From NCBI GenBank assembly GCA_030681615.1, contig JAUXSA010000056.1:1-64000 (forward strand): a stretch of 64,000 nucleotides of DNA, written 5' to 3'. How positions within the stretch are numbered: position 1 is the first letter of the stretch; every line of letters begins with the position of its first letter. Of this stretch, positions 1 to 64,000 are shown piece by piece. The position numbers and the translations under genes were made by a program. The notes beneath the pieces were generated by a model. That model did no database searches. It saw nothing but the letters and a program-made list of their open reading frames with translations, and had not been told where the DNA came from. The DNA comes from Bacteroidota bacterium (GTDB lineage: Bacteria; Bacteroidota; Bacteroidia; B-17B0; Aurantibacillaceae).

Positions 1-816
1 TTTCCACCATGCAAAATTTTCATCACTATATGTTGTCTTCGAAATAGAAGAGCCCTCATCATCAAAAGTTCCTCTTTCACTAGCTTTAAGGGTGATTTTA
101 TTTGTATTAGAAGTATTTGCATCAGAAAGCTGCACGGTGCCGGTTACAACACTTACAATTACTTTTTTATCTTTTTCATAACCTTTAATATTAAAAGATG
201 TTCCAAGTACAAGTGTCTTAGTTCGTTTGCAGGTTATTACAAATGCCACCGGGCTCCGTTTTATTTCAAAAAAAGCTTCGCCTATCAATGAAGTTGCTCT
301 TTCTGACTCATTAAATTTTTCGGGATAAATAAATCTGCTTTGTTTGTTTAAATGAATGCAACTACTATCAGGCAAAAAGAAAGTTTTTGCCGAATCGGTT
401 GTAGATACTGTTATCATTGTGGTTGGAACAACCTTTTTATTTTCTATAGGTTTTTTTTCCGCTTCTTCAGAAGTATTTACAGTAGGCGAACTAAGTACAA
501 AAAATTTAATAACAACAAAAGAAAGAATAAATAAAGCTACAGAAGCAGCAATTTTTAAAGGATAAAATTTTGATCTTTTTATTTTATGTGCAGGTTGTGC
601 AGTAGTAATTAATTTAAAATCCTGCCAGGCTTTTTCTGTATCGTTCGAATTATTTTTTTTAAGATTACGCGCCAGATTCCAGATCTGTTTTGCCTGCTCA
701 AGCTCTTCTTCGTTGCCAGGATGTTCTTTTAACCAAGCTATGATCTCTTTTTCTTCCTCTGCAGAGGCATTACCTGAGATGTATTTTCCAAGAAGTGTTT
801 CTTTGTTGCTTTTCAT
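1..816 (-). CDS. FecR-family anti-sigma factor (partial, C-terminus beyond window)
   Basis: The frame starts at ATG 814-816 and is still open at base 1, giving 272 residues without a stop. The N-terminus (about residues 1-75) is a charged cytoplasmic domain of the kind that binds an ECF sigma factor. One membrane segment follows at about residues 87-107, rich in Ala, Val, Phe and Ile. The periplasmic part then shows the FecR pattern: a region ending in LPDSSCIHLN, then FEIKRSPVAFVI and VVTGTVQLSD. It lies downstream of the sigma gene on the same strand (123 bp gap), the usual order. In this family the periplasmic domain senses a TonB-dependent receptor and controls the sigma factor. The receptor gene, if present, is outside the window. 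Confidence 0.88.
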   Translation of the reverse strand, partial: MKSNKETLLGKYISGNASAEEEKEIIAWLKEHPGNEEELEQAKQIWNLARNLKKNNSNDTEKAWQDFKLITTAQPAHKIKRSKFYPLKIAASVALFILSFVVIKFFVLSSPTVNTSEEAEKKPIENKKVVPTTMITVSTTDSAKTFFLPDSSCIHLNKQSRFIYPEKFNESERATSLIGEAFFEIKRSPVAFVITCKRTKTLVLGTSFNIKGYEKDKKVIVSVVTGTVQLSDANTSNTNKITLKASERGTFDDEGSSISKTTYSDENFAWWK

Positions 817-939
817 TTTTAACTATGACAAGTGTTTAATATAGTATGGTTCTAATACTAAGACTTAAGAAAGACCTTTACCCCCCAAAGAAAAAATAAA
901 AAAACACTAATTTGCTGAGCCTGAACAGGTATTTATGGT

Positions 940-1446
940 TTATAAAGGTAAAAGTCCTTTGTTTAGGTAAGGTTTTAACTCATGGTTTAAACGCTTAATA
1001 GCAATTCCCATTTGATTTTCAACGGTTTTTAATGAAATAGACAGGTGCTGTGCAATTTCTTTATGTTTCATGTTTTCAAATCTGCATAGAACAAAAATTA
1101 CTTTGCATTTTGGAGGAAGATTATCTATGGCTGCCTGTATTTTAATTTCGAGTTCTTTTAATAATATATTTTCGTCAGTGTTATCAATTGACGCTATTTT
1201 TATATCGGATAAGTACACGCGTTTTTTATTGTTTTCGAGATAAGTAAGCGAGGCATTAATAACGGACCTGAATAAGTAGGCTTTTGGATCAAGGATACGA
1301 TCCATCTCATCTTTTTTATTCCACAACTTTAAAAAAACTTCCTGCACAACATCATGAGAAGCATCTTTATCATTAATAATGTTTTCAACCGTATTTCTGA
1401 GATTATTATAATGCGCTTTATATATTATTTCAAATTGGTCTGGCAA
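940..1446 (-). CDS. ECF RNA polymerase sigma factor (FecI/RpoE-like, sigma-70 family)
   Basis: 168 residues, a normal length for an ECF sigma factor. Region 2 is at about residues 5-75 (FEIIYKAHYNNLRN, then VVQEVFLKLWNKKDEM and KAYLFRSVINAS). Region 4 with its helix-turn-helix is at about 105-160 (LPPKCKVIFVLCRFENMKHK, then IAQHLSISLKTVENQM). The start is TTG at 1444-1446: an in-frame TAG lies directly upstream and the next ATG would remove region 2. The FecR gene follows on the same strand, so this is a sigma/anti-sigma pair. In Bacteroidota such pairs usually control outer-membrane uptake genes, but the target is not visible here. Confidence 0.93.
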   Translation of the reverse strand: MPDQFEIIYKAHYNNLRNTVENIINDKDASHDVVQEVFLKLWNKKDEMDRILDPKAYLFRSVINASLTYLENNKKRVYLSDIKIASIDNTDENILLKELEIKIQAAIDNLPPKCKVIFVLCRFENMKHKEIAQHLSISLKTVENQMGIAIKRLNHELKPYLNKGLLPL

Positions 1447-1466
1447 CTATTCTAAAATTTAGTGTT

Positions 1467-1474
1467 CAAATATA
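1467..1474 (-). promoter_or_regulatory. Possible -7 promoter element for the sigma factor gene
   Basis: On the minus strand this reads TATATTTG, an exact match to the Bacteroidota -7 consensus TAnnTTTG. It ends 20 nt before the TTG start, giving a predicted leader of about 15 nt. A TTG lies 22 nt further upstream as a weak -33 candidate. Eight-base matches are common in AT-rich DNA, so the placement is the main support. Confidence 0.4.
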
Positions 1475-1708
1475 CAATTCTTAGATGCATCATTTTCAAT
1501 CAGATATCAAATTAACTTTTGTTTATTTTTTGAGAAATTAATTCCACATTAAGCTTATTTACGATAAGCTCGGAGACTTTGTGAATACTCAATATTTATT
1601 ATTGGCATAAAATTTGAATGCGAAATTTTATTAAGAAACGTATTCGCGTAACTTCAAATTAATTTGTGATTAAAACAAGAAAGACATTTGGTGGTTAAGA
1701 TCTTTACT

Positions 1709-2218
1709 CTATTTTTTTTGATCCCGTCTTATTGCGTAAACTAACTCATCAAGGTATTCTCCGTTCTTATATAAAGTTTTTTCAAACCGCGCTTCTAATG
1801 TAAAGCCTGCTTTTTGGAGTGCTTTTTGTGATGCTGTGTTCGTTCCAAATGGTCGGGCAAAGATCCTATCGATCTCAAAATTCTTAAAGCCATGGTCAAC
1901 CATTTGAATAATTGCTTTTGTAATTATGCCTTGCCGCCAAAATGGTTCTCCTAACCAGTAACCTAACTCAGCATTCTTGCCATGTATATCATCTTGCGGA
2001 TGAATACCAATACCTCCCACAGCCTGTCCTTGTATATCTATTGCAAAAAGACGAACGGGTGTGTGCTGCGCAGCGAAGGCAATGAAAGACTCTCCTTTCT
2101 CCTTAGTATACGGATGCGGAAATTTATCGGTCATAAATTTAGCAATGTCTTTATTGTTGCCAAATTTAATTAAACTATCGAGGTCATTAATGGTCCAGGG
2201 TCTTAGCGAGAAATTCAT
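1709..2218 (-). CDS. GNAT family N-acetyltransferase (RimJ/RimL-like)
   Basis: 169 residues, the standard size for a single GNAT domain. It starts with the family beta strand (FSLRPWTINDLDSLIKF). Motif A lies around GYWLGEPFWRQGIITKAI, where the usual acetyl-CoA loop R/Q-x-x-G-x-G/A is present in relaxed form as RQGIIT. The C-terminal part has N-T-ASQKALQKAGFTLEARFE, typical of the RimJ/RimL and ribosomal-protein N-acetyltransferase branch, where N-x-x-S is followed by GF. The substrate cannot be read from the sequence. It stands alone, 33 bp from the upstream barrel gene on the same strand, so cotranscription is possible. Confidence 0.9.
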   Translation of the reverse strand: MNFSLRPWTINDLDSLIKFGNNKDIAKFMTDKFPHPYTKEKGESFIAFAAQHTPVRLFAIDIQGQAVGGIGIHPQDDIHGKNAELGYWLGEPFWRQGIITKAIIQMVDHGFKNFEIDRIFARPFGTNTASQKALQKAGFTLEARFEKTLYKNGEYLDELVYAIRRDQKK

Positions 2219-2251
2219 AGAATGATAAGAAAAAAAAAGATAAAGAAAATT

Positions 2252-3193
2252 CTAGAACTTACTTCTTAATCTTGCACGTTTACGTTTTTGTTTAATAATG
2301 TAACCCACAGTTATTTCAAGTGAAACGTAAGAATCTTTTTGTCTGTCACCTCGTTGTGCGGCAACCCCGGAAGCGTCAGGTGATGTTGCTCCATAAATAA
2401 GGCCTTTACTTGGATCAGCCATTAGCGCAGATAGGGGGCCGTAATTTGTTGCCAATGCAGTTGAATCGTAGTAACTTGTTCCAACATCATCTATATAATC
2501 TGTAAATGTTTTACGCCACGCCACTTCAACGCCAACACTCCACTGTTTGTTAATGGTGCATTTATAAAATAAGCCAAGTGGTATGCAAACACTATAATTG
2601 GTGTATTTTTTTGGTCCGCCTTCCAGTCCTTGTCCTTCAGTACGTAGTGGCATTAATTTAATATATTTTCCGTTTGGGCCACGGCCTTTTGGATTATAAT
2701 AAAAACCACCAACGCCTGCAAATACAAAAAAAGCGTGGGCATTGGCTTTGTGCCTGCGGTTCAATGTTCTTTTAATACCATATCTGTTACCGGTTTTAGA
2801 GCTTTGATAACCTATCTCAACCCTTCCAGCAAGTTCAAAAATATTGGACTTAAAATTTAAATTCCTGTTATTCCTGTATGGTTCCTGGGTTAAAGCATCA
2901 TCACCTTTTACAATAAGATAATTAAATTTTGCAGTAACATTTATCCAGGTATCTAATTTATATCTGTAACCAAGACCGAAGGCAGTTTTTGTTTGAGAAA
3001 GTTCAAGATCTACAGGACTGTAATCTTTACCAATCTGGTCGCGGCCCCCAAGATCACCTAAAAAATTAGAAGTGCCACCAGTTATGAAAATTTCCTTCCT
3101 GTATTTTTTCCAATCACCCGGGCGCGTAAAATTCTGAGCCTCAGCAATTAGGACAAAAAAAGAAGGGATAAGTAAAAGTAGTACTTTTCTCAT
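2252..3193 (-). CDS. Outer-membrane beta-barrel protein, DUF6089-like
   Basis: 313 residues from ATG 3191-3193. This start gives a clean signal peptide, MRKVLLLLIPSFFVLIAEAQ; an upstream in-frame start would add a hydrophobic leader and is less likely. The mature part is built of alternating strands rich in Gly and aromatic residues, with FITGGTSNFLGDLGG near the N-terminus and FAGVGGFYYNPKGRGPNG in the middle, followed by LRTEGQGLEGG. That order resembles DUF6089-type outer-membrane barrels of Bacteroidota; this is recognition from memory, not a search. The C-terminus is unusually basic (KQKRKRARLRSKF) for a barrel. No ligand or partner is evident. Confidence 0.75.
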   Translation of the reverse strand: MRKVLLLLIPSFFVLIAEAQNFTRPGDWKKYRKEIFITGGTSNFLGDLGGRDQIGKDYSPVDLELSQTKTAFGLGYRYKLDTWINVTAKFNYLIVKGDDALTQEPYRNNRNLNFKSNIFELAGRVEIGYQSSKTGNRYGIKRTLNRRHKANAHAFFVFAGVGGFYYNPKGRGPNGKYIKLMPLRTEGQGLEGGPKKYTNYSVCIPLGLFYKCTINKQWSVGVEVAWRKTFTDYIDDVGTSYYDSTALATNYGPLSALMADPSKGLIYGATSPDASGVAAQRGDRQKDSYVSLEITVGYIIKQKRKRARLRSKF

Positions 3194-3285
3194 TAGGTTT
3201 AATCCAATAAAAATAAGGAAAAAAACGCAAAAGACCATGTACTTATTGATATATTTTTGAAAAGTCTACGTTAAGAGTTTTATAA

Positions 3286-4710
3286 CTAGTTAAAAAACAG
3301 TGCATTAAAGTTGAGTAAATATACTTTTTCGGTTGCTCTGGTAATAGCAGTATATAACCAGCGCACAAAATTCTCATCAATGTTCTCTTCTTTTAAAAAG
3401 CCCTGATCGATGAAAACTACTGGCCACTGGCCACCCTGGGACTTGTGGCAGGTTATAGCGTAACTGAATTTTACCTGTAATGCATTATAATATGGACTGC
3501 TTTTTAAATACGCCATGCGTATGCCCTTTGCCGGTTCATGACTCACATCGGCCATTACAGCCTGAAATAAGTGTTTTTGCTCTTCCTGACTTAATGCGGG
3601 ATTATCCGTAAAAAGTGAATCAGTAATTATTTTCACTTGTTGTTCCGGTAAATTAGGATAATCAATAAAACGTACCTGGCACTCACAAAAATTTAATCCG
3701 TATAAACTTTCACGGTTAACCATACGTGTTATTTCAGCCATATCACCATTTGCAATAAAGCCAGCCTCGCCATTATTTTCGGGTAACCAAAAATAATTAT
3801 TTTTTACAACCATTATTTTATCGCCGGTGCAAAGATCTTCTTCATAAAGTTTAATCCTGTTGCGAAAACTTTGGTTGAAGAGGTTGGCTCTTTTATTGCT
3901 GCGTGTAATGATCACCACGTTTTCTTCGCCGTACTTGGAAATGGCACTGTTTATGCAGTCTTCCAACTCATCACCCGGCAAATTAATAAAGTCTTTTCCG
4001 CAGATCAATTTTGGAAATTCAAAAACTTCCTGTCCAATACTATTACGAATATTTGTAGCATTCAATAAAATACCGCTCTCTAAACGTTGCCGGGCAACTT
4101 CCTTTAGTTCAAAAAAATTAATATTCAAATGAAAAGCCGTGCGTAAATAATTTTCATTCAATGCCGGACTTTCGTTACTACCCACGGGAGGAAGTTGCGC
4201 TGTATCACCTATAAGAATGAGTTTACAATTATCGCCACTGTAAACATATTCAAATAAATTTTCCAACAAACTGTTCATTAAACTTTCCCCACCCGAATCG
4301 GCACTAATCATCGAAGCTTCATCAACAATAAATAAAGTGTTCTTATGTAAATTCTCTGAAAGAGAAAAATAAAAAGCGCCATCTGCTCCAATTTGTTTTC
4401 TGAATATTTTTTTATGAATGGTTTGTGCTGCTTTTTGTGAATACATGCCCAACACTTTAGCTGCACGGCCTGTAGGAGCTAATAACACGCTACGCCATTT
4501 TATTATAGGCAATGCTTTTGTAAATGCAGAGATAAGATTTGTCTTACCGGTACCTGCATAACCTCTTAAAATAAAAACAGAACGCTCATCGGTATTTAAA
4601 ATAAAATCTGAAATTTTCTCTATAGCTGTTTTTTGATCTTCGTTGGCTATAAATGGTAAATATCCTGAAACTATTTTTCCGAGATCGTAGGGGGAATTTA
4701 TTTTTGACAT
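3286..4710 (-). CDS. RecD-like / Pif1-type superfamily 1 DNA helicase
   Basis: 474 residues. Walker A is GYAGTGKTN at 50-58, Walker B with the SF1 signature is VDEASM at 129-134, and motif III is IGDTAQLPPVGS near 172-183. The C-terminal UvrD_C_2-type motifs are YAITCHKSQGGQWPVVFID from 417 and WLYTAITRA at 451-459. The protein is therefore an ATP-driven 5'-3' translocase of the RecD/Dda/Pif1 group, acting on DNA ends or single-strand gaps. It is shorter than RecD2 and has no N-terminal HhH or OB part. No recB or recC lies nearby, so a free-standing role in repair is more likely than membership of a RecBCD complex. Confidence 0.88.
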   Translation of the reverse strand: MSKINSPYDLGKIVSGYLPFIANEDQKTAIEKISDFILNTDERSVFILRGYAGTGKTNLISAFTKALPIIKWRSVLLAPTGRAAKVLGMYSQKAAQTIHKKIFRKQIGADGAFYFSLSENLHKNTLFIVDEASMISADSGGESLMNSLLENLFEYVYSGDNCKLILIGDTAQLPPVGSNESPALNENYLRTAFHLNINFFELKEVARQRLESGILLNATNIRNSIGQEVFEFPKLICGKDFINLPGDELEDCINSAISKYGEENVVIITRSNKRANLFNQSFRNRIKLYEEDLCTGDKIMVVKNNYFWLPENNGEAGFIANGDMAEITRMVNRESLYGLNFCECQVRFIDYPNLPEQQVKIITDSLFTDNPALSQEEQKHLFQAVMADVSHEPAKGIRMAYLKSSPYYNALQVKFSYAITCHKSQGGQWPVVFIDQGFLKEENIDENFVRWLYTAITRATEKVYLLNFNALFFN

Positions 4711-4740
4711 TATTTAGAGCTTGGTTAAAAGTAAATAAAA

Positions 4741-4766
4741 AAGCCACCCTTATAGAGGATGGCTTT
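4741..4766 (-). terminator. Rho-independent terminator after first duplicated lipoprotein gene
   Basis: A 10-bp stem (AAGCCAYCCT with its complement) closes a 5-nt loop. On the minus strand it is fully paired with one G-U wobble, and the adjoining plus-strand A-run gives a U-tract in the minus transcript. The plus-strand transcript would carry a C-A mismatch, so the minus orientation is favoured. It lies 22 bp beyond the stop of the gene at 4789-5688 and is nearly identical to the terminator at 5841-5865. Confidence 0.8.
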
Positions 4767-4788
4767 TAAGTTTTTATGAGCGGTTTAT

Positions 4789-5688
4789 TTATGGTAAAAT
4801 AAAAGGCCAGCTTTGACCATTAATAGTAACAGTTCCATTAAAATCGCAGGTTCCGGTACCAAAATCAATTCTACGTTCTGAACGTGCGCCAGGTACGTAT
4901 GTAATTCTGCCACTAATGAATGGATGGCGTTTAGGTTTGGTAACATCGGGCGCACAATTAAAATCTTTAACAAGATTATTAGCGGTTGCTGTAAAACTTT
5001 CACCTTTTGCATTGGTTCCAATTGCGGTACCGTTAAATCTAACTTTTGCTATTGTCCAGTCAATTGCAGCAGCTTGTGAGAAATAACACGGCCAGTATGA
5101 AGTGGTAAGTTCTTTAATACGGTTGCAAGACCACGAAAGAGTGCCGCCATTGCTTGCTTTGGCAATTGAGATGTTTGCTGTGATAGACCATGTAAGGTTT
5201 GTTCCGGCCGGAGCAACAGGTGATGTAGTATTGGTAATAGTTTTGCTGGTAATAGTTACTGCATTGCCATCCACTACATAATTAGAACTTGTAACAACCA
5301 GTTTAAAACCCGGGTTGCGGTAGCGGGTTGCGGTAGTTGGATTGGAGCCTGAATAATCAAAAAATAATTTACCGGTGCGTGTACGCCCATCGGTGCCAAG
5401 GCACCCTGTTGTTCCAAAATCTACAGTATAGGTCTTAGCTACTGTATTGCTTAAAACAGCTGCGCATGATGTCATATATGTTGTTAAGGTGCCAGATTCT
5501 GCTACATGACTTGCAATTGCTTCTATATCTAAAGCTATCACTTCTGCAACGTTATTATCAGTGGCCGTTGATTGCTCAAGATCCGGCTCTACTGCAGGAG
5601 TTTTCTCACTTTTTCGGCATGAGCTAAATGTTAGTGAACAGGCTATTAAAGCAACCATGAGTGCTAAATAGATCTTTGAAGTTTTCAT
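4789..5688 (-). CDS. Lipoprotein of unknown function, copy 1 of a tandem pair
   Basis: 299 residues from ATG 5686-5688. The N-terminus MKTSKIYLALMVALIAC leads to a lipobox-like FSSC with the acylated Cys at 24, then a charged, low-complexity linker. The body is rich in Thr, Ser, Asn and Gly and predicted to be all beta. It has conserved pieces such as VDFGTTGCLGTDGRTRTGKL, NPGFKLVVTSSNYVVDGNAV and a C-terminal CDFNGTVTINGQSWPF. The gene downstream on the strand's upstream side (5887-6819) is a close paralogue. Compared with it, this copy lacks about 12 residues near position 75 (ESGTLTTYMTSC here). An in-frame ATG 24 bp upstream is also conserved between the copies, so the exact start is uncertain. 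Function unknown. Confidence 0.8.
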   Translation of the reverse strand: MKTSKIYLALMVALIACSLTFSSCRKSEKTPAVEPDLEQSTATDNNVAEVIALDIEAIASHVAESGTLTTYMTSCAAVLSNTVAKTYTVDFGTTGCLGTDGRTRTGKLFFDYSGSNPTTATRYRNPGFKLVVTSSNYVVDGNAVTITSKTITNTTSPVAPAGTNLTWSITANISIAKASNGGTLSWSCNRIKELTTSYWPCYFSQAAAIDWTIAKVRFNGTAIGTNAKGESFTATANNLVKDFNCAPDVTKPKRHPFISGRITYVPGARSERRIDFGTGTCDFNGTVTINGQSWPFILP

Positions 5689-5840
5689 GTTATCGGTTTT
5701 TAATATTCTCATCTACAAATAATAAATATACAAAAAGGTTTAATTAGTTTTTAAAAAAAGTTTTTATTTTAAGAATACATTACTCTGTTATCTGAGTAGA
5801 ACCTTATAGCCCGCCAGAATTTGGTTAAATGTAAATAAAA

Positions 5841-5865
5841 AAGCCATCCTTATAAAGGATGGCTT
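5841..5865 (-). terminator. Rho-independent terminator after second duplicated lipoprotein gene
   Basis: An 11-bp perfect stem (AAGCCATCCTT with its complement) closes a 3-nt loop, and a plus-strand A-run gives the U-tract on the minus transcript. It sits 21 bp beyond the stop of the gene at 5887-6819. It matches the terminator at 4741-4766 and shares its flank (GGTTAAAWGTAAATAAAA), so the duplicated unit includes the terminator. Confidence 0.82.
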
Positions 5866-5886
5866 TTAAATATTTATAGTTTTTTA

Positions 5887-6819
5887 TTATTGTAATGTAA
5901 ATGACCAGGTTTGACCATTAATAGTAACAGTACCGTTAAAATCACAGGCACCACTGCCAAAATCAACTAAACGTGCCGGGCGTGAACCTGGTGTATATGA
6001 AATTGTGCCACTTATAAATGGGTGACGATGCGGTTTGCTAACATCTGGTGCACAGGTAAAATCTCTTACAAGATTAGTGGCTGTTGCCGAAAAACTTTCG
6101 CCTTTTGCATTGGTGCCACTTGCCGTACCATTAATTTTTATTTTTGCTTTTGTCCAGTTAATAGCTGTGGTTTGACCTGCATAACACAAAGGATCGCTTG
6201 TATTGGTCAATTCTTTTGTGCGATTACATGACCATGAAACAGATCCGTCATTGTTTGCTTTTACAATTGAGATGTTTGCAGAAACGGCCCATGTAAGGTT
6301 TGTTCCCGCAGGAGCACCTACTGGCGTGGTATTAGTAATAGTTTTATTATTAATAGTTACTGCATTACCATCTACCACATAGTTTGAACTTGTAACAACC
6401 ATCTTAAAACCGGGATTACGGTAATAAATTGCTGTAGTTGGATTAGAACCTGAAAAATCGAAGAACAATTTACCTGTGCGAACACGTCCATCTGCACCAA
6501 CACAACCAGTAGTACCAAAATCAACAGTATAGGTCTTAGCCACAGTATTACTTAATACAGAGGCGCAAGGCGCCATGCTTAAAATACTATTTCCGAAGGT
6601 TGTCTTATAAGTTGTCATCGTGAAGCTCTCGGCTACCTGGCTTCCCATCGCTTCTATGTCACTTGAAGTGCCTTCTGCAAGGTTATTGTCCGTGGCGGTT
6701 GATTGCTCTGTATCTGGCTCTAACTCAGGAGTTTTATCTCTTTTTCGGCATGAGCTAAAAGTAATTGAACAAGCAATTAAAGCAACCGTTAGCCCTAAAT
6801 AAATTTTTGAAGTTTTCAT
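5887..6819 (-). CDS. Lipoprotein of unknown function, copy 2 of a tandem pair
   Basis: 310 residues from ATG 6817-6819. The signal peptide MKTSKIYLGLTVALIAC and lipobox FSSC are almost the same as in the neighbour at 4789-5688, and the two align over their whole length. Shared blocks include VVTSSNYVVDGNAVTI, the pair GTNAKGESF and FTCAPDVSKPHRHPFISGTI (compare the copy-1 block with KPKRHPFISGRI). Cysteines at the same places suggest disulfides in the periplasm or at the cell surface. Changes between copies are spread evenly and mostly conservative, so both genes look to be under selection. The upstream leader (MKILKTYN here, MRILKTDN in copy 1) is conserved too. No known domain was recognised. 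Confidence 0.8.
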   Translation of the reverse strand: MKTSKIYLGLTVALIACSITFSSCRKRDKTPELEPDTEQSTATDNNLAEGTSSDIEAMGSQVAESFTMTTYKTTFGNSILSMAPCASVLSNTVAKTYTVDFGTTGCVGADGRVRTGKLFFDFSGSNPTTAIYYRNPGFKMVVTSSNYVVDGNAVTINNKTITNTTPVGAPAGTNLTWAVSANISIVKANNDGSVSWSCNRTKELTNTSDPLCYAGQTTAINWTKAKIKINGTASGTNAKGESFSATATNLVRDFTCAPDVSKPHRHPFISGTISYTPGSRPARLVDFGSGACDFNGTVTINGQTWSFTLQ

Positions 6820-6912
6820 GTTATAGGTTTTTAATATTTTCATCTATGACCATAAACATGCCAAAGGGTTTAATCAGTTTAAAAAAAAAGTTTTTTATTT
6901 TTAAGAATACCT

Positions 6913-6920
6913 TAGATTTG
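6913..6920 (+). promoter_or_regulatory. Possible -7 promoter element of the DUF3822-rsmD operon
   Basis: TAGATTTG matches TAnnTTTG. Its last base is 7 nt before the ATG at 6928, so a start site at the usual distance would fall on or just before the start codon (a leaderless mRNA). The -33 region is T-rich but has no exact TTTG. Confidence 0.45.
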
Positions 6921-6927
6921 TTACCTG

Positions 6928-7785
6928 ATGCTGGGTGAAAATTATAAAGAAAGACTGATCTTAAAAGATAAAGCCAAAGAAAATGAGGCAGGGTCTTTAT
7001 CGCTTTTTATAAGCCATCATTCATTAATTTATTCTGTTTCCGACAAAAACTTTAAAAATATCTCCCAATTAGGACACGCAGAGATCTTAAATTCTACCGG
7101 TGTGGGCCAAAGTTTTACTGAAAGGATCACTTTTTTGTTAAATAACTACCAGTTGCTTCAAAAAAAATTCGAAAAGGTTACCATCTCTATTTTAAGTAAA
7201 GATTTTACAATTGTACCTGAGGCTTTTTCAAGTCCGGGACATGTTAAGGAGTTTCTTTCTTTTTCATCTGGCCTTACTGAAATTAAAAATCCTCATATAC
7301 ATACTATAAAGAATGTAAAATTCTGTTATGTCTTTGAACAGGAACTTATCCAATATATAGAAAGAACATTTACGCAGGCAATTATAAAACATGCAGGTGC
7401 AATAAACACAGACCTCTTTTTTAGCAACCACTCTTTAATGAACTGTAATTTATTTTTAACAATTAATGATGGTTTAATTGAAATAGCTGCCAAAGAAAAG
7501 AACGACCTTTTATTTTATAATGTGTTTAATTATGAGAATAACGAAGATATATTATATTACCTTCTTTTTATGATGGAGCAATTCAACTTAAATCCATTAC
7601 AGATAAAATTAGTAATTAGCGGGCAGGTTCAAACAACAGATCCTTTAATATTGAGTATAAAAAAATACATTAAGCAGGTAAATTTTGTAGTGCATAATTC
7701 TGAAATAAAATTAGAAGGCGAATTATCTAAATTACCGCAACATCATTATTTTACTTTATTAAACCAACACCTGTGCGTATCATAA
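6928..7785 (+). CDS. DUF3822 family protein
   Basis: 285 residues, soluble, with no signal peptide. Two similar halves can be discerned: SLSLFISHHSLIYSVSDKN near the start and TDLFFSNHSLMNCNLFLTIN in the second half, both with an S-L-I/M pattern, and both followed by alpha/beta segments. This architecture and the position directly upstream of rsmD fit DUF3822, a Bacteroidota family of unknown function that has a two-domain actin/ASKHA-like appearance; the fold is from memory. The stop overlaps the GTG of rsmD by 13 bp, so translation is probably coupled. The link to 16S rRNA modification is inferred only from position. Confidence 0.8.
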   Translation: MLGENYKERLILKDKAKENEAGSLSLFISHHSLIYSVSDKNFKNISQLGHAEILNSTGVGQSFTERITFLLNNYQLLQKKFEKVTISILSKDFTIVPEAFSSPGHVKEFLSFSSGLTEIKNPHIHTIKNVKFCYVFEQELIQYIERTFTQAIIKHAGAINTDLFFSNHSLMNCNLFLTINDGLIEIAAKEKNDLLFYNVFNYENNEDILYYLLFMMEQFNLNPLQIKLVISGQVQTTDPLILSIKKYIKQVNFVVHNSEIKLEGELSKLPQHHYFTLLNQHLCVS

Positions 7786-8324
7786 ACGGAACACACAAGG
7801 GTAGGGTAATTAAAGTGCCTAAAGATCTGCCGGTACGCCCAACTACCGATTTTGCCAAAGAAGGCCTCTTTAATATTTTAAATAACAAGATCAATTACGA
7901 TGAAACAAAAGTGCTTGACCTCTTTAGCGGAACAGGCCACATCTCTTTAGAATTTGCTTCCAGAGGGAGTACAGATATTTTAAGTGTGGATATGAATTCT
8001 AAATGCGTTGGCTTTTTAAAAGCAACCAGCAAAGAATTTGGATTTAATATTGACGCTGTTAAAAGCGATGTGTTTGCTTTTTTAAAAAATTGCAATCAAA
8101 AGTTCGATATGATCTTTGCAGACCCTCCTTATGAATTAGAGAATATTCCAACCATCCATCAATTAGTATTTGATAAACAGTTATTAAATGAGAACGGAAT
8201 TTTAATAATTGAACATGGTCCACGAACAAACCTGGAAAGCCTTTCAGGCTTTTTACAAAAAAGAAGTTACGGAAACGTGAACTTCAGTTTTTTTGAGAAT
8301 CCGAAAAATATTTTAACCACATAG
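7773..8324 (+). CDS. rsmD: 16S rRNA (guanine(966)-N2)-methyltransferase RsmD
   Basis: 183 residues. It begins MRIINGTHKGRVIKVPKDLP, the RsmD N-terminus, and keeps RPTTDFAKEGLFNIL. The SAM-binding motif I is VLDLFSGTGHISLEFASRG and the catalytic motif IV is IFADPPYEL (N/D-P-P-Y type). Members methylate G966 (E. coli numbering) of 16S rRNA during 30S assembly. The start is GTG at 7773, inside the last codons of the DUF3822 gene; no ATG lies nearby and the homologous N-terminus begins exactly here. The stop is inside a hairpin repeat that may also end transcription. Confidence 0.95.
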   Translation: MRIINGTHKGRVIKVPKDLPVRPTTDFAKEGLFNILNNKINYDETKVLDLFSGTGHISLEFASRGSTDILSVDMNSKCVGFLKATSKEFGFNIDAVKSDVFAFLKNCNQKFDMIFADPPYELENIPTIHQLVFDKQLLNENGILIIEHGPRTNLESLSGFLQKRSYGNVNFSFFENPKNILTT

Positions 8325-8355
8325 AAATCATAGGATCTATGTGTCCTATGTGGTT
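8315..8355. repeat. Inverted intergenic repeat (CTATGTG type), possible two-way terminator
   Basis: Outer arms AACCACATAG and CTATGTGGTT pair over 10 bp, and inner ATAGGATCTATG-type repeats lie between. It sits between the convergent genes rsmD and gldC and contains the rsmD stop. The string CTATGTGTCCTATGTGGT recurs with one base missing at 26384-26400, so this is a dispersed element rather than only a local terminator. Confidence 0.65.
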
Positions 8356-8361
8356 TGATAT

Positions 8362-8685
8362 TTATTTCAAAACCCCAATATCCTTACCTATTTCATTAAA
8401 AATAGTTTTAACGCTATCAGCAGTTTTTGTATCGCCGGTAGCACGTAAATAAGTATCGGTTAAGGTCATTATGTTTTGGTGATAGAATTTTTTCATTTCA
8501 TCTACCATCATATCTTTTGTCCAAAGGTCAATACGTAAAGTGTTATTTTCTTTCTCGTCCCAAAGAGCTATCATCACACTTTTGCATTTGCTGGTTTCTC
8601 CTGCATCGGGCGCATCCCATTCAATACTTACGGGTAAATTATTTTCGTCTACAGTTACTTTAAATTTTATTTCAGAGGTCTTCAT
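8362..8685 (-). CDS. gldC: Gliding motility protein GldC
   Basis: 107 residues, the standard GldC length. It matches the family along its length as I recall it: TSEIKFKVTVDENNLPVSIE at the start, then WDAPDAGETSKCKSVMIALW, TLRIDLWTKDMMVDEMKKFY and HQNIMTLTDTYLRATGD. GldC was described in Flavobacterium johnsoniae gliding as a small cytoplasmic accessory protein; many non-gliding Bacteroidota also keep it. It starts 8 bp after the stop of the OmpA-family gene and is probably the last gene of the folK/dNK-ompA-gldC transcript. Confidence 0.93.
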   Translation of the reverse strand: MKTSEIKFKVTVDENNLPVSIEWDAPDAGETSKCKSVMIALWDEKENNTLRIDLWTKDMMVDEMKKFYHQNIMTLTDTYLRATGDTKTADSVKTIFNEIGKDIGVLK

Positions 8686-8693
8686 GTGTTTAC

Positions 8694-10592
8694 TTAATTT
8701 TCTAATATTTTAAATTCCACGCGCCTGTTCTGTGCATGTTCAATTTCGCTACAAGGTGCATTATCTTTACACTTATTTAATAATTTGCCTTCACCATAAC
8801 CAATAGATATGATCCGGTCTGGATCGATGCCTGCAGCTGTAATATAATTTAAAGCGGTTTTAGCCCTAAGCTGACTTAATTTTAAATTATCAGCATTGGT
8901 ACCTTTACTATCTGTATGCGCACTTATTTCTATTTTAATGGCTTTGTTGGTATTTAAAACCAAAACTACTTTATTCAACACTTCCTGTGCCTGTGGCAAA
9001 AGATCGGTCTTGTTAGTTTCAAACAAAATATTTTCGATAATGGTATTGTTCTTGTTTTTTGGTTTGTTACTCATCAGGTTCAACCATGGATCATCCAGTT
9101 CAATGTCTTTAATTTGGTTCATTTCGGCGTCAATTGGTTTGTAAATAAAACGTTTCCCTTTTTCGTTAGTGATGATCTTAACCAACTTATCATCCATACT
9201 ATAAATTAAAATATTTTTAAATGCGTCCATTATATTATCCGAATTGTTGGCACTTAAATAGAAACGTTTTAAAAAAGGAAGGTACTTAAATTTAAAAGCG
9301 CCAAAATCATCTGTCATCACGCTGTCTATCACTAAATAATTTTCATTCAATAAAATAATTTTTACTTTGCCTAAAGGATTGGTGTTTTGATCGCCATACA
9401 CTTTCGCGTTAACATTCATTTTCATTTCATCTTCGCTAATGGAAATGGAATTAAACAACTGGTTGTAATTTGAGTTTATTTTTAAGGATCTTCTTGTTCC
9501 GGCAATGGTATCAAAGAATTTCATATAATTATCATCTTTATTTAAAAGATCCAGTTTCTCGCCGTTGCCAACTTCTTTCATATCCACGCCTAAAAAATAA
9601 CCGGTCTCGGGTTTTATATCTTCAAAAACAAAAGCACCCAAAACGTTGGTAGTTGTTTTTTTAATAATGGTATTATTCTTATTGCATAAATAAATTGTTT
9701 TATTGGCAAAGAATTTTTTTTGCTGCGCTGATGATAATAATAGTTTACCGCCAATATTAGAAGTGTATTGATTGTTTATCAGGTTCTTTACATCAGCAGG
9801 TTTTAAGACCCATTCGCAACTATTATTAACGGGTTTTGTTTCGGCAACCACCACTTTGGCCGAATTAAATAAAGCAAAAGCAGCCAAAGTTCCTTCTCCA
9901 TTCTTTAGTTCCATTTTTATTTTTGCAATTTCAGATGCTTTAATACCAGTAAATGCAAAGGCGCCAAACCTATTGGTAGCAGTTGTTTTTAAAATTTTCC
10001 CATTCTTGTCAATGGCAGTAATGATCTGGTTAATGACAGGTAATTTTGTATTCTTATTTAAGCATACCTGGCCAGCCAGCAAAACAGGGATCTCCACAAC
10101 AGGCATCTCATCAGTCATTTGCACCTGTTGCATCGTATTTTTTAAAACTGTTCTGTTAAATTTTGAAACATAAGCACTGTCGGAGATCATTTTAGAATTG
10201 CCATCAAAAACTATTCTGCAAAATGCTTTTCTAAAGGCACTGGTATCAATATCCTCATCTGTTTTTAAAACAAAAGGAATATTTACTTCGTGCACCATAT
10301 TAATATCTTGTTTTTCTTTTGGAATGTTATTGCCAATAACTTCCATGAACATGTTTTGGTATTTTGAATTACTGAAAGAAATAATGTAATTATGATCAAA
10401 AGTTAATTTAAGTGTGAAATCAGATTTTGCTTTTGTAGATATAGTTTCTTTAATAACACCATCTTGTTTTACATAAATAGTTGTGTTTGCTAGTGGCGAA
10501 CTATTATGTTCGTTATGGCCAATAATTGTAATTTGTGCTTTCGAAAACACAAAACACAAAACACTAAATAAAAGCAGTAGGTTATTTTTCAT
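8694..10592 (-). CDS. OmpA-family peptidoglycan-binding lipid-free outer-membrane protein
   Basis: 632 residues from ATG 10590-10592, which gives the signal peptide MKNNLLLLFSVLCFVFSKAQ. The middle (about 25-500) holds repeated CarboxypepD_reg-like beta modules: NTKLPVINQIITAIDKNGKI, NKTIYLCNKNNTIIKKT and NPLGKVKIILLNENYLVIDS. Each is followed by an L/A-G-A-F-x-F motif (FGAFAFTGIKA, LGAFVFEDIKP, FGAFKFKYLPF). The C-terminal OmpA domain (about 520-632) carries LFETNKTDLLPQAQ, SAHTDSKGTNADN, LSQLRAKTALNYI and RRVEFKI, the family peptidoglycan contacts. It probably tethers the outer membrane to the wall while displaying the periplasmic repeats. It lies 34 bp after folK/dNK and 8 bp before gldC. 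Confidence 0.88.
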   Translation of the reverse strand: MKNNLLLLFSVLCFVFSKAQITIIGHNEHNSSPLANTTIYVKQDGVIKETISTKAKSDFTLKLTFDHNYIISFSNSKYQNMFMEVIGNNIPKEKQDINMVHEVNIPFVLKTDEDIDTSAFRKAFCRIVFDGNSKMISDSAYVSKFNRTVLKNTMQQVQMTDEMPVVEIPVLLAGQVCLNKNTKLPVINQIITAIDKNGKILKTTATNRFGAFAFTGIKASEIAKIKMELKNGEGTLAAFALFNSAKVVVAETKPVNNSCEWVLKPADVKNLINNQYTSNIGGKLLLSSAQQKKFFANKTIYLCNKNNTIIKKTTTNVLGAFVFEDIKPETGYFLGVDMKEVGNGEKLDLLNKDDNYMKFFDTIAGTRRSLKINSNYNQLFNSISISEDEMKMNVNAKVYGDQNTNPLGKVKIILLNENYLVIDSVMTDDFGAFKFKYLPFLKRFYLSANNSDNIMDAFKNILIYSMDDKLVKIITNEKGKRFIYKPIDAEMNQIKDIELDDPWLNLMSNKPKNKNNTIIENILFETNKTDLLPQAQEVLNKVVLVLNTNKAIKIEISAHTDSKGTNADNLKLSQLRAKTALNYITAAGIDPDRIISIGYGEGKLLNKCKDNAPCSEIEHAQNRRVEFKILEN

Positions 10593-10626
10593 TTCAAAAT
10601 AATAACTAAATGTAATTTTTTTGAGG

Positions 10627-11718
10627 CTACCCGCCAAAATTTTCTTTTATAAAGTTATTGATCGCCCTTATAGAAATCTCCTCTAATTTAGTGTGATAAG
10701 TGTTTACAGCCAAATTAAGGGTCTTAATATCCTTTAATTTATGTACCCCTTTTCTAAAATGGGTACTAATTGCATTTAAATAATCTTCAGAAATGCTTTG
10801 CTCGTATTTGCGGCCCCGTTTCTTAATATTTTGTTTTAAGTTATTTGTAGTGGTGCTCAAATGAATGATCAGATCGGGTTTTGGTAACTCTGCAAGCATC
10901 AATTTAAATTGTTCTTTAAAAAGCGAATAGTCTTTTGCTGTTAAATTAATTTTGGCAAACCATAGGCACTTATAAATACTATAATCGCTTACTATTAATT
11001 TTTTTTCGTGCTTAAATGCGTATTGCAATTGTTTAAATCGCGCTATTAAAAAACTATATTCTAATGGAAACGCAAACAGTTTTTTATTTTCATAGAATAA
11101 TGGTAATAAAAGATTGTCTTCAAATTCTTCAGGCAAAAAGGCGGCATTCATTTTTTTTGCTAAAGCCTTTGCCAGTGTAGATTTGCCGGAACCGATATTC
11201 CCTTCAACACAAATGTATCTTAAGTTTTTTGCAGCATCGTACTGTTTTACTGCCAGTTTATCTTTACTTTGTTTTAAAAGGGATTTAATTGTTTTTTTTA
11301 ATACAGGGTGTTTTAGTTCAGCGGCAATTTCACTTAATGGCTTTAAAACAAAATTACGCTGGTGCAAACGTGGGTGGGGGATCTCCATTTTTTTACCTGT
11401 ATGAATCTCGTCATTAAAAAATAAAATATCAAGGTCAATGGTCCTGTCGGTATTTTTTGTTGCATCTCTTTTTCTGCCCAGTTTTTTTTCAATAGCCAAT
11501 AAACCTTTTAATAATTTTGCAGCACTTAATTTGGTTTTTATCGCAATTACCTGGTTCAAATAATTATTTTGTGAATCGCTTCCCCATGCTGCCGTTTCAT
11601 ATATCCCAGATTGTTTGTTAATTTTCCCCAAATGCGCCTCTATGGCCTTTTTGGCTGCGGTCATATTTTCTATTCGGTTACCAATATTTCCGCCCAAACA
11701 TAAAAAAGCTACATTCAT
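10627..11718 (-). CDS. folK: Fusion: HPPK (FolK) + deoxynucleoside kinase
   Basis: 363 residues with two enzymes. Residues 1-150 are 6-hydroxymethyl-7,8-dihydropterin pyrophosphokinase (folate pathway): LCLGGNIGNR at the start and DRTIDLDILFF at 91-101 with the Mg-binding DxD, then PHPRLHQRNFVL. Residues 168-363 are a deoxyadenosine/deoxyguanosine-type kinase: P-loop EGNIGSGKS at 172-180, then FLPEEFEDN and the lid-region Arg segment KRGRKYEQ. Each half is full length, so this is a true fusion rather than a read-through. It is divergent from sppA. Coupling folate synthesis to deoxynucleoside salvage links two inputs of DNA precursor supply; this is inference. Confidence 0.93.
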   Translation of the reverse strand: MNVAFLCLGGNIGNRIENMTAAKKAIEAHLGKINKQSGIYETAAWGSDSQNNYLNQVIAIKTKLSAAKLLKGLLAIEKKLGRKRDATKNTDRTIDLDILFFNDEIHTGKKMEIPHPRLHQRNFVLKPLSEIAAELKHPVLKKTIKSLLKQSKDKLAVKQYDAAKNLRYICVEGNIGSGKSTLAKALAKKMNAAFLPEEFEDNLLLPLFYENKKLFAFPLEYSFLIARFKQLQYAFKHEKKLIVSDYSIYKCLWFAKINLTAKDYSLFKEQFKLMLAELPKPDLIIHLSTTTNNLKQNIKKRGRKYEQSISEDYLNAISTHFRKGVHKLKDIKTLNLAVNTYHTKLEEISIRAINNFIKENFGG

Positions 11719-11767
11719 AATAATCTTTCAGAGTAAAATTGTTTATTCTCTACCTTTAATCAAATTA

Positions 11768-11775
11768 CAAATATA
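11768..11775 (-). promoter_or_regulatory. Possible -7 promoter element for folK/dNK operon
   Basis: Minus strand TATATTTG matches TAnnTTTG in the 65-bp divergent gap between folK/dNK and sppA. It would give a leader of about 43 nt. Confidence 0.35.
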
Positions 11776-11783
11776 ACAGTATT

Positions 11784-13562
11784 ATGAAGCAGTTTTTTGG
11801 GGCATTTTTTGGATCGGTGATAGGAATAATTTTAGCTACTATTTTAACAGTGATCATCCTGGTTGGAGCAATTAAATCGAGTTTTGGTGGTATGGATACA
11901 AAAGATGAGAACGAAGTTTCTGTTGCCAAAACCAACTCTGTTCTAAAAATAGAACTTGATGGCGCGATCATTGACCGCGAAAAAGAAAATCCTTTTAAAG
12001 ATTTTGGAGAATTGGCTTCTCTTGCCAATAAAGGGGGGAACGGTTTAAATGTAATGCTTGACAAGATCTCTAAAGCTAAAACAGACGATAAGATAAAAGG
12101 TATTTATTTATATTCTAAAAATCTGGAAGCAGGTTTTGCTACCATCGAAGAATTAAGAAATGGCCTTGAAGATTTTAAAAAATCAGGAAAATTTATTTAC
12201 AGTTATGCCGAGTATTATGGCCAAAAAGAATATTACTTAGCTTCGGTTGCTAATAAGATCTTCTTAAATCCGCAAGGTGACCTTGATTGGAAAGGACTAA
12301 GCATGAGCCTGATGTTCTTTAAAAACGCTTTTGAAAAATTAGGAGTTGAAGTACAGGTTTTCCGTCACGGAAAATTTAAAAGTGCTGTTGAACCTTTTTT
12401 ATTGGATAAAATGAGCGCTTCTAACAGACATCAGTCCGAAACTTTTTTAAATAGTATCTGGAATACCATGATAACGCAGGTTTCAAAAGACAGAAAAATT
12501 TCAATTGAAGAACTTAATAAAATGGCAAACACGTTGCAGATCCGTTTTCCTGAAGATGCTGTAGGTAATTTGGTGGATGCGGCAGTTTATGAAGATGAAG
12601 TGATCTCTGAAATTAAAAAGAAAGTTGGCGTAGCAGAAAAAGAGAAATTGAATTTACTGGATCTTGAAAAATACGATCCAAAAGATAAAAAAGTAAAGGG
12701 TAAAGATGTTCAGAAAATTGCGGTTATATACGCCAGTGGCAGTATTAGCAGTGGAGAGGGCGATGATGATGAGATTGGATCTGATGCGCTTGCAAAAACA
12801 ATTAAAGAGGCGCGATTGGATGATAAGGTAAAAGCTATTGTGTTGCGTGTTAACTCACCAGGCGGAAGCGCTCTTGCCAGTGATGTGATCTGGAGAGAAG
12901 TAGTGCTTGCTAAAAAAGCAAAACCTGTTATTGTAAGTATGGGTAATTTAGCTGCAAGTGGTGGTTATTATATTAGCTGCGCGGCCGATCGTATCTTTGC
13001 GCAACCCAATACCATCACGGGTTCAATTGGGGTGTTTGGTATGATCCCAAATATTCAAAAAGCATTGGATCAAAAACTGGGAATTACAGTTGATACTGTA
13101 AATACAAATTTACACAGTGATGTGGGTGGTGCTTTAAGATCTGTTTCTGCATCCGAATACGATTATATTCAAAGTGGGGTAGAGAAGGTGTATGATGTAT
13201 TTACCAAACGCGTTGCAGAAGGCCGCAACATGAGTCAAGCCGATGTGGATAGCATTGGCCAGGGCCGTGTGTGGACAGGTTCTGATGCTTTAAAGATAAA
13301 TTTAGTGGATGAATTAGGCGGCTTAAATGATGCTATTGCTTACGCAGTAAAAAAAGCAAAATTGACCGATTACAAATTGGTTGAATTACCAAAACAAAAA
13401 AGTCCGTTTGATGCTTTCTTAGGTAAAAAAGAGACAGAATTAGAATCGCGCCTTATTAAAAAGAATTTGGGTATCTCTTATTCATACTTTAAGCAACTTC
13501 AAAAGATTTTAAATGTAAAGGGGATCCAGGCGCGCTTGCCTTTCGAAATGCTTGTAGAATAA
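11784..13562 (+). CDS. sppA: Signal peptide peptidase SppA, 67K type
   Basis: 592 residues, the size of the long (tandem) SppA. A membrane anchor lies at residues 8-30 (IGIILATILTVIILVGAIKS region). Two ClpP-like S49 repeats follow. The C-terminal one carries VLRVNSPGGSALASDVIW and the nucleophile region SMGNLAASGGYY (Ser 392), then ITGSIGVFG. The N-terminal repeat has EYYLASVANKIFLNPQGDLD and supplies the lysine in this family. SppA cleaves remnant signal peptides in the cytoplasmic membrane. It is transcribed away from folK/dNK, an arrangement I recall from other Bacteroidota. Confidence 0.95.
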   Translation: MKQFFGAFFGSVIGIILATILTVIILVGAIKSSFGGMDTKDENEVSVAKTNSVLKIELDGAIIDREKENPFKDFGELASLANKGGNGLNVMLDKISKAKTDDKIKGIYLYSKNLEAGFATIEELRNGLEDFKKSGKFIYSYAEYYGQKEYYLASVANKIFLNPQGDLDWKGLSMSLMFFKNAFEKLGVEVQVFRHGKFKSAVEPFLLDKMSASNRHQSETFLNSIWNTMITQVSKDRKISIEELNKMANTLQIRFPEDAVGNLVDAAVYEDEVISEIKKKVGVAEKEKLNLLDLEKYDPKDKKVKGKDVQKIAVIYASGSISSGEGDDDEIGSDALAKTIKEARLDDKVKAIVLRVNSPGGSALASDVIWREVVLAKKAKPVIVSMGNLAASGGYYISCAADRIFAQPNTITGSIGVFGMIPNIQKALDQKLGITVDTVNTNLHSDVGGALRSVSASEYDYIQSGVEKVYDVFTKRVAEGRNMSQADVDSIGQGRVWTGSDALKINLVDELGGLNDAIAYAVKKAKLTDYKLVELPKQKSPFDAFLGKKETELESRLIKKNLGISYSYFKQLQKILNVKGIQARLPFEMLVE

Positions 13563-13659
13563 TATTTAACAGGCTGAGGCTCAGGGAGTGCCCATAAGTT
13601 CCCCAAAATTTTGTTTTTAAGGTAAACTACCCTTATATTTATGTGTTTTAACCCATAAA

Positions 13660-16600
13660 TTGGATACACCAACCTTAAATAATTCTACCCTCGAAATTGA
13701 TGAATTAAATGCTAATGCGTGGAGTTTAAACCGCGAAAATGCACCTAAGTCAATTGAACTGGCCAATAAAGCTTTAGAAAGTTCTTTAGCCGCGAATTAT
13801 ATTAACGGTATTGCTAACGCTAAAAAAACACTCGGCGCCTGTCATGTTTGGATAGCCAAGAATGAAGATGCCGCCAATTATTGTTTTGAAGCCATCTCTT
13901 TATTCCAAGCATTAAAAGATAAAAAGAACGAATCAGAGACCAATTATATTTTAGGATCGAACTTTTTCTACCTCTCCGATTACGATACTTCCATCAAATA
14001 TTACAAAAAAAGCTACGACCTAAGTACTGAGATAGATTTTGAATTTGGTATGGCCGATGGCTTAAATGGCATGGGTACTGTATATTACACCATTGAACAA
14101 AATGATAGCGCTTTGGAGGTATTGACAAAAAGTGAAAAAATTTGCCGCCAACACGATCTTAAAAGCATTTTAATTAAAGTGTTGGATGGCCTTGGAGAGA
14201 CCTATTACAATTTAAAAGATTACAATAAAGCCCTTGATTATTATAACGATTGTTTAAATATTATTGCCGAATTAACCGGTAACTATAGGGTAGCAGCTTT
14301 TGCACTTGATGGACTTGGCAGGGCTTACACGGGTTTAAAACAATTTGATAAAGCCTTAGAAAAATTTGACCAGAGTTTAAAGATCCGCAAGGATATAGAT
14401 TTTAAATTTGGAGTTGCCACCACTTTAAACAACATTGGTAAACTATACATTCAAAAGGGCGAGAGTGCCAATGCTATAAAGAATTTAACCGAAGCATACG
14501 AACTGGCCATTCAGATCCACAGTAAAGAAGCGGCTTTTCAGGCAAGTGAAAAATTGGCAGAGTTATTTGAGAAGGAAGGTAATTCACAGGAGGCATTAAA
14601 ATACTATAAGGTTTTTCACCAGGCAAAAGAAGATGTACGTAATCATAAAAGCGCGCAGCTTTCAAAAAGTTTAGAGCTACAAAATAAAGTACTACAATCA
14701 CAAGCAGAAAAAGCAATTTTAGAAGAACGCGCCAAAGAACTTGAGAATTTTTCTGATAGTTTGGTGTTGATGCGTGAAGTTGGACAAAAGATCATTTCTA
14801 ATTTATCGGTTGCCACCATTGTAAACACAGTTTATAAAAGTGTTAACGGGTTAATGGATGCTACAGGTTTTGGTATCGCTATTTACAACCAGGAAGATAA
14901 TACTATTGTTTATCCGTTATACATTGAAGGTGAAGATCGTTTTGAGAATATTAAATACGAATTAGATGAAGATGATAGGTTAACCACTATTTGTTTTAAC
15001 CAGAACCGTGATATCGTAATTAATGATTACGAAAATGAGATCTCTAATTATCTTACAACAAAATCCTCTGCACCAAAAGCGGGTAAGGATGTTTCTTCCC
15101 TCATCTATCTTCCATTAAGGAACAAAGATGTGTTGTTAGGGGTAATGACCGTGCAAAGCTTTAACAAGAATGCTTACGGTAAATACCAGGTAAATATCTT
15201 TAAGAACCTTGCTACCTATACAGCTATAGCATTAGAAAATGCAAAGATGTACGAAGAGCAGGAACTTAAAGTTGCGGAAAGGACCAAAGAGTTAGTAAAG
15301 AGTAAAGAAGAAATTGAAAAGACCTACGAGAATAATAAAAAATTAAGCGAGATTGGTAAAGAAATTACTTCGAGTTTAAATCTTGGTAAGATCTTTAAAA
15401 AATTACATGCTTCCATAAAAGAGATCATGGAGGCCGATTGTTTTGGTGTGCGTCTTTACCGCCCCGATATTGGCGCGGTAGAATACAAATACGAAATAGA
15501 GAACGGTGTGTTAGATCAGGATGTGGCTACCATTCCTTTGACCGATGAAAATAACTACACCGTTTGGTGCGTTAAAAATAAGAAAGATATTTTCTTAAAT
15601 GATAACGTAAACGAGTATCAAAAATACGTTAAAGAGATCAGGGTAGTTGCTGGCGATATGCCTAACTCATTATTGTTTACACCTATGATGTTAGGTGAAA
15701 AAATAGTAGGTGTTATTACTGTGCAAAGTTTTAAAAAATTCGCATACCAATCGCACCACATTGATATTTTACGTACCCTTGGAACATATACTGCTATTGC
15801 TTTAGAGAATGCATACCTCTATGAGCATATGGAGGATAAAGTAAAAGATCGTACCAAAGAAATTGTAAAGCAAAAAGAAGAAATAGAAAAAACGTTTGAG
15901 AACACACGCTTGGTGAGTGAGATCGGGAAAGAGATCTCTACTACTTTTTCTATTGAAGATATTATTAGCAAAGTTTATAACAGCATCAATAAATTAATGG
16001 ATGCCACTATGTTTGGTATTGGTATTTACGATCCTGCAGCTAAGCGCATTAATTTTAGCGGAGTTTTGGAAGAGGGTGAAGTGCTGGAAGATTATTTTTA
16101 TGAACTGACCGATGTTGCGCGCCCCGCAGTATTATGTTTTACAAACCAGGAAGATTATGTTATTCATAATTTTACCGAAGAGTTTTTAAAGACCAATAAG
16201 ATCCTTAACCGTCATTCGTTACCGGGACGCAATACAGAGTCGATAATGTATATTCCCCTCACTCAAAATAAAAAGAAGATCGGGGTAATTACGGTACAAA
16301 GTTTTAAAGCGAACGCCTATAGTGATTATCATTTGCAATTAATAAAATCGGTAGCTACCTATGCGGCCATTGCTATTGATAACGCCTCGCTTTACACCAA
16401 CATGGAAACGCGTGTTGAAGAAAGAACGGCTGAAATAGAAAAAAATTATAACGATACCCGTTTATTAGGTGAGATCGCTAAAGAAATAAGTTCATCTCTT
16501 TCTATTGATACGATTATTTCTTCTGTTTATAAGAACATTAACCGTTTAATGAAAACGGATAGTTTTGGTATTGCTCTTTTTGATGCAAAAAAATACACTT

Positions 16601-18882
16601 TAGAGTTTAATGGCTTTATTGAGAATAATGAGAGAATTCCTGATTTTCAGGTAGATATTACTGATCTCAACCGCTTGGGCGCTATTTGTTTTCATAACAA
16701 AAAAGAAATTGTAATTAATGATTTTGTAAAAGAACATTCTAAATACATCACTTTAGAAAAGTTACCTGTATTTGGTAACGACACAGCCTCCATTATTTAC
16801 CTGCCATTGTATTCAAAGAGCGAAGTAATTGGTGTTATTACCGTTCAAAGCCTTGAAAAAGATGCTTACACCGATTATCACGTAAGTCTCCTTAAAAACT
16901 TAGTAGTGTCAATTGGTATTGCTTTAGATAATGCTAACTTATACCAAAACTTAGAAGATAAAGTAAACGAACGTACACTTGAAGTTGTAAAACAAAAAGA
17001 AGAGATCGTAAAAACATACGAGAACACACGTTTGGTAAGTGAGATTGGGAAAGAGATATCCAGTACTTTTTCTATTGAGGATATTATTGCTAAAGTATAC
17101 AAGAATGTAAATAAATTAATGGATGCCACTATTTTTGGAATCGGCATTTATGATGAAGAGAAGAATAGTATTGTTTTTGAAGGCGTAATTGAAAAAGGTG
17201 AAAAACTTGATGTGTTCTCTTATATGTTAACAGAAACGCACCGCCCGGCAATACAGTGTTTCAGAGATCAAAAAGAATATATAATAAATAATTATGCGAG
17301 AGATTACGGCCAAAATAAAGTTTCCGCAAAACAAGGCGAGTTGCCGGAGGGAATTATTTATGTTCCTATTACTCAAGGTTCAAAAAAGATCGGCGTAATT
17401 ACTGTACAAAGTTTTATACCAAATATTTATACTGATTATCATTTACAATTACTAAAAAGCCTGGCATTATATACTGCCATTGCTTTAGATAATGCTTCGT
17501 TATATAATAACCTCGAAGTTCGCGTAAAAGAAAGAACCGAAGAGATTCGTGTAGCTTACGAAAACACAAGGTTACTAAGTCAGATCGCTGAAGATATTAG
17601 CTCGTCATTATCCGTAGAAACTATTAACAGTAAAGTTTACGAAAACGTAAATAAATTAATGGATGCTACCATGTTTGGTATAGGTCTTCACAATCCTTTA
17701 AATGATCACTTAGAATTTAAGGGATTTATGGAAAACAACCAGGCCATGGAAGCTTTTTCATATCTGTCAAACGATCCAAACCGCCTGGCCGCACAATGTT
17801 TTACCAACCAAAAAGAAATTTTCATCAACGATTATTCGGTTGAGTATAAAAAATATATTAAAGGTATGCAGGCGCCGGTTTCGGGTAAAGATTCTGCGTC
17901 GATCATTTACATTCCTATTTTTTCAAAAGAAATTGCCATTGGTGTTTTAACAGTGCAAAGTTTTGAGAAAAATGTTTATACCGAATACCAGTTCAATATC
18001 TTAAAAACATTGGCTGTATCTGTTGGAATAGCTTTAGATAACGCTAACCTATATCAAAACCTGGAAGAGAAGGTAAATGAAAGAACGATGGAGGTTAATA
18101 AGCAAAAAGCCATTATCGAAGAAAAAAATAAAGACATAACCGACAGTATTCGTTACGCTAAAAAAATTCAACAGGCTATTGCACCAAATATTGACGAGTT
18201 CAATAAAAATTTTGTAGACTCTTTTATTTTATACAAACCAAAAGATATTGTTTCCGGCGACTTTTATTGGTTCGAGCATTTTGGTGATACTACTGTTTTT
18301 GCCGCAGCCGACTGTACAGGCCACGGGGTGCCGGGTGCATTTATGTCGCTTATTTGTAGTGATATTATGTACAAGGTAATTAACGACCAAAAAATAACCT
18401 CTCCGGCTATCGCCTTAAAGGGTATTGACGAAAAACTGGTGCAGTTAATTAAAAAGAGTTCAGAAGCAGCAGCAAATGATGGAATGGATATTGCATTGTG
18501 CGCTTATTCAAAAAATGATAATGTTTTAAATTATGCCGGCGCCCATCGTCCGCTTTTAATTATACGTGGTAACGAGATATTAGAATACAGACCAAATAAA
18601 TTCTCTATTGGTGGCCATTCAACCGAAGGAAAACATTTTGACCTCAATCAAATTGAAGTTTTCCCGGGTGATCAGATATACTTAGTTACAGATGGTTATG
18701 CCGACCAGTTTGGCGGTGATAAAGGCAAGAAATTTAAATTTAAGAATTTAAAAGATTTGATCCTTGCTAACTCATCCAAACCAATGCACCAACAAAAAGA
18801 GATCATCGATCTTGCTTTTGAATCATGGAAAGGCGGTCTCGAACAGGTAGATGATGTTTGTTTGATCGGTGTGAAAATATAG
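13660..18882 (+). CDS. TPR - six GAF - SpoIIE/PP2C phosphatase signalling protein
   Basis: 1740 residues, soluble. Residues 10-330 are TPR repeats (for example YDTSIKYYKKSYDLSTE, YNKALDYYNDCLNI). A coiled linker leads to six GAF domains beginning near 363, 560, 750, 934, 1124 and 1303, spaced about 188 residues apart and joined by short coiled coils (VxERTxEI). Each has the pattern EIxKEISS-FSIEDII-LMDAT-FGI and ends IGVITVQSF. The SpoIIE-type PP2C domain at about 1488-1740 keeps the metal ligands in DFYWFEHFGDTT, AADCTGHGVPGAFMSL, VTDGYADQFGG and VDDVCLIGV. Such proteins dephosphorylate anti-anti-sigma proteins in response to a ligand; no partner STAS or RsbW-like gene is nearby. The start is TTG at 13660: the frame is open only from 13621 and no ATG precedes the TPR. 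Confidence 0.9.
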   Translation: MDTPTLNNSTLEIDELNANAWSLNRENAPKSIELANKALESSLAANYINGIANAKKTLGACHVWIAKNEDAANYCFEAISLFQALKDKKNESETNYILGSNFFYLSDYDTSIKYYKKSYDLSTEIDFEFGMADGLNGMGTVYYTIEQNDSALEVLTKSEKICRQHDLKSILIKVLDGLGETYYNLKDYNKALDYYNDCLNIIAELTGNYRVAAFALDGLGRAYTGLKQFDKALEKFDQSLKIRKDIDFKFGVATTLNNIGKLYIQKGESANAIKNLTEAYELAIQIHSKEAAFQASEKLAELFEKEGNSQEALKYYKVFHQAKEDVRNHKSAQLSKSLELQNKVLQSQAEKAILEERAKELENFSDSLVLMREVGQKIISNLSVATIVNTVYKSVNGLMDATGFGIAIYNQEDNTIVYPLYIEGEDRFENIKYELDEDDRLTTICFNQNRDIVINDYENEISNYLTTKSSAPKAGKDVSSLIYLPLRNKDVLLGVMTVQSFNKNAYGKYQVNIFKNLATYTAIALENAKMYEEQELKVAERTKELVKSKEEIEKTYENNKKLSEIGKEITSSLNLGKIFKKLHASIKEIMEADCFGVRLYRPDIGAVEYKYEIENGVLDQDVATIPLTDENNYTVWCVKNKKDIFLNDNVNEYQKYVKEIRVVAGDMPNSLLFTPMMLGEKIVGVITVQSFKKFAYQSHHIDILRTLGTYTAIALENAYLYEHMEDKVKDRTKEIVKQKEEIEKTFENTRLVSEIGKEISTTFSIEDIISKVYNSINKLMDATMFGIGIYDPAAKRINFSGVLEEGEVLEDYFYELTDVARPAVLCFTNQEDYVIHNFTEEFLKTNKILNRHSLPGRNTESIMYIPLTQNKKKIGVITVQSFKANAYSDYHLQLIKSVATYAAIAIDNASLYTNMETRVEERTAEIEKNYNDTRLLGEIAKEISSSLSIDTIISSVYKNINRLMKTDSFGIALFDAKKYTLEFNGFIENNERIPDFQVDITDLNRLGAICFHNKKEIVINDFVKEHSKYITLEKLPVFGNDTASIIYLPLYSKSEVIGVITVQSLEKDAYTDYHVSLLKNLVVSIGIALDNANLYQNLEDKVNERTLEVVKQKEEIVKTYENTRLVSEIGKEISSTFSIEDIIAKVYKNVNKLMDATIFGIGIYDEEKNSIVFEGVIEKGEKLDVFSYMLTETHRPAIQCFRDQKEYIINNYARDYGQNKVSAKQGELPEGIIYVPITQGSKKIGVITVQSFIPNIYTDYHLQLLKSLALYTAIALDNASLYNNLEVRVKERTEEIRVAYENTRLLSQIAEDISSSLSVETINSKVYENVNKLMDATMFGIGLHNPLNDHLEFKGFMENNQAMEAFSYLSNDPNRLAAQCFTNQKEIFINDYSVEYKKYIKGMQAPVSGKDSASIIYIPIFSKEIAIGVLTVQSFEKNVYTEYQFNILKTLAVSVGIALDNANLYQNLEEKVNERTMEVNKQKAIIEEKNKDITDSIRYAKKIQQAIAPNIDEFNKNFVDSFILYKPKDIVSGDFYWFEHFGDTTVFAAADCTGHGVPGAFMSLICSDIMYKVINDQKITSPAIALKGIDEKLVQLIKKSSEAAANDGMDIALCAYSKNDNVLNYAGAHRPLLIIRGNEILEYRPNKFSIGGHSTEGKHFDLNQIEVFPGDQIYLVTDGYADQFGGDKGKKFKFKNLKDLILANSSKPMHQQKEIIDLAFESWKGGLEQVDDVCLIGVKI

Positions 18883-18888
18883 TTTTTC

Positions 18889-19008
18889 AATGGAACACGG
18901 ATTTAACGGATTATACTGGTTTACACAGATAATTTTTTTAAACGACATTGATCTGCTAAAAAAATCTGTGAATATCCGCTCAATCAGTGTCATCTGTGTT
19001 CGGTCACG
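18889..19008. repeat. Dispersed ATCTGTG/GCGGAT intergenic inverted repeat, copy A
   Basis: The left arm (ATGGAACACGGATTTAACGG from 18890) pairs imperfectly with the right arm 18974-19001. The reverse complement of the right arm reads GAACACAGATGACACTGATT then GAGCGGAT and recurs at 32631-32658 with one change. It fills the gap between the phosphatase and TPM genes. Confidence 0.7.
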
Positions 19009-19035
19009 TCGCTAGTGTCCCATTTAATCCCGACT

Positions 19036-20646
19036 ATGTTAATTAAAAAAATAATATTATTAATTCTTATTTTAATCGCTGTAGATCTTTTCAGTCAAAA
19101 AGCATTCATTCCCGAACCGACATTAAACGTAATAAGCGATTTTGAAAAACTTTTAACCGAAGAAGAAATAGGTATTCTTGCTAAAGACATTAAAGGCGAG
19201 TATAATTCTAACTCCAACCAATTAATAATCGTTACCATTCCTACAAGTTATTTGGGGAATTTAACCATAGAAGATTACGCGCAACAATTATTTGATAAAT
19301 GGAAGCCAGGACAAAAAGGTTTAAATAACGGCGTACTCGTTATTATTGCAGGTTCTAAAATTGACAGTATTGGCCGGAAGTTGCGTATCCATACAGGTTA
19401 TGGCATTGAAGGTGCTTTGCCGGACCTGCTCTGCAGCAGAATTGAAAGAGAAATGATGGTTCCTGAATTAAAGAAGGGAAATTATTATAAAGCCATAAAA
19501 AATGGCGCGGCATCTATCTTAAATTTTATAAGTACAGAAAATATTGGTAAAGTGCCGCAATATAAAATTGAAATATTAAAAAGTGGTGACCTGGTTTACG
19601 ATTATGCCCGAATATTTACCGATGAAGAAAAAAAGAATTTAGAAGATGCGCTGCAGGGTTCTTTTAATTCCGAGAAACATGTTATTGTTACCGAGATGCA
19701 GACCGGTTATACATCCAATTACGTTTCTATTTACTCAAGGTATAATTACGATACAACGCTTATGAAAATAGCTTTTAATCCAGGGTATTATACGGATGAA
19801 AAAGATTCTATCTTGAAATTTGATGCAGCAAGAAAAAATTATTACGTAGGTTATGGTACCAGCTCTGACGAGTATGACTTTAACGATTATAATAAATTAT
19901 ATGAAGTGAGTAAAGTTTACCAAGCTAAAATTGCAAGTGCCGGTATTTACGCTGTTTGTATGGAATTTATTGCCAATGAAAAAGTTGCTTATGTAAAACA
20001 ATTAACCGGTTTTCTTTGGATCCTTGGTTGGCTATTTTCTGCTACTGTTTTTGTTTTTATTATTCATTTGCTTACTAAAAACTATAAGAATAAACCCAAA
20101 ACAAAAAAACCAATGGCCATAAAAGTGCCGCTTGGTATTGGTTTAATAGCCATTATTATCTATTCAGTACTAAGCCTGGTTTCACTGGAGATAGTGTATT
20201 ACCTAACCTTTACCTCGTATATTAACCTAAGCTCATTTATGACCGTGATGATGATGATCGCATTGGCCACCTCGCACGTGTTAAATTTTATTTTTGTTTA
20301 TAAGATCGACGCAAATTATTTTGACTCAAAACTATTAAGCTGGATGGGTAAAGGTGGTGGAGGAAGTGGCAGCAGCTATTATAATTCTTCTTCCAGTTCA
20401 TCCTCTTCTTCCAGTTCGTCCTCTTCAAGTTCTTCCAGCAGTAGCTCCAGTTCATCTTCTAACGGTGGCTATTATGGCGGCGGTGGCAAATCCGGTGGTG
20501 GCGGTGCAAGTAGTACTGGTAAACAAACGAACTATGTACTTAGTTATTGGAGCCGTGGGAAGGGAGGCATTATTGAGTTCGTTAGGAAGTATGATTGTAA
20601 AATAAAAGCGTCTATCCTTTATTTTTTTCCTAAGGATATCTTATAA
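19036..20646 (+). CDS. TPM-domain membrane protein with polyserine tract (YgcG-like)
   Basis: 536 residues from ATG 19036, giving the signal peptide MLIKKIILLILILIAVDLFS; a GTG 21 bp upstream lies in the repeat element. The TPM_phosphatase domain (about 25-165) has NVISDFEKLLTEEEIG, KWKPGQKGLNNGVLVIIAG and IHTGYGIEGALPD. A second, divergent TPM-like copy follows (VYDYARIFTDEEKKNLEDAL from about 193). Two membrane segments lie near 330-350 and 370-395, then a tract of about 26 Ser at 20386-20460 flanked by Gly-rich runs. Family members often end GG-S-rich, but here a further 40 residues follow and overlap the neighbour by 28 bp on the opposite strand, so the C-terminus may be extended or shifted. 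Role unknown; some relatives act in membrane protein assembly. Confidence 0.8.
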   Translation: MLIKKIILLILILIAVDLFSQKAFIPEPTLNVISDFEKLLTEEEIGILAKDIKGEYNSNSNQLIIVTIPTSYLGNLTIEDYAQQLFDKWKPGQKGLNNGVLVIIAGSKIDSIGRKLRIHTGYGIEGALPDLLCSRIEREMMVPELKKGNYYKAIKNGAASILNFISTENIGKVPQYKIEILKSGDLVYDYARIFTDEEKKNLEDALQGSFNSEKHVIVTEMQTGYTSNYVSIYSRYNYDTTLMKIAFNPGYYTDEKDSILKFDAARKNYYVGYGTSSDEYDFNDYNKLYEVSKVYQAKIASAGIYAVCMEFIANEKVAYVKQLTGFLWILGWLFSATVFVFIIHLLTKNYKNKPKTKKPMAIKVPLGIGLIAIIIYSVLSLVSLEIVYYLTFTSYINLSSFMTVMMMIALATSHVLNFIFVYKIDANYFDSKLLSWMGKGGGGSGSSYYNSSSSSSSSSSSSSSSSSSSSSSSSSNGGYYGGGGKSGGGGASSTGKQTNYVLSYWSRGKGGIIEFVRKYDCKIKASILYFFPKDIL

Positions 20647-23600
20647 TTTTCTGTATTGCCGGTGAGTTTTAAATTAACGTACTTTATTTTTTTTGTTTGG
20701 TCCCTGTATTGAATTTCGTCTTCTTTTTCAGGATCAACAGCTTCTTCTTTATCCTTACCGAATAGTTTTTGACGCGCCACACTCGTAACTAGTTTTAAAG
20801 GTATCTTAAATAAATAGTCCATATTAAAATTCATATCCTGTTTGCCTGAGACTTCGATAAATCCTAACGACGAATTGATGGTCATGAGTGGAAATGACAT
20901 TACACCTTTATTCATATCAATATGGTTCTTAAGTGTGTCAAACATAACTTTGGAAACATTTTTATCTTTAAAGTATTCGGCCATAGCAGTAAGTGGAGAA
21001 TAGTTTTCTAACTTTCCGTTAGTTACTTCAATATCCATGTGTAATTCAGAGTCATCAATAATTGGCACCAGATCTTTATGCATATGCAGTTTGCCACTTA
21101 TTTTTCCTGATAACTTGCCATGCACATTTTCTGACACCATGTGATCTTGCCCAAAATTTTCAAATTTAAAGAACAATTTATCCAGATCTACTTTTTCCAT
21201 TTTAAGGTTGGGGCTAAAATAAATCAGATCTTTATTTGACCCATTAAAATAGCCACTTATATTAAACTTGCCATCAGCGGCAAGAAAGGAAAGCGTATCA
21301 ATATATAAATAATGGTTTTCGGTGGTATGCATTTTACCATTAATGTTGTTAAGCAAATAGCGATGATAGTTAAGATGATCTATCTTTAAATCAAAAGTCA
21401 TATCTGTAAATGGCAGGTCATAAATATTAAATCCTTTTTCGTGTTCGGCGGGCTGAATTGTTTTTGCTGTTGGTGAAGGGTTATAATTAAAAAGTTCATC
21501 AAAATCAAGATGCTTTGCAACGATACCAAAATGATTGTCACGTTTTTTTATGGCTTTATCTTTGCCTAAATAATAATTTAAATTAATACCAAAAATACTC
21601 TTACCTAATTTGCCCGAAAAATCCTGGATCACCAGGTGCTCAGATTCATAGTGTATTCTGCCTTTAAAATTCTCGAATTTACAATGATGCACTTTCATTT
21701 GTGCAGTAAGATGGTCTAAAGCCAGATCAATAGACTTTATATCTTTATTAAAATGTAAAGCAACATTTCCATGTAATTTAAGGCCTTTTATCTCTTCGTG
21801 GCGGTAATCTTCCGGAACATAGTTTTCTCCTTGATAAGCGAATATATCTTCCAGTTGTAATAAATTAGAATTTAAATTAAATTCAATTTTAGTATCGCCT
21901 TTTGAAATTTCCTGCATCCAGATATCATACTTTTGTAATTTACCATTAAAGTGAAAATCACTTTTATCGATCATACCTGTAAAATCAACCACCCTAAAAT
22001 CTGATGAATCAATATATAAGTCCGCATGAAAATCATGAAGTGTATGAGGATAATGTTTTAGTTTGGCATACAGGTCATCTATAAAAAACTCGCCTTCAGG
22101 TAAATTTTTCGACTCGGTAAATGCACGTGCCGAACTTTTAAAAGAAAATTTTAAACTCAAATTTTCGATCTGCTCATCTATAGGTTTACTTTTTTTATCA
22201 ACGGAAGTTAACTCCTTAATATCAAACATTTTTGATTTAATATTTATTACCGCTTTTACTTCATCCTTTGTGTGATGAATAATGGCTGGTAGGTCGCTGA
22301 TAGTACCTGTTAATGAGAGATCAGATTTTCCCATCCGGAAATCAAATTTTTCAATACTGGCCAGGTGTCCTTTAAGGGTTGCTTTAATGTTTACATTTTC
22401 AACCGGCAAATGAAAACCGGCATATTTAAATCCAAATCCTGAAACCTGTAGCTCTGTAAAATAAGATTCGTTAAGTTTTTCGATCGCCCTTTCAGGATGA
22501 TTTAGATCAATAATGTCTTTAAAATTCATTGTAAGTTTTACTTTACCTTTTAATCCCTGAACATCTTTTAAGTTTAAAAATTTTGAAAGAAAATCCAGAT
22601 CAAAATCCGAAACTATGCGTGTCTCTATTTCTGGTGTTTCAAAGTTCTTTACAATTAAGTGTCCGCTAAATTTCCCTGCTTCAGGCCTTGATGTAAAATC
22701 TTTTAAATGAAACTGCATGGTGGAGAGTTTCATAGAGTCGCCATTGGTAAAATATGCTTTAAAATTTAGCTCATCGAGTTTTTTATCTGAAACAGTATTG
22801 TGTAACATGGCATCTTTACAACCAAAATTCACTTCTATTTTTGGCATCTTACCATCCGCGATTGTACCTTTTACCGTAGCATCAAAATAAATTTCTCCTT
22901 TATTATCATACTTCTCGAGTGTTGGAGCTAAATCTTCAGGAGCAAAGGCTAAAAAAATATCAAAGTTTGGTTTAGTACCCTTAAATTTGAGATCAACATT
23001 CATGTCTTTATTAAAATCAACTATGCCTTCAAAACCGAAAAAAGCATGTTCTAATTCTATTTCTGAAGTTGCGATCTGTAATTTTTCATCTTTTTTATAA
23101 TAATCTAATTTAGTATTTATAGTTACATGTTTATGTTTGAAAAAAGTTGTATCGCCGGCTTTAATTACATTTAAAACAAGTTTTGAGTTTAAGCCTATCA
23201 TTAAATGGTCGTCGGAGGTTTTAAATTTTGACTGGGCTTTATCAATAAATGCCTCAACCGTTAGTTGGTTCTCTTCATTAATTTTTGTGATGTCAACATT
23301 TTGAAGCTGAATAGATTTTAATGCGAGATGAAATTCTTCTTCTGAATTTTCGATTGGTTTATTAGTTTCAAAAGCTTTCATCACATTAAACTCTCCATTT
23401 TTTCTTTGAATAATATGAATTTTTCCATCCGCCAGCTTTATCATTTTAATGTCGATCTTCCCACTTAGTAAGGTAATCACATCAAAACCCAAATACACAT
23501 CTTTCATTTCTAAAAGTGGTTTTTGAGTTTCGCTTTTAGTTTCAAATACTTTTAGATCATCCAGGTCAATAGAAATATATGGAAAATTTGCAAATGGAGA

Positions 23601-23777
23601 AATATGGCTGTCTCTTATTTGAATTTTTCCGTTAAAGTCAGCATTAAGTGTTTTAAGTAAATTTTGTACGATAGAATCTTGTTTAATGTAAAGTATTGTA
23701 ATAAGTACAGTTATTAATAGAATTGGAACAATAAGGAAGCCAACTAACAAACGTTTTATGAGTTTTTTCTTTTTCAT
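20619..23777 (-). CDS. AsmA-like family protein (large membrane-anchored, inter-membrane transport type)
   Basis: 1052 residues. A positively charged start (MKKKKLIKRLL) and one membrane segment at about 9-29 anchor it in the inner membrane; the rest is periplasmic and all-beta. The AsmA N-terminal pattern is clear: IQIRDSHISPFANFPYISID, then DLDDLKVFET and KDVYLGFDVITLLSGKID. The AsmA_2 C-terminal part is at about 800-1000. Large AsmA/TamB/YhdP relatives form a hydrophobic groove that is thought to carry phospholipid to the outer membrane. It is transcribed convergently with the TPM gene and lies 131 bp downstream of the M1 peptidase gene on the same strand. Confidence 0.88.
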   Translation of the reverse strand: MKKKKLIKRLLVGFLIVPILLITVLITILYIKQDSIVQNLLKTLNADFNGKIQIRDSHISPFANFPYISIDLDDLKVFETKSETQKPLLEMKDVYLGFDVITLLSGKIDIKMIKLADGKIHIIQRKNGEFNVMKAFETNKPIENSEEEFHLALKSIQLQNVDITKINEENQLTVEAFIDKAQSKFKTSDDHLMIGLNSKLVLNVIKAGDTTFFKHKHVTINTKLDYYKKDEKLQIATSEIELEHAFFGFEGIVDFNKDMNVDLKFKGTKPNFDIFLAFAPEDLAPTLEKYDNKGEIYFDATVKGTIADGKMPKIEVNFGCKDAMLHNTVSDKKLDELNFKAYFTNGDSMKLSTMQFHLKDFTSRPEAGKFSGHLIVKNFETPEIETRIVSDFDLDFLSKFLNLKDVQGLKGKVKLTMNFKDIIDLNHPERAIEKLNESYFTELQVSGFGFKYAGFHLPVENVNIKATLKGHLASIEKFDFRMGKSDLSLTGTISDLPAIIHHTKDEVKAVINIKSKMFDIKELTSVDKKSKPIDEQIENLSLKFSFKSSARAFTESKNLPEGEFFIDDLYAKLKHYPHTLHDFHADLYIDSSDFRVVDFTGMIDKSDFHFNGKLQKYDIWMQEISKGDTKIEFNLNSNLLQLEDIFAYQGENYVPEDYRHEEIKGLKLHGNVALHFNKDIKSIDLALDHLTAQMKVHHCKFENFKGRIHYESEHLVIQDFSGKLGKSIFGINLNYYLGKDKAIKKRDNHFGIVAKHLDFDELFNYNPSPTAKTIQPAEHEKGFNIYDLPFTDMTFDLKIDHLNYHRYLLNNINGKMHTTENHYLYIDTLSFLAADGKFNISGYFNGSNKDLIYFSPNLKMEKVDLDKLFFKFENFGQDHMVSENVHGKLSGKISGKLHMHKDLVPIIDDSELHMDIEVTNGKLENYSPLTAMAEYFKDKNVSKVMFDTLKNHIDMNKGVMSFPLMTINSSLGFIEVSGKQDMNFNMDYLFKIPLKLVTSVARQKLFGKDKEEAVDPEKEDEIQYRDQTKKIKYVNLKLTGNTENYKISLGKK

Positions 23778-23908
23778 TTTTGTACAGCATTAAAATTACT
23801 GAAAAATGAGCAAATATTTTCTTACCCGGAAAAAGATACAGACATGCTTCCGGTTTATGCGAAACCAGATAATTATTAGAATAAATTAAAAATAAAGCTA
23901 CGTAGGGT

Positions 23909-26284
23909 TTACTTCCCCTTCGCTTTTTGCATAGGATTATCGCCTGTGCTTTGGCCGCGGGTTTTAGCGGCTTTTGCTTTAAAGAGGTCAAACTTGGATG
24001 GTTCTGCTTTTACATTCCAGCCGTTGTTGCGCTCGTTAATGTCGCAGGTCTCTCGCATGGGGTCTAAAATAATACTAGCCACTTTTTTATTTTTCATAAA
24101 GGTTTTGGTCACTTCGTATTCGTTCTTGCGCCAAACATAAGCACCAATGCGTTCCACATCACTGCTGCCATCTGTATAATTAAATTCAATAATTAATGGC
24201 GACACTAAACCGCCCTTGTTTTTAAAACGGATCTCGTAAATAAATTTATTGTCATATTTAGCCAAAGCTGTATCGCTAATTGGTTCTATATCTTCAAAAC
24301 GGTTCTTTACATCTTTGGTAATTTCTTTTGGTTTGTAGTGGTAATAAAAATCACGCAGTGTTGTATCCTTATCAACTAAAGAAGTTAAACCTGCTTGTTT
24401 GTTACGCAGCTGTGTAATAAATTCAAATTCTTTTTGTTTTGGAAAAGTGTAAAGTGTATCAAACAGAACAGGGTACTTGTTTCCTTTTGTTACGGTATAC
24501 GCTTTCACCGTATCAATGGCAATATCTACCGGTTCAATATCATAGAACCAGCCTCTCCAAAACCAGTCAAGATCAACCGCACTGGCGTCTTCCATAGTGC
24601 GGAAAAAATCTGCAGGCTCAGGATGTTTAAATGCCCAGCGTGTGCAATATTGTTTAAATGCAAAATCAAAAAGCTCCCGGCCCATAACTGTTTCGCGTAA
24701 AATATTTAAAGCAGTTGCTGGTTTGCCATAAGCGTTTGGACCAAAACCAATAATATTTTCACTGTTGGTCATAATAGGTTCCAGCTGACTTTTTGGTAAA
24801 CGCATGTAATCGGTCATTTTGTGTGCAGGCCCTCGTTGCGAAGGATAGTTACTGTCAAATTCCTGCTCAGTTAAAAATTGCACAAAAGTATTTAAGCCTT
24901 CATCTAACCAACTCCATTGGCGCTCATCAGAGTTAATGATCATCGGGAAAAAGTTATGTCCTACTTCGTGAATAATAACCAGGATCATTCCGTTCTTAGT
25001 ACCCTCTGTATACGTTCCGTCTTTTTCTGTTCTTCCAAAATTAAAACAGATCATTGGGTACTCCATACCATTAGCGGCTTCTATACTTTGTGCCACAGGG
25101 TAGGGATAAGGAATTGTGTATTTTGAATAGGTCTTAATGGTATGCGCCACTACTTTGGTAGAGTATTTTCTGTAAAGGCCATAAGCCTCTTTACCATAAA
25201 AACTCATGCACATTACTTTTTTGCCTTCTACATTTACAGGCATGGCGTCCCAGCAATATTTACGTGAAGAGCCCCAGGCAAAATCGCGCACACTATCAGC
25301 TTTAAAAATATATGTTTTTGTTTTTTGTGCGGCGGCACCTTGTGCGCCACTTTTTTCTGCTTCAATAGCATCGGCTAACAAACCAATTTCTAATGGCTCG
25401 GTTGCAGTTTGTGCTTTTTGCCAGCGACCGAATTGTGCAGGCGTTAAAACCTGTTGATAGTTTTGGCACTCACCGGTAGAGCAAACTAAATGATCTGACG
25501 GTACTGTCATCTTTACTTTAAAATTTCCGAAGGCCAAAGCAAATTCACCACGACCGGTAAATTGTTTGTTTTGCCAACCGTGAAAATCGCTATATACACA
25601 TAAGCGTGGGTACCATTGTGTCATGGTAAATAAATAATTTCCGTCCTCCGGAAAATATTCGTAACCACCGCGTCCGCCATACATAGTACGGTTGATCATT
25701 TTATAATGCCACTTCACTACAAATTTTGTTTTTGCTTTTGATGCCAATGATTTTGGAAGATCAATGCGCATCATGGTTCCGTTAACTGTGTATTTTAAAG
25801 GTTTTCCTAACTCGTCGGTAACGCCGTCAATTTTATCACCAAGGCCTGCTAGATTTTCTTTTGTCTGTAAACTTTTAATAGCTTGTTCGGTAATAGGTTC
25901 AAATAATTTATTCTCATCAAAATAATTTACTTCGTTAGTAGGGTCGTGTTGGTTCTCGTCTAATTGTAACCAGATGTATTTTAATATGTCTGGAGAGTTA
26001 TTGTGGTAAGTAACCGTTTCTGTTCCAATAACGGAAAGATTTTTTTAGTCAAGCTTTACATCAATATCATAATCGGCTTTTTGTTGCCAATATTTACTTC
26101 CCGGAGCGCCAGAAGCAGTGCGGTATTCGTTAGGCGTAGGAAGAATAGTTCCTAACTGTTCAAAACGGTTACCGTGGTTAGATGTTGGGTTGTTATGAAT
26201 GTTTTGCGAGAACGAAACAAGGTTGATGAGGATTAAAAAAATTCCAAAAAATGCTTTGTTGTTCTTTTTAAATAAAGTAGACAT
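23909..26284 (-). pseudogene. M1-family metallopeptidase interrupted by an in-frame TAA
   Basis: Residues 1-79 (start ATG 26282-26284, signal peptide ending LINLVSFSQ) end at a TAA at 26045-26047. The same frame then continues for 90 codons without a start codon (KNLSVIGTETVTYHNNSPDI, then WLQLDENQHDPTNEVNYFDE) and runs as an open 621-residue frame from ATG 25774 to 23909. Without the stop the protein would be about 791 residues, the length of the large Bacteroidota M1 peptidases. The catalytic parts are intact: GMEYPM (replacing GAMEN), HEVGHNFFPMI with the zinc ligands, and WSWLDEGLNTF with the third ligand. The stop lies beside an A/T homopolymer, so an assembly error or a recent nonsense change (GAA to TAA) are both possible. 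The downstream part lacks a signal peptide and the first beta strands. Confidence 0.85.
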
Positions 26285-26342
26285 ATTAAAATGAGTTGTA
26301 GTTTAACAGGGCTAAATTATAGGTTTAAATCAAGGCGAGCAA

Positions 26343-26400
26343 CCCCCATTTGGGGTGATTTACCATTTAGGCACATAGTTTTTCTATGTGCCTATGTGGT
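26343..26400. repeat. Hairpins and CTATGTG-type repeat in divergent gap
   Basis: CCCCATTTGGGG at 26344-26355 is a short perfect palindrome. AGGCACATAG (26369-26378) pairs with CTATGTGCCT (26384-26393) over 10 bp with a 5-nt loop. The following CTATGTGGT completes a string shared with 8338-8355. The region separates the M1 gene from the DUF6702-like gene and lies just upstream of the latter's predicted promoter. Confidence 0.55.
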
Positions 26401-26408
26401 AAAAGTTG

Positions 26409-26416
26409 TAAATTTG
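26409..26416 (+). promoter_or_regulatory. Possible -7 promoter element for DUF6702-like gene
   Basis: TAAATTTG matches TAnnTTTG and ends 5 nt before the ATG at 26422, predicting a leaderless or nearly leaderless mRNA. Confidence 0.45.
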
Positions 26417-26421
26417 ACACT

Positions 26422-26925
26422 ATGTTAAAAGCAAATCGTTTTAAATTTTTAGTTCTGGCCGCGGTATTTTTTTTGCTGGCCTTTAAACATCCGTTTTATT
26501 TAGGTGTTACGGATCTTAAATACAACGAGAAGGAAAAAAGTCTGCAAGGCTCGGTAAAGCTATTTACCAACGATCTGGAAGGTGCTTTAAAAAAGAACCA
26601 CAAAAATACAGTTGACCTTATTAATGTAAAAAATAAAGAGGCTGTTACTATTATATTATACGATTACCTAAAAAAACACTTTGAATTGAAAGTGAATGAC
26701 AAAAAGATCAATTATAAATTGATCGGTTTTGAAAGGGAAGAAGAATCTGTATTCATGTATCTTGAATTTGATAAAAGCGAATTACCAAAAAAAGTGGAAG
26801 TAGACAATACCTTATTATATGATCATTTAAAAGAGCAGATAAATATTGTAGAAATAGAGGTGAATAATTTCAAAAAAAGCCTCAAATGCACCAATCCGGA
26901 AAAAAATTTTAATTTCGAGTTTTAG
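26422..26925 (+). CDS. DUF6702 family protein
   Basis: 167 residues from ATG 26422; an upstream in-frame start would lie within the repeat and promoter. The N-terminus (MLKANRFKFLVLAAVFFLLA) is a membrane or signal segment. The body begins KHPFYLGVTDLKYNEKEKSL followed by VKLFTNDLEGALKK, the DUF6702 pattern as I recall it. These are small periplasmic beta proteins often found beside M1 peptidases. Here it is divergent from the broken M1 gene, which fits that pairing. The function of the family is not known. Confidence 0.8.
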   Translation: MLKANRFKFLVLAAVFFLLAFKHPFYLGVTDLKYNEKEKSLQGSVKLFTNDLEGALKKNHKNTVDLINVKNKEAVTIILYDYLKKHFELKVNDKKINYKLIGFEREEESVFMYLEFDKSELPKKVEVDNTLLYDHLKEQINIVEIEVNNFKKSLKCTNPEKNFNFEF

Positions 26926-27077
26926 GACAAATAATTTAACATTTGTGGAATAATGTAGTGATTTCCCCACAAAAAAGACCTAAAAAAGTTAAATGTTGAT
27001 AACTTTCCCCCTAAAAAGGGAACGTTGGGTTTGGTTTTCTCGTTAAAAAATTAATCTTTGCAAATCTTCTTGAAAAA

Positions 27078-28061
27078 ATGAAAAGGCTATTCGTCATATT
27101 ATCAATTACTTGTATAGGGTTTTTTAACCTAAATGCAATAAGTGGTTCATACCATGATGATAAGACCAAGCGTGGAGACGATAAAAAGAACAAAACTAAA
27201 AAGGACGATACCACAAAGTTTGTTGTTAATAACGAGAACATTATAGAGGGAGACGAAGAAACTGCAGATACTACGCAGATCCTTTTCCCTAGTCATGACC
27301 TTTATGCTACCTGGGATACCGTTTGGGCACACCCATATAACTTTACAGAGTGTTTTAAGACCGATAGCGTTATCATTCAGTTAACTAACGAAGGTGATGG
27401 CGGTTTTGTAATGCCTTTTAAAGGTGGCAAGACCAGCGTTTTTGGCTGGAGAAGATACCGTCCACATTACGGCACTGATATTGATCTTGAGACCGGCGAC
27501 CAGGTTGTTTCTGCGTTTGATGGAATGGTGCGTTTGGCTAAATATTGCCAGGGTTACGGTAACTGCGTAATTATAAGACATAACAATGGTTTAGAAACTG
27601 TTTACGGTCACTTATCAAAAATTTTAGTAGAAACAGGGCAAAGTCTTACCGCAGGAGCATTAATTGGTTTGGGTGGAAACACCGGCCGTTCGCGCGGAAG
27701 CCATTTACATTTTGAGTTCCGTTATTTAGGCCAGGCTTTAGATACCGAAGATTTTATTGATTATGATAAAGGCACATTAAAGGACTACTGCTTTACTTTA
27801 CGCAAAGCCGATGTTGAAAATAAGTACGACCTAAGAGCTTTACATAGCCGTCACAGAAAAGATATTGGTTACGCAAGAGCCAATGCTAAAGGTGGTAAAT
27901 ATGTTGGGCCTGTTGCCAAGAAAGGTATTTATTATGTTAGAAATGGTGATAATTTAGGCAAGATAGCCAAGCGTAATCATACAACTATTAAAGCTTTGTG
28001 CAAGAAAAACGGTTTAAAAGAAACTTCTGTTTTAAGAATTGGCCAAAAGATCAAAATTTAA
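27078..28061 (+). CDS. M23-family peptidoglycan endopeptidase with C-terminal LysM domain
   Basis: 327 residues. A signal peptide (MKRLFVILSITCIGFFNLNA) leads into a Lys/Asp-rich low-complexity linker (about 24-50). The M23 domain is at about 110-245, with the zinc ligands visible in HYGTDID (His 130, Asp 134) and HLHFE (His 209 and 211). A LysM carbohydrate-binding domain occupies about 283-327 (YYVRNGDNLGKIAKRNHTTI, then LCKKNG and LRIGQKIKI). It should cleave peptide crosslinks of the cell wall during growth or division. Its stop overlaps the convergent LRR gene by 11 bp. The upstream AATCTTTG before the ATG differs from the -7 consensus by one base. Confidence 0.93.
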   Translation: MKRLFVILSITCIGFFNLNAISGSYHDDKTKRGDDKKNKTKKDDTTKFVVNNENIIEGDEETADTTQILFPSHDLYATWDTVWAHPYNFTECFKTDSVIIQLTNEGDGGFVMPFKGGKTSVFGWRRYRPHYGTDIDLETGDQVVSAFDGMVRLAKYCQGYGNCVIIRHNNGLETVYGHLSKILVETGQSLTAGALIGLGGNTGRSRGSHLHFEFRYLGQALDTEDFIDYDKGTLKDYCFTLRKADVENKYDLRALHSRHRKDIGYARANAKGGKYVGPVAKKGIYYVRNGDNLGKIAKRNHTTIKALCKKNGLKETSVLRIGQKIKI

Positions 28062-28911
28062 TTTCGCAGCCTGGTAAAAGGATCTTTAGTTTTTCTATCT
28101 CTTCTTTATCTATTGGATTCCCCCTCAAGTCAAGTAAAGTTAAATTCTCTAACTGAGAAATGCTGTCCGGCAGTTTGGTTAATTTATTACCTCTAAGCGA
28201 AATAAGACGAAGTTTTTGGGCTTTATAAATATCAAAAGGTAAGGTGGCCAAAGGATTATTCTCAATAATTAATACCTCCAGGTTTTGAAACCGCTCAAAA
28301 TGTTTGGTGAGGTAATGTGTGTTGGTGTTAGAGAGGTTTAAAAAATTTAACGTAGTAACTCTGAAGAGTTGTTTAGGGAAACTATCCATCACACAATTCT
28401 CAATACTAATGTCCTTTAAGTTCTTTAAAAAATTTAAAGTTGTTGGTAAACTCAACGTATCATCTGTGTTTCCAAACTTAAACGATTGTAGTTTATTTAA
28501 AAAAGCAATTTGCGCAGGAATGCTGTCAATTTTTGTATGCTGTAGCTCAAGGTAATACAATAAACTAAAAGGCCTTAAGTTAGGGGGGAAGCTGGTAAGC
28601 TTATTATTGTATGATGCAAAATAAACAAGATTGGTAAGGGCATCAAAATTTTTGGGATAGTCGGTAAGCTCGTTGCTGCCGAGCTTTAACGCTTGTAAGT
28701 CTTTTAACTTTGAGAGTTTTTCGTAAACCTTTGGTTCAATTTTTTTATAGCTAAGATCGAGTTTGTAAACGCGACTCTCAACTTTAATAGCTTCTTTAAG
28801 ATCGGTGTAAACTACACAACCGGCAGGGCCGTATTTATCAAATTCTTTTTGCGAAAATAAATTAACAGAAACAAAACACAGTAAAATTATTTTGGATTTT
28901 AATTTGATCAC
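28051..28911 (-). CDS. Secreted leucine-rich repeat protein
   Basis: 286 residues with signal peptide MIKLKSKIILLCFVSVNLFS. After a cysteine-containing N-cap (GPAGCVVYTDLKEAI) there are about nine LRRs of the 23-residue plant/bacterial type, such as LKDLQALKLGSNELTDYPKN, LVYFASYNNKLTSFPPNL and LENLTLLDLRGNPIDKEEIE. The C-terminal cap is ILLPGCEIKF. Probably a cell-surface or periplasmic binding protein. It is the last gene of the run pyrD-lipoprotein-mvaB-LRR (27 bp gap to mvaB), though no functional link is evident. Confidence 0.88.
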   Translation of the reverse strand: MIKLKSKIILLCFVSVNLFSQKEFDKYGPAGCVVYTDLKEAIKVESRVYKLDLSYKKIEPKVYEKLSKLKDLQALKLGSNELTDYPKNFDALTNLVYFASYNNKLTSFPPNLRPFSLLYYLELQHTKIDSIPAQIAFLNKLQSFKFGNTDDTLSLPTTLNFLKNLKDISIENCVMDSFPKQLFRVTTLNFLNLSNTNTHYLTKHFERFQNLEVLIIENNPLATLPFDIYKAQKLRLISLRGNKLTKLPDSISQLENLTLLDLRGNPIDKEEIEKLKILLPGCEIKF

Positions 28912-28938
28912 AGGTTTGGATTTTATTTATGCGTCAAA

Positions 28939-29796
28939 TTAATGATAAATATTAAATATTTCCCAACTGCTTTCATAACTTTTATTCAACTCGGCTTTAT
29001 TTACGTTTAAAGGGAGGTTGTTCTTGGCAGCGTAATCTTCCAAACTTTCGGTTGGAATGTTACCGGTAAGGTCGTCAGCAGCCATAGGGCAACCGCCAAA
29101 ACCGTGAATGGCCACATCAAAACTGCGGCAACCGCTTTGGTAGGCCGCGTGTATCTTTTCCTGGGCTTTATCTTTAGTGGAGTGTAAATGCGCGGCAAAG
29201 TTCACCGTTTTTAGTTCAGGAATTAAAGCTGTAAATAATTGTGTAATGGTTTCAGGGTTCGAAGAACCGGTTGTGTCGGCAAGGGCTAGATCTGTAATGC
29301 CCAATTGATTTAGTTTTTTACACCAGTCAATAGCAATATCAGCGTGCCAAACATCGCCGTAAGGATTTCCAAAAGCCATAGAAATATAGACAAGTAATTT
29401 TTTATTGGCTTTTAAACACAATTCCTGGATCTCCTCAACACGGCCTATAGATTCCTGGATGCTTGAATTGGCGTTACGTTGCTGGAAAGTTTCTGAAATA
29501 GAAAAAGGAAAACCCAGGTAACTTATCTCGTTAAATTGTAAAGCATCTTCGGCGCCGCGCTTGTTGGCAATAATGGCAAGTAATTTTGAATTGGTCTTTG
29601 AAAGGTCAAGTTTTTTTAAAACCTCGGCCGTATCCTGCATTTGCGGAATAGCTTTGGGCGAAACAAAACTTCCAAAATCAATAGTATCAAAACCAACTTT
29701 TAATAATTGGTTAATGTATTTTGCTTTTAAGTCTGCGGGTATCATTTGTTTGATCCCCTGCATGGCATCGCGTGGACATTCGGTTATTTTAATCAT
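28939..29796 (-). CDS. Hydroxymethylglutaryl-CoA lyase
   Basis: 285 residues. The family active-site residues can be placed: ECPRDAMQG with Arg 9 and Asp 10, the metal ligands in HLHST (His 203 and 205), and the catalytic loop GFGGCPMA with Cys 236. It splits HMG-CoA into acetyl-CoA and acetoacetate, the last step of leucine breakdown. It overlaps the preceding lipoprotein gene by 8 bp. The second His motif reads HLHST where many homologues have HCHDT; this is a known-type variation rather than a loss. The mvaB name would fit, but I leave the symbol open. Confidence 0.93.
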   Translation of the reverse strand: MIKITECPRDAMQGIKQMIPADLKAKYINQLLKVGFDTIDFGSFVSPKAIPQMQDTAEVLKKLDLSKTNSKLLAIIANKRGAEDALQFNEISYLGFPFSISETFQQRNANSSIQESIGRVEEIQELCLKANKKLLVYISMAFGNPYGDVWHADIAIDWCKKLNQLGITDLALADTTGSSNPETITQLFTALIPELKTVNFAAHLHSTKDKAQEKIHAAYQSGCRSFDVAIHGFGGCPMAADDLTGNIPTESLEDYAAKNNLPLNVNKAELNKSYESSWEIFNIYH

Positions 29797-30421
29797 TACT
29801 TAAATTTCTGAAGTTAAAATCTATGAGGGAATCTTTTAGAACTGTTCCCGTAATATTTTTTGTAGCACTATCAATGGTCATAATTAAATTTAACCTGAAG
29901 GTTAACACCTTGCCATCAGGTATGGTGCTAATAAAATGCGCTAAATAATTTTTATCTTTTTTAATGTAATAGATCGACTTGTCTACAACTTCGTAGGTCT
30001 TTTTTATACTTTCTTTATTTCGGATCGTGCTGTCGAGGCTATTTAAGAAATGAGTTTCTTTATCCAACTGACCAAATAAACCGGTAGAAAGATCTTGGTG
30101 ATAATGTTTATCAAGTTCTTTAAATGTTTTAACATTACAAGTTGAGATACTATCGCCCAAACGGTCGCTAACAATACAACCCGCGGCATATACAAAATCT
30201 ATATTGTAAACCTTCTCCATAATATCCAGTGCATTACTGTACATAGGTGGAGGAGGCAGTCCGGATAGAAGTATGGTAAAAGTTTTGTTTGAAACAGGGG
30301 CTACAGAATCTATTACATTTTTTGTGTTGTCTGCTTCTGATTTTTTTTCATGGTTATTGCAGGCAGCAATAAAAATAATTAAGGCTACTAAAAAGTAAAA
30401 TTTATTTTTTGAGTAAAGCAT
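29789..30421 (-). CDS. Hypothetical lipoprotein
   Basis: 210 residues. The signal peptide ends in IFIAAC with the lipobox Cys at 21, followed by a short acidic linker. The body has [20 protein letters not shown], a cysteine pair ([20 protein letters not shown]) and a C-terminal beta-rich segment. I recognise no family. The gene overlaps pyrD upstream by 20 bp and the HMG-CoA lyase downstream by 8 bp, so it is translated as part of this run. The [11 protein letters not shown] stretch with its nearby second Cys may form a disulfide. Confidence 0.82.
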
Positions 30422-31433
30422 TATTTATATCGCTTATTAATTTTGGTCCTTTGTATACAAAACCCGTATACAACTGAATCAGATCTGCACCTGCGTTTAT
30501 TTTTTCAATGGCATCTTCGGCACTATGTATACCACCAACACCCATTATAGGAAAAGCATTATTTGATTTTTGTTTTAAATAACGAATAACTTCCGTACTT
30601 CTTTTAGTTAAAGGTAAACCACTTAATCCACCTGCTCCAAAAGCTTCCAGTTCGGCAGCAGTATAATCAAGTCCTTCACGACTAATAGTTGTATTTGTAG
30701 CTATAACACCTGCAATTTTGGTAGCCTTTACAATATCAATAATATCATCAAGCTGCGTATTGGTAAGATCGGGCGCTATCTTTAAAAGAATTGGTTTAGG
30801 TTTTGCTTTTTTGAGATTAAGGTTTTGCAGGGTATTCAATAAATTGGTAAGAGGTTCTTTTTCCTGAAGATCGCGCAAGTTAGGTGTGTTTGGAGACGAA
30901 ACGTTTACCACAAAATAATCTACAACATCAAACAGCTCGTTAAAACAAATGATATAATCATTAACGGCTTCCTCGTTGGGTGTTGTTTTATTCTTGCCAA
31001 TATTACCACCTATTATTAGTGTAAGGTCTTTACGATCTCTTAATTTTTTAGCCGCTTCAACAACGCCGTCGTTATTAAAACCCATTCTATTAATAAGAGC
31101 TTCATTTTTTGGGAGCCTGAATAAACGGGGTTTAGGGTTACCGGGTTGAGGTTTTGGAGTTACTGTCCCAATTTCAATAAAACCGAAGCCCAGTTCGCCT
31201 AATTCGTTAAAAGCAATGGCGTTTTTATCCATTCCGGCGGCTAAACCTACCGGATTTCTAAAATTTAGACCAAAAAGTTGTCTGGAAAGGGAAGGATGAC
31301 GGTTTATGGAGTTTTTTTTGAAAATCAGTGAAAAACCCGGTACGAATTTGATGAATTTTAAGGCTGAAAACGTTAAATGGTGGGCGCTTTCGGGGTTTAT
31401 TGAGAATAAAAAAGGCTTAATTAATTTGTACAT
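30402..31433 (-). CDS. pyrD: Dihydroorotate dehydrogenase (quinone), class 2
   Basis: 343 residues from ATG 31431-31433 (a GTG two codons upstream is the alternative). The class-2 N-terminal membrane-binding helices are present ([20 protein letters not shown]). FMN-binding and catalytic motifs are [22 protein letters not shown], the active-site serine loop [16 protein letters not shown], and [13 protein letters not shown] near the end. It oxidises dihydroorotate to orotate in pyrimidine synthesis and passes electrons to menaquinone. It is the first gene of a four-gene overlapping run. Confidence 0.96.
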
Positions 31434-31518
31434 AAACACTGTAAATTTAAGTCAAATTAGCACCAAAAACGACCCTTTTGCGGTAAATTTCATTAAAAAA
31501 TTATGATTTTTTGGTTTT

Positions 31519-31551
31519 TTTGTAATTGGTATTAAAAAAATTGTAGTTTTG
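31519..31551 (+). promoter_or_regulatory. Bacteroidota-type promoter of the small Ala-rich lipoprotein gene
   Basis: TTTG at 31519-31522 (-33 element) and TAGTTTTG at 31544-31551 (-7 element) are separated by 21 nt. Both match the Bacteroidota vegetative consensus at the expected spacing. The predicted start near 31558 gives a leader of about 26 nt ending in an A-rich stretch before the ATG at 31584. Confidence 0.8.
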
Positions 31552-31583
31552 CAACTGAATTTAAATTTAAACTTAAAACTAAA

Positions 31584-31853
31584 ATGAAAAAAGTATTATC
31601 AATCGTTGCTGTAGCTGCTTTATCAGTTGCATTCGTTGCTTGCGGTCCTTCTAAAGAAGAAATCGAGAAACGCGAAAAAGAAAAACAAGATTCAATCGCT
31701 GCAGTAGAAAAATCTAAACAAGATTCTATCGCTGCTGCTGAAGCTGAAGCTGCTGTTGCTGCTGAAGCTGCTGCTGCTGCTGAAAAAGCAAAAGCTGATT
31801 CAGCTCGTGTTGCTGATTCATTAGCTAACGCTAAAGGTGGTAAAAAGAAATAA
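31584..31853 (+). CDS. Small Ala/Lys/Glu-rich lipoprotein (Lpp-like helix)
   Basis: 89 residues. The signal peptide and lipobox are clear (VAFVAC, Cys 20). The rest is one long charged helix with repeats of KQDSIAA (KEKQDSIAAVEKSKQDSIAA) and Ala-rich heptad-like blocks, ending KGGKKK. GCT is used for almost every Ala and the other codons are also uniform. With its consensus promoter and strong terminator, this suggests high expression. The helical lipoprotein form recalls Braun's lipoprotein or a periplasmic spacer, but a covalent link to the wall is not shown. It is a single-gene transcript. Confidence 0.85.
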   Translation: MKKVLSIVAVAALSVAFVACGPSKEEIEKREKEKQDSIAAVEKSKQDSIAAAEAEAAVAAEAAAAAEKAKADSARVADSLANAKGGKKK

Positions 31854-31877
31854 TTGAGAAATTAATTTCTTAAGAGA

Positions 31878-31910
31878 ACCCTTCCTGTTTCAGGAGGGGT
31901 TTTTTATTTT
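31878..31910 (+). terminator. Rho-independent terminator of the small lipoprotein gene
   Basis: AACCCTTCCTG and CAGGAGGGGTT form an 11-bp stem with one G-T wobble and a 2-nt to 4-nt loop, followed by TTTTTATTTTAT. It begins 24 bp after the stop. Confidence 0.88.
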
Positions 31911-31918
31911 ATGGACGC

Positions 31919-31963
31919 ATGGAACGCTGATGACGCAGATTTTTATGATGATCACAGATTTTT
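31919..31963. repeat. Dispersed ATCTGTG/GCGGAT intergenic repeat, copy B
   Basis: ATGGAACGCTGATGACGCAG followed by ATCACAGATTTTT resembles the element at 54978-55021 (ATGGAACGCGGATGACGCGG). It lies just after the terminator and looks like a degenerate half-copy. Confidence 0.6.
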
Positions 31964-32029
31964 AATTTGAGCGACTCGATCTCTGACTCTTATAGATGTC
32001 TTTATGATTTGATACCACTATTCATAAAA

Positions 32030-32080
32030 AAAGATCCCAGATTCTCTTTTGACATGAAAACAAAAGAGGTGGGGATCTTT
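32030..32080 (-). terminator. Long-stem terminator for the secreted protein at 32108-32452
   Basis: AAAGATCCC (32030-32038) pairs with GGGATCTTT (32072-32080), and CTCTTTTG (32044-32051) pairs inside it with CAAAAGAG (32061-32068). The plus-strand A-run left of it gives a U-tract on the minus transcript. A second small hairpin, CCGGTTTTACCGG at 32089-32101, lies between it and the gene stop. Confidence 0.65.
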
Positions 32081-32107
32081 AATTAAAGCCGGTTTTACCG
32101 GTTTTGA

Positions 32108-32452
32108 CTAGAACTTTTCGTTGATGCTCATTAAAGTCTCAGTTTTTTCTAATTCAACAACAGTGTTATTTTTTTTGAAGTATTGTTTTACAAGGATATT
32201 TCTTTTGTTAAGGTCTGTAGAAGTACGTGTGATATATGAACCCGAATTATCATTAGAAATTGTTTTTACAGTTTCGCTACCATAAAAAATAACATTCATC
32301 ATTCTGTCGTAGTTATTTTCTTTAACTGTTTTACCAGAGTCAATTGACATGCTTGAAAAAAGGTTTGGCGTATTGAACTCACTTTTAAAATTTAAACCTG
32401 ATTGTGAGTAAACTTTTACTGAAACGATTAATATTAAGATAATAGTTTTCAT
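32108..32452 (-). CDS. Small secreted protein of unknown function
   Basis: 114 residues with signal peptide MKTIILILIVSVKVYS and the common Bacteroidota cleavage context S-Q. The mature part has no recognised domain; it has a polar middle (ENNYDRMMNVIFYGSETVKT) and a Lys/Glu-rich end (QYFKKNNTVVELEKTETLMS). It stands alone between two repeat-rich spacers with its own terminator. Length, signal peptide and terminator argue for a real gene. Confidence 0.7.
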   Translation of the reverse strand: MKTIILILIVSVKVYSQSGLNFKSEFNTPNLFSSMSIDSGKTVKENNYDRMMNVIFYGSETVKTISNDNSGSYITRTSTDLNKRNILVKQYFKKNNTVVELEKTETLMSINEKF

Positions 32453-32774
32453 GATTTCTGATTTTAGTGGTTAATTCTTTTTCTTTTTGTTTTGCTGTCA
32501 TATATAGTATTGCAGAATGCGTGCCAAAGGCTGTAGGCCTTTATTATCAAGGATTCATGAAATTCAGGGCATGACTTTTTTCCATTATTTGGAAGGTTTT
32601 TCCAAAATATGGAACACTGAAGATGTGATGGAACACAGATGACACTGATCGAGCGGATTTGTACTGATCTTTAGGCGTTATGATGTCCCCCTCCTGAGGG
32701 GGTGGCTGAAAGCCGGGGGAGGATAGATAACGAACTCCATTTTGCTAAAGCGCAAAATCCGCGTCATCTGTGTT
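32453..32774. other. Gene-free spacer rich in hairpins and repeats
   Basis: No ORF of substance was found. The stretch holds AAAGGC-TGTAG-GCCTTT at 32526-32542, an imperfect palindrome CCATTATTTGGAA/TTCCAAAATATGG at 32582-32612, and the nested repeat element from 32627. The upstream part must contain the promoter of the gene at 32108-32452. Confidence 0.6.
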
Positions 32775-32779
32775 CTATC
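32627..32779. repeat. Dispersed ATCTGTG/GCGGAT inverted repeat, copy C, with a nested second element
   Basis: The outer arms GATGGAACACAGATGAC (32627-32643) and GTCATCTGTGTTCTATC (32763-32779) pair over 17 bp with one wobble/mismatch. Inside lies a different element (32687-32722). The right arm contains the stop codon (32775-32777) and last codons of the DUF2779 gene. Confidence 0.75.
32687..32722. repeat. Compact CCCYCTC stem-loop repeat, copy 1
   Basis: CCCCCTC-CT-GAGGGGG is a perfect 7-bp stem, followed by a single T, then GGCT-GAA-AGCC (4-bp stem, GAA loop), then GGGGGAGG, which can pair instead with the first arm. The same order occurs at 55077-55114. Confidence 0.7.
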
Positions 32780-34238
32780 TCGTGATGTTTTGTAAAAACT
32801 CTGTTAATCTATACGTCGCTAACGTATCTGTTTTACAATAATTGATGAGTTCTTCTTTAATTAGATCCCTTTCAACGGGGTTTGTTTCCAGTCGGAACAT
32901 GTCATAATATGCCATAGCTTCAAGGCCAGAGGTGATTTTAGAGTAATTAATGTCTTCTAACAAAACGCTTGATGCTGTCTTTAAAGAAAAATTGGTTTTA
33001 AAAGCCGGATGGTAATAACTGAAATCCAAAAACACATCAAACACATCAATGAATTTATTTTTTAATTCTTCGAGTTCAGGTTTTAATTCAACAAATAATT
33101 TCGCGAGGTTATTGATCACCATTTTTTCCATGGTACCGTCATAAACCAAAATAGATTTAAATGCTTTAGTGCTTTTAATTAATTCTTCTGCAAAATGTTT
33201 TCGTTCGTCAGTAGTATAATCAATAAAAATATTAGTGTGTGTTATGCCATCAAAAAAGCAAACCAAATAAGGCAATTGTTCAAAGGGTTTTGTACCATTT
33301 ATCTTTGGTATTGCAGGACCCCACATTTCCATATCCATCGCGGCCATTGGCGTTTCTATCTTTGCCAAAAAAGCTTTAATTCTTTCTTTATCTACTATGG
33401 GTTTATTCTCAAAATAAGCTTCTTTTATTTTGTAGATAATGGCTTTGGTGTCGTGTTTTTCGTCTATCTGATCAATTGTTCTGATGCCGCTGTTATACCA
33501 TTCAAATAATTTTTCTTTGTTCAATAATGGTAAATGAAAAATGCTATTATCGGCAACAGCTTCTTTCCAGCAATTACCAAAATAATCGCAGGTATATGGT
33601 TTAAAACACTGAGCCCCGATTGGAATATTTGGAATTTTATTTTGTTCTAAAGTTAATTGCGCGTTAAACAATTGATTTTCGAAATAAGGTAAATTCTTTT
33701 CGCTTTCGGCTTTAACACTGCGTTTTTTAAAGAGTTGTTTTGGGTTTATTTCGTTCTCAAAAACATAATCCTGGTTTAGCGTTACCAAAAAAAGATCTTC
33801 TAAATTGGATAAGGCATTTTTTAAAACATAATATTGCAAACAAGCATCTTTTAAATAGATCTCTGAAATTTTAAAAGAGCTTTTTACTTCGTAAGCAGTA
33901 TATTTTTCGTTCTCTAAACATAAAATATCTAACATTATTAAAGCGCCATTAAACGTAAATGTGGCTTCGTAAATTACCGGGGTTTTATTTTCAACTAAGG
34001 TTTTGGTCAATGCCAAAGCATCAGCCGAATTCTTAGTTTGTTTTGAAACATCGGTCCCGCCTGGAAATAAGGTTTGAGCCAGGTCGCCCACCTGGTGCCC
34101 ACGGTTAAAGGTAAGTTGTTTATCTACGCTTACTTTATCGCGCAAATAGGGATGCCTTTTGTAAAAGAAAAAAGCCTTCTGGCATTGTTCAAATTTAAGG
34201 TAAGCTGTTTTGCTTATAAGATCAAGAGGGTTACTCAT
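32775..34238 (-). CDS. DUF2779 protein: Cas4-like PD-(D/E)XK nuclease plus DEDD-type exonuclease domain
   Basis: 487 residues from ATG 34236-34238 (a TTG one codon earlier is the alternative). The N-terminal half looks like a RecB/Cas4 nuclease: acidic residues Glu 91, Asp 104 and the E-x-K of YEVKSS (Glu 117, Lys 119), with four cysteines (19, 211, 217, 223) placed as in 4Fe-4S nucleases (FEQCQKAFF, then CFKPYTCDYFGNCW). The C-terminal half has DMEMW (Asp 302, Glu 304), LVYDGTMEKMVI and YCKTDTLATY (Asp 471), the spacing of a DnaQ-like 3'-5' exonuclease. The family is DUF2779, predicted nucleases of unknown role. No partner gene is adjacent. The last codons lie in a repeat arm. Confidence 0.85.
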   Translation of the reverse strand: MSNPLDLISKTAYLKFEQCQKAFFFYKRHPYLRDKVSVDKQLTFNRGHQVGDLAQTLFPGGTDVSKQTKNSADALALTKTLVENKTPVIYEATFTFNGALIMLDILCLENEKYTAYEVKSSFKISEIYLKDACLQYYVLKNALSNLEDLFLVTLNQDYVFENEINPKQLFKKRSVKAESEKNLPYFENQLFNAQLTLEQNKIPNIPIGAQCFKPYTCDYFGNCWKEAVADNSIFHLPLLNKEKLFEWYNSGIRTIDQIDEKHDTKAIIYKIKEAYFENKPIVDKERIKAFLAKIETPMAAMDMEMWGPAIPKINGTKPFEQLPYLVCFFDGITHTNIFIDYTTDERKHFAEELIKSTKAFKSILVYDGTMEKMVINNLAKLFVELKPELEELKNKFIDVFDVFLDFSYYHPAFKTNFSLKTASSVLLEDINYSKITSGLEAMAYYDMFRLETNPVERDLIKEELINYCKTDTLATYRLTEFLQNITR

Positions 34239-34356
34239 CAAATTTTTCTATCGCCACTAAAACGAATTATGCAAATTTATGGCCTTTTTGCAGATATTAA
34301 ATCATTTTTTAATTCTTAAAGAATCATTAACTTCGGCTTCTTAAAAATAATTAACC

Positions 34357-36054
34357 ATGTCAACAACACCCGAAGGCCGCCAGATCATATTTAGTATGGT
34401 AAATGTATCAAAGATACATCCCCCGCAAAAACAAGTTTTAAAAGACATTTACATCTCCTTTTACTATGGTGCTAAAATTGGTGTTTTAGGTTTAAACGGT
34501 TCGGGTAAATCATCTTTACTGCGCATTATTGCGGGTATGGATAAGGATTATATTGGCGAGATCCACCAATCTCCGGGTTATTCTGTTGGTATGTTGGAGC
34601 AGGAACCCAAACTTGACGAAACAAAAACCGTAATTGAAATTGTACGAGAAGGCGTTCAAAAATATGTAGATATTTTAAATGAGTTTGAAGAAGTAAATAA
34701 CAAATTCGGCGATGAAGAGATCCTTAACGATCCGGATAAAATGGATAAACTCATTAACCGCCAGGCTGTATTACAAGAGCAAATAGATCAACACGATCTT
34801 TGGAACCTTGATAACCGTTTAGAGCGCTCTATGGACGCTTTACGTTGTCCTGAAAGTAACGCTTCTGTAAAAGTATTATCAGGTGGTGAGCGCCGCCGCG
34901 TGGCTTTATGCCGGTTGTTGTTACAGGAACCGGATATTTTATTATTAGATGAGCCTACCAATCACTTGGATGCTGAGAGTGTTGACTGGTTAGAACAACA
35001 TTTACAACAATATAAAGGAACTATTATTGCCGTAACCCACGATAGGTATTTCTTAGATAACGTGGCTGGCTGGATCTTAGAGTTAGATAGAGGGGAAGGT
35101 ATTCCGTGGAAAGGTAATTACAGCAGTTGGTTAGAGCAAAAAGGTGCGCGTTTAAAGCAGGAAGAAAAAACAGAAAGCAAACGTCAGAAAGTATTAGCAC
35201 GTGAGTTAGACTGGATCCGTCAGGGTGTTAAAGGTCGTGGTGTTAAGCAAAAAGCGCGTTTAAATAATTACGAAAAAATGATGGGCGAGGATTCCCGTGC
35301 AAAAGAAGACAACCTCGAGATCTTCATTCCTAACGGTCCGCGCCTTGGTAACGAAGTTATTGAAGCAATCAACGTTTCAAAAGCATTTGGCGACAGGTTA
35401 TTATATGAAGGATTGAATTTTAAATTGCCACCTGCGGGAATTGTTGGTATAATTGGGCCTAACGGTGCCGGTAAAACAACTTTGTTCCGTATGATCATGG
35501 GCGAAGAAAAACCAACCACCGGTGAATTTTTAGTTGGCCCAACTGTTAAGATCTCTTATGTAGATCAAAACCATAAAGAGTTAGATCCAAATAAAACAGT
35601 TTACGATGTAATTAGCGGCGGCCTCGATAATATTATTTTGGGAGGCAAGCCAATGAATTCAAGGGCTTATATTTCACGTTTTAATTTTGCAGGTAGCGAC
35701 CAGGGAAAAAAAGTTTCTGTGCTTTCGGGTGGAGAGCGTAATCGTTTGCATTTGGCAATGGCTTTAAAAGAAGAAGGAAACGTATTGTTATTAGATGAGC
35801 CTACCAATGATCTTGACGTTAATACATTACGCGCTTTAGAAGAAGGTTTGGAGAATTTTGCAGGTTGTGGCGTAATTATTAGTCACGATAGATGGTTTTT
35901 AGACCGTGTTTGTACACACATCTTAGCCTTTGAAGGCGATAGCTCTGTGTATTGGTTTGAGGGTGGCTATAGCGAATACGAAGAGAATCGTAAAAAACGT
36001 TTAGGTAATGTTGAGCCTAAAAGACCACGTTACAAGAAACTGGCTGTAAAATAG
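34357..36054 (+). CDS. ettA: Energy-dependent translational throttle protein EttA (ABC-F)
   Basis: 565 residues with two ABC ATPase domains and no membrane part, as in ABC-F proteins. Domain 1 has Walker A GLNGSGKSS, signature LSGGERRRVALCRLLL and LLLDEPTNHLDAES. Domain 2 has GPNGAGKTTLFRMIMG, LSGGERNRLHLAMAL and LLLDEPTNDLDVNTL. The arm and linker between the domains (ELDWIRQGVKGRGVKQKARL) are of the EttA type. EttA binds the ribosomal E site and gates entry into elongation by energy state. It is transcribed alone, divergent from the DUF2779 gene. Confidence 0.96.
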   Translation: MSTTPEGRQIIFSMVNVSKIHPPQKQVLKDIYISFYYGAKIGVLGLNGSGKSSLLRIIAGMDKDYIGEIHQSPGYSVGMLEQEPKLDETKTVIEIVREGVQKYVDILNEFEEVNNKFGDEEILNDPDKMDKLINRQAVLQEQIDQHDLWNLDNRLERSMDALRCPESNASVKVLSGGERRRVALCRLLLQEPDILLLDEPTNHLDAESVDWLEQHLQQYKGTIIAVTHDRYFLDNVAGWILELDRGEGIPWKGNYSSWLEQKGARLKQEEKTESKRQKVLARELDWIRQGVKGRGVKQKARLNNYEKMMGEDSRAKEDNLEIFIPNGPRLGNEVIEAINVSKAFGDRLLYEGLNFKLPPAGIVGIIGPNGAGKTTLFRMIMGEEKPTTGEFLVGPTVKISYVDQNHKELDPNKTVYDVISGGLDNIILGGKPMNSRAYISRFNFAGSDQGKKVSVLSGGERNRLHLAMALKEEGNVLLLDEPTNDLDVNTLRALEEGLENFAGCGVIISHDRWFLDRVCTHILAFEGDSSVYWFEGGYSEYEENRKKRLGNVEPKRPRYKKLAVK

Positions 36055-36125
36055 TGTCATTTGGACATAAATTATAAAAAACATAAAAAAAAAGATATAT
36101 TTATACTTACTAAAAAAAACCATTT

Positions 36126-37025
36126 ATGAATAATTTTAACGCTTCAAAAGTTTTAATTCCTGTAGATTTTAGCGAAACATCAATGTTGGCTATTAAGCAT
36201 GGTGCATTTACAGCACAGTTAGCGCAGGGTGATGTTTACTTATTACACGTAATTAATATTCAATTCTTTTCGCAGGATGTATTCCTGCCATCAGTAAGTG
36301 TTCATACACAAACTGATTTTGAGAAGATAGCCCAGGAAAGATTACTACAGTTAGGCGAACAGGTTAAATCAGAATATGGTGTAACTGTAGAGTGTATCAC
36401 AAAAATTGGTTCGCCAAATAAAGAGGTAGTTGATATAGCAAAAGAAATTGGCGCTACTTTAATTGTAATGGGAACTCATGGTTATTCTGCTTTAGAAGAA
36501 CTGGTAATTGGAAGTGTAGCATTAAAAGTGATCACAAAAGCACCTTGCCCTACAATGGCCATGAACAGTGAAGCGGATCATAAAGGTTACAATAAAATAT
36601 TATTGCCAATAGATACAAGTGCGCACTCGCGTCAAAAAGTAAATTACGCTATAGGCCTTGCTAAAAAATTCAGCGCTTCGGTGCACGCCATTGCTTTATT
36701 AGATAGTAATGAAGAAACAGAAAAGCCAGCTATGGAATTGATCTTGCATCAAATTGAATTGATCGCTAAAAAAGAAAATGTATCATATCATCATGATGTG
36801 GTTTCTGATGTTAAGAACAGGGCTACTGCAACTGTAAACTATGCTAATAAAATTGGTGCAGATATTATTGTAATTATGACCGATCAGGATGCTGAGTTAA
36901 GTGGTTTCTTTTTGGGTCCATATTCGCAACAGGTAATTCACTTAAGCAAAGTACCGGTAATTTGTATCAGACCAGTGGAGTCTGAGACCAATATGAGTAT
37001 TTTAGGTGGTACCAGCGGTATGTAA
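36126..37025 (+). CDS. Universal stress protein with two UspA domains
   Basis: 299 residues. UspA domain 1 covers about 1-145: KVLIPVDFSETSMLAIKHG, then the ATP-binding G-x2-G-x9-G type loop MGTHGYSALEELVIGSVALK. Domain 2 covers about 152-280: NKILLPIDTSAHSRQKVNYA, and its loop is divergent (MTDQDAELSGFFLGPYSQQV). The first domain thus looks nucleotide-binding, the second probably weaker. A tandem USP acts as a pseudo-dimer. It has its own promoter region with TATATTTA 40 bp upstream, one base from the -7 consensus, and is followed after 27 bp by a secreted protein. Confidence 0.93.
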   Translation: MNNFNASKVLIPVDFSETSMLAIKHGAFTAQLAQGDVYLLHVINIQFFSQDVFLPSVSVHTQTDFEKIAQERLLQLGEQVKSEYGVTVECITKIGSPNKEVVDIAKEIGATLIVMGTHGYSALEELVIGSVALKVITKAPCPTMAMNSEADHKGYNKILLPIDTSAHSRQKVNYAIGLAKKFSASVHAIALLDSNEETEKPAMELILHQIELIAKKENVSYHHDVVSDVKNRATATVNYANKIGADIIVIMTDQDAELSGFFLGPYSQQVIHLSKVPVICIRPVESETNMSILGGTSGM

Positions 37026-37052
37026 TAGCATTATTATATTAAATCTAATCCC

Positions 37053-38084
37053 ATGAAAAAATTATTATTATTACTTTTTGTAATGGCCAATTGCTTTGGC
37101 TTTTCTCAAAAACAAGCCGAGGTTAGTCTGGATCTGTTGGATGGCAACGTTATTAAAGGAACTACCAGTCTGGCAGATATTGAATTGGTAACAGCTTTCG
37201 GGAAATTACAAATTCCTATTTCAAAAGTTAGTCATATCGAAATTGGGATCGGAAAAGATAATTCGGTAAGTGAAAAAGTAAAAAGTAATTTAAAGATACT
37301 TTCTACAAGTACGGTTGAAGATACGCGCAAAGGCGCTTACAACGATCTTGTAAAAGTTGGTATTAAAGCTATTCCATTCATCCAGGATTTTTACAACGAT
37401 CCAAAAAATGTTTCGGGTGAAGATACTTACACGGGTGAATTCACTATTGATAATGCATTGTCTGAGATCCAATCTGCGAGCAACATTTCGGGCGATCTTC
37501 CAAAAGAAGATATTCTTACGATTGATAATATTTACGTAATGGGTGGCAATTACAATTTTACTAAACTGGATATTAAAACAGAATATGGTAGCTTAAGTGT
37601 ACCAAAAGAAAAGATAAAAACAATTGATATTACTGTTGCTACAGAACCTGGCTCAGGAGAATTTACTTTTAAATTAAATGCTACAAAACATATAAGCGGT
37701 AACACCAATGGTGGTTGGTTAAAAACGGGCGTCATGTTAAAGAACGGCCAGCGTTTTTCTCTTCAGTCAAATGGCGAAGTTACTTTGGCCAGCTTAAGTA
37801 ATTCTAAATACAAACCAGATGGCAGCAGTAAAGCTGAAACAGCTACAGAGTGGACAAAACCTTATGGCACAACAGACGATTACGAAAGCGGTTCAGGCGG
37901 TTATCCAAGCTATGGACAAGTTGTGTACAGAATAGGAGATGGTACAACCGAAAATTTAAAAGCAGGCGCTAAATTTAACAGCACAGCAAAAAAAAGCGGT
38001 ATGCTTTATATTTCTATTTACGAAACAGTTTACAACGCGGCCAACAAAGGCAGCTACAATGTTAAGTTAAGCTTAGGTAAATAA
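37053..38084 (+). CDS. Secreted protein with a C-terminal PA-IL/LecA-like domain
   Basis: 343 residues with signal peptide MKKLLLLLFVMANCFGFS. The N-terminal half has paired strand motifs that look repeated: VTAFGKLQIPISKVSHIEIG and IKTEYGSLSVPKEKIKTIDI. Between them is an alpha-helical segment with HEAT-like character (GAYNDLVKVGIKAIPFIQDF). The C-terminal part (about 220-343) resembles PA-IL-like domains: WLKTGVMLKNGQRFSLQSNG, GQVVYRIGDGTTENLKAG, and MLYISIYETVYNAANKGSYN. That domain binds sugar with calcium in LecA; whether it does here is inference. It is followed after 5 bp by the thioesterase gene. Confidence 0.75.
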   Translation: MKKLLLLLFVMANCFGFSQKQAEVSLDLLDGNVIKGTTSLADIELVTAFGKLQIPISKVSHIEIGIGKDNSVSEKVKSNLKILSTSTVEDTRKGAYNDLVKVGIKAIPFIQDFYNDPKNVSGEDTYTGEFTIDNALSEIQSASNISGDLPKEDILTIDNIYVMGGNYNFTKLDIKTEYGSLSVPKEKIKTIDITVATEPGSGEFTFKLNATKHISGNTNGGWLKTGVMLKNGQRFSLQSNGEVTLASLSNSKYKPDGSSKAETATEWTKPYGTTDDYESGSGGYPSYGQVVYRIGDGTTENLKAGAKFNSTAKKSGMLYISIYETVYNAANKGSYNVKLSLGK

Positions 38085-38089
38085 ACAAA

Positions 38090-38497
38090 ATGTTTGCTGC
38101 CTACCACACACAAATAGATCTGAAAATAGATTGGAGTGAGTTGGATCTTTTTGGGCATGTGAACAACGTTACTTTTTTTAAATACATCCAGGCTGCAAGG
38201 GTTAATTATTGTGAGTCTATTGGACTTACTTCCGTTAACGAAAAAAATAAATTAAGTTTTATCGTTGTGTCAACCAATTGCACCTTTAAAATTCCGCTGC
38301 AGTATCCGGGCAACGTAAAAGTATACTCTAAGATCGAAATGATCAAAAATTCCAGTTTCCAGTTATCGCATATAATAGTTGACGATGCTGGTAATATAGC
38401 CGCAGAATCTGCTGATACCATAGTTGTTTTTGATTATGAGAAAAAAAGCAAAGTAAATATTACTGATGCTTTAAAAGCAAAGATGGAGCAACGCTAG
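38090..38497 (+). CDS. Acyl-CoA thioesterase, hotdog fold (YbgC/FadM-like)
   Basis: 135 residues, the normal length of a 4HBT single-domain thioesterase. The active-site pattern is WSELDLFGHVNNVTFFKYIQ, in which the Asp and the H-V-N of the catalytic helix are kept. The strand VSTNCTFKIPLQYPGNVKVY follows. It should hydrolyse acyl-CoA; the chain length preferred cannot be read. The gene starts 5 bp after the secreted protein gene, so the two are probably cotranscribed. Confidence 0.9.
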   Translation: MFAAYHTQIDLKIDWSELDLFGHVNNVTFFKYIQAARVNYCESIGLTSVNEKNKLSFIVVSTNCTFKIPLQYPGNVKVYSKIEMIKNSSFQLSHIIVDDAGNIAAESADTIVVFDYEKKSKVNITDALKAKMEQR

Positions 38498-38633
38498 AAC
38501 TCAAAACAAGTAACGAAAGATTCCGAACGCCTTCTTAAAAACTAATCATAAATTGTGTAAAAAACCACCTTTGCAAGGAACAATATTTGCCTGTAAGCGT
38601 TAACTTTACAATTCAAAATTTTATTAAATTCTT

Positions 38634-39581
38634 ATGTCTAAAATAGAACATGTTACTTGTTTGATCATTGGTTCCGGTCCTGCCGGCTATACAGCGGCTA
38701 TATATGCTGCCCGCGCCGACCTTAAACCTGTTTTATATACCGGTTTAACCCCAGGTGGGCAATTAACCGAAACCACAGAAGTGGATAATTTTCCGGGATA
38801 TCCTAAAGGAATTACCGGACCTGAATTAATGGAAGATCTTAAAGCACAGGCAGAGCGCTTTGGTACGCAGGTAAGATTTGGATTGGCTACTAAAGTAGAT
38901 CTTAAATCCACACCCAAAAAAGTGTGGATTGATGAAACAATAGAATTGACCGCTGATACAGTAATTATCTCAACAGGTGCAAGTGCTAAGTGGATTGGAT
39001 TGGAGAACGAAACACGCCTGCGCATGAATGCCGGCGGGGTAAGCGCCTGCGCTGTTTGCGATGGTTTCTTCTTTAAAGGACAAGAGGTTGCAATTGTAGG
39101 AGCGGGCGATACCGCAGCAGAAGAAGCAACTTATCTTTCTAAATTATGTAAAAAAGTTTACATGATCGTTAGAAGAGGCGAAATGCGCGCGAGCAAAGCA
39201 ATGCAGAACCGTGTAAAAAACACACCGAACATTGAAATCTTATGGAACACTGAAACCGTTGATATACTTGGTAAGGATACGGTTGAAGGTGTAGTTGTGA
39301 AAAATAATGAAACCGGTGAGAACAGGACATTAACTGTAACTGGCTTTTTTGTGGCTATTGGTCACAAGCCAAACACTGATATTTTTAAAGACCAGTTAAA
39401 TATGGATGATTTAGGTTATCTAACTGTTGTTCCAGGAAGTTCAAAAACGAATATTGAAGGTGTTTATGCCGTGGGCGATTGCGCCGACAAAACATACCGT
39501 CAGGCGGTAACTGCTGCCGGTAGTGGATGTATGGGCGCTTTGGATGCTGAAAGATGGCTGGCATCATCCGGCGTACATTAA
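38634..39581 (+). CDS. trxB: Thioredoxin-disulfide reductase
   Basis: 315 residues. The FAD-binding motif is IIGSGPAGYTAAIYAARADL near residue 11, the redox centre is CAVC (Cys 139 and 142), the NADPH-binding motif is VAIVGAGDTAAEEATYLSKL, and the second FAD motif is GVYAVGDCADKTYRQAVTAA. It transfers electrons from NADPH to thioredoxin in the cytoplasm. All functional residues are present. Single gene, 136 bp after the thioesterase. Confidence 0.97.
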   Translation: MSKIEHVTCLIIGSGPAGYTAAIYAARADLKPVLYTGLTPGGQLTETTEVDNFPGYPKGITGPELMEDLKAQAERFGTQVRFGLATKVDLKSTPKKVWIDETIELTADTVIISTGASAKWIGLENETRLRMNAGGVSACAVCDGFFFKGQEVAIVGAGDTAAEEATYLSKLCKKVYMIVRRGEMRASKAMQNRVKNTPNIEILWNTETVDILGKDTVEGVVVKNNETGENRTLTVTGFFVAIGHKPNTDIFKDQLNMDDLGYLTVVPGSSKTNIEGVYAVGDCADKTYRQAVTAAGSGCMGALDAERWLASSGVH

Positions 39582-39697
39582 TTTTCGTAAGTATCTTGAG
39601 CGTTTAATCAAAAGTAAACTCGTAAAAAAAACTAAAAAGAGTTTATTTTTTTGTAACCAATTAAATGTTTAAGTTTATATAGTAATATTCCTTTAGG

Positions 39698-42600
39698 ATG
39701 AAGAGACTCTTGTACATACTTATTTTATTACCTTTTCTTACTTTTTCTCAGGCTCAAAAAAAATATCCTACATTACTTTGGAAAATTACAGGCAAAGATC
39801 TTAAAAAACCTTCTTACCTATATGGTACCATGCATGTAAGTAGTAGGGTGGCCTATCATTTATCAGAACAATTTTTTGACGCCTTAAAAAGTGTTGATGT
39901 TGTAGGCCTTGAAACTAATCCTGGTGATTGGTTGTTGAATATGGAAAAGACCGGTGAATTAGACCAGGCAAACCAAATTGTATCCAGTAATAATTATCGT
40001 AAAGATTTTTACCGTTCTACTTTCATGGCAAATTTTCCCGACAAACGTGTGTTGCAGGGAATTATAAGTTATGACCCCGATATTATAAACGGTTTATTGT
40101 ACAGGCATAATCGTAGTAAAGAAAATTTTGAAGAGAATACATATATTGATCTTTTTATTTACCAATCGGCTTCTAAATTAAATAAACAACTTATCAGTCT
40201 CGAAGATTTTGCGCAATCAGAAATAAAGGCACGCCTTTCAGCATTGCCGGATAGTGAGTTGAACGAAGATGAGAATTCTGAAAGCAGCAGTAACTATTAT
40301 TTTAACGGACAAAAAATTGAAGATTCTTACCGTGATGGAAATCTGGACGCTTTAGACAGTTTAAGTAAAAAAGCAAGTTCAAAGAACACGCAAAAATATT
40401 TGATAAACGACAGAAATGTGTTTTTTGTAAATACCATTGACTCTGTTCTGAAAACAAAATCGTTATTCAGTGGTGTAGGCGCGGCGCATTTACCGGGGGA
40501 GGAAGGCGTAATAGAATTGCTTCGAAAAAAGGGATATACTGTTGAGCCCGTGTTTCCTAAAAATTCAAAAAAGAGTGATGCTATTCGTGATGAGTTGGAT
40601 GCACTCGTAAAACCTGTAACATTTCAAAAACAATTTGTGAACGATTCTTCTATGGCCATGAACCTGCCGGGCAAATTGACACAAATTGTAAACTTCGAAA
40701 GTATTAAATATTATATCTATGCAGATATGATCAACGGTAGTTTTTATACTGTTGCAAGATTAAAACATTTTGGCCCTTTGTTCAATGTAAGCACCACGCA
40801 AATGATGCAAAAGGTAGATAGTTTGCTTTTTGAGAATATTCCTGGTAAAATAATCCTTAAAAAAGAAATTACTTCTAATAACGGTTTAAAGGGAATTGAG
40901 ATCGTAAATAAAACGCGTAGGGGTGATGAACAACATTACCAGATCTTTTTCTCGGATCTTGAAATGATCATGTTTAAGTTGGGCGGCAAGCAAAGTTATG
41001 CTACTGGTAGCGAAGCAAAACAATTCTTTAATTCAATACAATTTTTTTCAAAGGGACAAAGCATTGTAGATTTTACTCCAAAAACCAAAGGCTTTACAGT
41101 TAAAATTCCTGGCAATTATAATTATACAAAAAATAGCAGTTCATCTTCAAAAGGCTTAATAGAAGATCTGTATGCTTATAACACTACACTTAAACAGTTC
41201 TACGGCGTTAAACAAGCGGTTTATAATGATTTTGAATATTTGGAAGAAGATACATTTGAATTGAACCTTTTTTCGAAGAATATTTTAAAGAATTATAATT
41301 TCTCTGAGAATGTTTCGCGCGAAATTGTAAAAGAACAAAATTTACCCTGTATAAAATTCTCGGCAAAAAATAAAATGGGCTCTTATTTTTACGGCAAATT
41401 TTTTATTAAAGGGGTGCATTATTACTTGGCGTATTTCATTTCTGAAAAGGAAAGTAGTTTTAATAACGACTTTTTTACTTCTTTTAAATTAACCGATTTT
41501 GAATTTATTAACCCTATAAAAACTATAACAGATAACGATTATCATTTTAAAGTAAAAGATGAAGTAACGGTTAACGCCAGCAGCAAGTTTAACGAAGCTT
41601 ATGCTAAAGAGTACGAAACGGCTAAAGTAAAAAAGGAGAAGACCACTAACGATTACGATTATCATTCAAGCAATAAATCGTATTATTCCCCTTCAAGTAA
41701 CGAATATGTTAATATTACGTACGAAAAGTATAACGATTACGATTACCGTAATATAAATGAGATCGATCAAAGTATTAGTACTTCAATTAAAAATACAACA
41801 GGTTTATTAATTACAAATAAGGTAACAAATAATAAAGATGGTATCTATTCATACAAGTGTACTTTAAAAGATACTGCTACCTCACGAGTAATGGATGTAA
41901 AGATCTATTTTAAAAATGGTATCATGCAGGAGATAATTGCTCCTTATGATTCGGTTATTGGTTTAAAAGGCTGGACAAAAGATTTTATGGACAGCTTCAC
42001 TCCAAAAGATACTCTTATAGGAAAGAACATTTTTGAAAATAAATTTTCTACTTTGCTCAACGATTTGTGCAGCACCGATACAGTTGCACGTCAAAGAGCT
42101 AACTCATCCTTGCTGAACTCGATCAGTATGAATAAAGTTTATATTGATGAATTTATTAAATTTATTGGAGGTAAAAATTTAAGTCTTGTAAGCGAAGATA
42201 GTCGCGCACAATTATTTGTAAATGGTGGTACAATGGCCAGCAACAAAATAATTGAGCCTTACAAAAATTTATACAAACAATATACCGATAGTTTTTATTT
42301 GCAATTGTGTATGTTGAAAGGTTTGGCCTATTTAAAAACCCCGGCATCATTCGCGGCCTTTAATAATCTTATTTTAAACGAAACCCCTTTAGTTGGCGAA
42401 GTAACTATTGTATCGGATGTATTTGCAGTTTTACATGATTCGTTAGAGTTGTGTAAGAACTTTTTTCCGGGCATGCTGGTATTAACTAAATATGATGAAT
42501 ACAAAGACGCCGTTTACACGTTGATGTCGGAACTGGTAAATAAAAAAATAATTGCATCAGCTGCCTACCTTACACAGAAAGATAATATTCTGGCGGATGC

Positions 42601-43411
42601 TAACCTTGCTTTAAAACGTTACAATCCTTCAAGCAACAAATCAAATAGCGAATACAGCGAGTACGATTACCTTGATAAATCGATTAAAGATCTGGCAGAA
42701 AGCATTCAACAAAGTTTAGATGGCTTTACAAATAACAATTTATTTAAAGGCTCTGCTTATTTAAAAGGTCTTGAGACATTCAACCGCAGTCCTTTAGTTA
42801 ATTACGCTATTATTTTATCACCTTTCTATAAGACCGACGAAAAAACAAAACAGTTCTTCACTAAACTTTCCAAACTTAAAACGCAAAGTATTGCTATGCC
42901 GGTTGCTATTAATTTATTAAAGAATAATATTGTTATAAACGATACGCTTACTAATTTTTATTCTAAAAATAAATTTACCCGCGCATATTTTTATACTGAA
43001 TTGGAGAAAGAAAAACTGACCGAGAAATTTGATAAAAAATATTTGACACAAATGAGTTTGATAGAATCTGTTTTAACCGCACAAACACAATTATCAAATA
43101 TTTATAGTTACGATAAAGATAAAGGCAAAAAAGACTCTTTACTTTTTATTAAAGAATTAGATGCCAGGAATAAATATCAAAAAGGAAAGATCTATGTTTA
43201 CCGCATAATTAAAAGTAAGGTTGACGATGAACGCTGGTCTGTTGCTTTTGTACCAGAGTCAAAATCAGGGATCTCATCAAACGTACAGGTAATTAATGCG
43301 GGTTATTACATTGATAAAACAAAAACAGAGGCCGAAAATTTTAACGAGATATTGGATTATTTTAATTTGACCTATCGTAAAAGGGCTATTACTGCATCCT
43401 CAGCTTATTAA
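39698..43411 (+). CDS. Giant TraB/GumN-domain protein with long C-terminal region of unknown function
   Basis: 1237 residues; signal peptide MKRLLYILILLPFLTFSQAQ. The TraB/GumN domain (about 22-300) has LWKITGKDLKKPSYLYGTMH with the GTMH motif, VVGLETNPGDWL, and the second motif GVGAAHLPGEEGVIELLRKK. In relatives the paired GxxH/GTMH motifs belong to a proposed metal-dependent peptidase. The remaining 900 residues match no family I know. They contain two PsbP/DUF-like beta segments (about 300-640), a Ser/Tyr/Asn-rich linker (YHSSNKSYYSPSSNEYVNIT) and an alpha-helical HEAT-like region (about 770-1130). Relatives of the size usually seen are about 300 residues. It heads a five-gene operon, 29 bp before the MoxR gene. 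Confidence 0.82.
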   Translation: MKRLLYILILLPFLTFSQAQKKYPTLLWKITGKDLKKPSYLYGTMHVSSRVAYHLSEQFFDALKSVDVVGLETNPGDWLLNMEKTGELDQANQIVSSNNYRKDFYRSTFMANFPDKRVLQGIISYDPDIINGLLYRHNRSKENFEENTYIDLFIYQSASKLNKQLISLEDFAQSEIKARLSALPDSELNEDENSESSSNYYFNGQKIEDSYRDGNLDALDSLSKKASSKNTQKYLINDRNVFFVNTIDSVLKTKSLFSGVGAAHLPGEEGVIELLRKKGYTVEPVFPKNSKKSDAIRDELDALVKPVTFQKQFVNDSSMAMNLPGKLTQIVNFESIKYYIYADMINGSFYTVARLKHFGPLFNVSTTQMMQKVDSLLFENIPGKIILKKEITSNNGLKGIEIVNKTRRGDEQHYQIFFSDLEMIMFKLGGKQSYATGSEAKQFFNSIQFFSKGQSIVDFTPKTKGFTVKIPGNYNYTKNSSSSSKGLIEDLYAYNTTLKQFYGVKQAVYNDFEYLEEDTFELNLFSKNILKNYNFSENVSREIVKEQNLPCIKFSAKNKMGSYFYGKFFIKGVHYYLAYFISEKESSFNNDFFTSFKLTDFEFINPIKTITDNDYHFKVKDEVTVNASSKFNEAYAKEYETAKVKKEKTTNDYDYHSSNKSYYSPSSNEYVNITYEKYNDYDYRNINEIDQSISTSIKNTTGLLITNKVTNNKDGIYSYKCTLKDTATSRVMDVKIYFKNGIMQEIIAPYDSVIGLKGWTKDFMDSFTPKDTLIGKNIFENKFSTLLNDLCSTDTVARQRANSSLLNSISMNKVYIDEFIKFIGGKNLSLVSEDSRAQLFVNGGTMASNKIIEPYKNLYKQYTDSFYLQLCMLKGLAYLKTPASFAAFNNLILNETPLVGEVTIVSDVFAVLHDSLELCKNFFPGMLVLTKYDEYKDAVYTLMSELVNKKIIASAAYLTQKDNILADANLALKRYNPSSNKSNSEYSEYDYLDKSIKDLAESIQQSLDGFTNNNLFKGSAYLKGLETFNRSPLVNYAIILSPFYKTDEKTKQFFTKLSKLKTQSIAMPVAINLLKNNIVINDTLTNFYSKNKFTRAYFYTELEKEKLTEKFDKKYLTQMSLIESVLTAQTQLSNIYSYDKDKGKKDSLLFIKELDARNKYQKGKIYVYRIIKSKVDDERWSVAFVPESKSGISSNVQVINAGYYIDKTKTEAENFNEILDYFNLTYRKRAITASSAY

Positions 43412-43440
43412 AATAGTTAGAAATAAGTAAAAAATAAATT

Positions 43441-44406
43441 ATGCAATATAAATCAGATACTGAAGCTTTACAGGATTTTGTTTCAAAGTACAATCAATTA
43501 ACAAAAGAAATATCTAAGGTTATTGTAGGGCAGGAAGACACTGTTAAGAATGTTTTAATTTCTGTTTTTAGCAAAGGCCATTGTTTACTGGTTGGTGTTC
43601 CGGGTTTAGCCAAGACCTTACTGGTAAATACTATTTCAGATGCATTAGGTTTAAGTTTTAATAGAATTCAATTTACACCCGATCTTATGCCAAGCGATAT
43701 TATTGGTAGCGAGATATTAGATGAGGATCGTAGTTTTAAATTTATTAAAGGTCCCTTATTTGCCAATATTATTTTGGCCGATGAGATCAATCGTACACCG
43801 CCAAAAACTCAGGCTGCTTTGTTAGAGGCTATGCAGGAGCGACAGGTGACTGCAGCTGGTAAAAAATATGTTTTGGATACACCATTCTTTGTATTGGCTA
43901 CACAAAATCCAATAGAGCAGGAGGGAACCTATCCTTTACCTGAAGCGCAGTTAGACCGTTTTATGTTTAATGTTTGGTTAGATTATCCAAAGTTTGCAGA
44001 AGAATTACAAGTAGTAAAATTAACGACAGCTAACTTACAGGTTTCATTAAATAAGATATTGAACGCGCAGGAAATTGTTTTTTTCCAGGATCTTATTCGT
44101 AAAATACCGGTAGCCGATAACGTTATTGAGTATGCCGTTAAGCTGGTAAATAAAACCCGTTTAAATAGTGAGTACACTGCAGAAGTAACAAAAAAATATT
44201 TATTATGGGGAGCAGGACCAAGAGCCTCGCAATATTTAATTATTGGTGCAAAGGCGCATGCTGCTATTAATGGCAAATTCAGTCCTGATATTGAGGATGT
44301 AAAAGCTATTGCGATCCCTATTCTGCGTCACCGTATTGTTTTAAATTACAAGGCTGAAGCTGAAGGTGTTTCGGTAGAAGATATTATTAAACAATTAATG
44401 CAATAG
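43441..44406 (+). CDS. MoxR-family AAA+ ATPase
   Basis: 321 residues, normal for MoxR. Walker A is GVPGLAKT, Walker B is IILADEINR, sensor 1 is VLATQNPIEQEGTYPLPEAQ and the arginine region is LDRFMF. MoxR proteins act as chaperones, usually with VWA-domain proteins encoded next door. Here no DUF58, VWA or Bat gene follows. The gene is instead followed after 6 bp by an unknown protein and then fahA, and preceded by a periplasmic TraB/GumN protein. Its client is therefore not evident from context. Confidence 0.94.
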   Translation: MQYKSDTEALQDFVSKYNQLTKEISKVIVGQEDTVKNVLISVFSKGHCLLVGVPGLAKTLLVNTISDALGLSFNRIQFTPDLMPSDIIGSEILDEDRSFKFIKGPLFANIILADEINRTPPKTQAALLEAMQERQVTAAGKKYVLDTPFFVLATQNPIEQEGTYPLPEAQLDRFMFNVWLDYPKFAEELQVVKLTTANLQVSLNKILNAQEIVFFQDLIRKIPVADNVIEYAVKLVNKTRLNSEYTAEVTKKYLLWGAGPRASQYLIIGAKAHAAINGKFSPDIEDVKAIAIPILRHRIVLNYKAEAEGVSVEDIIKQLMQ

Positions 44407-44412
44407 AATACC

Positions 44413-44925
44413 ATGACTGACATAGTAAAAGAATTATTAGATGAGGATGCTTTTGATCCTAAAAAATTATTTAACGAAGAAGAGTATAGCACGTTGATCA
44501 TTAAGCGTGATGGCTTTAATAAAAAAGAGAATAATGCCGCCGATCTTTTAGAAGGCTTATTGGACAAGGAAATTACCAGGGCAGAAAGCGAAGAGATCTT
44601 TTTAAAATTAAAGGAATCTAATTCGGTCGACATGATGGTGGATGCCATAAAGAAAGCACAACGCCTGGAGGAGAAAATAATTTTAACCGCTGCCTGCTGG
44701 GAATCCTGCCTGGATTTTTCCAAGCACTTTTTATTTTTTGTGGAGCTAGCCTGTAATGATATTTTATTATTGTCTCTTGAAGGGCTTACCGTTGTTGAGA
44801 ACTGCGAAGGAACAATTGACGAAAATACTTTAACAAAAGCGCTGGAAATAGCGCAAAGTTCAAATAGCAGTAACCGCGAACTTATGATAGACCTTATTAC
44901 AAATATTAAATCAAGGATAGCTTAA
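44413..44925 (+). CDS. Hypothetical protein in MoxR operon
   Basis: 170 residues, soluble, alpha-helical and acidic, without signal peptide. Notable parts are NNAADLLEGLLDKEITRAES, the aromatic LTAACWESCLDFSKHFLFFV and LLSLEGLTVVENCEGTIDEN. The pattern of alternating helices, with a C-terminal Ser/Asn-rich SSNSSNRELMIDLITNIKSR, recalls HEAT-like or adaptor folds, but no family is recognised. It lies 6 bp after moxR and 7 bp before fahA, so it is cotranscribed and is the best candidate for a MoxR partner by position only. Confidence 0.75.
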   Translation: MTDIVKELLDEDAFDPKKLFNEEEYSTLIIKRDGFNKKENNAADLLEGLLDKEITRAESEEIFLKLKESNSVDMMVDAIKKAQRLEEKIILTAACWESCLDFSKHFLFFVELACNDILLLSLEGLTVVENCEGTIDENTLTKALEIAQSSNSSNRELMIDLITNIKSRIA

Positions 44926-44932
44926 TTATTTT

Positions 44933-46186
44933 ATGGCAAACACAAATTTAAAAAGCTGGATAGAAGTAAGTCCGAATTCAGATTTCTCCATTCACAATAT
45001 TCCTTTTGGTATATATTCTGATGATAACGTAAAACATCATGTGTGTTCTGCTATTGGCGACTATATCATTGATCTGTTTGAATTAGAGAGTCAGGATCTT
45101 TTAGATATCGATCGTTCTGTTTTTGATCAGAAATATTTAAATGCCTTTATTGAATTAGGAAAACCTGTTACCAATAAAATAAGAACAAGGTTGATCGAAA
45201 TTTTATGTGATGGGAATTCTGTTCTAAGAACTGATAAAAAATTATTTGATACTGTTTTCAAAAAACAAAGCAGCGTTAAAATGTTGATGCCTGTTCAGGT
45301 TGGCGATTATACTGATTTTTACAGCAGTATAGATCATGCTACTAATATTGGAACGATGATCCGCGATCCTAAAAATGCATTAATGCCAAACTGGAAACAT
45401 TTGCCGGTTGGTTATCATGGCCGTGCTTCTTCTATTACGGTTTCAGGTACAAATTTTCACCGTCCTAAAGGGCAACAAAAACCTGCCGACCAGGAGAACC
45501 CTGTTTTTGGTCCAACAAAATTATTGGATATTGAATTAGAGACTGCGTTTGTTATTGGTAAGTCAACTCAAATGGGAGATTCTATTTCAACAGAAAAAGC
45601 AGACGATCATATTTTTGGTATGTTATTGTTTAATGATTGGAGCGCGCGTGACATTCAAACCTGGGAATATATTCCATTAGGACCTTTCCTGGCAAAGAAT
45701 TTTGCAAGCACAGTGTCGCCATGGATAGTAACATTGGAAGCGTTAGAGCCATTCCGCACCAAAGGATATGTACAGGAGCCAAAAGTATTACCATACCTTG
45801 AATACAAGGGTGATAGAAATATAGATATTAAACTGGATGTTTTCTTAAAACCACAAAATGGCGAAGAGAATAAAATTTGTTCTTCTAATTACAAATACAT
45901 GTACTGGACCATGGAGCAACAATTAGCACACCATACTGTTAATGGTTGTAACGTAAACGTGGGCGATATGATGGCAAGCGGTACTATTAGTGGTCCTGAG
46001 CCAAGCGAGTTTGGCAGTATGATGGAATTAACCTGGCGCGGCACAAAACCAATTACTTTAAAAGATGGTACTGAGCGTAAATTTGTGAACGATAATGATA
46101 CCATTATTATTCGTGGTTATTGCGAGAACGAAGGTAAACGTGTTGGTTTTGGTGAATGCGTAGCTACGTTGTTGCCTGCGAAATAA
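44933..46186 (+). CDS. fahA: Fumarylacetoacetase
   Basis: 417 residues, the usual length. The N-terminal SH3-like domain is followed by the catalytic part with VGDYTDFYSSIDHATNIGTM (metal ligand Asp and catalytic His), LPVGYHGRASSITVSG, LDIELETAFVIG (ligand Glu pair) and FNDWSARDIQTWEYIPLGPF. It cleaves fumarylacetoacetate to fumarate and acetoacetate, the last step of tyrosine breakdown. The other pathway genes (hmgA, hppD) are not in the window. Operon with MoxR and two unknowns. Confidence 0.96.
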   Translation: MANTNLKSWIEVSPNSDFSIHNIPFGIYSDDNVKHHVCSAIGDYIIDLFELESQDLLDIDRSVFDQKYLNAFIELGKPVTNKIRTRLIEILCDGNSVLRTDKKLFDTVFKKQSSVKMLMPVQVGDYTDFYSSIDHATNIGTMIRDPKNALMPNWKHLPVGYHGRASSITVSGTNFHRPKGQQKPADQENPVFGPTKLLDIELETAFVIGKSTQMGDSISTEKADDHIFGMLLFNDWSARDIQTWEYIPLGPFLAKNFASTVSPWIVTLEALEPFRTKGYVQEPKVLPYLEYKGDRNIDIKLDVFLKPQNGEENKICSSNYKYMYWTMEQQLAHHTVNGCNVNVGDMMASGTISGPEPSEFGSMMELTWRGTKPITLKDGTERKFVNDNDTIIIRGYCENEGKRVGFGECVATLLPAK

Positions 46187-46196
46187 TTCTTTATTT

Positions 46197-46565
46197 ATGG
46201 CCAAAAAAAGCAGTGATGCAACATACGATCATTCCTGTTTTATGGTACTTGCATATGAGTATGGTGATAACAAAATAAAAGAATCTGAAAAGAAAATAAG
46301 GGCCAAACTTAAATACAACAAGCTAGGTGCCTATGATGAAGCGCGTGTAAATAAGTTACGCGAATTAACTGAAGAGCTTTCTGCTGAGATCCGGTTACAA
46401 AATAGATCGACCTATTTTTCTAAATCAAATAATGAGTTTTCAAACATGGAAGATTTTGACTTTAAAAAATGGGCGGAAGATCTTTCTATAAACTATCCAA
46501 CAATAGATAAAAAAGAATTAGATTCGCTCGTAGGAATGGCCGTGCATCTGTTTCATTGCAGGTAA
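46197..46565 (+). CDS. Hypothetical protein downstream of fahA
   Basis: 122 residues, soluble. It has a charged helical region (DNKIKESEKKIRAKLKYNKL, then YDEARVNKLRELTEELSAEI) that could be a coiled coil, and a C-terminal LVGMAVHLFHCR. No family recognised. It starts 10 bp after fahA and ends the operon; the next gene is 69 bp away with a new leader. It is well separated from other frames, with codon use like its neighbours, so I take it as real. Confidence 0.72.
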   Translation: MAKKSSDATYDHSCFMVLAYEYGDNKIKESEKKIRAKLKYNKLGAYDEARVNKLRELTEELSAEIRLQNRSTYFSKSNNEFSNMEDFDFKKWAEDLSINYPTIDKKELDSLVGMAVHLFHCR

Positions 46566-46634
46566 ACTTTTCTTTCAATTCAAATGCAATATATCCAAAC
46601 AAAATGCGTTAAAGCATAAATTTAATATCTCATA

Positions 46635-47840
46635 ATGATAAAAAGTGTACGGTTGAGCGTTCTTGCTTTGATTTTTTTAACGGTAAAATATAAAGCACAA
46701 CCGGATACAATTATTGTTTTTGACGTGCTCACCCACAATATTGATACCGTGCTACCGGTTGCAGTTAATCAATCCACTACTTTTGACAAAACATCTTCAT
46801 CCTTTGGTACACTTGGAAACCAGGTGGCTTTAAGTTTAACAGCTCCAACCTCAAATTTATTCAGCGGTTCAAATTTTAGTGCTTTGGCAAAAGCAGTTTC
46901 TTTTTTTAATGTTACCGATTATCCTGTTCGAACAGCTGTTGCTTTAAGGACTTACTCCAATAGTATTTCGTCGCGCTTATGCTCCGGTATAATGGTAGCA
47001 CCAGGTTTTGTACTTAGTGCCGGACATTGTGCTTGTCTTGGTGGTAATTTTAAGATCTACGATAGCATACAGGCAGTTCCTGCTTATAACAATGGCAACA
47101 TACCAAGTAATATACCTACCTCAATGGTAAAAAGGATCTATATTTTTAAGACCTATTATGACAATACACATTGGGATGATATTGCATTGTATGAATTAAA
47201 ACAACCAATTGGCATACAAACAGGTTGGGTAGGTATAGGCTTTAACCTGGCGCCAACCTTTATTACAAATAAAGTGTTTCATAAATTCAGTTACCCCGGG
47301 GCACCGCAACCAAGCAATCCAGGTATTGTTTATAACGGAGATACGCTTTATTATAACTATGGTTATATAAATGAAACACAGAATTATTTTAGCGTAAATT
47401 CTTCTATGGCAGAAGGTGTGCCGGGACAAAGTGGAAGCTCGTTCTTATATACTGATAATACCGATTATTATTCGGTAGGTGTAATGAATTTTAGTAACCA
47501 ATACCTGCATTATAAGATCACTAACGCTGTCTTCTATCAACTGCAAAATATAATTGTAAATAATCCATTGTCTATAAAAGAAAATAAAGGACTGATAGGT
47601 AAAGTAGATTTTTATCCTAATCCTTTTCAGGAACAAGCGGTATTAGAATTTGATTATGATCCTGCTGAACAATACACGGTTCAAATAAAAGATGGCCTTG
47701 GAAATACAGTACAAACAATGAATAATATTAAGAATGGACACCTTACTATTTCGCGAAACGATCTTAATAAAGGTTTATACTTTTTGCAGTTAAATACAGC
47801 AAGCGGTTATAAATATAATTGCATAATACTAATTAATTAG
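46635..47840 (+). CDS. Secreted trypsin-like serine protease with T9SS sorting domain
   Basis: 401 residues with a signal peptide ending KYKAQ. The S1 catalytic triad is visible: VLSAGHC (His 131), WDDIALYEL (Asp 182 region) and GVPGQSGSSF (Ser 266). Cysteines at 116, 132 and 134 could form disulfides. The C-terminal about 80 residues are a type A T9SS sorting domain: VDFYPNPFQEQAVLEFDY, then VQIKDGLGNTVQT and LNKGLYFLQLN. It is thus exported by T9SS and anchored or released at the surface. The convergent zinc-ribbon gene overlaps the stop by 4 bp. Confidence 0.92.
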   Translation: MIKSVRLSVLALIFLTVKYKAQPDTIIVFDVLTHNIDTVLPVAVNQSTTFDKTSSSFGTLGNQVALSLTAPTSNLFSGSNFSALAKAVSFFNVTDYPVRTAVALRTYSNSISSRLCSGIMVAPGFVLSAGHCACLGGNFKIYDSIQAVPAYNNGNIPSNIPTSMVKRIYIFKTYYDNTHWDDIALYELKQPIGIQTGWVGIGFNLAPTFITNKVFHKFSYPGAPQPSNPGIVYNGDTLYYNYGYINETQNYFSVNSSMAEGVPGQSGSSFLYTDNTDYYSVGVMNFSNQYLHYKITNAVFYQLQNIIVNNPLSIKENKGLIGKVDFYPNPFQEQAVLEFDYDPAEQYTVQIKDGLGNTVQTMNNIKNGHLTISRNDLNKGLYFLQLNTASGYKYNCIILIN

Positions 47841-48760
47841 CCAAACATCGCTTTAACTAGCCTGTTCTCAAGCTTGCAGGCTTTGCAATCAATGGTGTTT
47901 ACGGGATGTTCAGGAATTTCATTTTCAACCCCACAACCCATACAATTAAATTTGGTTTTAATTATATTGGTTTTGTGACATTCTTCGCAATGCACTTTTA
48001 ATGAATTTTCCGGCACAAACAATTCAGCTTTACAAAATTGGCAAGGCGTTTTATTTCCCTCCACTTTAATTGGATCTATATAATCGGCATCAAAACCGGT
48101 TTGTTTTAAAAATGTTTTTCCGTCTTTTTCATTTAAATAAGGTAACCATATTTGTACAAGGGTTGAGATCTTCATTTTAAGGTTCGCGTCATAAGGAAAG
48201 ACTTTATGCATCAATGCATATTCAGGATTATCGTAAAATAATTTAAACTCTTCTTTTAAATAATCTATGTATGAATTTATCATTCTAAAAAAACCTTCGC
48301 CTTTTACTTTTGATTGGCCTTTTTCAGTATAATATTCCATATCACCTTGTAAATGCTGTTGCGTTTTTGCCTTTTTTTGATACTTCGGATCAAAAGCAGC
48401 AACAGTGGCAGAATCAGCGCATATGGCTAGGAAAGGGTAATAAAAATTATCATCAAAGTTGATGGTTGGTGGTAAATATTCGGGGTAAAGGCGGTAATAA
48501 ACATCCCAGTATTTTACCTGTAGCTCGTAATATTCTTTTTTATCTTTCTTAATTAAGCTTTCATTTAATTTACTTTGAAAACTAAGGTTTGCTTTTTGAT
48601 ATTTATCGCCTCTTTTAGGATCGCTGTTCCAGGCCTGCAGGCTCATGGTATAATCCAGGTCTGTAAAGTTGCCGCAGTAATCACAAATAATGTAAGGTGA
48701 TTTATAAGCGTTTACTTTTGGCGCGCCACAATTGTTACAAGTGAATTTTTTTATTTTCAT
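47837..48760 (-). CDS. Hypothetical protein with multiple zinc ribbons
   Basis: 307 residues, cytoplasmic. The N-terminus has a zinc ribbon (CNNCGAPKVNAYKSPYIICD, then YCG). Three further CxxC pairs lie near the C-terminus: CQFCKAELFV, CEECHKTNII, CMGCGVENEI and CKACKLENRL. The middle (about 45-235) is helical and aromatic-rich without a known domain. A treble-ribbon scaffold of this type could bind nucleic acid or a protein. The gene is 19 bp downstream of ribBA on the same strand and may be read with it. Confidence 0.82.
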   Translation of the reverse strand: MKIKKFTCNNCGAPKVNAYKSPYIICDYCGNFTDLDYTMSLQAWNSDPKRGDKYQKANLSFQSKLNESLIKKDKKEYYELQVKYWDVYYRLYPEYLPPTINFDDNFYYPFLAICADSATVAAFDPKYQKKAKTQQHLQGDMEYYTEKGQSKVKGEGFFRMINSYIDYLKEEFKLFYDNPEYALMHKVFPYDANLKMKISTLVQIWLPYLNEKDGKTFLKQTGFDADYIDPIKVEGNKTPCQFCKAELFVPENSLKVHCEECHKTNIIKTKFNCMGCGVENEIPEHPVNTIDCKACKLENRLVKAMFG

Positions 48761-48779
48761 AACATTGTGCGCTTGTAAT

Positions 48780-49985
48780 TTAAAACGAGTGACCCATTTT
48801 TTCTTTCTTGGTCTGCAAATATTTTACATTATGCGGGTTAGATTCGATGATGATAGGAATATTTTCTACGATCTCTAAACCATAACCAATAAGGCCTGCG
48901 CGTTTTTTAGGATTATTGGTAAGTAATTTAATTTTATTTAAACCAAGGTCGCGTAAAATTTGTGCACCAATACCGTAATCGCGTTCGTCCATTTTAAAGC
49001 CTAGTTCAATATTTGCTTCTACAGTATCTCTACCATTTTCCTGCAGTTTATATGCTTTTAACTTATTTAAAAGACCAATGCCTCTTCCCTCCTGGTTCAT
49101 GTATACAATAACACCTTTGCCGGCTTTCTCAATCATTTCCATAGCGGCGTGTAATTGTGGGCCGCAGTCACAACGGCAACTTCCAAACACATCTCCCGTA
49201 ACACAACTCGAGTGTACGCGCACTAATACAGGTTCATCTTTTTCCCATTTACCTTTTACCAGGGCCATATGCTCCTGACCGTTAGTGTTTACTTTATAAG
49301 CTATCAGATCAAAGTCGCCCCAATTGGTTGGCATCTTTACTTCAACGGCACGTTCAACAATTGTTTCTTTAGCTAAACGGTAACTAATAAGATCTTTAAT
49401 GGTAATAATTTTCAGATCAAAACGTTCAGCAATTTTCACAAGATCAGGCAGGCGTGCCATGCTACCGTCTTCGTTCATGATCTCCACCAAAGCTCCACAT
49501 GGATCAAAACCTGCTAAGCGCGCAAGATCTATGGTCGCTTCTGTATGTCCTGTTCTTCTTAACACACCGGCTTCTTTTGCTTTTAACGGAAAAATATGTC
49601 CGGGTCTTCCAAAATCACTTGCTTTTTTTGTAGGATCAATTAATGCTAAAATTGTTTTGCTTCTATCAGATGCAGAAATACCTGTGGTACAACCAAATCC
49701 TAAAAGATCTATAGAAACGGTAAATGCGGTTTCGTGTGTGCTGGTATTTGCACTCACCATCATATCTAATTGTAATTCTTTTGCTTTTTGTTCGGTAATA
49801 GCGGTGCAAATTAATCCACGGCCATGTGTAGCCATAAAATTAATTACCTCGGGTGTAGCGTTTGCCGCAGCAGTAATAAAATCTCCTTCGTTCTCACGGT
49901 CCTCGTCATCAACAACTATAATAACCTTACCTTTGCGAATGTCCTCTAAGGCTTCGTCAATTGTGTTTAATTTAAACTCGTTCAT
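48780..49985 (-). CDS. ribBA: Bifunctional 3,4-DHBP synthase / GTP cyclohydrolase II
   Basis: 401 residues. Residues 1-200 are 3,4-dihydroxy-2-butanone-4-phosphate synthase: [31 protein letters not shown] and [20 protein letters not shown] with HTEA. Residues 205-401 are GTP cyclohydrolase II: the zinc site [20 protein letters not shown], then [20 protein letters not shown] and [10 protein letters not shown]. Together they supply both precursors of riboflavin. The leader to the divergent NUDIX gene is only 48 bp, too short for an FMN riboswitch. Confidence 0.97.
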
Positions 49986-50033
49986 AATGTGTTACAAATT
50001 TACTTAATTTAACCCTTAATTTGCCGAATATAT

Positions 50034-50663
50034 TTGATACAACTTCTAAATAAACTTAAAACAGAGCTGCAAAAACCCTTGCCCGGCTGGCCTGCCCAGT
50101 ATGGTATGGCGCATGTTACGCGCGATAAGATAGATATTGCCAATTTGTTAGAAGATCAATACAGGCCCAGCGCCGTAATGATATTATTTTGCATTGATAA
50201 TGATGATAATTTATTCATTCCATTAATGGAAAGGGTACCTTATAAAGGTGTGCATAGTGCCCAGGTTAGCTTTCCGGGAGGCAAGTTTGAAACAGAGGAT
50301 GAAAATTTGCAGAATACTGCTTTACGCGAATGTTTTGAAGAGATAGGTTTGCGGGATGAAGTTGAAGTGATAGGAAAACTAACGCGTTTGTATATTCCTG
50401 TAAGTAATTTTGTAGTAGAACCTTATATTGGGTTTTGTAAAATAAAAGATCCAAAAATAATTCCGCATGAACGTGAGGTGAAAAATATTTTAAAATTGCC
50501 GCTGCAAAAATTAATGGATGATGCTACGATAGAACAGGGGACTGTAGAAGCAGAGGGTTTTAAAATAAAAGCCCCCTACTTTTTGGTAGAGGGCAATAAG
50601 GTTTGGGGTGCAACGGCTATGATACTTAACGAGCTAAAAACGATCTTACGAATTATTTCGTAA
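50034..50663 (+). CDS. NUDIX hydrolase, CoA pyrophosphatase-like (NudL/YeaB type)
   Basis: 209 residues. The NUDIX box is complete (GGKFETEDENLQNTALRECF followed by EEIGL). It is preceded by the CoA-pyrophosphatase signature HSAQVSFPGGK. Such enzymes cut CoA or related pyrophosphates to 3',5'-ADP and phosphopantetheine. The start is TTG at 50034: an in-frame TAA lies 24 bp upstream and no ATG exists before the conserved part. The gene diverges from ribBA and overlaps the convergent secreted gene by 11 bp. Confidence 0.9.
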   Translation: MIQLLNKLKTELQKPLPGWPAQYGMAHVTRDKIDIANLLEDQYRPSAVMILFCIDNDDNLFIPLMERVPYKGVHSAQVSFPGGKFETEDENLQNTALRECFEEIGLRDEVEVIGKLTRLYIPVSNFVVEPYIGFCKIKDPKIIPHEREVKNILKLPLQKLMDDATIEQGTVEAEGFKIKAPYFLVEGNKVWGATAMILNELKTILRIIS

Positions 50664-51435
50664 AGTCGGTTAATGTGTTATCGTAACATAAATAGTATTT
50701 CCCTTTTTTAAGATTATCAATGTTTACCTGGTTACCGTAGCCTTTTTTAACTACATCTCCATAAGCATCAAATACCTCGTAAGCTGTTTCCATATTAAAG
50801 TCGATGCTCTTACCGCTTTTTGGAATTGCAAAAGATGGTTTTTCAGTAGTAGATTTTAAACTTACTTCTTGAGAATATTTTGAGAATGAATTTAAACCTT
50901 TTTGTTTTACGCGGTATTTATTTTCGCCGCTGTGCATAGTAACCTGGAAAGAATATTCGTGTGGCTCAGGACTTCCAACGCCGTCCATTTCACCAATTGG
51001 GATCCATTTGTTCCATTTAAATTGTTCGATGATATAAGGTAAAGAACCAGTTTCGTTCTTCGCGTTCCATTTTAAAACACCGGTTGGTGAAATGTTCATG
51101 GTTAATATTTCGAAAGTTGGTTTTGATTTAAGGTCTTCTAAGTTTAATACTTTAGGAACGCAATTGTCTTTATGTACGATCTCTATAACAACTTTTTGTC
51201 CGTATTTTAATTGTAAAGCAGCAAGGTCAATTTCAAAAGCGCTTGAGTTGGTTTCATCTGTGGTGATCTTTCCATTTACTTTTATCTCTTGTGCGCAAAA
51301 ACCTACGCCGTTAACGCCGTAAGCGTTTTGTACAAAAACGTTCTTATTTTGGTATTTTCCCTCAATAACAAGTGTTGCAGCGTTGGCAAGACTACCAAAC
51401 CCTATGAAACCCATTAAAATCAAGAAATTTTTCAT
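50653..51435 (-). CDS. Secreted protein with a T9SS-like C-terminal module
   Basis: 260 residues from ATG 51433-51435, giving signal peptide MKNFLILMGFIGFGSLANA. The body is beta-rich with a cysteine pair (GFCAQEIKVNGKITTDET and KDNCVPKVLN) and an Ig-like segment (EYSFQVTMHSGENKYRVKQK). The C-terminus (AYEVFDAYGDVVKKGYGNQV, then NLKKGKYYLCYDN) resembles the last strands of T9SS sorting domains, where a turn and K-G-x-Y-x-L/V-x are typical. Function unknown. Convergent with the NUDIX gene. Confidence 0.75.
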   Translation of the reverse strand: MKNFLILMGFIGFGSLANAATLVIEGKYQNKNVFVQNAYGVNGVGFCAQEIKVNGKITTDETNSSAFEIDLAALQLKYGQKVVIEIVHKDNCVPKVLNLEDLKSKPTFEILTMNISPTGVLKWNAKNETGSLPYIIEQFKWNKWIPIGEMDGVGSPEPHEYSFQVTMHSGENKYRVKQKGLNSFSKYSQEVSLKSTTEKPSFAIPKSGKSIDFNMETAYEVFDAYGDVVKKGYGNQVNIDNLKKGKYYLCYDNTLTDFTK

Positions 51436-51486
51436 TTTCGTATATGCTATTTTTGTAGACAAATATAGCAATTTTATCGATGGTTT

Positions 51487-51678
51487 TTATAGAAATTTCC
51501 TTATTTTAACAATTATATAGAGAATTGTTAAAAAACTTAATATTCCGATAAGAATAAGATAAGGTTTATTAAAATGCACTTTTGTGGCTTTCCTGTCTTT
51601 ACGGTAGCTCCAGACCAGGTAAGTGATAAAAGCAACTAAAAAAACAAGAGTAAAAACTATACGGCCAGTTGTGAACAT
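51487..51678 (-). CDS. Small two-helix membrane protein
   Basis: 63 residues from ATG 51676-51678. Segment 1 (IVFTLVFLVAFITYLVWSY) and segment 2 (YLILIGILSFLTILYIIV) are both hydrophobic, with a basic loop RKDRKATKVHFNK between. A small protein of this form (MF-TG, then SYRKD) is conserved among Bacteroidota as I recall it. Longer in-frame starts upstream would run into the leader of the WG-repeat gene, so the short form is preferred. Topology: both ends probably periplasmic and the basic loop cytoplasmic. Confidence 0.75.
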   Translation of the reverse strand: MFTTGRIVFTLVFLVAFITYLVWSYRKDRKATKVHFNKPYLILIGILSFLTILYIIVKIRKFL

Positions 51679-51760
51679 AATTATCAACAAAGGTATGTAA
51701 TAATTTGCTGTTTTTAACTTGAATGATCTTAAAATTATAACAAACTTCAAAGCTCCAAAC

Positions 51761-53848
51761 GTGAAGTTAAAGATCTACATACCTCGTACCCTCTTTATTT
51801 TCTTATTTATTTTTTGCATTTCTAAACTAAATGCCTCTAAAGTAGAGAATGGTTTTAAAGCCCTTTCTATTTACGACTACTTTAAAGCCAAAAAATTATT
51901 TATAGGAAATTTTAATTCTAAGCACGATCCTTATTCTTCTTACGGACTTGCTATAATATATAGTCGTAATGATAATCCTTTTTTTAATTTAGATTCTGCT
52001 TCAAAATATGCAGCATTAAGTTATAATTTTTTCTTTGTGAGGCGTGAGAAGAAAGAATTCTTTCAATTTAAAATTGATAGTGCCAGTATTTTAAACTTGG
52101 TGGATTCTGTTGCCGCGAAAGATTTTCAGAGATTAAAAAAAGAGGTCTCGGCACAAAAATGCAATACATTTTTAAAACAAAATTATTTAGCCAACCAAAA
52201 TTTATTGAGTGAAGTTATTTATTTACGCGATGAACAGGATTATAATGAGGCCCTGAGATATAATGATAGCAGGCAAACCAAAGAGTTTGTAATTACGCAC
52301 CCGCAAAGTTCATTTGTGCAGGAAGCTTTGTTATTGATTGACAGGCAGATCTTTGATGAATCAACCAAAGATAACTCAGATGGATCATACATTAGTTTCA
52401 TTAAATTAAATCCAAAAAATATTTTATTGAATTCTGCTTACGAAAAATTATTCTCTATTTATAGAGAGCGTTCGGATATTAATGGTCTAAAATTTTTTGT
52501 TGCCAATTACCCTAAAGCACCTCAAACCCTTGAAGCATGGAAATTACTATTTGCCCTATCCGTTAAATCTTTTTCGAATAGTGAGTTGGAGAAATTTTTA
52601 GAAGATAATCCCAATTTTCCTTTAAAGAATTCTATTCTAAAAGAGTTGGAATTAAATAACCTGGTACTTTATCCGTATGAAAAAGATGATCTTTTTGGTT
52701 TTATTGATACATCTGCTAAAATGATCATTTCGCCTGTGTTTGATGCTGTGAGCGGTTTTTCAGAAGGTCTCTCGGTTGTGAATAGGAACGATACGGTGTA
52801 TTATATCAACAAAGAAAACACCGATGCGTTTGGACAGATCTTTACCGAAGGCTATACTTTTAATAACGGCATTGCGCCTGTAAAATTTGGTAAACAATGG
52901 AGTTTTATTAATAGACAAGGTCAAATTATTTCGCAGGTGTATGACGAGATAAACGAGATCTCGGATAATTTTTATACCGTAAAACTAAATGGAAAATTTG
53001 GCGCCTTAAATAATTTTGGACAGGTAATTTTAGAACCAAAATTTGAAGAGCTGGGCGATTTTAAAAATGGTTTTGCCTATTACCGTTCTGAAAATAAAAG
53101 CGGTTTTGTGTCAAAAGATGGTTATGTGCACAAACCTGAGTTCGACTGGCTGTCGGCCTTCGATGACGATAAGATAGCCATTGTAAAAAAAGGAAATTCG
53201 TACGGGTTGATCAACGCAACCGGCAAAATAATTTTGGATACAAAGTACGACCAGGTTATAAAAGCAGGTAATGGTATTTTTATTATAGTGCTAAATAATT
53301 TGTATGGTTTTTACAGCAACACCGGTTGTTTTTTAAGTGCAATTGCTTACGATTTTGCAAAAGAAAAACCGGCAGAATTTTATACCAACGGCTTAGTATT
53401 TAAACTCATTAAAAAGAACCAACAGGCCTTGATGGATGTCAATGGCCGTAACAGCATTGATTTTGGTGTGTACGATGAAATAAATTTCGCCTCCAACGGT
53501 TTAATACGGGTAAAGAACAAAAATAAATACGGTTATGCCGATCGTAAATTAAATCTGGTTATACATTATAAATATACTAAAGCGATGGATTTTAAAGACA
53601 GTTGCGCTTTGGTTCAAATTAAAGATAAATTCATTTTAATTAATTTGCAGGGCAAAGAGGTTTTTTCTTCTATTGCCGAAATTCAAAAGATCAGTCCACA
53701 TTATTACCTGGTACATAGCGAAAGCGAGCAACTTATAAACCATAAAGGAGAGCTTGTTTTTAGCGATATCAGCAACATTCAGCCGGTAAAAGGCGGTGTT
53801 TTTATAATTACTTTAAACAACGGCACAATAAAATTACTACATGATTAA
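51761..53848 (+). CDS. Secreted WG-repeat protein
   Basis: 695 residues from GTG 51761, chosen because it gives a standard signal peptide (VKLKIYIPRTLFIFLFIFCI, cleavage near LNAS); a TTG at 51719 is the alternative and no ATG is available. The N-terminal about 300 residues are helical and TPR-like (YDYFKAKKLFIGNFNSKHDP). From about 300 onward there are eight or so WG/beta repeats such as LFGFIDTSAKMIISPVFDAV, FGALNNFGQVILEPKFEEL and YGLINATGKIILDTKYDQV, probably a beta propeller-like array. Role unknown; WG-repeat proteins often act at the surface in adhesion or sensing. Confidence 0.87.
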   Translation: MKLKIYIPRTLFIFLFIFCISKLNASKVENGFKALSIYDYFKAKKLFIGNFNSKHDPYSSYGLAIIYSRNDNPFFNLDSASKYAALSYNFFFVRREKKEFFQFKIDSASILNLVDSVAAKDFQRLKKEVSAQKCNTFLKQNYLANQNLLSEVIYLRDEQDYNEALRYNDSRQTKEFVITHPQSSFVQEALLLIDRQIFDESTKDNSDGSYISFIKLNPKNILLNSAYEKLFSIYRERSDINGLKFFVANYPKAPQTLEAWKLLFALSVKSFSNSELEKFLEDNPNFPLKNSILKELELNNLVLYPYEKDDLFGFIDTSAKMIISPVFDAVSGFSEGLSVVNRNDTVYYINKENTDAFGQIFTEGYTFNNGIAPVKFGKQWSFINRQGQIISQVYDEINEISDNFYTVKLNGKFGALNNFGQVILEPKFEELGDFKNGFAYYRSENKSGFVSKDGYVHKPEFDWLSAFDDDKIAIVKKGNSYGLINATGKIILDTKYDQVIKAGNGIFIIVLNNLYGFYSNTGCFLSAIAYDFAKEKPAEFYTNGLVFKLIKKNQQALMDVNGRNSIDFGVYDEINFASNGLIRVKNKNKYGYADRKLNLVIHYKYTKAMDFKDSCALVQIKDKFILINLQGKEVFSSIAEIQKISPHYYLVHSESEQLINHKGELVFSDISNIQPVKGGVFIITLNNGTIKLLHD

Positions 53849-53901
53849 AACATTTATTAATTTTAAAGTCTCAAATCGCATCTAAAACTAAAATAAATTA
53901 T

Positions 53902-54975
53902 ATGTCAAAGCCACACAACTTTAGCGCCGGCCCCGGAATTTTACCCGAAGATGTTTTAAAACAAGCTTCAGATGCTTGTATCAATTTTGATAATTTAAAT
54001 TTATCATTATTGGAAATTTCGCACCGCAGTAAGAACTATGAAAAAGTAATTGACGAATCACACGCTATCATTAAAGAATTATTTGAAGTGGGTGATGATT
54101 ATGATGTAATGTATTTAGGCGGTGGTGCCAGTTTACAATTTGCAATGGTGCCGTATAATTTATTAACGGATAAAGGTTATGCTGCTTATGTGAATACAGG
54201 CGTGTGGGCAAGCAAAGCCATTAAAGAAGCAAAGATCTTAGGTAATACAAAAGTAATTGCAAGTTCAGAAGACAAGAATTTTAATTACATTCCAAAGGGT
54301 TACGATATTCCAACCGACGCAGATTATTTACACATTACCAGTAACAATACTATTTTTGGAACGCAGCTAAAAGAATTTCCTAAAACAAATATTCCATTAG
54401 TGTGTGATATGAGTTCTGATATTTTTAGCAGGAAAGTAAATGCTAAAGATTTTACATTGATTTATGCAGGTGCACAAAAAAATATGGGTCCTGCCGGAAG
54501 CACAATGGTAATGGTTAAAAAAGGTGCGCTTGGAAAAACAGGCCGCAAAATGTTATCGATGTTAGATTACCAGGTGCATATTAAAGGTGGAAGCATGTAT
54601 AACACACCACCGGTATTTCCAATTTATGTAACGCTGTTAACCTTAAGATGGTTAAAGAAGAATGGGGGAGTAGCCTGGATAGAAAAGATCAATCAACAAA
54701 AAGCAGATCTTTTATATAACGAAATTGACCGCAATACTCTATTTGTAGGAACAACTGCAAAAGAAGACCGTAGTAATATGAATGCTTGTTTCTTAACTAC
54801 CAAACCGGAGTTAGAAGCAGAGTTTGATAAATTATGGAAAGACGCTAACATCAGTGGCATCCGCGGACACCGTGATGTGGGTGGTTACCGCGCATCTATG
54901 TACAATGCTTTGCCTTTAGAAAGTGTAAAAGTATTGGTTGATGTAATGAAAGAATTTGAGAAGAAGTTTGCTTAG
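53902..54975 (+). CDS. serC: Phosphoserine aminotransferase
   Basis: 357 residues, full length. Starts KPHNFSAGPGILPEDVL; PLP-binding pocket YLGGGASLQFAMVPYNLL and the Schiff-base lysine motif YAGAQKNMGPAGSTMV are intact. C-terminal GIRGHRDVGGYRASMYNALP carries the substrate-binding Arg/His. It makes phosphoserine from 3-phosphohydroxypyruvate in serine synthesis and also serves in the B6 pathway in some organisms. The next gene (55145) follows after a repeat-filled gap. Confidence 0.97.
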   Translation: MSKPHNFSAGPGILPEDVLKQASDACINFDNLNLSLLEISHRSKNYEKVIDESHAIIKELFEVGDDYDVMYLGGGASLQFAMVPYNLLTDKGYAAYVNTGVWASKAIKEAKILGNTKVIASSEDKNFNYIPKGYDIPTDADYLHITSNNTIFGTQLKEFPKTNIPLVCDMSSDIFSRKVNAKDFTLIYAGAQKNMGPAGSTMVMVKKGALGKTGRKMLSMLDYQVHIKGGSMYNTPPVFPIYVTLLTLRWLKKNGGVAWIEKINQQKADLLYNEIDRNTLFVGTTAKEDRSNMNACFLTTKPELEAEFDKLWKDANISGIRGHRDVGGYRASMYNALPLESVKVLVDVMKEFEKKFA

Positions 54976-54977
54976 GT

Positions 54978-55021
54978 GATGGAACGCGGATGACGCGGAT
55001 TAAACTGATTTACGCTGATTG
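54978..55021. repeat. Dispersed ATCTGTG/GCGGAT intergenic repeat, copy D
   Basis: GATGGAACGCGGATGACGCG followed by GATTAAACTGATTTACGCTG has the same core as copies B and C but no full right arm. It starts 2 bp after the serC stop. Confidence 0.65.
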
Positions 55022-55076
55022 AAAAAAAACGAAAAGGTTTAGCTACATTTTTATTTACGCGTAAGCAAACAATTGT

Positions 55077-55114
55077 CCCTCTCTGGAGAGGGTGTCGCGA
55101 AGCGACGGGAGAGG
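55077..55114. repeat. Compact CCCYCTC stem-loop repeat, copy 2
   Basis: CCCTCTC-TG-GAGAGGG (perfect 7 bp), single T, GTCGC-GAA-GCGAC (5 bp, GAA loop), then GGGAGAGG. It has the same order of parts as 32687-32722 but different bases in both stems, which keeps the pairing. Confidence 0.7.
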
Positions 55115-55144
55115 AAGAAGCTAACGATATTCGAATCCGAACAC

Positions 55145-55459
55145 ATGATCAACCTACCTGACATACAAGAACGGATCAAAGCTGATTTTGGCGCCCAAGC
55201 TGAAGAAGTATTTGCATTGATCTCTGCTGCTGTTGGCGGCGGACGAGAATTAAATAACCCCAGAATTATTCGTTGTATTATATTTTTAGCTGACAAGAAC
55301 ATCGAAAAATTAAAAGTCTGTGTCGAAAGCGCAAAAACCGATCCTCGTGACATCATGCTTTGGGCAGAATACATTCAAAGCGGGCCGGGAGATCAAACTA
55401 AAAGAATTCGCGATTTTAATAAGACCTTCGAACTGTCGGAGATAGACGTGAAGGAATGA
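55145..55459 (+). CDS. Conserved-looking hypothetical protein downstream of serC
   Basis: 104 residues from ATG 55145; a TTG 72 bp upstream lies inside a repeat element and would add basic residues with no support. Predicted all-helical: MINLPDIQERIKADFGAQAE, VFALISAAVGGGRELNNPRI, then IIFLADKNIEKLKVCVESAK and DPRDIMLWAEYIQSGPGDQT. No family recognised. Separation from serC by two repeat elements suggests they were inserted between cotranscribed genes. Codon use matches its neighbours. Confidence 0.75.
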   Translation: MINLPDIQERIKADFGAQAEEVFALISAAVGGGRELNNPRIIRCIIFLADKNIEKLKVCVESAKTDPRDIMLWAEYIQSGPGDQTKRIRDFNKTFELSEIDVKE

Positions 55460-55534
55460 TGTAGAATACATTTTCTAATAACCTAAAAGGCGAACCGTCT
55501 CTGATTCGCCTCTTTATGAATATTTCAAATAATT

Positions 55535-56545
55535 TTAATGTGCTACAACAAAACGCTCATTTTTTTGAAGTTGTTTATTCATATAAATGCTCATAAAATA
55601 AGCACCTGCAGGCAACTCGTTTGTATTTATCTTTAAACGGTTGTCACCAGGAAGTATTGCAACTTCACTAATATTTTGCAATTGTTTACCAGTAACATCA
55701 AAGATCTTTAATTCTGCTTTGCCGCTTTCTTCTGATGTAAAAGCTACATTAATATTTTCAGAAGCAGGATTTGGGAATAAAGAAATGTTGTAAGCTAAAG
55801 GAGCAAATGAATTTACACCGGTTACAACACTGCTAAGATAAGTGCCACCTGTAAAAGGGGTGGTAAAAGAATTGGTTACTGTGTAAGTTGCAGCTACTGC
55901 GTTATGAATGCCCGGCGTGTACCAGAAATATTCGTCATTGGTATACGTTATCGTAAAACTCGCAGATACATCTGTATAAGTTTGCACAAAATGTAAACGC
56001 ATTGTGTTAGAATATGTATTTGCCGGTGTTGTTACAGTTCCCCAGCCATCAGCAGTAACAGTTGTTGTACCTGAGCGTGTAAATGTAATACTGGCGTTTG
56101 TAAAAGTACATTGCCACGAATCAGTGCTTACATTATTAAAATTAACAGGGAAACTTAAAATTGTTTCCGGGTTAGAATACGCGAACAATACGCCACCAGC
56201 GGTATTACCTTGATTTAAACTTGAAGCAGATGTGTTTGTAGCGTAAGCATAGGTTGTACCATCATAAAAAGCAGTGTTTGCAGCCGGGAAAGAAGCCGCG
56301 CTTGGGGTTGAAGCAACAGAAACAACATTAACCGTAACACTTGTACCTGCACCTAGACCAGTAAGGTTCCATGTTTGGTTGGCGCCTGCACTACCTGGGG
56401 TAACTCCAATAGTAGTGGTTTTAGTAGCAAAGATTTCCCCTATGGTTGGATTGGTGTTTGCTCCGGTTAATGTAGGTTGTGCCACAACTGTTAGTGAGCT
56501 GCTTAATATGGCAAGTGCAAATAAGTTTTGTAAATGTTTTTTCAT
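55535..56545 (-). CDS. Secreted T9SS cargo protein, type A sorting domain
   Basis: 336 residues with a signal peptide ending TVVAQ. The body (25-255) is rich in Thr, Ser, Asn and Gly and beta-stranded with no known domain, with blocks such as TWNLTGLGAGTSVTVNVVSV and WGTVTTPANTYSNTMRLHFV. The C-terminal about 75 residues are a type A sorting domain: YNISLFPNPASENINVAF, ELKIFDVTGKQL, and ELPAGAYFMSIY. It is exported through the T9SS. The enzymatic or structural role is not known. Confidence 0.88.
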   Translation of the reverse strand: MKKHLQNLFALAILSSSLTVVAQPTLTGANTNPTIGEIFATKTTTIGVTPGSAGANQTWNLTGLGAGTSVTVNVVSVASTPSAASFPAANTAFYDGTTYAYATNTSASSLNQGNTAGGVLFAYSNPETILSFPVNFNNVSTDSWQCTFTNASITFTRSGTTTVTADGWGTVTTPANTYSNTMRLHFVQTYTDVSASFTITYTNDEYFWYTPGIHNAVAATYTVTNSFTTPFTGGTYLSSVVTGVNSFAPLAYNISLFPNPASENINVAFTSEESGKAELKIFDVTGKQLQNISEVAILPGDNRLKINTNELPAGAYFMSIYMNKQLQKNERFVVAH

Positions 56546-56648
56546 GTTTATTATTTATGGGTTTATATGAAAACAAGATAATGATTAATTCTTCGCTGGT
56601 GTCTTTGTTTATCTAGTTAACCCTTCTGGCTTTATATCTGGTAAAAAA

Positions 56649-56675
56649 AAGCCCTTACTTGAAAAGTAAGGGCTT
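56649..56675 (-). terminator. Rho-independent terminator of rsfS-ftsH
   Basis: AAGCCCTTACTT and AGTAAGGGCTT form an 11-bp stem around GAAA; the plus-strand A-run left of it gives a U-tract on the minus transcript. It is 23 bp beyond the ftsH stop. Confidence 0.85.
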
Positions 56676-56698
56676 TAATATTTCTAAAAATTATTGTT

Positions 56699-58816
56699 TT
56701 ACAAACTATCTATCTTCGGTGGAGGAATAACGGTTTCCACTTTGGGTGTTACCACTTCTTCGTGTTTATCAAACGGACGCTTGCCAAAAATATCTTCAAG
56801 ATCTTCTTTAAAAATAACTTCTTTCTCTAATAATTTTTGTGCTAAAAGAGTCAGTTTATCTTTATTGCTTATTAAGATCTGTTTTGTTTTAGCATAAGCA
56901 ATGTCGGTCATTTTCTTTACCTCTTCGTCAATTGTTTTTGCCGTGCTCTCGCTATAAGGTTTGCTAAATGTATAATCACCTTGCCCTGAACTATCGTAGT
57001 AGCTTATGTTCCCGATCTTATCATTTAAACCGTAATACACAATACAGGCATAAGCTTGTTTGGTTATTTTCTCAAGATCGCTTAATGCACCGGTACTTAC
57101 TTTACCAAAAATAATCTCTTCAGCCGCACGTCCGCCCAAAGCAGCGCACATCTCATCCATTATCTGCTCTGTAGTTGTAATTTGTCTTTCTTCCGGTAAA
57201 TACCAGGCAGCACCTAACGAGCGTCCACGAGGTACAATAGTTACTTTCACTAACGGACTTGCGTGCTCTAACATCCAGCTTACAGTTGCATGTCCTGCTT
57301 CGTGAAAAGCAATTACACGTTTTTCCTGAGGCGTGATAATTTTATTTTTCTTTTCTAAGCCTGCAATAATTCTATCTACTGCATCTAAAAAATCCTGTTT
57401 TTGTACTGTTTTTTTATTTGAGCGCGCTGCAATTAAAGCTGCTTCGTTACAAATGTTGGCAATATCTGCTCCACTAAAACCGGGAGTTTGTTTTGCCAAG
57501 AAATCAATTTGTACACTCTCATCAATTTTAATTTTCTTTAAATGCACAGCAAAAATTTCTTTACGCTCATTTAAGTCAGGCATGTCAACATAAATTTGTC
57601 TGTCAAAACGCCCCGCACGCATTAACGCTCTGTCTAAAATATCTGCACGGTTAGTAGCAGCTAAAATAATTACACCGCTGTTGGTACCAAAACCATCCAT
57701 CTCGGTCAATAATTGATTTAATGTATTCTCACGCTCATCATTTCCACCGGCTGCAGCATTCTTACCACGCGCACGACCGATTGCATCTATTTCATCAATA
57801 AAGATGATACAAGGCGCTTTTTCTTTTGCCTGTTTAAACAAGTCACGCACACGGCTTGCACCAACACCTACAAACATTTCCACAAAATCCGATCCGCTTA
57901 ACGAGAAGAAAGGAACTTTTGCTTCACCAGCAACAGCTTTTGCCAATAAGGTTTTACCGGTACCCGGAGGGCCAACCAATAATGCACCTTTTGGAATTTT
58001 TGCACCTAAGTCGGTATATTTTTTTGGGTTCTTAAGAAAATCAACGATCTCCATCACCTCCATTTTTGCACCGTCTAATCCTGCAACATCATTAAAAGTA
58101 ATATTTACGTTAGAGTCTTTATCAAATAAAGTAGCTTTAGATTTACCGATATTAAAGATCTGTCCTGGGCCACCGCTGCCTCCGCCACCGCCCATACGGC
58201 GCATCATCACTATCCAAAGTACTACCATAATTAATATTGGTAGTAACCATGGTAACTGATCGCTCATCCAGTTAGTTTCTTCAATGCTACGCGCAAATAC
58301 CTGTTTATCTTTTGGAATGCCGGCTTCGTTCTGCACTTTTTCCATACCCAACATTAAATTATCAATAGATGGAACGGTAATAAAATAATGTGGTCCTTTG
58401 TAATTCTTATCAGGAAATAAAGCACGTGCTGTTTTTGGATCCTTGTAACGGTTTGCATTTGCAATAGTATCCGGATCGATATAAATCCTGGCAATTGTTT
58501 TATTTACAATAACAACTTCTTTTACATCGCCTTTTGCAAGCATATCCTGGTAAAATTTACCCTGGCTAATTTCCTGCAATTTTGGTGTAAAACCATTGCC
58601 ATAAAAAACAATAAATAATAATACCGCTATAACAACACCATAGATCCAATAAAAATTATTGCCGCTGTTGCCGCCTTTGTTGCCTCCAAAATTAGAGTTT
58701 GGGCGACTGAATTTTTCTTTCATGCGCTCAAATTGCTTCTTTCTCTCTTCTTCAGACGAACTTGATTTATTGTTCGTATCGTTCTGTGTAGGTTCTGTAT
58801 TTTGTTCGTCGCTCAT
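56699..58816 (-). CDS. ftsH: ATP-dependent zinc metalloprotease FtsH
   Basis: 705 residues. An Asp/Glu/Lys-rich, Asn/Gly-rich cytoplasmic tail of 55 residues precedes membrane helices at 56-75 and 189-206, with a periplasmic domain between. AAA core: Walker A GPPGTGKT at 282-289, Walker [15 protein letters not shown], and the second region of homology around [20 protein letters not shown]. The M41 zinc site is HEAGH at 505-509. FtsH degrades misfolded membrane proteins and short-lived regulators. It lies 24 bp after rsfS on the same strand. Confidence 0.97.
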
Positions 58817-58840
58817 CTTTTTTGCTATCTATGTAATAAT

Positions 58841-59500
58841 TTAGTTAATGGTAGTTATTTCGGCATCGCCCCAAAGTCCTTCAATATTGTAAAATTCGCG
58901 GGTTTCGCGTAAAAACACATGCACCACAATGTTTATGTAATCAATTAAGATCCATTCGCTGTTCTGGTGTCCTTCGGAGTGGTATGCTTTTTCGTTGGTC
59001 AATTTTATAACCATGTCTTCTACGCTATCGGCAATAGAGTTAACATGGGTCTTGCTATCAGCATCGCAAATAACAAAATAATCCGTAACACGGTTATCTA
59101 ATTTGCTGATGTTTAAAATAGTAATATTTTTTGCCTTGCGGTCTTCCATACCCTCAACAATAGCGTCTAAAAGGCTGGTTGTTTCTTTTGGTGTAGAAGA
59201 TTTTTTAGGACGTTTTGTGCTGCTGCCTGTTTTCTTTTTATTTTCTGAATTGGCTATAAGATTGGCCTCACGAAATTCTCTTTCCTCGGGCGTTACAACC
59301 TTTTTCTTAATTATTTTCTTTGCCGGAGCTTTGGCTTTTGGGCTTTTTTTCTTGCCTGCGGCGGCAAAACCAAGTTTGGCCTTCACAGTTTTTTTAGCAG
59401 CAGCCTTTTTAGCGGGAGCAGCTTTTGTACTTTCTTTCTTTTTAACGGCAGATTTTATTGTTTTTTTAGCTGCTGCTTTTTTAACCGGAATTTTGGCCAT
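58841..59500 (-). CDS. rsfS: Ribosome silencing factor RsfS with a basic N-terminal extension
   Basis: 219 residues. The RsfS domain is at about 108-219: LLDAIVEGMEDRKAKNITIL, NRVTDYFVICDADSKTHVNS, and WILIDYINIVVHVFLRETRE. RsfS binds uL14 and stops 30S and 50S from joining when nutrients are low. Normal RsfS is about 115-125 residues. Residues 1-70 here are a Lys/Ala-rich tail of the histone H1 kind (KKAAAKKTIKSAVKKK, KKAAAKKTVKAK), and 70-107 a charged, Ser/Thr-rich linker. The extension keeps the frame and contains no stop, so it is part of the gene. It heads the rsfS-ftsH transcript. Confidence 0.94.
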   Translation of the reverse strand: MAKIPVKKAAAKKTIKSAVKKKESTKAAPAKKAAAKKTVKAKLGFAAAGKKKSPKAKAPAKKIIKKKVVTPEEREFREANLIANSENKKKTGSSTKRPKKSSTPKETTSLLDAIVEGMEDRKAKNITILNISKLDNRVTDYFVICDADSKTHVNSIADSVEDMVIKLTNEKAYHSEGHQNSEWILIDYINIVVHVFLRETREFYNIEGLWGDAEITTIN

Positions 59501-59556
59501 AAATTGTTATTTGTCGCTTAACTTTTAATTAAATTTACTAGGTTTACACTAAAGAA

Positions 59557-59564
59557 CAAATTTA
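59557..59564 (-). promoter_or_regulatory. Possible -7 promoter element for rsfS-ftsH
   Basis: Minus strand TAAATTTG matches TAnnTTTG, giving a leader of about 50 nt. Confidence 0.35.
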
Positions 59565-59579
59565 ATCTTATTTGGTTTA

Positions 59580-60338
59580 ATGGAAACATTATTTATTGGC
59601 AGAAATCTTATTTTTTTACCACAGGTTAATAGTACCAATTCTTATGCCATAGAGATGTTAAAGAACGTTAACCCTGTTGAAGGCACAGTGGTGCATACAG
59701 CTGAACAGACCGATGGAAGAGGGCAGCGTGGAAGCGTGTGGAAGACCGAAAAGACAAGCAATTTAACCGCTTCGCTAATAGTAAGACCAACTTTTTTAGA
59801 CCTTAAAAACCAGCATTATTTGTATCAAATATCGGCATTGGCCTGTTATGACGCATTGGCTGAATTATTGGACAGTAGCCAATTTGACATAAAAATTAAA
59901 TGGCCTAATGACATATTGGTGAATAAACAGAAAATAGCCGGGATATTGATAGAGAACAACCTCACAAACACGCAGCTAAGCTGGAGTGTAGTGGGAGTGG
60001 GGATGAATGTTAACCAAATTATCTTTGATGAAACATTTAATGCTACCTCGCTAAAAGTGTTGCTAAATAAGGATATTGAGGTAGATAAAGTTTTAAAACT
60101 GTTCTGTAAATATTTCGAAAAACATTATTTGGAACTAAAAAACAACAAATTAAGCAACATAAAAGAGACCTATTTAAAACACTTTTTCAGGTTACACAAC
60201 TGGATGGATTTTGAGATAGATGGTACCCTAAAAACCATGTTTGTAAAAGGTGTAAGTGAGGAAGGATTGTTGTGGTTAAAGACCAAGAATGATCAATCCT
60301 GTTATTTGGACGTGAAAGATGTGAAATGGATCTATTAG
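59580..60338 (+). CDS. birA: Biotin--[acetyl-CoA-carboxylase] ligase (monofunctional BirA)
   Basis: 252 residues. It has no N-terminal helix-turn-helix, so it is the enzyme-only class. Biotin-binding motifs are STNSYAIEML, TDGRGQRGSVWKTEKTSNLT and IKWPNDILVNKQKIAGILIE, then VVGVGMNVNQ. The C-terminal SH3-like part (about 205-252) follows. It attaches biotin to the carrier protein of acetyl-CoA carboxylase. TTTG lies 5 nt upstream of the ATG but without the TA of the -7 motif. Confidence 0.94.
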   Translation: METLFIGRNLIFLPQVNSTNSYAIEMLKNVNPVEGTVVHTAEQTDGRGQRGSVWKTEKTSNLTASLIVRPTFLDLKNQHYLYQISALACYDALAELLDSSQFDIKIKWPNDILVNKQKIAGILIENNLTNTQLSWSVVGVGMNVNQIIFDETFNATSLKVLLNKDIEVDKVLKLFCKYFEKHYLELKNNKLSNIKETYLKHFFRLHNWMDFEIDGTLKTMFVKGVSEEGLLWLKTKNDQSCYLDVKDVKWIY

Positions 60339-60350
60339 TTTGACTAAAGA

Positions 60351-61262
60351 CTAACGACTCAGGACTAATGACTGCAACGCAGTTTCTACACTTTCGAATT
60401 TAAACTTAAAACCAGTATCTTTTATTTTTTGATTGCTGATCTTTAAGCCTTGGGTAACCATTACAGAACCTTCGCCCATAACTATTTTTAAAATAAAAGC
60501 TGGTACATTAGGTAAGAAAAAAGGTTTATTAAAACTCTTTGCCAATTGTTTAGAAAACTCTTTATTCGTTATCAATTCTGAAGCAACGCCATTGTATATG
60601 CCACTCACTTTTTGATCTGATAATGCATGTACAAAAATGGCAGCAATATCATGAATGTGGATCCAGGGAAAATACTGTTTGCCACTTGCGATCGCAGCGC
60701 CAAATCCTAATTTAAATACCGGAGCCATTTTCGCATAAGCCCCACTTTGTTTGCTTAAGACTATTCCTGTTCTTATTATCGAAGTTCTAATTTCCGAATT
60801 AATAAAAGGCTCGTAACTTTTTTCCCAAAGTACACAGGTCTCAGCAAGAAAATCAGTTCCCGCATTATCCGTTTCTAAAAATAGTTTTTCGCTTTGCATG
60901 GCACCATAGTAACCCATAGCGCTACTACCAACTAAAGTGTGAATAGGAAATTTGTTTTTAGAGATGCAGTTAAATAATAGCTCACTGCTTTTAACCCGCG
61001 AATCGATGATTTGTTTTTTGTATTCATGGGTCCAACGTTTGTCAGCAATTGGAGTTCCGGCTAAATGAATAATGCTTTCTACTCCTTCAAATGCTTTTTC
61101 ATCAATATAATCTTTAGAGATATCCCATTTAAATTTTGTAATTCCATTATAGTTACCGGCTTCCCTGCTTAACCAAACAACGGTATGTCCTTTTTTTAAT
61201 AATAGTTCAGAAACAGTTTTACCAACTAAACCACTTCCTCCGGTTATTAATATTTTTGACAT
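60351..61262 (-). CDS. TIGR01777-type epimerase (NAD-dependent epimerase/dehydratase family)
   Basis: 303 residues from ATG 61260-61262, directly before the nucleotide-binding strand (SKILITGGSGLVGKTVSELL). A longer in-frame start would add 26 non-conserved residues. Other parts: IIHLAGTPIADKRWTHEYKK, the SSA-x-GYYG active-site region with Tyr, and the C-terminal DUF1731-type segment (LITNKEFSKQLAKSFNKPFF, then MGEGSVMVTQGLKIS). It may take part in cell-wall or chromosome-related functions; in E. coli the relative is YfcH. Substrate unknown. Convergent with birA (12 bp gap). Confidence 0.92.
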   Translation of the reverse strand: MSKILITGGSGLVGKTVSELLLKKGHTVVWLSREAGNYNGITKFKWDISKDYIDEKAFEGVESIIHLAGTPIADKRWTHEYKKQIIDSRVKSSELLFNCISKNKFPIHTLVGSSAMGYYGAMQSEKLFLETDNAGTDFLAETCVLWEKSYEPFINSEIRTSIIRTGIVLSKQSGAYAKMAPVFKLGFGAAIASGKQYFPWIHIHDIAAIFVHALSDQKVSGIYNGVASELITNKEFSKQLAKSFNKPFFLPNVPAFILKIVMGEGSVMVTQGLKISNQKIKDTGFKFKFESVETALQSLVLSR

Positions 61263-61320
61263 TGTTGTTTTCTTAACGTTTAACAAGAACAAATATACAA
61301 CGCATATTTGAGTTTTTGCC

Positions 61321-61818
61321 GTCACTTTTTGCTTGATCAAAAAGTAACCAAAAAATCAAGGCTCACAAAGAAATTCTTTGATTTGTAGTTTTAAATTTTT
61401 TTGTGTCGCCCGCAAACTCGCCCCGTCAAGCAATTCATTTGCTAGGGGCTCAAACAGCGCGGGCTCGAATAATTTTAATTGCAGCTAACCGCTTAAATGT
61501 TTTGATTGAACTATGCATTTAAAATTTGTCAGGATAAAAAATTAAAACTCAAATCGTACGGAATTTCTTTGAGGCCACCTCTGTGCGTGCTTATACGCAT
61601 GGATTTACGGCTGTAGCTTGGCAGTTAGATGTTTGAGTTTTCGATCTTGATCTTTTGCAGAGATAGATGCGAGCTAAGCTAGGCGATTAGTTGATTAGGC
61701 ACACAGAAAAGTGCTTAGCGAGGCAGCGATTTTTCTTTCGCTGCTCTACCTCGCGAAAGAAAAAATCTCCTTCAAAAGATCAAATGCGTTTTGGTTACTT
61801 TTGCGCGCCAAAAGTGAC
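61321..61818. repeat. About 0.5-kb intergenic element bounded by self-complementary inverted arms
   Basis: The left arm (61321-61354) is GTCACTTTTTGC-TTGATCAAAAAGTAACC-AAAA. The right arm (61789-61818) read on the minus strand is GTCACTTTTGGCGCGCAAAA-GTAACC-AAAA. Each arm is itself a hairpin, and the outer bases pair with each other. Between them are a GC-richer segment and a hairpin at about 61731-61768 (GATTTTTCTTTCGC / GCGAAAGAAAAAATC). No gene-like frame fits. Similar long elements occur many times in some Bacteroidota as I recall, but no transposase is seen here. Confidence 0.65.
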
Positions 61819-61973
61819 AAAAAAATTGTGCTGCAAACACACAGCTTGGCTTAAATATGCAATGCCTGCTTATGCTGCGCTAAATTGATAAAAAATATTT
61901 TAAATTATTAATAAAAGACTCCCCTTGTTTATAACACGGGATTTTTTTTGTACCTATTCAAAAGTTAATTGAA

Positions 61974-61981
61974 TATATTTG
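61974..61981 (+). promoter_or_regulatory. Possible -7 promoter element of the [2Fe-2S] protein operon
   Basis: TATATTTG ends 6 nt before ATG 61988. TTTG at 61947-61950 lies 23 nt upstream as a -33 candidate, slightly wide. The predicted mRNA would start at or just before the ATG. Confidence 0.5.
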
Positions 61982-61987
61982 TTAGAG

Positions 61988-62296
61988 ATGGTTTTCGATA
62001 TTCATATTTTTGTTTGTACCAATCAGCGTACAGGTGGTGATAGATTAAGCTGTGGCGAAACACACGGCCTGGAATTAGTAGCAGAATTTAAAAAACAATT
62101 AAAAGATCTAAAGGTGAATTTAAAAACACGCGCCAATAAAAGCGGTTGCCTGGGAATTTGCGATTTTGGCCCTACAGTAGCCATTTATCCGGATGGGATA
62201 TTTTATGTTGGTGTAGAAAAAACAGATGTAAAAGAAATTATTGAGTCGCATGTTATAAATAAAAAAATTGTTGAACGCTTATTATTAAAACCGTAG
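61988..62296 (+). CDS. Thioredoxin-like [2Fe-2S] ferredoxin domain protein
   Basis: 102 residues from ATG 61988 (a TTG three codons upstream overlaps the -7 element and is unlikely). The ligand pattern is typical of thioredoxin-fold ferredoxins: FVCTNQRTGGDRLSCG for the first two cysteines and SGCLGICDFGPTVAIYPDG for the last two. The protein is likely an electron carrier or redox sensor in the cytoplasm. The next two genes follow within 3 and 1 bp, so all three form one operon. Confidence 0.9.
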   Translation: MVFDIHIFVCTNQRTGGDRLSCGETHGLELVAEFKKQLKDLKVNLKTRANKSGCLGICDFGPTVAIYPDGIFYVGVEKTDVKEIIESHVINKKIVERLLLKP

Positions 62297-62299
62297 ATC

Positions 62300-62644
62300 A
62301 TGGAAGAATTAGAAGTGAACAATTTCCTGGTGCAGCAAAATTTATTCGACCTGTTTAAACGCCAGTTAAAAAAGGATTTTAGCAGTTGTAGTTTGGATAC
62401 AGAGTTTGTGGAGGAATTACCAATAGATATGGAACCGTTAAAAGCCTCTATACGCTTGCAGTTAAAACCATTATTAAATAATTCGCAATTATCGGCTTTA
62501 TTATATCGCATAGATATTAGCGAATTGCAAATAAAAAATTACGAAGCAAAAAATAAAAACCTTTCTTTTGAAGACATCTTAGCTGAATTAATTATTAAAC
62601 GCATCCTTCAAAAAGTGATCTTAAAGAAAAAATTCTCGCAATAA
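62300..62644 (+). CDS. Hypothetical protein in [2Fe-2S]/GNAT operon
   Basis: 114 residues, mainly helical, without signal peptide. It begins EELEVNNFLVQQNLFDLFKR and ends in a basic helix (IIKRILQKVILKKKFSQ). The middle SIRLQLKPLLNNSQLSALLY looks like an amphipathic helix. The gene starts 3 bp after the ferredoxin gene and ends 1 bp before the GNAT gene. No family is recognised; the size and place suggest a small adaptor or regulatory subunit. Confidence 0.78.
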   Translation: MEELEVNNFLVQQNLFDLFKRQLKKDFSSCSLDTEFVEELPIDMEPLKASIRLQLKPLLNNSQLSALLYRIDISELQIKNYEAKNKNLSFEDILAELIIKRILQKVILKKKFSQ

Positions 62645-62645
62645 T

Positions 62646-63113
62646 ATGTCCGTAAATATTAGAATAGGAACTGAAAAAGATCTGCCTCGCGCACTCGAAC
62701 TGGTAAGGGAATTAGCCATTTTTGAAGAAGCGCCAAAAGAGGTAGAAGTTACAATATCCGAAATGACTAACTGGGGTTTTGGTAAAGATAAACTCTTTGA
62801 TTTTTTTGTTTTTGAAAAAGAAAATGTAATTGTTGGCATGGCATTATACTATTATAAATATTCAACCTGGAAAGGCAAGTGTTTATTTTTGGAAGATATT
62901 ATTGTAACCGAAAGCGAACGTAAAAATGGTTATGGTAAATTGCTGTTTAATGAAGTAGTAAAAGTTGCCAAAACACAAAAGGTCAGGCGAATGGAGTGGC
63001 AGGTGTTGGATTGGAACACAGCGGCCATTGAATTCTATAAAAAATACAATTCGCATTTAGATGGTGAGTGGATCAATTGTAAATTGACTTACGATCAGAT
63101 ACAAACATTGTAA
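62646..63113 (+). CDS. GNAT N-acetyltransferase, SSAT/diamine acetyltransferase-like
   Basis: 155 residues. The N-terminus VNIRIGTEKDLPRALELVRE and the region LFLEDIIVTESERKNGYGKL contain the acetyl-CoA loop (R-K-N-G-Y-G). The C-terminal motif is EWQVLDWNTAAIEFYKKY. The combination with the strand E-D-I-I-V and the pattern WxVLxWN is that of spermidine/spermine or thialysine acetyltransferases. The substrate is likely a polyamine or related amine; this is inference from the family. Last gene of the [2Fe-2S] operon. Confidence 0.9.
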   Translation: MSVNIRIGTEKDLPRALELVRELAIFEEAPKEVEVTISEMTNWGFGKDKLFDFFVFEKENVIVGMALYYYKYSTWKGKCLFLEDIIVTESERKNGYGKLLFNEVVKVAKTQKVRRMEWQVLDWNTAAIEFYKKYNSHLDGEWINCKLTYDQIQTL

Positions 63114-63120
63114 GTTTTTA

Positions 63121-63190
63121 GCCACAGATTGCGCGAATTCTCACAGATCATTTAATTAAAAATTCTGTGCTAATCAGTGAAATCTGCGGC
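63121..63190. repeat. Dispersed ATCTGTG intergenic inverted repeat, copy E
   Basis: GCCACAGATT at 63121-63130 pairs with AATCTGCGGC at 63181-63190 with one mismatch; inner TCACAGAT and ATTCTGTG also pair. It lies between the ends of the convergent GNAT and DUF6973-like genes and may end transcription. Confidence 0.65.
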
Positions 63191-63193
63191 TTT

Positions 63194-63787
63194 TTATTTC
63201 GAGGGTACCAAACATTTTGGCACGAACCATTTTCCTTTGTATGAGAGTGAGTCAATTATTTTATTATTACAATCAACGTACGATCCGTTTGCCCGTTTCA
63301 TAACAAGCGCTTTTCCGTTATTAATTTCTTTGATCACTTCGCCTTTAAGTTCTTCTAAAGTTTTCTTTTTATTTTCAGAACCTATTTTAAATCCGAGTTC
63401 GTTATTGGCAAGGTCCATAACGCTGCCAAGGCTGTCAGGCAATTCGCCATTCTCACTCTGGCGCTTTAAAAACTGCCTGTAATTTCCTTTTTCATGGGCA
63501 ATACCTAATTTTCTAAGTTTTTTTATTTTGATCTTTTGCGCGAATGCGGCCATAAAAAATGCATGGCGGAAAGCGTCTAATCTTCCACCGGTAGTATATC
63601 CATCTAATAACAATTTTGTGTTATTAGCATTATATACGATTGAAACCTTCTTATGGATCTTCTTTACTTTTAACGCTGCAAAGGGGTGCCATACCGACCA
63701 CCAAAGCTCCTGTTTAAAAGGTTTTTGAGCCAATATACCATATGAAAATGAAAATAGAAGAAGAAATATTTTAAGTTTGCGAGCCAT
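63194..63787 (-). CDS. Secreted DUF6973-like protein
   Basis: 197 residues with a signal peptide ending SYGILA (MARKLKIFLLLFSFSYGILA). The core motif set is RLDAFRHAFFMAAFAQKIKI, IAHEKGNYRQFLKR and SVMDLANNELGFKIG, which I recall from DUF6973-type proteins (D-A-F-R-H-A, A-H-E, M-D-x-x-N-N). The conserved acidic and His residues suggest a metal site, perhaps hydrolytic, but no function is known. Divergent from the partial gene at 63900. Confidence 0.82.
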   Translation of the reverse strand: MARKLKIFLLLFSFSYGILAQKPFKQELWWSVWHPFAALKVKKIHKKVSIVYNANNTKLLLDGYTTGGRLDAFRHAFFMAAFAQKIKIKKLRKLGIAHEKGNYRQFLKRQSENGELPDSLGSVMDLANNELGFKIGSENKKKTLEELKGEVIKEINNGKALVMKRANGSYVDCNNKIIDSLSYKGKWFVPKCLVPSK

Positions 63788-63886
63788 TGTTTTGTAAATT
63801 TATCGAATCGTCTAACAATTACCACAATTAACAGTCAAATGTTAGTATAATAGGCGAAAAAATTTATTTGACAGCGGGCTATCTGT

Positions 63887-63894
63887 TATATTTG
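63887..63894 (+). promoter_or_regulatory. Possible -7 promoter element for the partial gene at 63900
   Basis: TATATTTG ends 5 nt before GTG 63900. The nearest TTTG upstream is at 63867-63870, a short 16-nt spacer. Confidence 0.4.
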
Positions 63895-63899
63895 TTACC

Positions 63900-64000
63900 G
63901 TGGATATAAAAAACGATTTCATAACAACCCTTCTTAATAAAAAGACTACCGGTCTTGTTGTTAGTATCAATGATCTGCGCGATAAAGAATTTAGCGGCAT
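63900..64000 (+). CDS. Partial hypothetical gene (N-terminus only)
   Basis: A frame opens with GTG 63900 (VDIKNDFITTLLNKKTTG, then LVVSINDLRDKEFSGI) and is still open at the window end. It has no known motif in 33 residues. It is supported by the promoter element just before it and by its divergent position relative to the DUF6973-like gene. Confidence 0.5.
   Translation, partial: MDIKNDFITTLLNKKTTGLVVSINDLRDKEFSG

Follow-up and report, generated by a model that had tools for sequence, protein, structure and literature searches.

A SpoIIE-type phosphatase gene of a Bacteroidota bacterium carries a GAF array that probably grows and shrinks by pairs of domains

Six GAF domains in one chain ahead of a single phosphatase raise the question of how such an array was built and whether its growth obeys a rule of signaling. 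The gene lies in the window, i.e., the whole stretch of 64,000 nucleotides of a Bacteroidota contig analyzed here, and corresponds in the list of open reading frames to an ORF at 13660-18882 (plus strand, as are all its features below) encoding 1740 residues from a TTG start, in a region that lines up by eye with ATG-started relatives. Pfam profiles match TPRs, six GAF stretches (GAF_2, 248.7 bits over the 6 stretches, above the cut-off) and a SpoIIE/PPM domain at residues 1543-1739 (62.1 bits for a curated cut-off of 25). The window genome has 9 GAF_2 matches, 6 of them in this gene. The N-terminal TPR region (13717-14694, about residues 20-345 with outer limits set by eye, and best stretches of the Pfam TPR families at residues 175-322) is followed by GAF1 (14767-15255), which occupies a fixed first position and falls into one GAF1 clade in all 43 relatives by tree and nearest-GAF comparison, and by GAF2 (15337-15825), whose central half is the best conserved among the GAF classes compared.

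Behind GAF2 stand two copies of a unit, delimited by the self-match of the gene and by domain identities. The first (15904-17025) comprises GAF3 (15904-16401), a linker of 18 residues (16402-16455), GAF4 (16456-16950) and a linker of 25 residues (16951-17025), and the second (17026-18129) comprises GAF5 (17026-17511), again a linker of 18 residues (17512-17565), GAF6 (17566-18060) and the start of the helix leading to SpoIIE. This last signaling helix and the phosphatase entry (18061-18285) have an ERT motif at the start of the helix and appear as a long helix (H708-783) in a low-confidence model; the Pfam SpoIIE match itself covers 18286-18876. As side observations, 10 terminator-like sites occur at 13400-19100, for 3.4 +/- 2.1 in shuffles, which is probably codon-driven, and two neighboring ORFs were read by eye. 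That at 10627-11718 (minus strand) resembles a fusion of FolK (HPPK) with a deoxynucleoside kinase, of a type known in Bacteroidota. That at 19015-20646 (plus strand) is TPM-like and contains, close to its C-terminus, a stretch of about 27 serines; its nearest relatives match at 64-82% over part of the length.

The first-pass annotation had proposed, from motifs and by eye, that GAF3 resembles GAF5 and GAF4 resembles GAF6, that the DNA at 15.9-17.0 kb is highly similar to that at 17.0-18.1 kb, and that a two-GAF unit of about 370 residues was duplicated; on all three points it proved right. Amino acid identity reaches 60.3% for GAF3/GAF5 and 56.3% for GAF4/GAF6, for 33.7-46.9% in the remaining 13 GAF pairs, and the strongest diagonals of the self-comparison are offset by 370 and 374 residues. 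The best self-match of the gene joins its positions 2133-3340 to 3255-4450 (window 15792-16999 and 16914-18109) with 66.2% DNA identity over 1218 alignment columns (E 5e-80), far beyond chance, whereas neighboring GAF units match at about 67-70% but over 140-200 bp only. In a per-domain alignment, the linkers after GAF3 and GAF5 are devoid of seven residues present in the other linkers. Furthermore, a tree of GAF domains places GAF3 and GAF5 in one internal odd-position clade and GAF4 and GAF6 in one internal even-position clade, so that the phylogeny, suggested earlier as a check, upholds the duplication. An assembly artefact was ruled out: the gene lies inside a 90-kb contig, the copies differ at one third of their bases, and the six-GAF form recurs in several independent genomes.

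A survey of GAF number in orthologues had also been suggested, and the number does vary, from 2 to 12. Searches for the array matched 22 of 40 genomes of the genus (threshold 1e-20), 44 of 87 of the order (1e-30; all 87 belong to one family in this collection) and 30 of 395 genomes drawn from the class (1e-80). Loci were fetched for 42 of the 44 matching genomes of the order (all but G085 and G087) and for 19 of the 20 matching genomes of other families (all but G303), and GAFs were counted with a profile built from the GAFs of the window gene and iterated on relatives. The full-length set comprises 43 proteins whose TPR and SpoIIE parts are complete; 23 proteins with at least two GAFs and one with a single GAF were set aside because their N- or C-terminal part fell outside 350-415 or 265-285 residues, respectively. 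Among those set aside are fragments at contig ends (G029, G099, G105) and proteins of other architecture. Among the 43 proteins, 2 GAFs are found in nine, 3 in two, 4 in ten, 6 in sixteen, 7 in one, 8 in two, 10 in two and 12 in one, i.e., an even number in 40 and an odd one (3, 3 and 7) in three. The two-GAF form is likely ancestral, since it occurs in several families of the class and since both of its GAFs group with GAF1 and GAF2 of larger arrays. A tree of the TPR and SpoIIE parts requires at least 12 changes of GAF number, and at least 2 changes of parity. The seven-GAF protein (G028) matches an eight-GAF array minus GAF2, with a linker of 14 residues at the joint. On the same contig of that genome a second copy of TPR-GAF1 starts downstream, and the end of a copy lies on another contig (L092, L093). 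A contig of G007 (C21, L096) carries a second, broken copy, with an open part of 680 residues comprising two GAFs and with stop codons in the match. Gene neighborhood at the loci tested was of little help: sppA lies upstream in the clade of the window gene and in some relatives, not in others.

The tree comprised 110 GAFs from 18 genomes, the odd-numbered proteins of G028, G096 and G109 being left out, and resolves into five clades with 28 odd, 23 even, 33 (32 of them even), 23 odd and 3 odd positions. Clade thus matches the parity of the position for 109 of 110 GAFs, the exception being GAF3 of G054. In a larger set, with the three odd-numbered proteins again left out, a GAF and its nearest neighbor from another genome at a different position number agree in parity in 198 of 202 cases. 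Within genes of at least six GAFs, the best partner lies at an even distance for 97 of 120 domains (50.0 expected), a share lowered in part by GAF1 and GAF2, which have no near copy. In the 110-GAF tree the odd-position clades stay separate, which gives no support to one A-B pair as the source of all the pairs.

The linkers are as regular as the positions. Across the 43 proteins, 169 of the 172 GAF-GAF linkers have 25 (122) or 18 (47) residues, a difference of seven, or one heptad, and lengths of 14, 7 and 0 occur once each. Sixty further linkers, from the 23 proteins set aside, have lengths of 14, 18, 21, 25, 28 or 32, so that all 232 lengths equal 0 or 4 modulo 7, although lengths within a co-evolving family are not independent events. 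In contrast, the GAF core length varies by -3 to +2. The 18-residue linkers follow odd-position GAFs in 45 of 47 cases; the other two are in G028, where positions are shifted by one owing to the absence of GAF2. The stretch after the last GAF measures 273-275 residues in 37 of 43 proteins. The seven-residue gap is also present in a MAFFT alignment of 19 pairs, which is independent of the profile. Measured between regular-expression anchors, 143 of the 172 linkers gave 33 (85), 26 (44), 36 (10), 32 (twice), and 22 and 15 (once each); because this measure missed 29 linkers, the profile-based lengths were used.

Residues 7-9 after the GAF core read ERT or DRT in 143 of 172 linkers and xRT in 168 of 172, as do 41 of 43 last helices for xRT; as a control, [ED]RT occurs 191 times in all 67,394 residues. 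S-helices are marked by ERT in the central heptad and have been proposed to restrain downstream domains until an upstream sensor changes, and the S-helix paper sets such helices apart from inter-GAF linkers (passages of PMC1592074 on this motif). In this family, judging from the motif and its place, S-helix and inter-GAF linker coincide. An S-helix has about 40 residues and forms a parallel dimeric coiled coil between signaling domains; in predicted models, the helices between domains are long and stand at the S-helix place, these models being monomers of modest confidence.

Why, then, are GAF numbers even? We lean toward a mutational by-product, in which, after the first duplication of a pair, homologous recombination can align similar copies two domains apart only, and selection does not act on parity. 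High DNA similarity exists at the two-domain distance only (66% over 1.2 kb), domain repeats commonly expand by several domains at once and in mid-array (PMC1553488, in the part that deals with such expansions), and two single-GAF losses, in the 3-GAF clade and in the 7-GAF protein of G028, have survived, which means that odd numbers are tolerated at least there. Alone, this process leaves unexplained why growth went by pairs from the outset (2, then 4) and why linkers change by heptads only. Another reading is a functional parity, in which the state of the coiled coil is turned or inverted by each GAF with its signaling helix and only even changes keep the sign of the output; this we consider unlikely. 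The 40 even numbers among 43, with 2 parity changes as the minimum among 12 or more shifts in number, agree with it, as does the known inversion of sign by a change of register in the engineered YF1, whose light response was reversed by a single extra residue (PMC6798134), but forms with 3 and 7 GAFs exist with intact phosphatase parts, and neutral recombination accounts for the same counts. It is doubtful that the array obeys an even-number rule, under which a pair with one short and one long helix would be the minimal unit whose gain or loss preserves the sign or phase of the signal reaching the phosphatase, and sensor number would be tuned in twos, up to twelve. At present, neutral recombination is the more likely reason for the even numbers.

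Six GAF sensors had further been suggested to allow many ligand inputs to one phosphatase. We divided each GAF into outer parts (the first helices together with the last strands, helix and linker) and the remaining central half, which lines the ligand pocket in other GAFs. GAF3 and GAF5 are 73% identical in the outer parts and 32% in the central half, and GAF4 and GAF6 61% and 47%. Between species, for GAFs with 70-75% identity in the outer parts, mean central identity is 65% for GAF2 (27 pairs), 42% for GAF1 (10 pairs), 46% for internal odd (68 pairs) and 48% for internal even GAFs (66 pairs). GAF2 thus looks fixed and the other GAFs diversified; since the center of GAF1 is variable too, this variability is not special to the duplicated GAFs. 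The divergence of the central halves fits many inputs, with putative ligands. Residues E56, G107, P117, G126, Q131 and A160 have a frequency of 1.0 in 215 GAF cores of all classes. The NKFDE residues, which we take to be those of one type of cyclic nucleotide-binding GAF, are not matched: the family has Q-S (Q131 at 1.0, S132 at 0.98 of the 215 GAFs) and Y at the places of N-R and F in 5w10. A cyclic-nucleotide GAF of this type was therefore rejected, and the motif comparison leaves room for other ligand modes. The Cys of a C-F sequence is present in 201 of 215 GAF cores of the family (those of the window gene span 14767-18060) and sits in a helix of the pair model; it is a possible ligand, metal or redox site.

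The model of a GAF pair, folded as a monomer (mean pLDDT 73.6, pTM 0.44), has its best structural matches in the tandem GAFs of PDE5, PDE2, PDE6 and CyaB2. Against 3lfv (Z 21.5, rmsd 15.3 over 328 residues) the domains fit singly and their relative arrangement does not, and single-GAF structures match at Z 16-20 with an rmsd of 2.0-3.4, as expected for the GAF fold. A longer model of GAF3-6 with SpoIIE (pLDDT 59.5, pTM 0.31) is too poor for domain packing. Most GAFs could instead be structural, the array being a spacer rod for distance or dimerization in which one or two domains bind a ligand. The variation of array length by species, up to 12 GAFs, and the fact that GAF2 alone keeps its center as well as its outer parts (the 65% above) speak for such a rod, but the invariant core residues in all classes are those of folded, working GAFs, and free spacers should decay; on balance this reading appears improbable.

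The one earlier claim that failed concerns age, as the pair was said to have been duplicated recently. GAF3 of the window gene groups with GAF3 of G061, G012 and G007 (support 97/94) and not with its own GAF5, which groups with GAF5 of G007 (100/100). Forcing GAF3 and GAF5 of the window gene and of G007 together costs 45.35 log units and is rejected (p-AU 0.0045), the constrained group having been named after the tree had been seen. Furthermore, dN between the two pairs is 0.34, for 0.30 to the G023 orthologue (a 61% identical protein), synonymous sites between the pairs are saturated, and the 3-4/5-6 pattern is present in relatives at 60-96% identity. Tree, AU test and dN with saturation thus make the pair duplication old relative to the species compared. 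Recent duplication, to which the closeness of GAF3 to GAF5 and of GAF4 to GAF6 within the gene had pointed, is extremely improbable and already refuted by this evidence, save under strong gene conversion between species that is specific to GAF position. A distinct last GAF (clade support 100/99) exists in G054, G008, G033, G081, G021, G002, G080, G012 and G061; this clade has no member in the window gene, where GAF6 belongs to the internal class. The simplest reading, by parsimony and not as proof, is that the lineage of the window gene lost a terminal pair from a longer array.

At the output end, the best solved relative of the SpoIIE domain is 6k4e (E 5e-33). The motifs GDFYW, DCTGHG, TDG and DD, which presumably form the acidic metal site of SpoIIE/PPM phosphatases, are invariant in eight sequences and aligned with 6k4e; for the two leading residues of A-A-A-D and for the V that precedes TDG, the reading was made from the sequence list. 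In the window gene they stand in SGDFYW (18253-18270, just upstream of the Pfam match), AAADCTGHG (18301-18327), VTDGYAD (18685-18705) and QVDDVCL (18844-18864). The same genome has 63 SpoIIE matches above the cut-off, about 58 genes having a near-complete domain by count from the listing, and one STAS gene, RsbV-like with an SSG motif (17365-17676 of contig C90; L136), as well as one stand-alone RsbW-type ATPase of 139 residues (20220-20582 of contig C168; L137). Phosphatase, STAS antagonist and HATPase kinase, the genes of an RsbU/V/W module, are thus all present in one genome; no genetic linkage of the STAS and RsbW-like genes to the phosphatase gene was seen there. STAS matches occur in 38 of 40 genomes of the genus, mostly as a single small ORF accompanied by others of SulP size. 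Dimerization through a coiled-coil linker switches RsbU and its relatives, and RsbZ of Clostridioides difficile has two GAFs ahead of its phosphatase, according to the sections of PMC12143880 on these proteins. The phosphatase described here probably acts on the single RsbV-like STAS protein of its genome.

Taken together, we consider with a probability of roughly 70% that the protein is a modular sensor rod, gaining and losing pairs of GAFs in register and passing signals through serial signaling helices to one PPM phosphatase that probably acts on an RsbV-like STAS protein. The direct support for this reading lies in the architecture, the pair duplication, the variation in number, the linker steps, the ERT motif, the catalytic motifs and the presence of STAS and RsbW-like genes. 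The chain would descend from a two-GAF protein, TPR-GAF1-GAF2-SpoIIE, that persists in other families of the class; it would have become longer or shorter as two-GAF units within the array were duplicated or deleted in register. The transmission apparatus, i.e., the outer helices of the GAFs and the linkers, would be held constant, with helix-compatible length steps of mostly seven, while the central half of the GAFs, the putative pocket lining by analogy with known GAFs, diverges. As for the protein itself, we infer a cytosolic, probably dimeric rod, with the TPRs as a probable protein docking site, each GAF joined to the next by an ERT-type signaling helix, and the last helix entering the SpoIIE/PPM serine phosphatase. 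Ligand signals, in the direction inferred, may travel along a continuous coiled coil and be summed at the phosphatase, which would most likely dephosphorylate the one RsbV-like STAS protein as its substrate.

On these grounds the gene product would resemble a long RsbZ, a GAF-coiled coil-phosphatase receptor. Like RsbZ of C. difficile, it combines tandem GAFs with a PPM phosphatase and an output by partner switching on a STAS protein, but RsbZ has two GAFs and no TPR is mentioned in the cited sections (PMC12143880), whereas here the GAFs come in pairs, number up to 12 and are separated by ERT helices. Like the S-helix, the linker has ERT at a fixed place between signaling domains, is built of heptads, and corresponds to a proposed switch against constitutive activation; unlike the S-helix as described in the cited part of PMC1592074, it follows nearly every GAF, in series up to 12 times. 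As in PadC and in LOV/PAS receptors, linker lengths mostly differ by multiples of seven, and a -4 class is known there, but those receptors, as the cited portions present them, have one sensor-to-effector linker per protein (PMC9587094, PMC6798134), and here the rule covers every linker of a single array, with an alternation that follows domain parity. Domain repeats likewise gain several domains in one step in mid-array, a process described as mainly eukaryotic (PMC1553488) and here concerning a bacterial sensor array. Finally, a helix connecting two consecutive GAFs is shared with PDE2/5/6 and CyaB2, except that the consensus has no NKFDE-type residues where aligned with 5w10. What is new is the combination, a chain of S-helix-linked GAF pairs varying from 2 to 12, each principle being already known; a narrow open-access search, which does not imply absence, brought up no publication about paired GAFs in SpoIIE proteins.

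The family thus offers a natural series of one receptor, with 2, 3, 4, 6, 7, 8, 10 and 12 GAFs, in which sensor number changes and TPR, linkers and output are constant. Such a series allows one to test whether the survival of sensor insertions is limited by the phase of coiled-coil linkers in series, and how many inputs a single coiled coil is able to sum. Furthermore, if functional, about 58 phosphatase genes for one STAS partner would possibly represent an extreme fan-in of partner switching.

Follow-up and report, generated by a model that had tools for sequence, protein, structure and literature searches.

The window, by which we mean the whole analysed stretch of 64,000 nucleotides, contains a repeated, foldable and non-coding element located between two divergent genes, which encode an epimerase and a ferredoxin-like protein. 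The initial annotation, made from the sequence alone, described this element as bounded by arms that are hairpins themselves, with no gene and a different base composition inside. The absence of a gene was borne out, as the only open reading frame of more than 65 amino acids inside the element comes from the neighbouring epimerase frame, of which it is a TTG-started extension reaching the left arm, and the longest frame tied to the element, of 65 amino acids, has no Pfam match. With regard to base composition, the GC content inside is indeed raised, at 39.8% compared with a window mean of 35.1%, but the difference is modest and corresponds to approximately the 89th percentile among 432-bp windows; the flanks of the element have a GC content of 28–29%. 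On the 3' side of the ferredoxin-like gene, the plus-strand frame at 62300–62641 encodes 114 amino acids without a Pfam match, and a similar frame is also present 3' of the ferredoxin gene in relatives. Elsewhere in the window, the minus-strand gene at 58844–59500 encodes an RsfS-family protein of 219 amino acids, with a Pfam domain limited to residues 113–210 and an N-terminal half that consists of a Lys/Ala-rich extension.

Inverted hairpin arms with the common pattern GTCACTTTT...AAAAGTAACCAAAA are present at both ends of the element, and each of them folds on itself, in agreement with the initial description. The left arm (61321–61353) reads GTCACTTTTTGCTTGATCAAAAAGTAACCAAAA and the right arm (61789–61818), on the minus strand, reads GTCACTTTTGGCGCGCAAAAGTAACCAAAA. 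Within both self-complementary arms there is one conserved C.A mismatch (GTCAC/GTAAC); as it concerns only one position, it cannot settle the question of DNA or RNA. The 14-mer AAAAGTAACCAAAA has two exact occurrences in the 64 kb, both of them in these arms. An arm covariance model, which was built from an alignment that takes in the left arm of the window copy, gives 71.8 bits (E 6e-14) for this left arm and 23.8 bits (E 0.0024) for the right one. Furthermore, the folding of the whole element exceeds that of dinucleotide shuffles, with z = -5.4 and -5.2 on the two strands and none of the 100 shuffles equalling it. A weak match to the arm model at 4697–4751 (+) of the window, with 17.1 bits and E 0.076, is possibly due to chance.

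The arms do bound the stretch, as had been claimed, but they belong to two polar units in head-to-head arrangement and not to one element (Table 1). Judging from sequence comparison, the unit consists of an arm, whose loop is predicted to pair with the DNA just inside, and then a closed domain built of stems. A closing stem of at least 8 bp was found directly inside the arm in 57 of 129 arms, the corresponding counts being 12 for the outer side of the arm and 8 for shuffled sequences, and since the closing stem starts on the inner side of the arm, the arm and the closed domain that follows it make up a polar unit. The palindrome that had been pointed out near 61731–61768 is real (61730–61741 / 61753–61764) and covaries among copies. 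Elsewhere, the unit is found singly (G494), in direct tandem (Pedobacter, Rhodonellum and G033) and as head-to-head pairs (G417). No convincing genes were present between the hairpins of the direct tandem arrays inspected, and the idea that these arrays could be integron cassettes was rejected for this reason.

Table 1. Features of the element, in positions of the window.
Feature	Position	Strand	Remarks
Whole element, two units inverted head to head	61321–61818	.	Sequence, fold and copy comparison
Left hairpin arm, stem 1 GTCACTTTTTG / CAAAAAGTAAC	61321–61348	+	One C.A mismatch
Left-arm loop CTTGAT, 5' strand of stem 2	61332–61337	+	Pairs with 61355–61360; compensated variants elsewhere
ATCAAG, complement of left-arm loop, 3' strand of stem 2	61355–61360	+	Pseudoknot-like
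Unit 1 domain (module A), closing stems GGCTCACAAAG.. / ..CTTTGAGGCC	61360–61576	+	Around two hairpins
Hairpin with conserved internal loop AAACTCG / CTCAAACAG	61408–61464	+	
Linker between unit 1 and unit 2	61577–61645	.	Flanked by the closing stems of units 1 and 2
Unit 2 domain (module R)	61646–61785	-	Around two hairpins
Unit 2 closing stem TTGATCTTTTG / CAAAAGATCAA	61647–61657 / 61773–61783		
Covarying hairpin of unit 2	61726–61767	.	Palindrome of the initial annotation
Right hairpin arm (61794–61818) with GCG/CGC loop complement (61786–61788)	61786–61818	-	

Structural covariation, one of the checks suggested at the outset, is strong in the arm stems, in the loop:downstream pairing and in the body stems. 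In the outer arm stem, 175 of 208 pairs are Watson-Crick in 52 non-redundant arms (shuffled mean 107.5, maximum 126), a count that is overstated because these arms were found with patterns requiring most of the outer-stem pairing. The loop matches the downstream segment over 6 bp or more in 28 of the 52 arms (shuffled mean 13.1, maximum 21); this match was no requirement of the patterns, though the arms were hand-picked by loop class. The variants of this pairing are compensated, as seen in CTTGAA/TTCAAG, CTTGAC/GTCAAG and GGGC/GCCC, and a second type of arm has short GCG/CGC or GCC/GGC loop:downstream pairs. The gapless alignment of the arms, from which the pair counts were taken, agrees with these results (covariation of 0.192 vs 0.071, 0 of 500 shuffles); a MAFFT alignment put the stems out of register. 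Additionally, the closing pair N/N', which is free in the exact arm pattern, is complementary in nearly all the loci matched.

Long covarying stems are also found in both bodies, with a covariation score reached by none of 500 shuffles, a comparison that favours the body structures in that they were predicted from the same alignments used for scoring. In one hairpin, the internal loop AAACTYG/CTCARACAG is invariant, and the stems on either side of it differ when the genus of G000 is compared with loci in G494, G679, G627 and G417. The stems of this internal-loop hairpin have 33 cells changed on both sides, compared with 8.7 in shuffles.

These structural features bear on a different reading, according to which the unit would encode a structured non-coding RNA of some 150–250 nt, with a 5' pseudoknot and a junction domain holding the invariant internal loop, present in many dispersed copies and working as RNA, for example in an RNA-guided or ribozyme-like element. 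The constant polarity from arm to domain, the invariant loop between covarying stems and the loop:downstream covariation are consistent with such an RNA, and the combination of a pseudoknot-like arm with an invariant internal loop is often seen in structured RNAs. Stand-alone HEARO and omega-RNAs similarly have a large conserved fold and many dispersed copies without open reading frames. Unlike these RNAs, the elements described here have no recurring neighbour gene, no preference for G.U and no Rfam match, as the covariance models of Rfam 15 returned no family at gathering score. Their orientation with respect to genes is not fixed in the larger sets either. Two matches to Flavo-1 RNA lie below its gathering score of 42, namely 37.6 bits at 1066–1123 (+) of L293, close to a unit, and 28.4 bits at 7616–7707 (-) of L206.

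The mismatches in the stems also bear on the nature of the folded molecule. Among about 1,400 cells, G.T was counted 10 times and A.C 11 times; the two mismatches are thus equally rare, though these counts are small. An RNA folded from one strand should tolerate G.U over A.C, and thus the equal counts favour pairing that may be kept at the DNA level, by folding of either strand or by correction between palindrome arms. This symmetry speaks mildly against the structured RNA, which we consider rather unlikely. A wobble asymmetry of the arms was rejected as proof of the strand, since a single conserved position accounts for most of it. On balance, a mobile DNA element appears better supported than an RNA gene.

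The element is neither single-copy nor unconserved, with dispersed copies in its genome, in its genus and across the Bacteroidia. In its own genome, 29 matches at E <= 0.01 correspond to about 14–17 dispersed copies or fragments, several of which are halves or mosaics. Matches at E <= 0.001 were obtained in 34 of 60 genomes, its own included, mostly from the same genus. The exact arm pattern was found in records of Ilyomonas, Pedobacter, Mucilaginibacter, Rhodonellum, Mariniradius and one Saprospiraceae bacterium, and a strict search of the phylum matched 12 of 395 genomes, compared with 0 for the reversed control pattern. The arm covariance model at E <= 0.001, in a search whose E-values are rough, matched 132 of the 295 sampled Bacteroidia genomes (approximately 45%), in 82 of 155 genera. 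A repeated, structured, non-coding family of elements is well supported. One of the elements (L018, G000:C44) lies between a full nucleotide-sugar epimerase gene and its apparent truncated duplicate.

With regard to the surrounding genes, a set of 50 phylum-wide loci contains 66 arms, none of which falls within an open reading frame of more than 120 amino acids, and a second count found 2 of 118 arms within a frame of at least 100 amino acids. The arms are found between convergent (35), tandem (43) and divergent (13) genes, a pattern that suits an insertion tolerated mainly downstream of genes. This mostly downstream location, together with the strong foldbacks, could also point to a role for the neighbouring genes, as a cis-acting transcription terminator or a structure in their 3' UTR. 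However, the units have no clear orientation bias with respect to the outer gene, with counts of 30/26 and 11/9 in the larger sets and 7/0 in the small G576 set, and the arm stems are A/T-rich and are not followed by a U tract on the outward-reading strand. Moreover, the window copy sits between divergent genes, and the relative G006 keeps both of these genes around an empty site, so that a terminator or 3' UTR function seems very unlikely. No recurring neighbour gene that would suggest an autonomous partner was found among the 50 loci.

The divergent pair of epimerase and ferredoxin genes is conserved in several relatives. The orthologous site of G006 has approximately 40 bp between the two genes and no element. 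Among the other relatives checked, only G019 matches the element at this site, and the neighbour or the gene order differs in several of them. In G019, the right part is 95% identical to that of the window copy, and the left half is occupied by another foldback module. In the C52 region, the element at one G006 site most resembles the element at another G000 site. A small gene located between two copies in the C131 region (L222 4345–4720) has an orientation in G000 opposite to that in G019 and G006, and at C183 a module that G019 possesses is missing. Shared sites thus have different content, and the route to it would be recombination, gene conversion or insertion.

In the distant genome G687, the arm is found within a repeat of approximately 350 bp with terminal inverted repeats (L267–L285), the ends of which are AATGYTTCTCCG...CGGAGAAACATT, the terminal repeat being also written AATGYTTCTCCG...TACACCAA. 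The flanking 8-mers agree at 7 or 8 positions in 9 of the 17 two-ended copies, compared with 12 of 266 mismatched pairings. These duplications are AT-rich and 8 bp long, with no such signal at lengths of 7 and 9, and constitute good evidence for transposition of the ~350-bp repeats of G687. Since the terminal repeats are located beyond the arm, the latter need not be the substrate of transposition in this genome and may be a passenger of the repeat. As for the window copy itself, we infer that it has moved; target duplications and exact ends were looked for at this copy and in its genus and none were found, the junctions being too diverged.

The elements are comparable to MITEs in being short, non-coding and repeated, and the G687 copies add terminal inverted repeats and 8-bp duplications to this likeness. 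Unlike MITEs, the window copy ends in hairpins and is not flanked by a detectable target duplication, and no parent IS was found, IS1595 being the sole family examined. This family was looked for in eight genomes and, having no match in G687, was rejected as the partner there. The initial proposal of a mobile unit or a structured RNA is partly supported, by the multiple copies, their covariation, the empty site, the swapped modules and the target duplications of one distant genome, with no target duplication found at the window copy.

A further candidate is a REP/BIME-type palindrome moved by a Y1 (RAYT) transposase. REP families are intergenic palindromes in head-to-head and tandem arrangement (PMC3733652), and Bacteroidetes subclass 2.6 TnpA genes have been reported with atypical flanking structures (PMC6006769). 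Similarly to REP, BIME and REPIN sequences with their TnpA_REP (RAYT), the elements are dispersed intergenic palindromes, single, head-to-head or clustered, and mosaic. In contrast to them, the units are about 150–250 bp long and have a multi-stem domain, and their arms and conserved flanks lack the GTAG/GGAG- or CGTC-type tag of the 20–40 bp REP hairpins. Nor was a linked Y1 gene found: the Y1 loci examined in the element's own genome and in 25 genome entries, several of which are the same genome twice, all lack the arm at their flanks, and G006 has elements but no match to Y1_Tnp. In the genomes tested, the REP/RAYT reading is largely refuted, and we regard it as the least probable of all. 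Two Y1_Tnp genes with subclass 1.2-like motifs (L060 and L061) have their own unrelated palindromes at their flanks (CCACGACCT... and GGTCGCTCC...).

The reading that we favour, with reasonable though not high confidence, is that of a non-autonomous, non-coding mosaic foldback DNA repeat of polar units, two of which lie head to head in the window. A putative trans-acting transposase or recombinase would act on the units and lead to their spread, the folding of the DNA would take part in the action of this enzyme, and the copies could later be reshuffled by recombination between common palindromes. Such an element would probably be selfish and tolerated mainly downstream of genes. More tentatively, the units might represent a Bacteroidota-wide structured class, with a pseudoknot-like arm and a junction domain with the AAACTYG/CTCARACAG loop, that is read as folded nucleic acid by some enzyme or acts as RNA, and which would then be a new class of mobile element or non-coding RNA and not a variant of REP or MITE.

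In the open literature, the papers listed for the arm letters were unrelated and no paper on the internal loop or on a comparable repeat came up, and this foldable DNA repeat family is apparently undescribed as far as that literature goes. The sources searched contain no account of non-coding repeats of this complexity in Bacteroidota, yet the arm is present in almost half of the sampled Bacteroidia. If confirmed, the family would make up a widespread part of the intergenic DNA of a major phylum, and would mark sites of module exchange and of a change in the orientation of a small gene between relatives. For annotation, it would matter that such repeats can break assemblies and yield spurious small open reading frames. 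It would also direct attention to the enzyme for a hairpin arm of this kind, in which the loop is paired with DNA beyond the arm.
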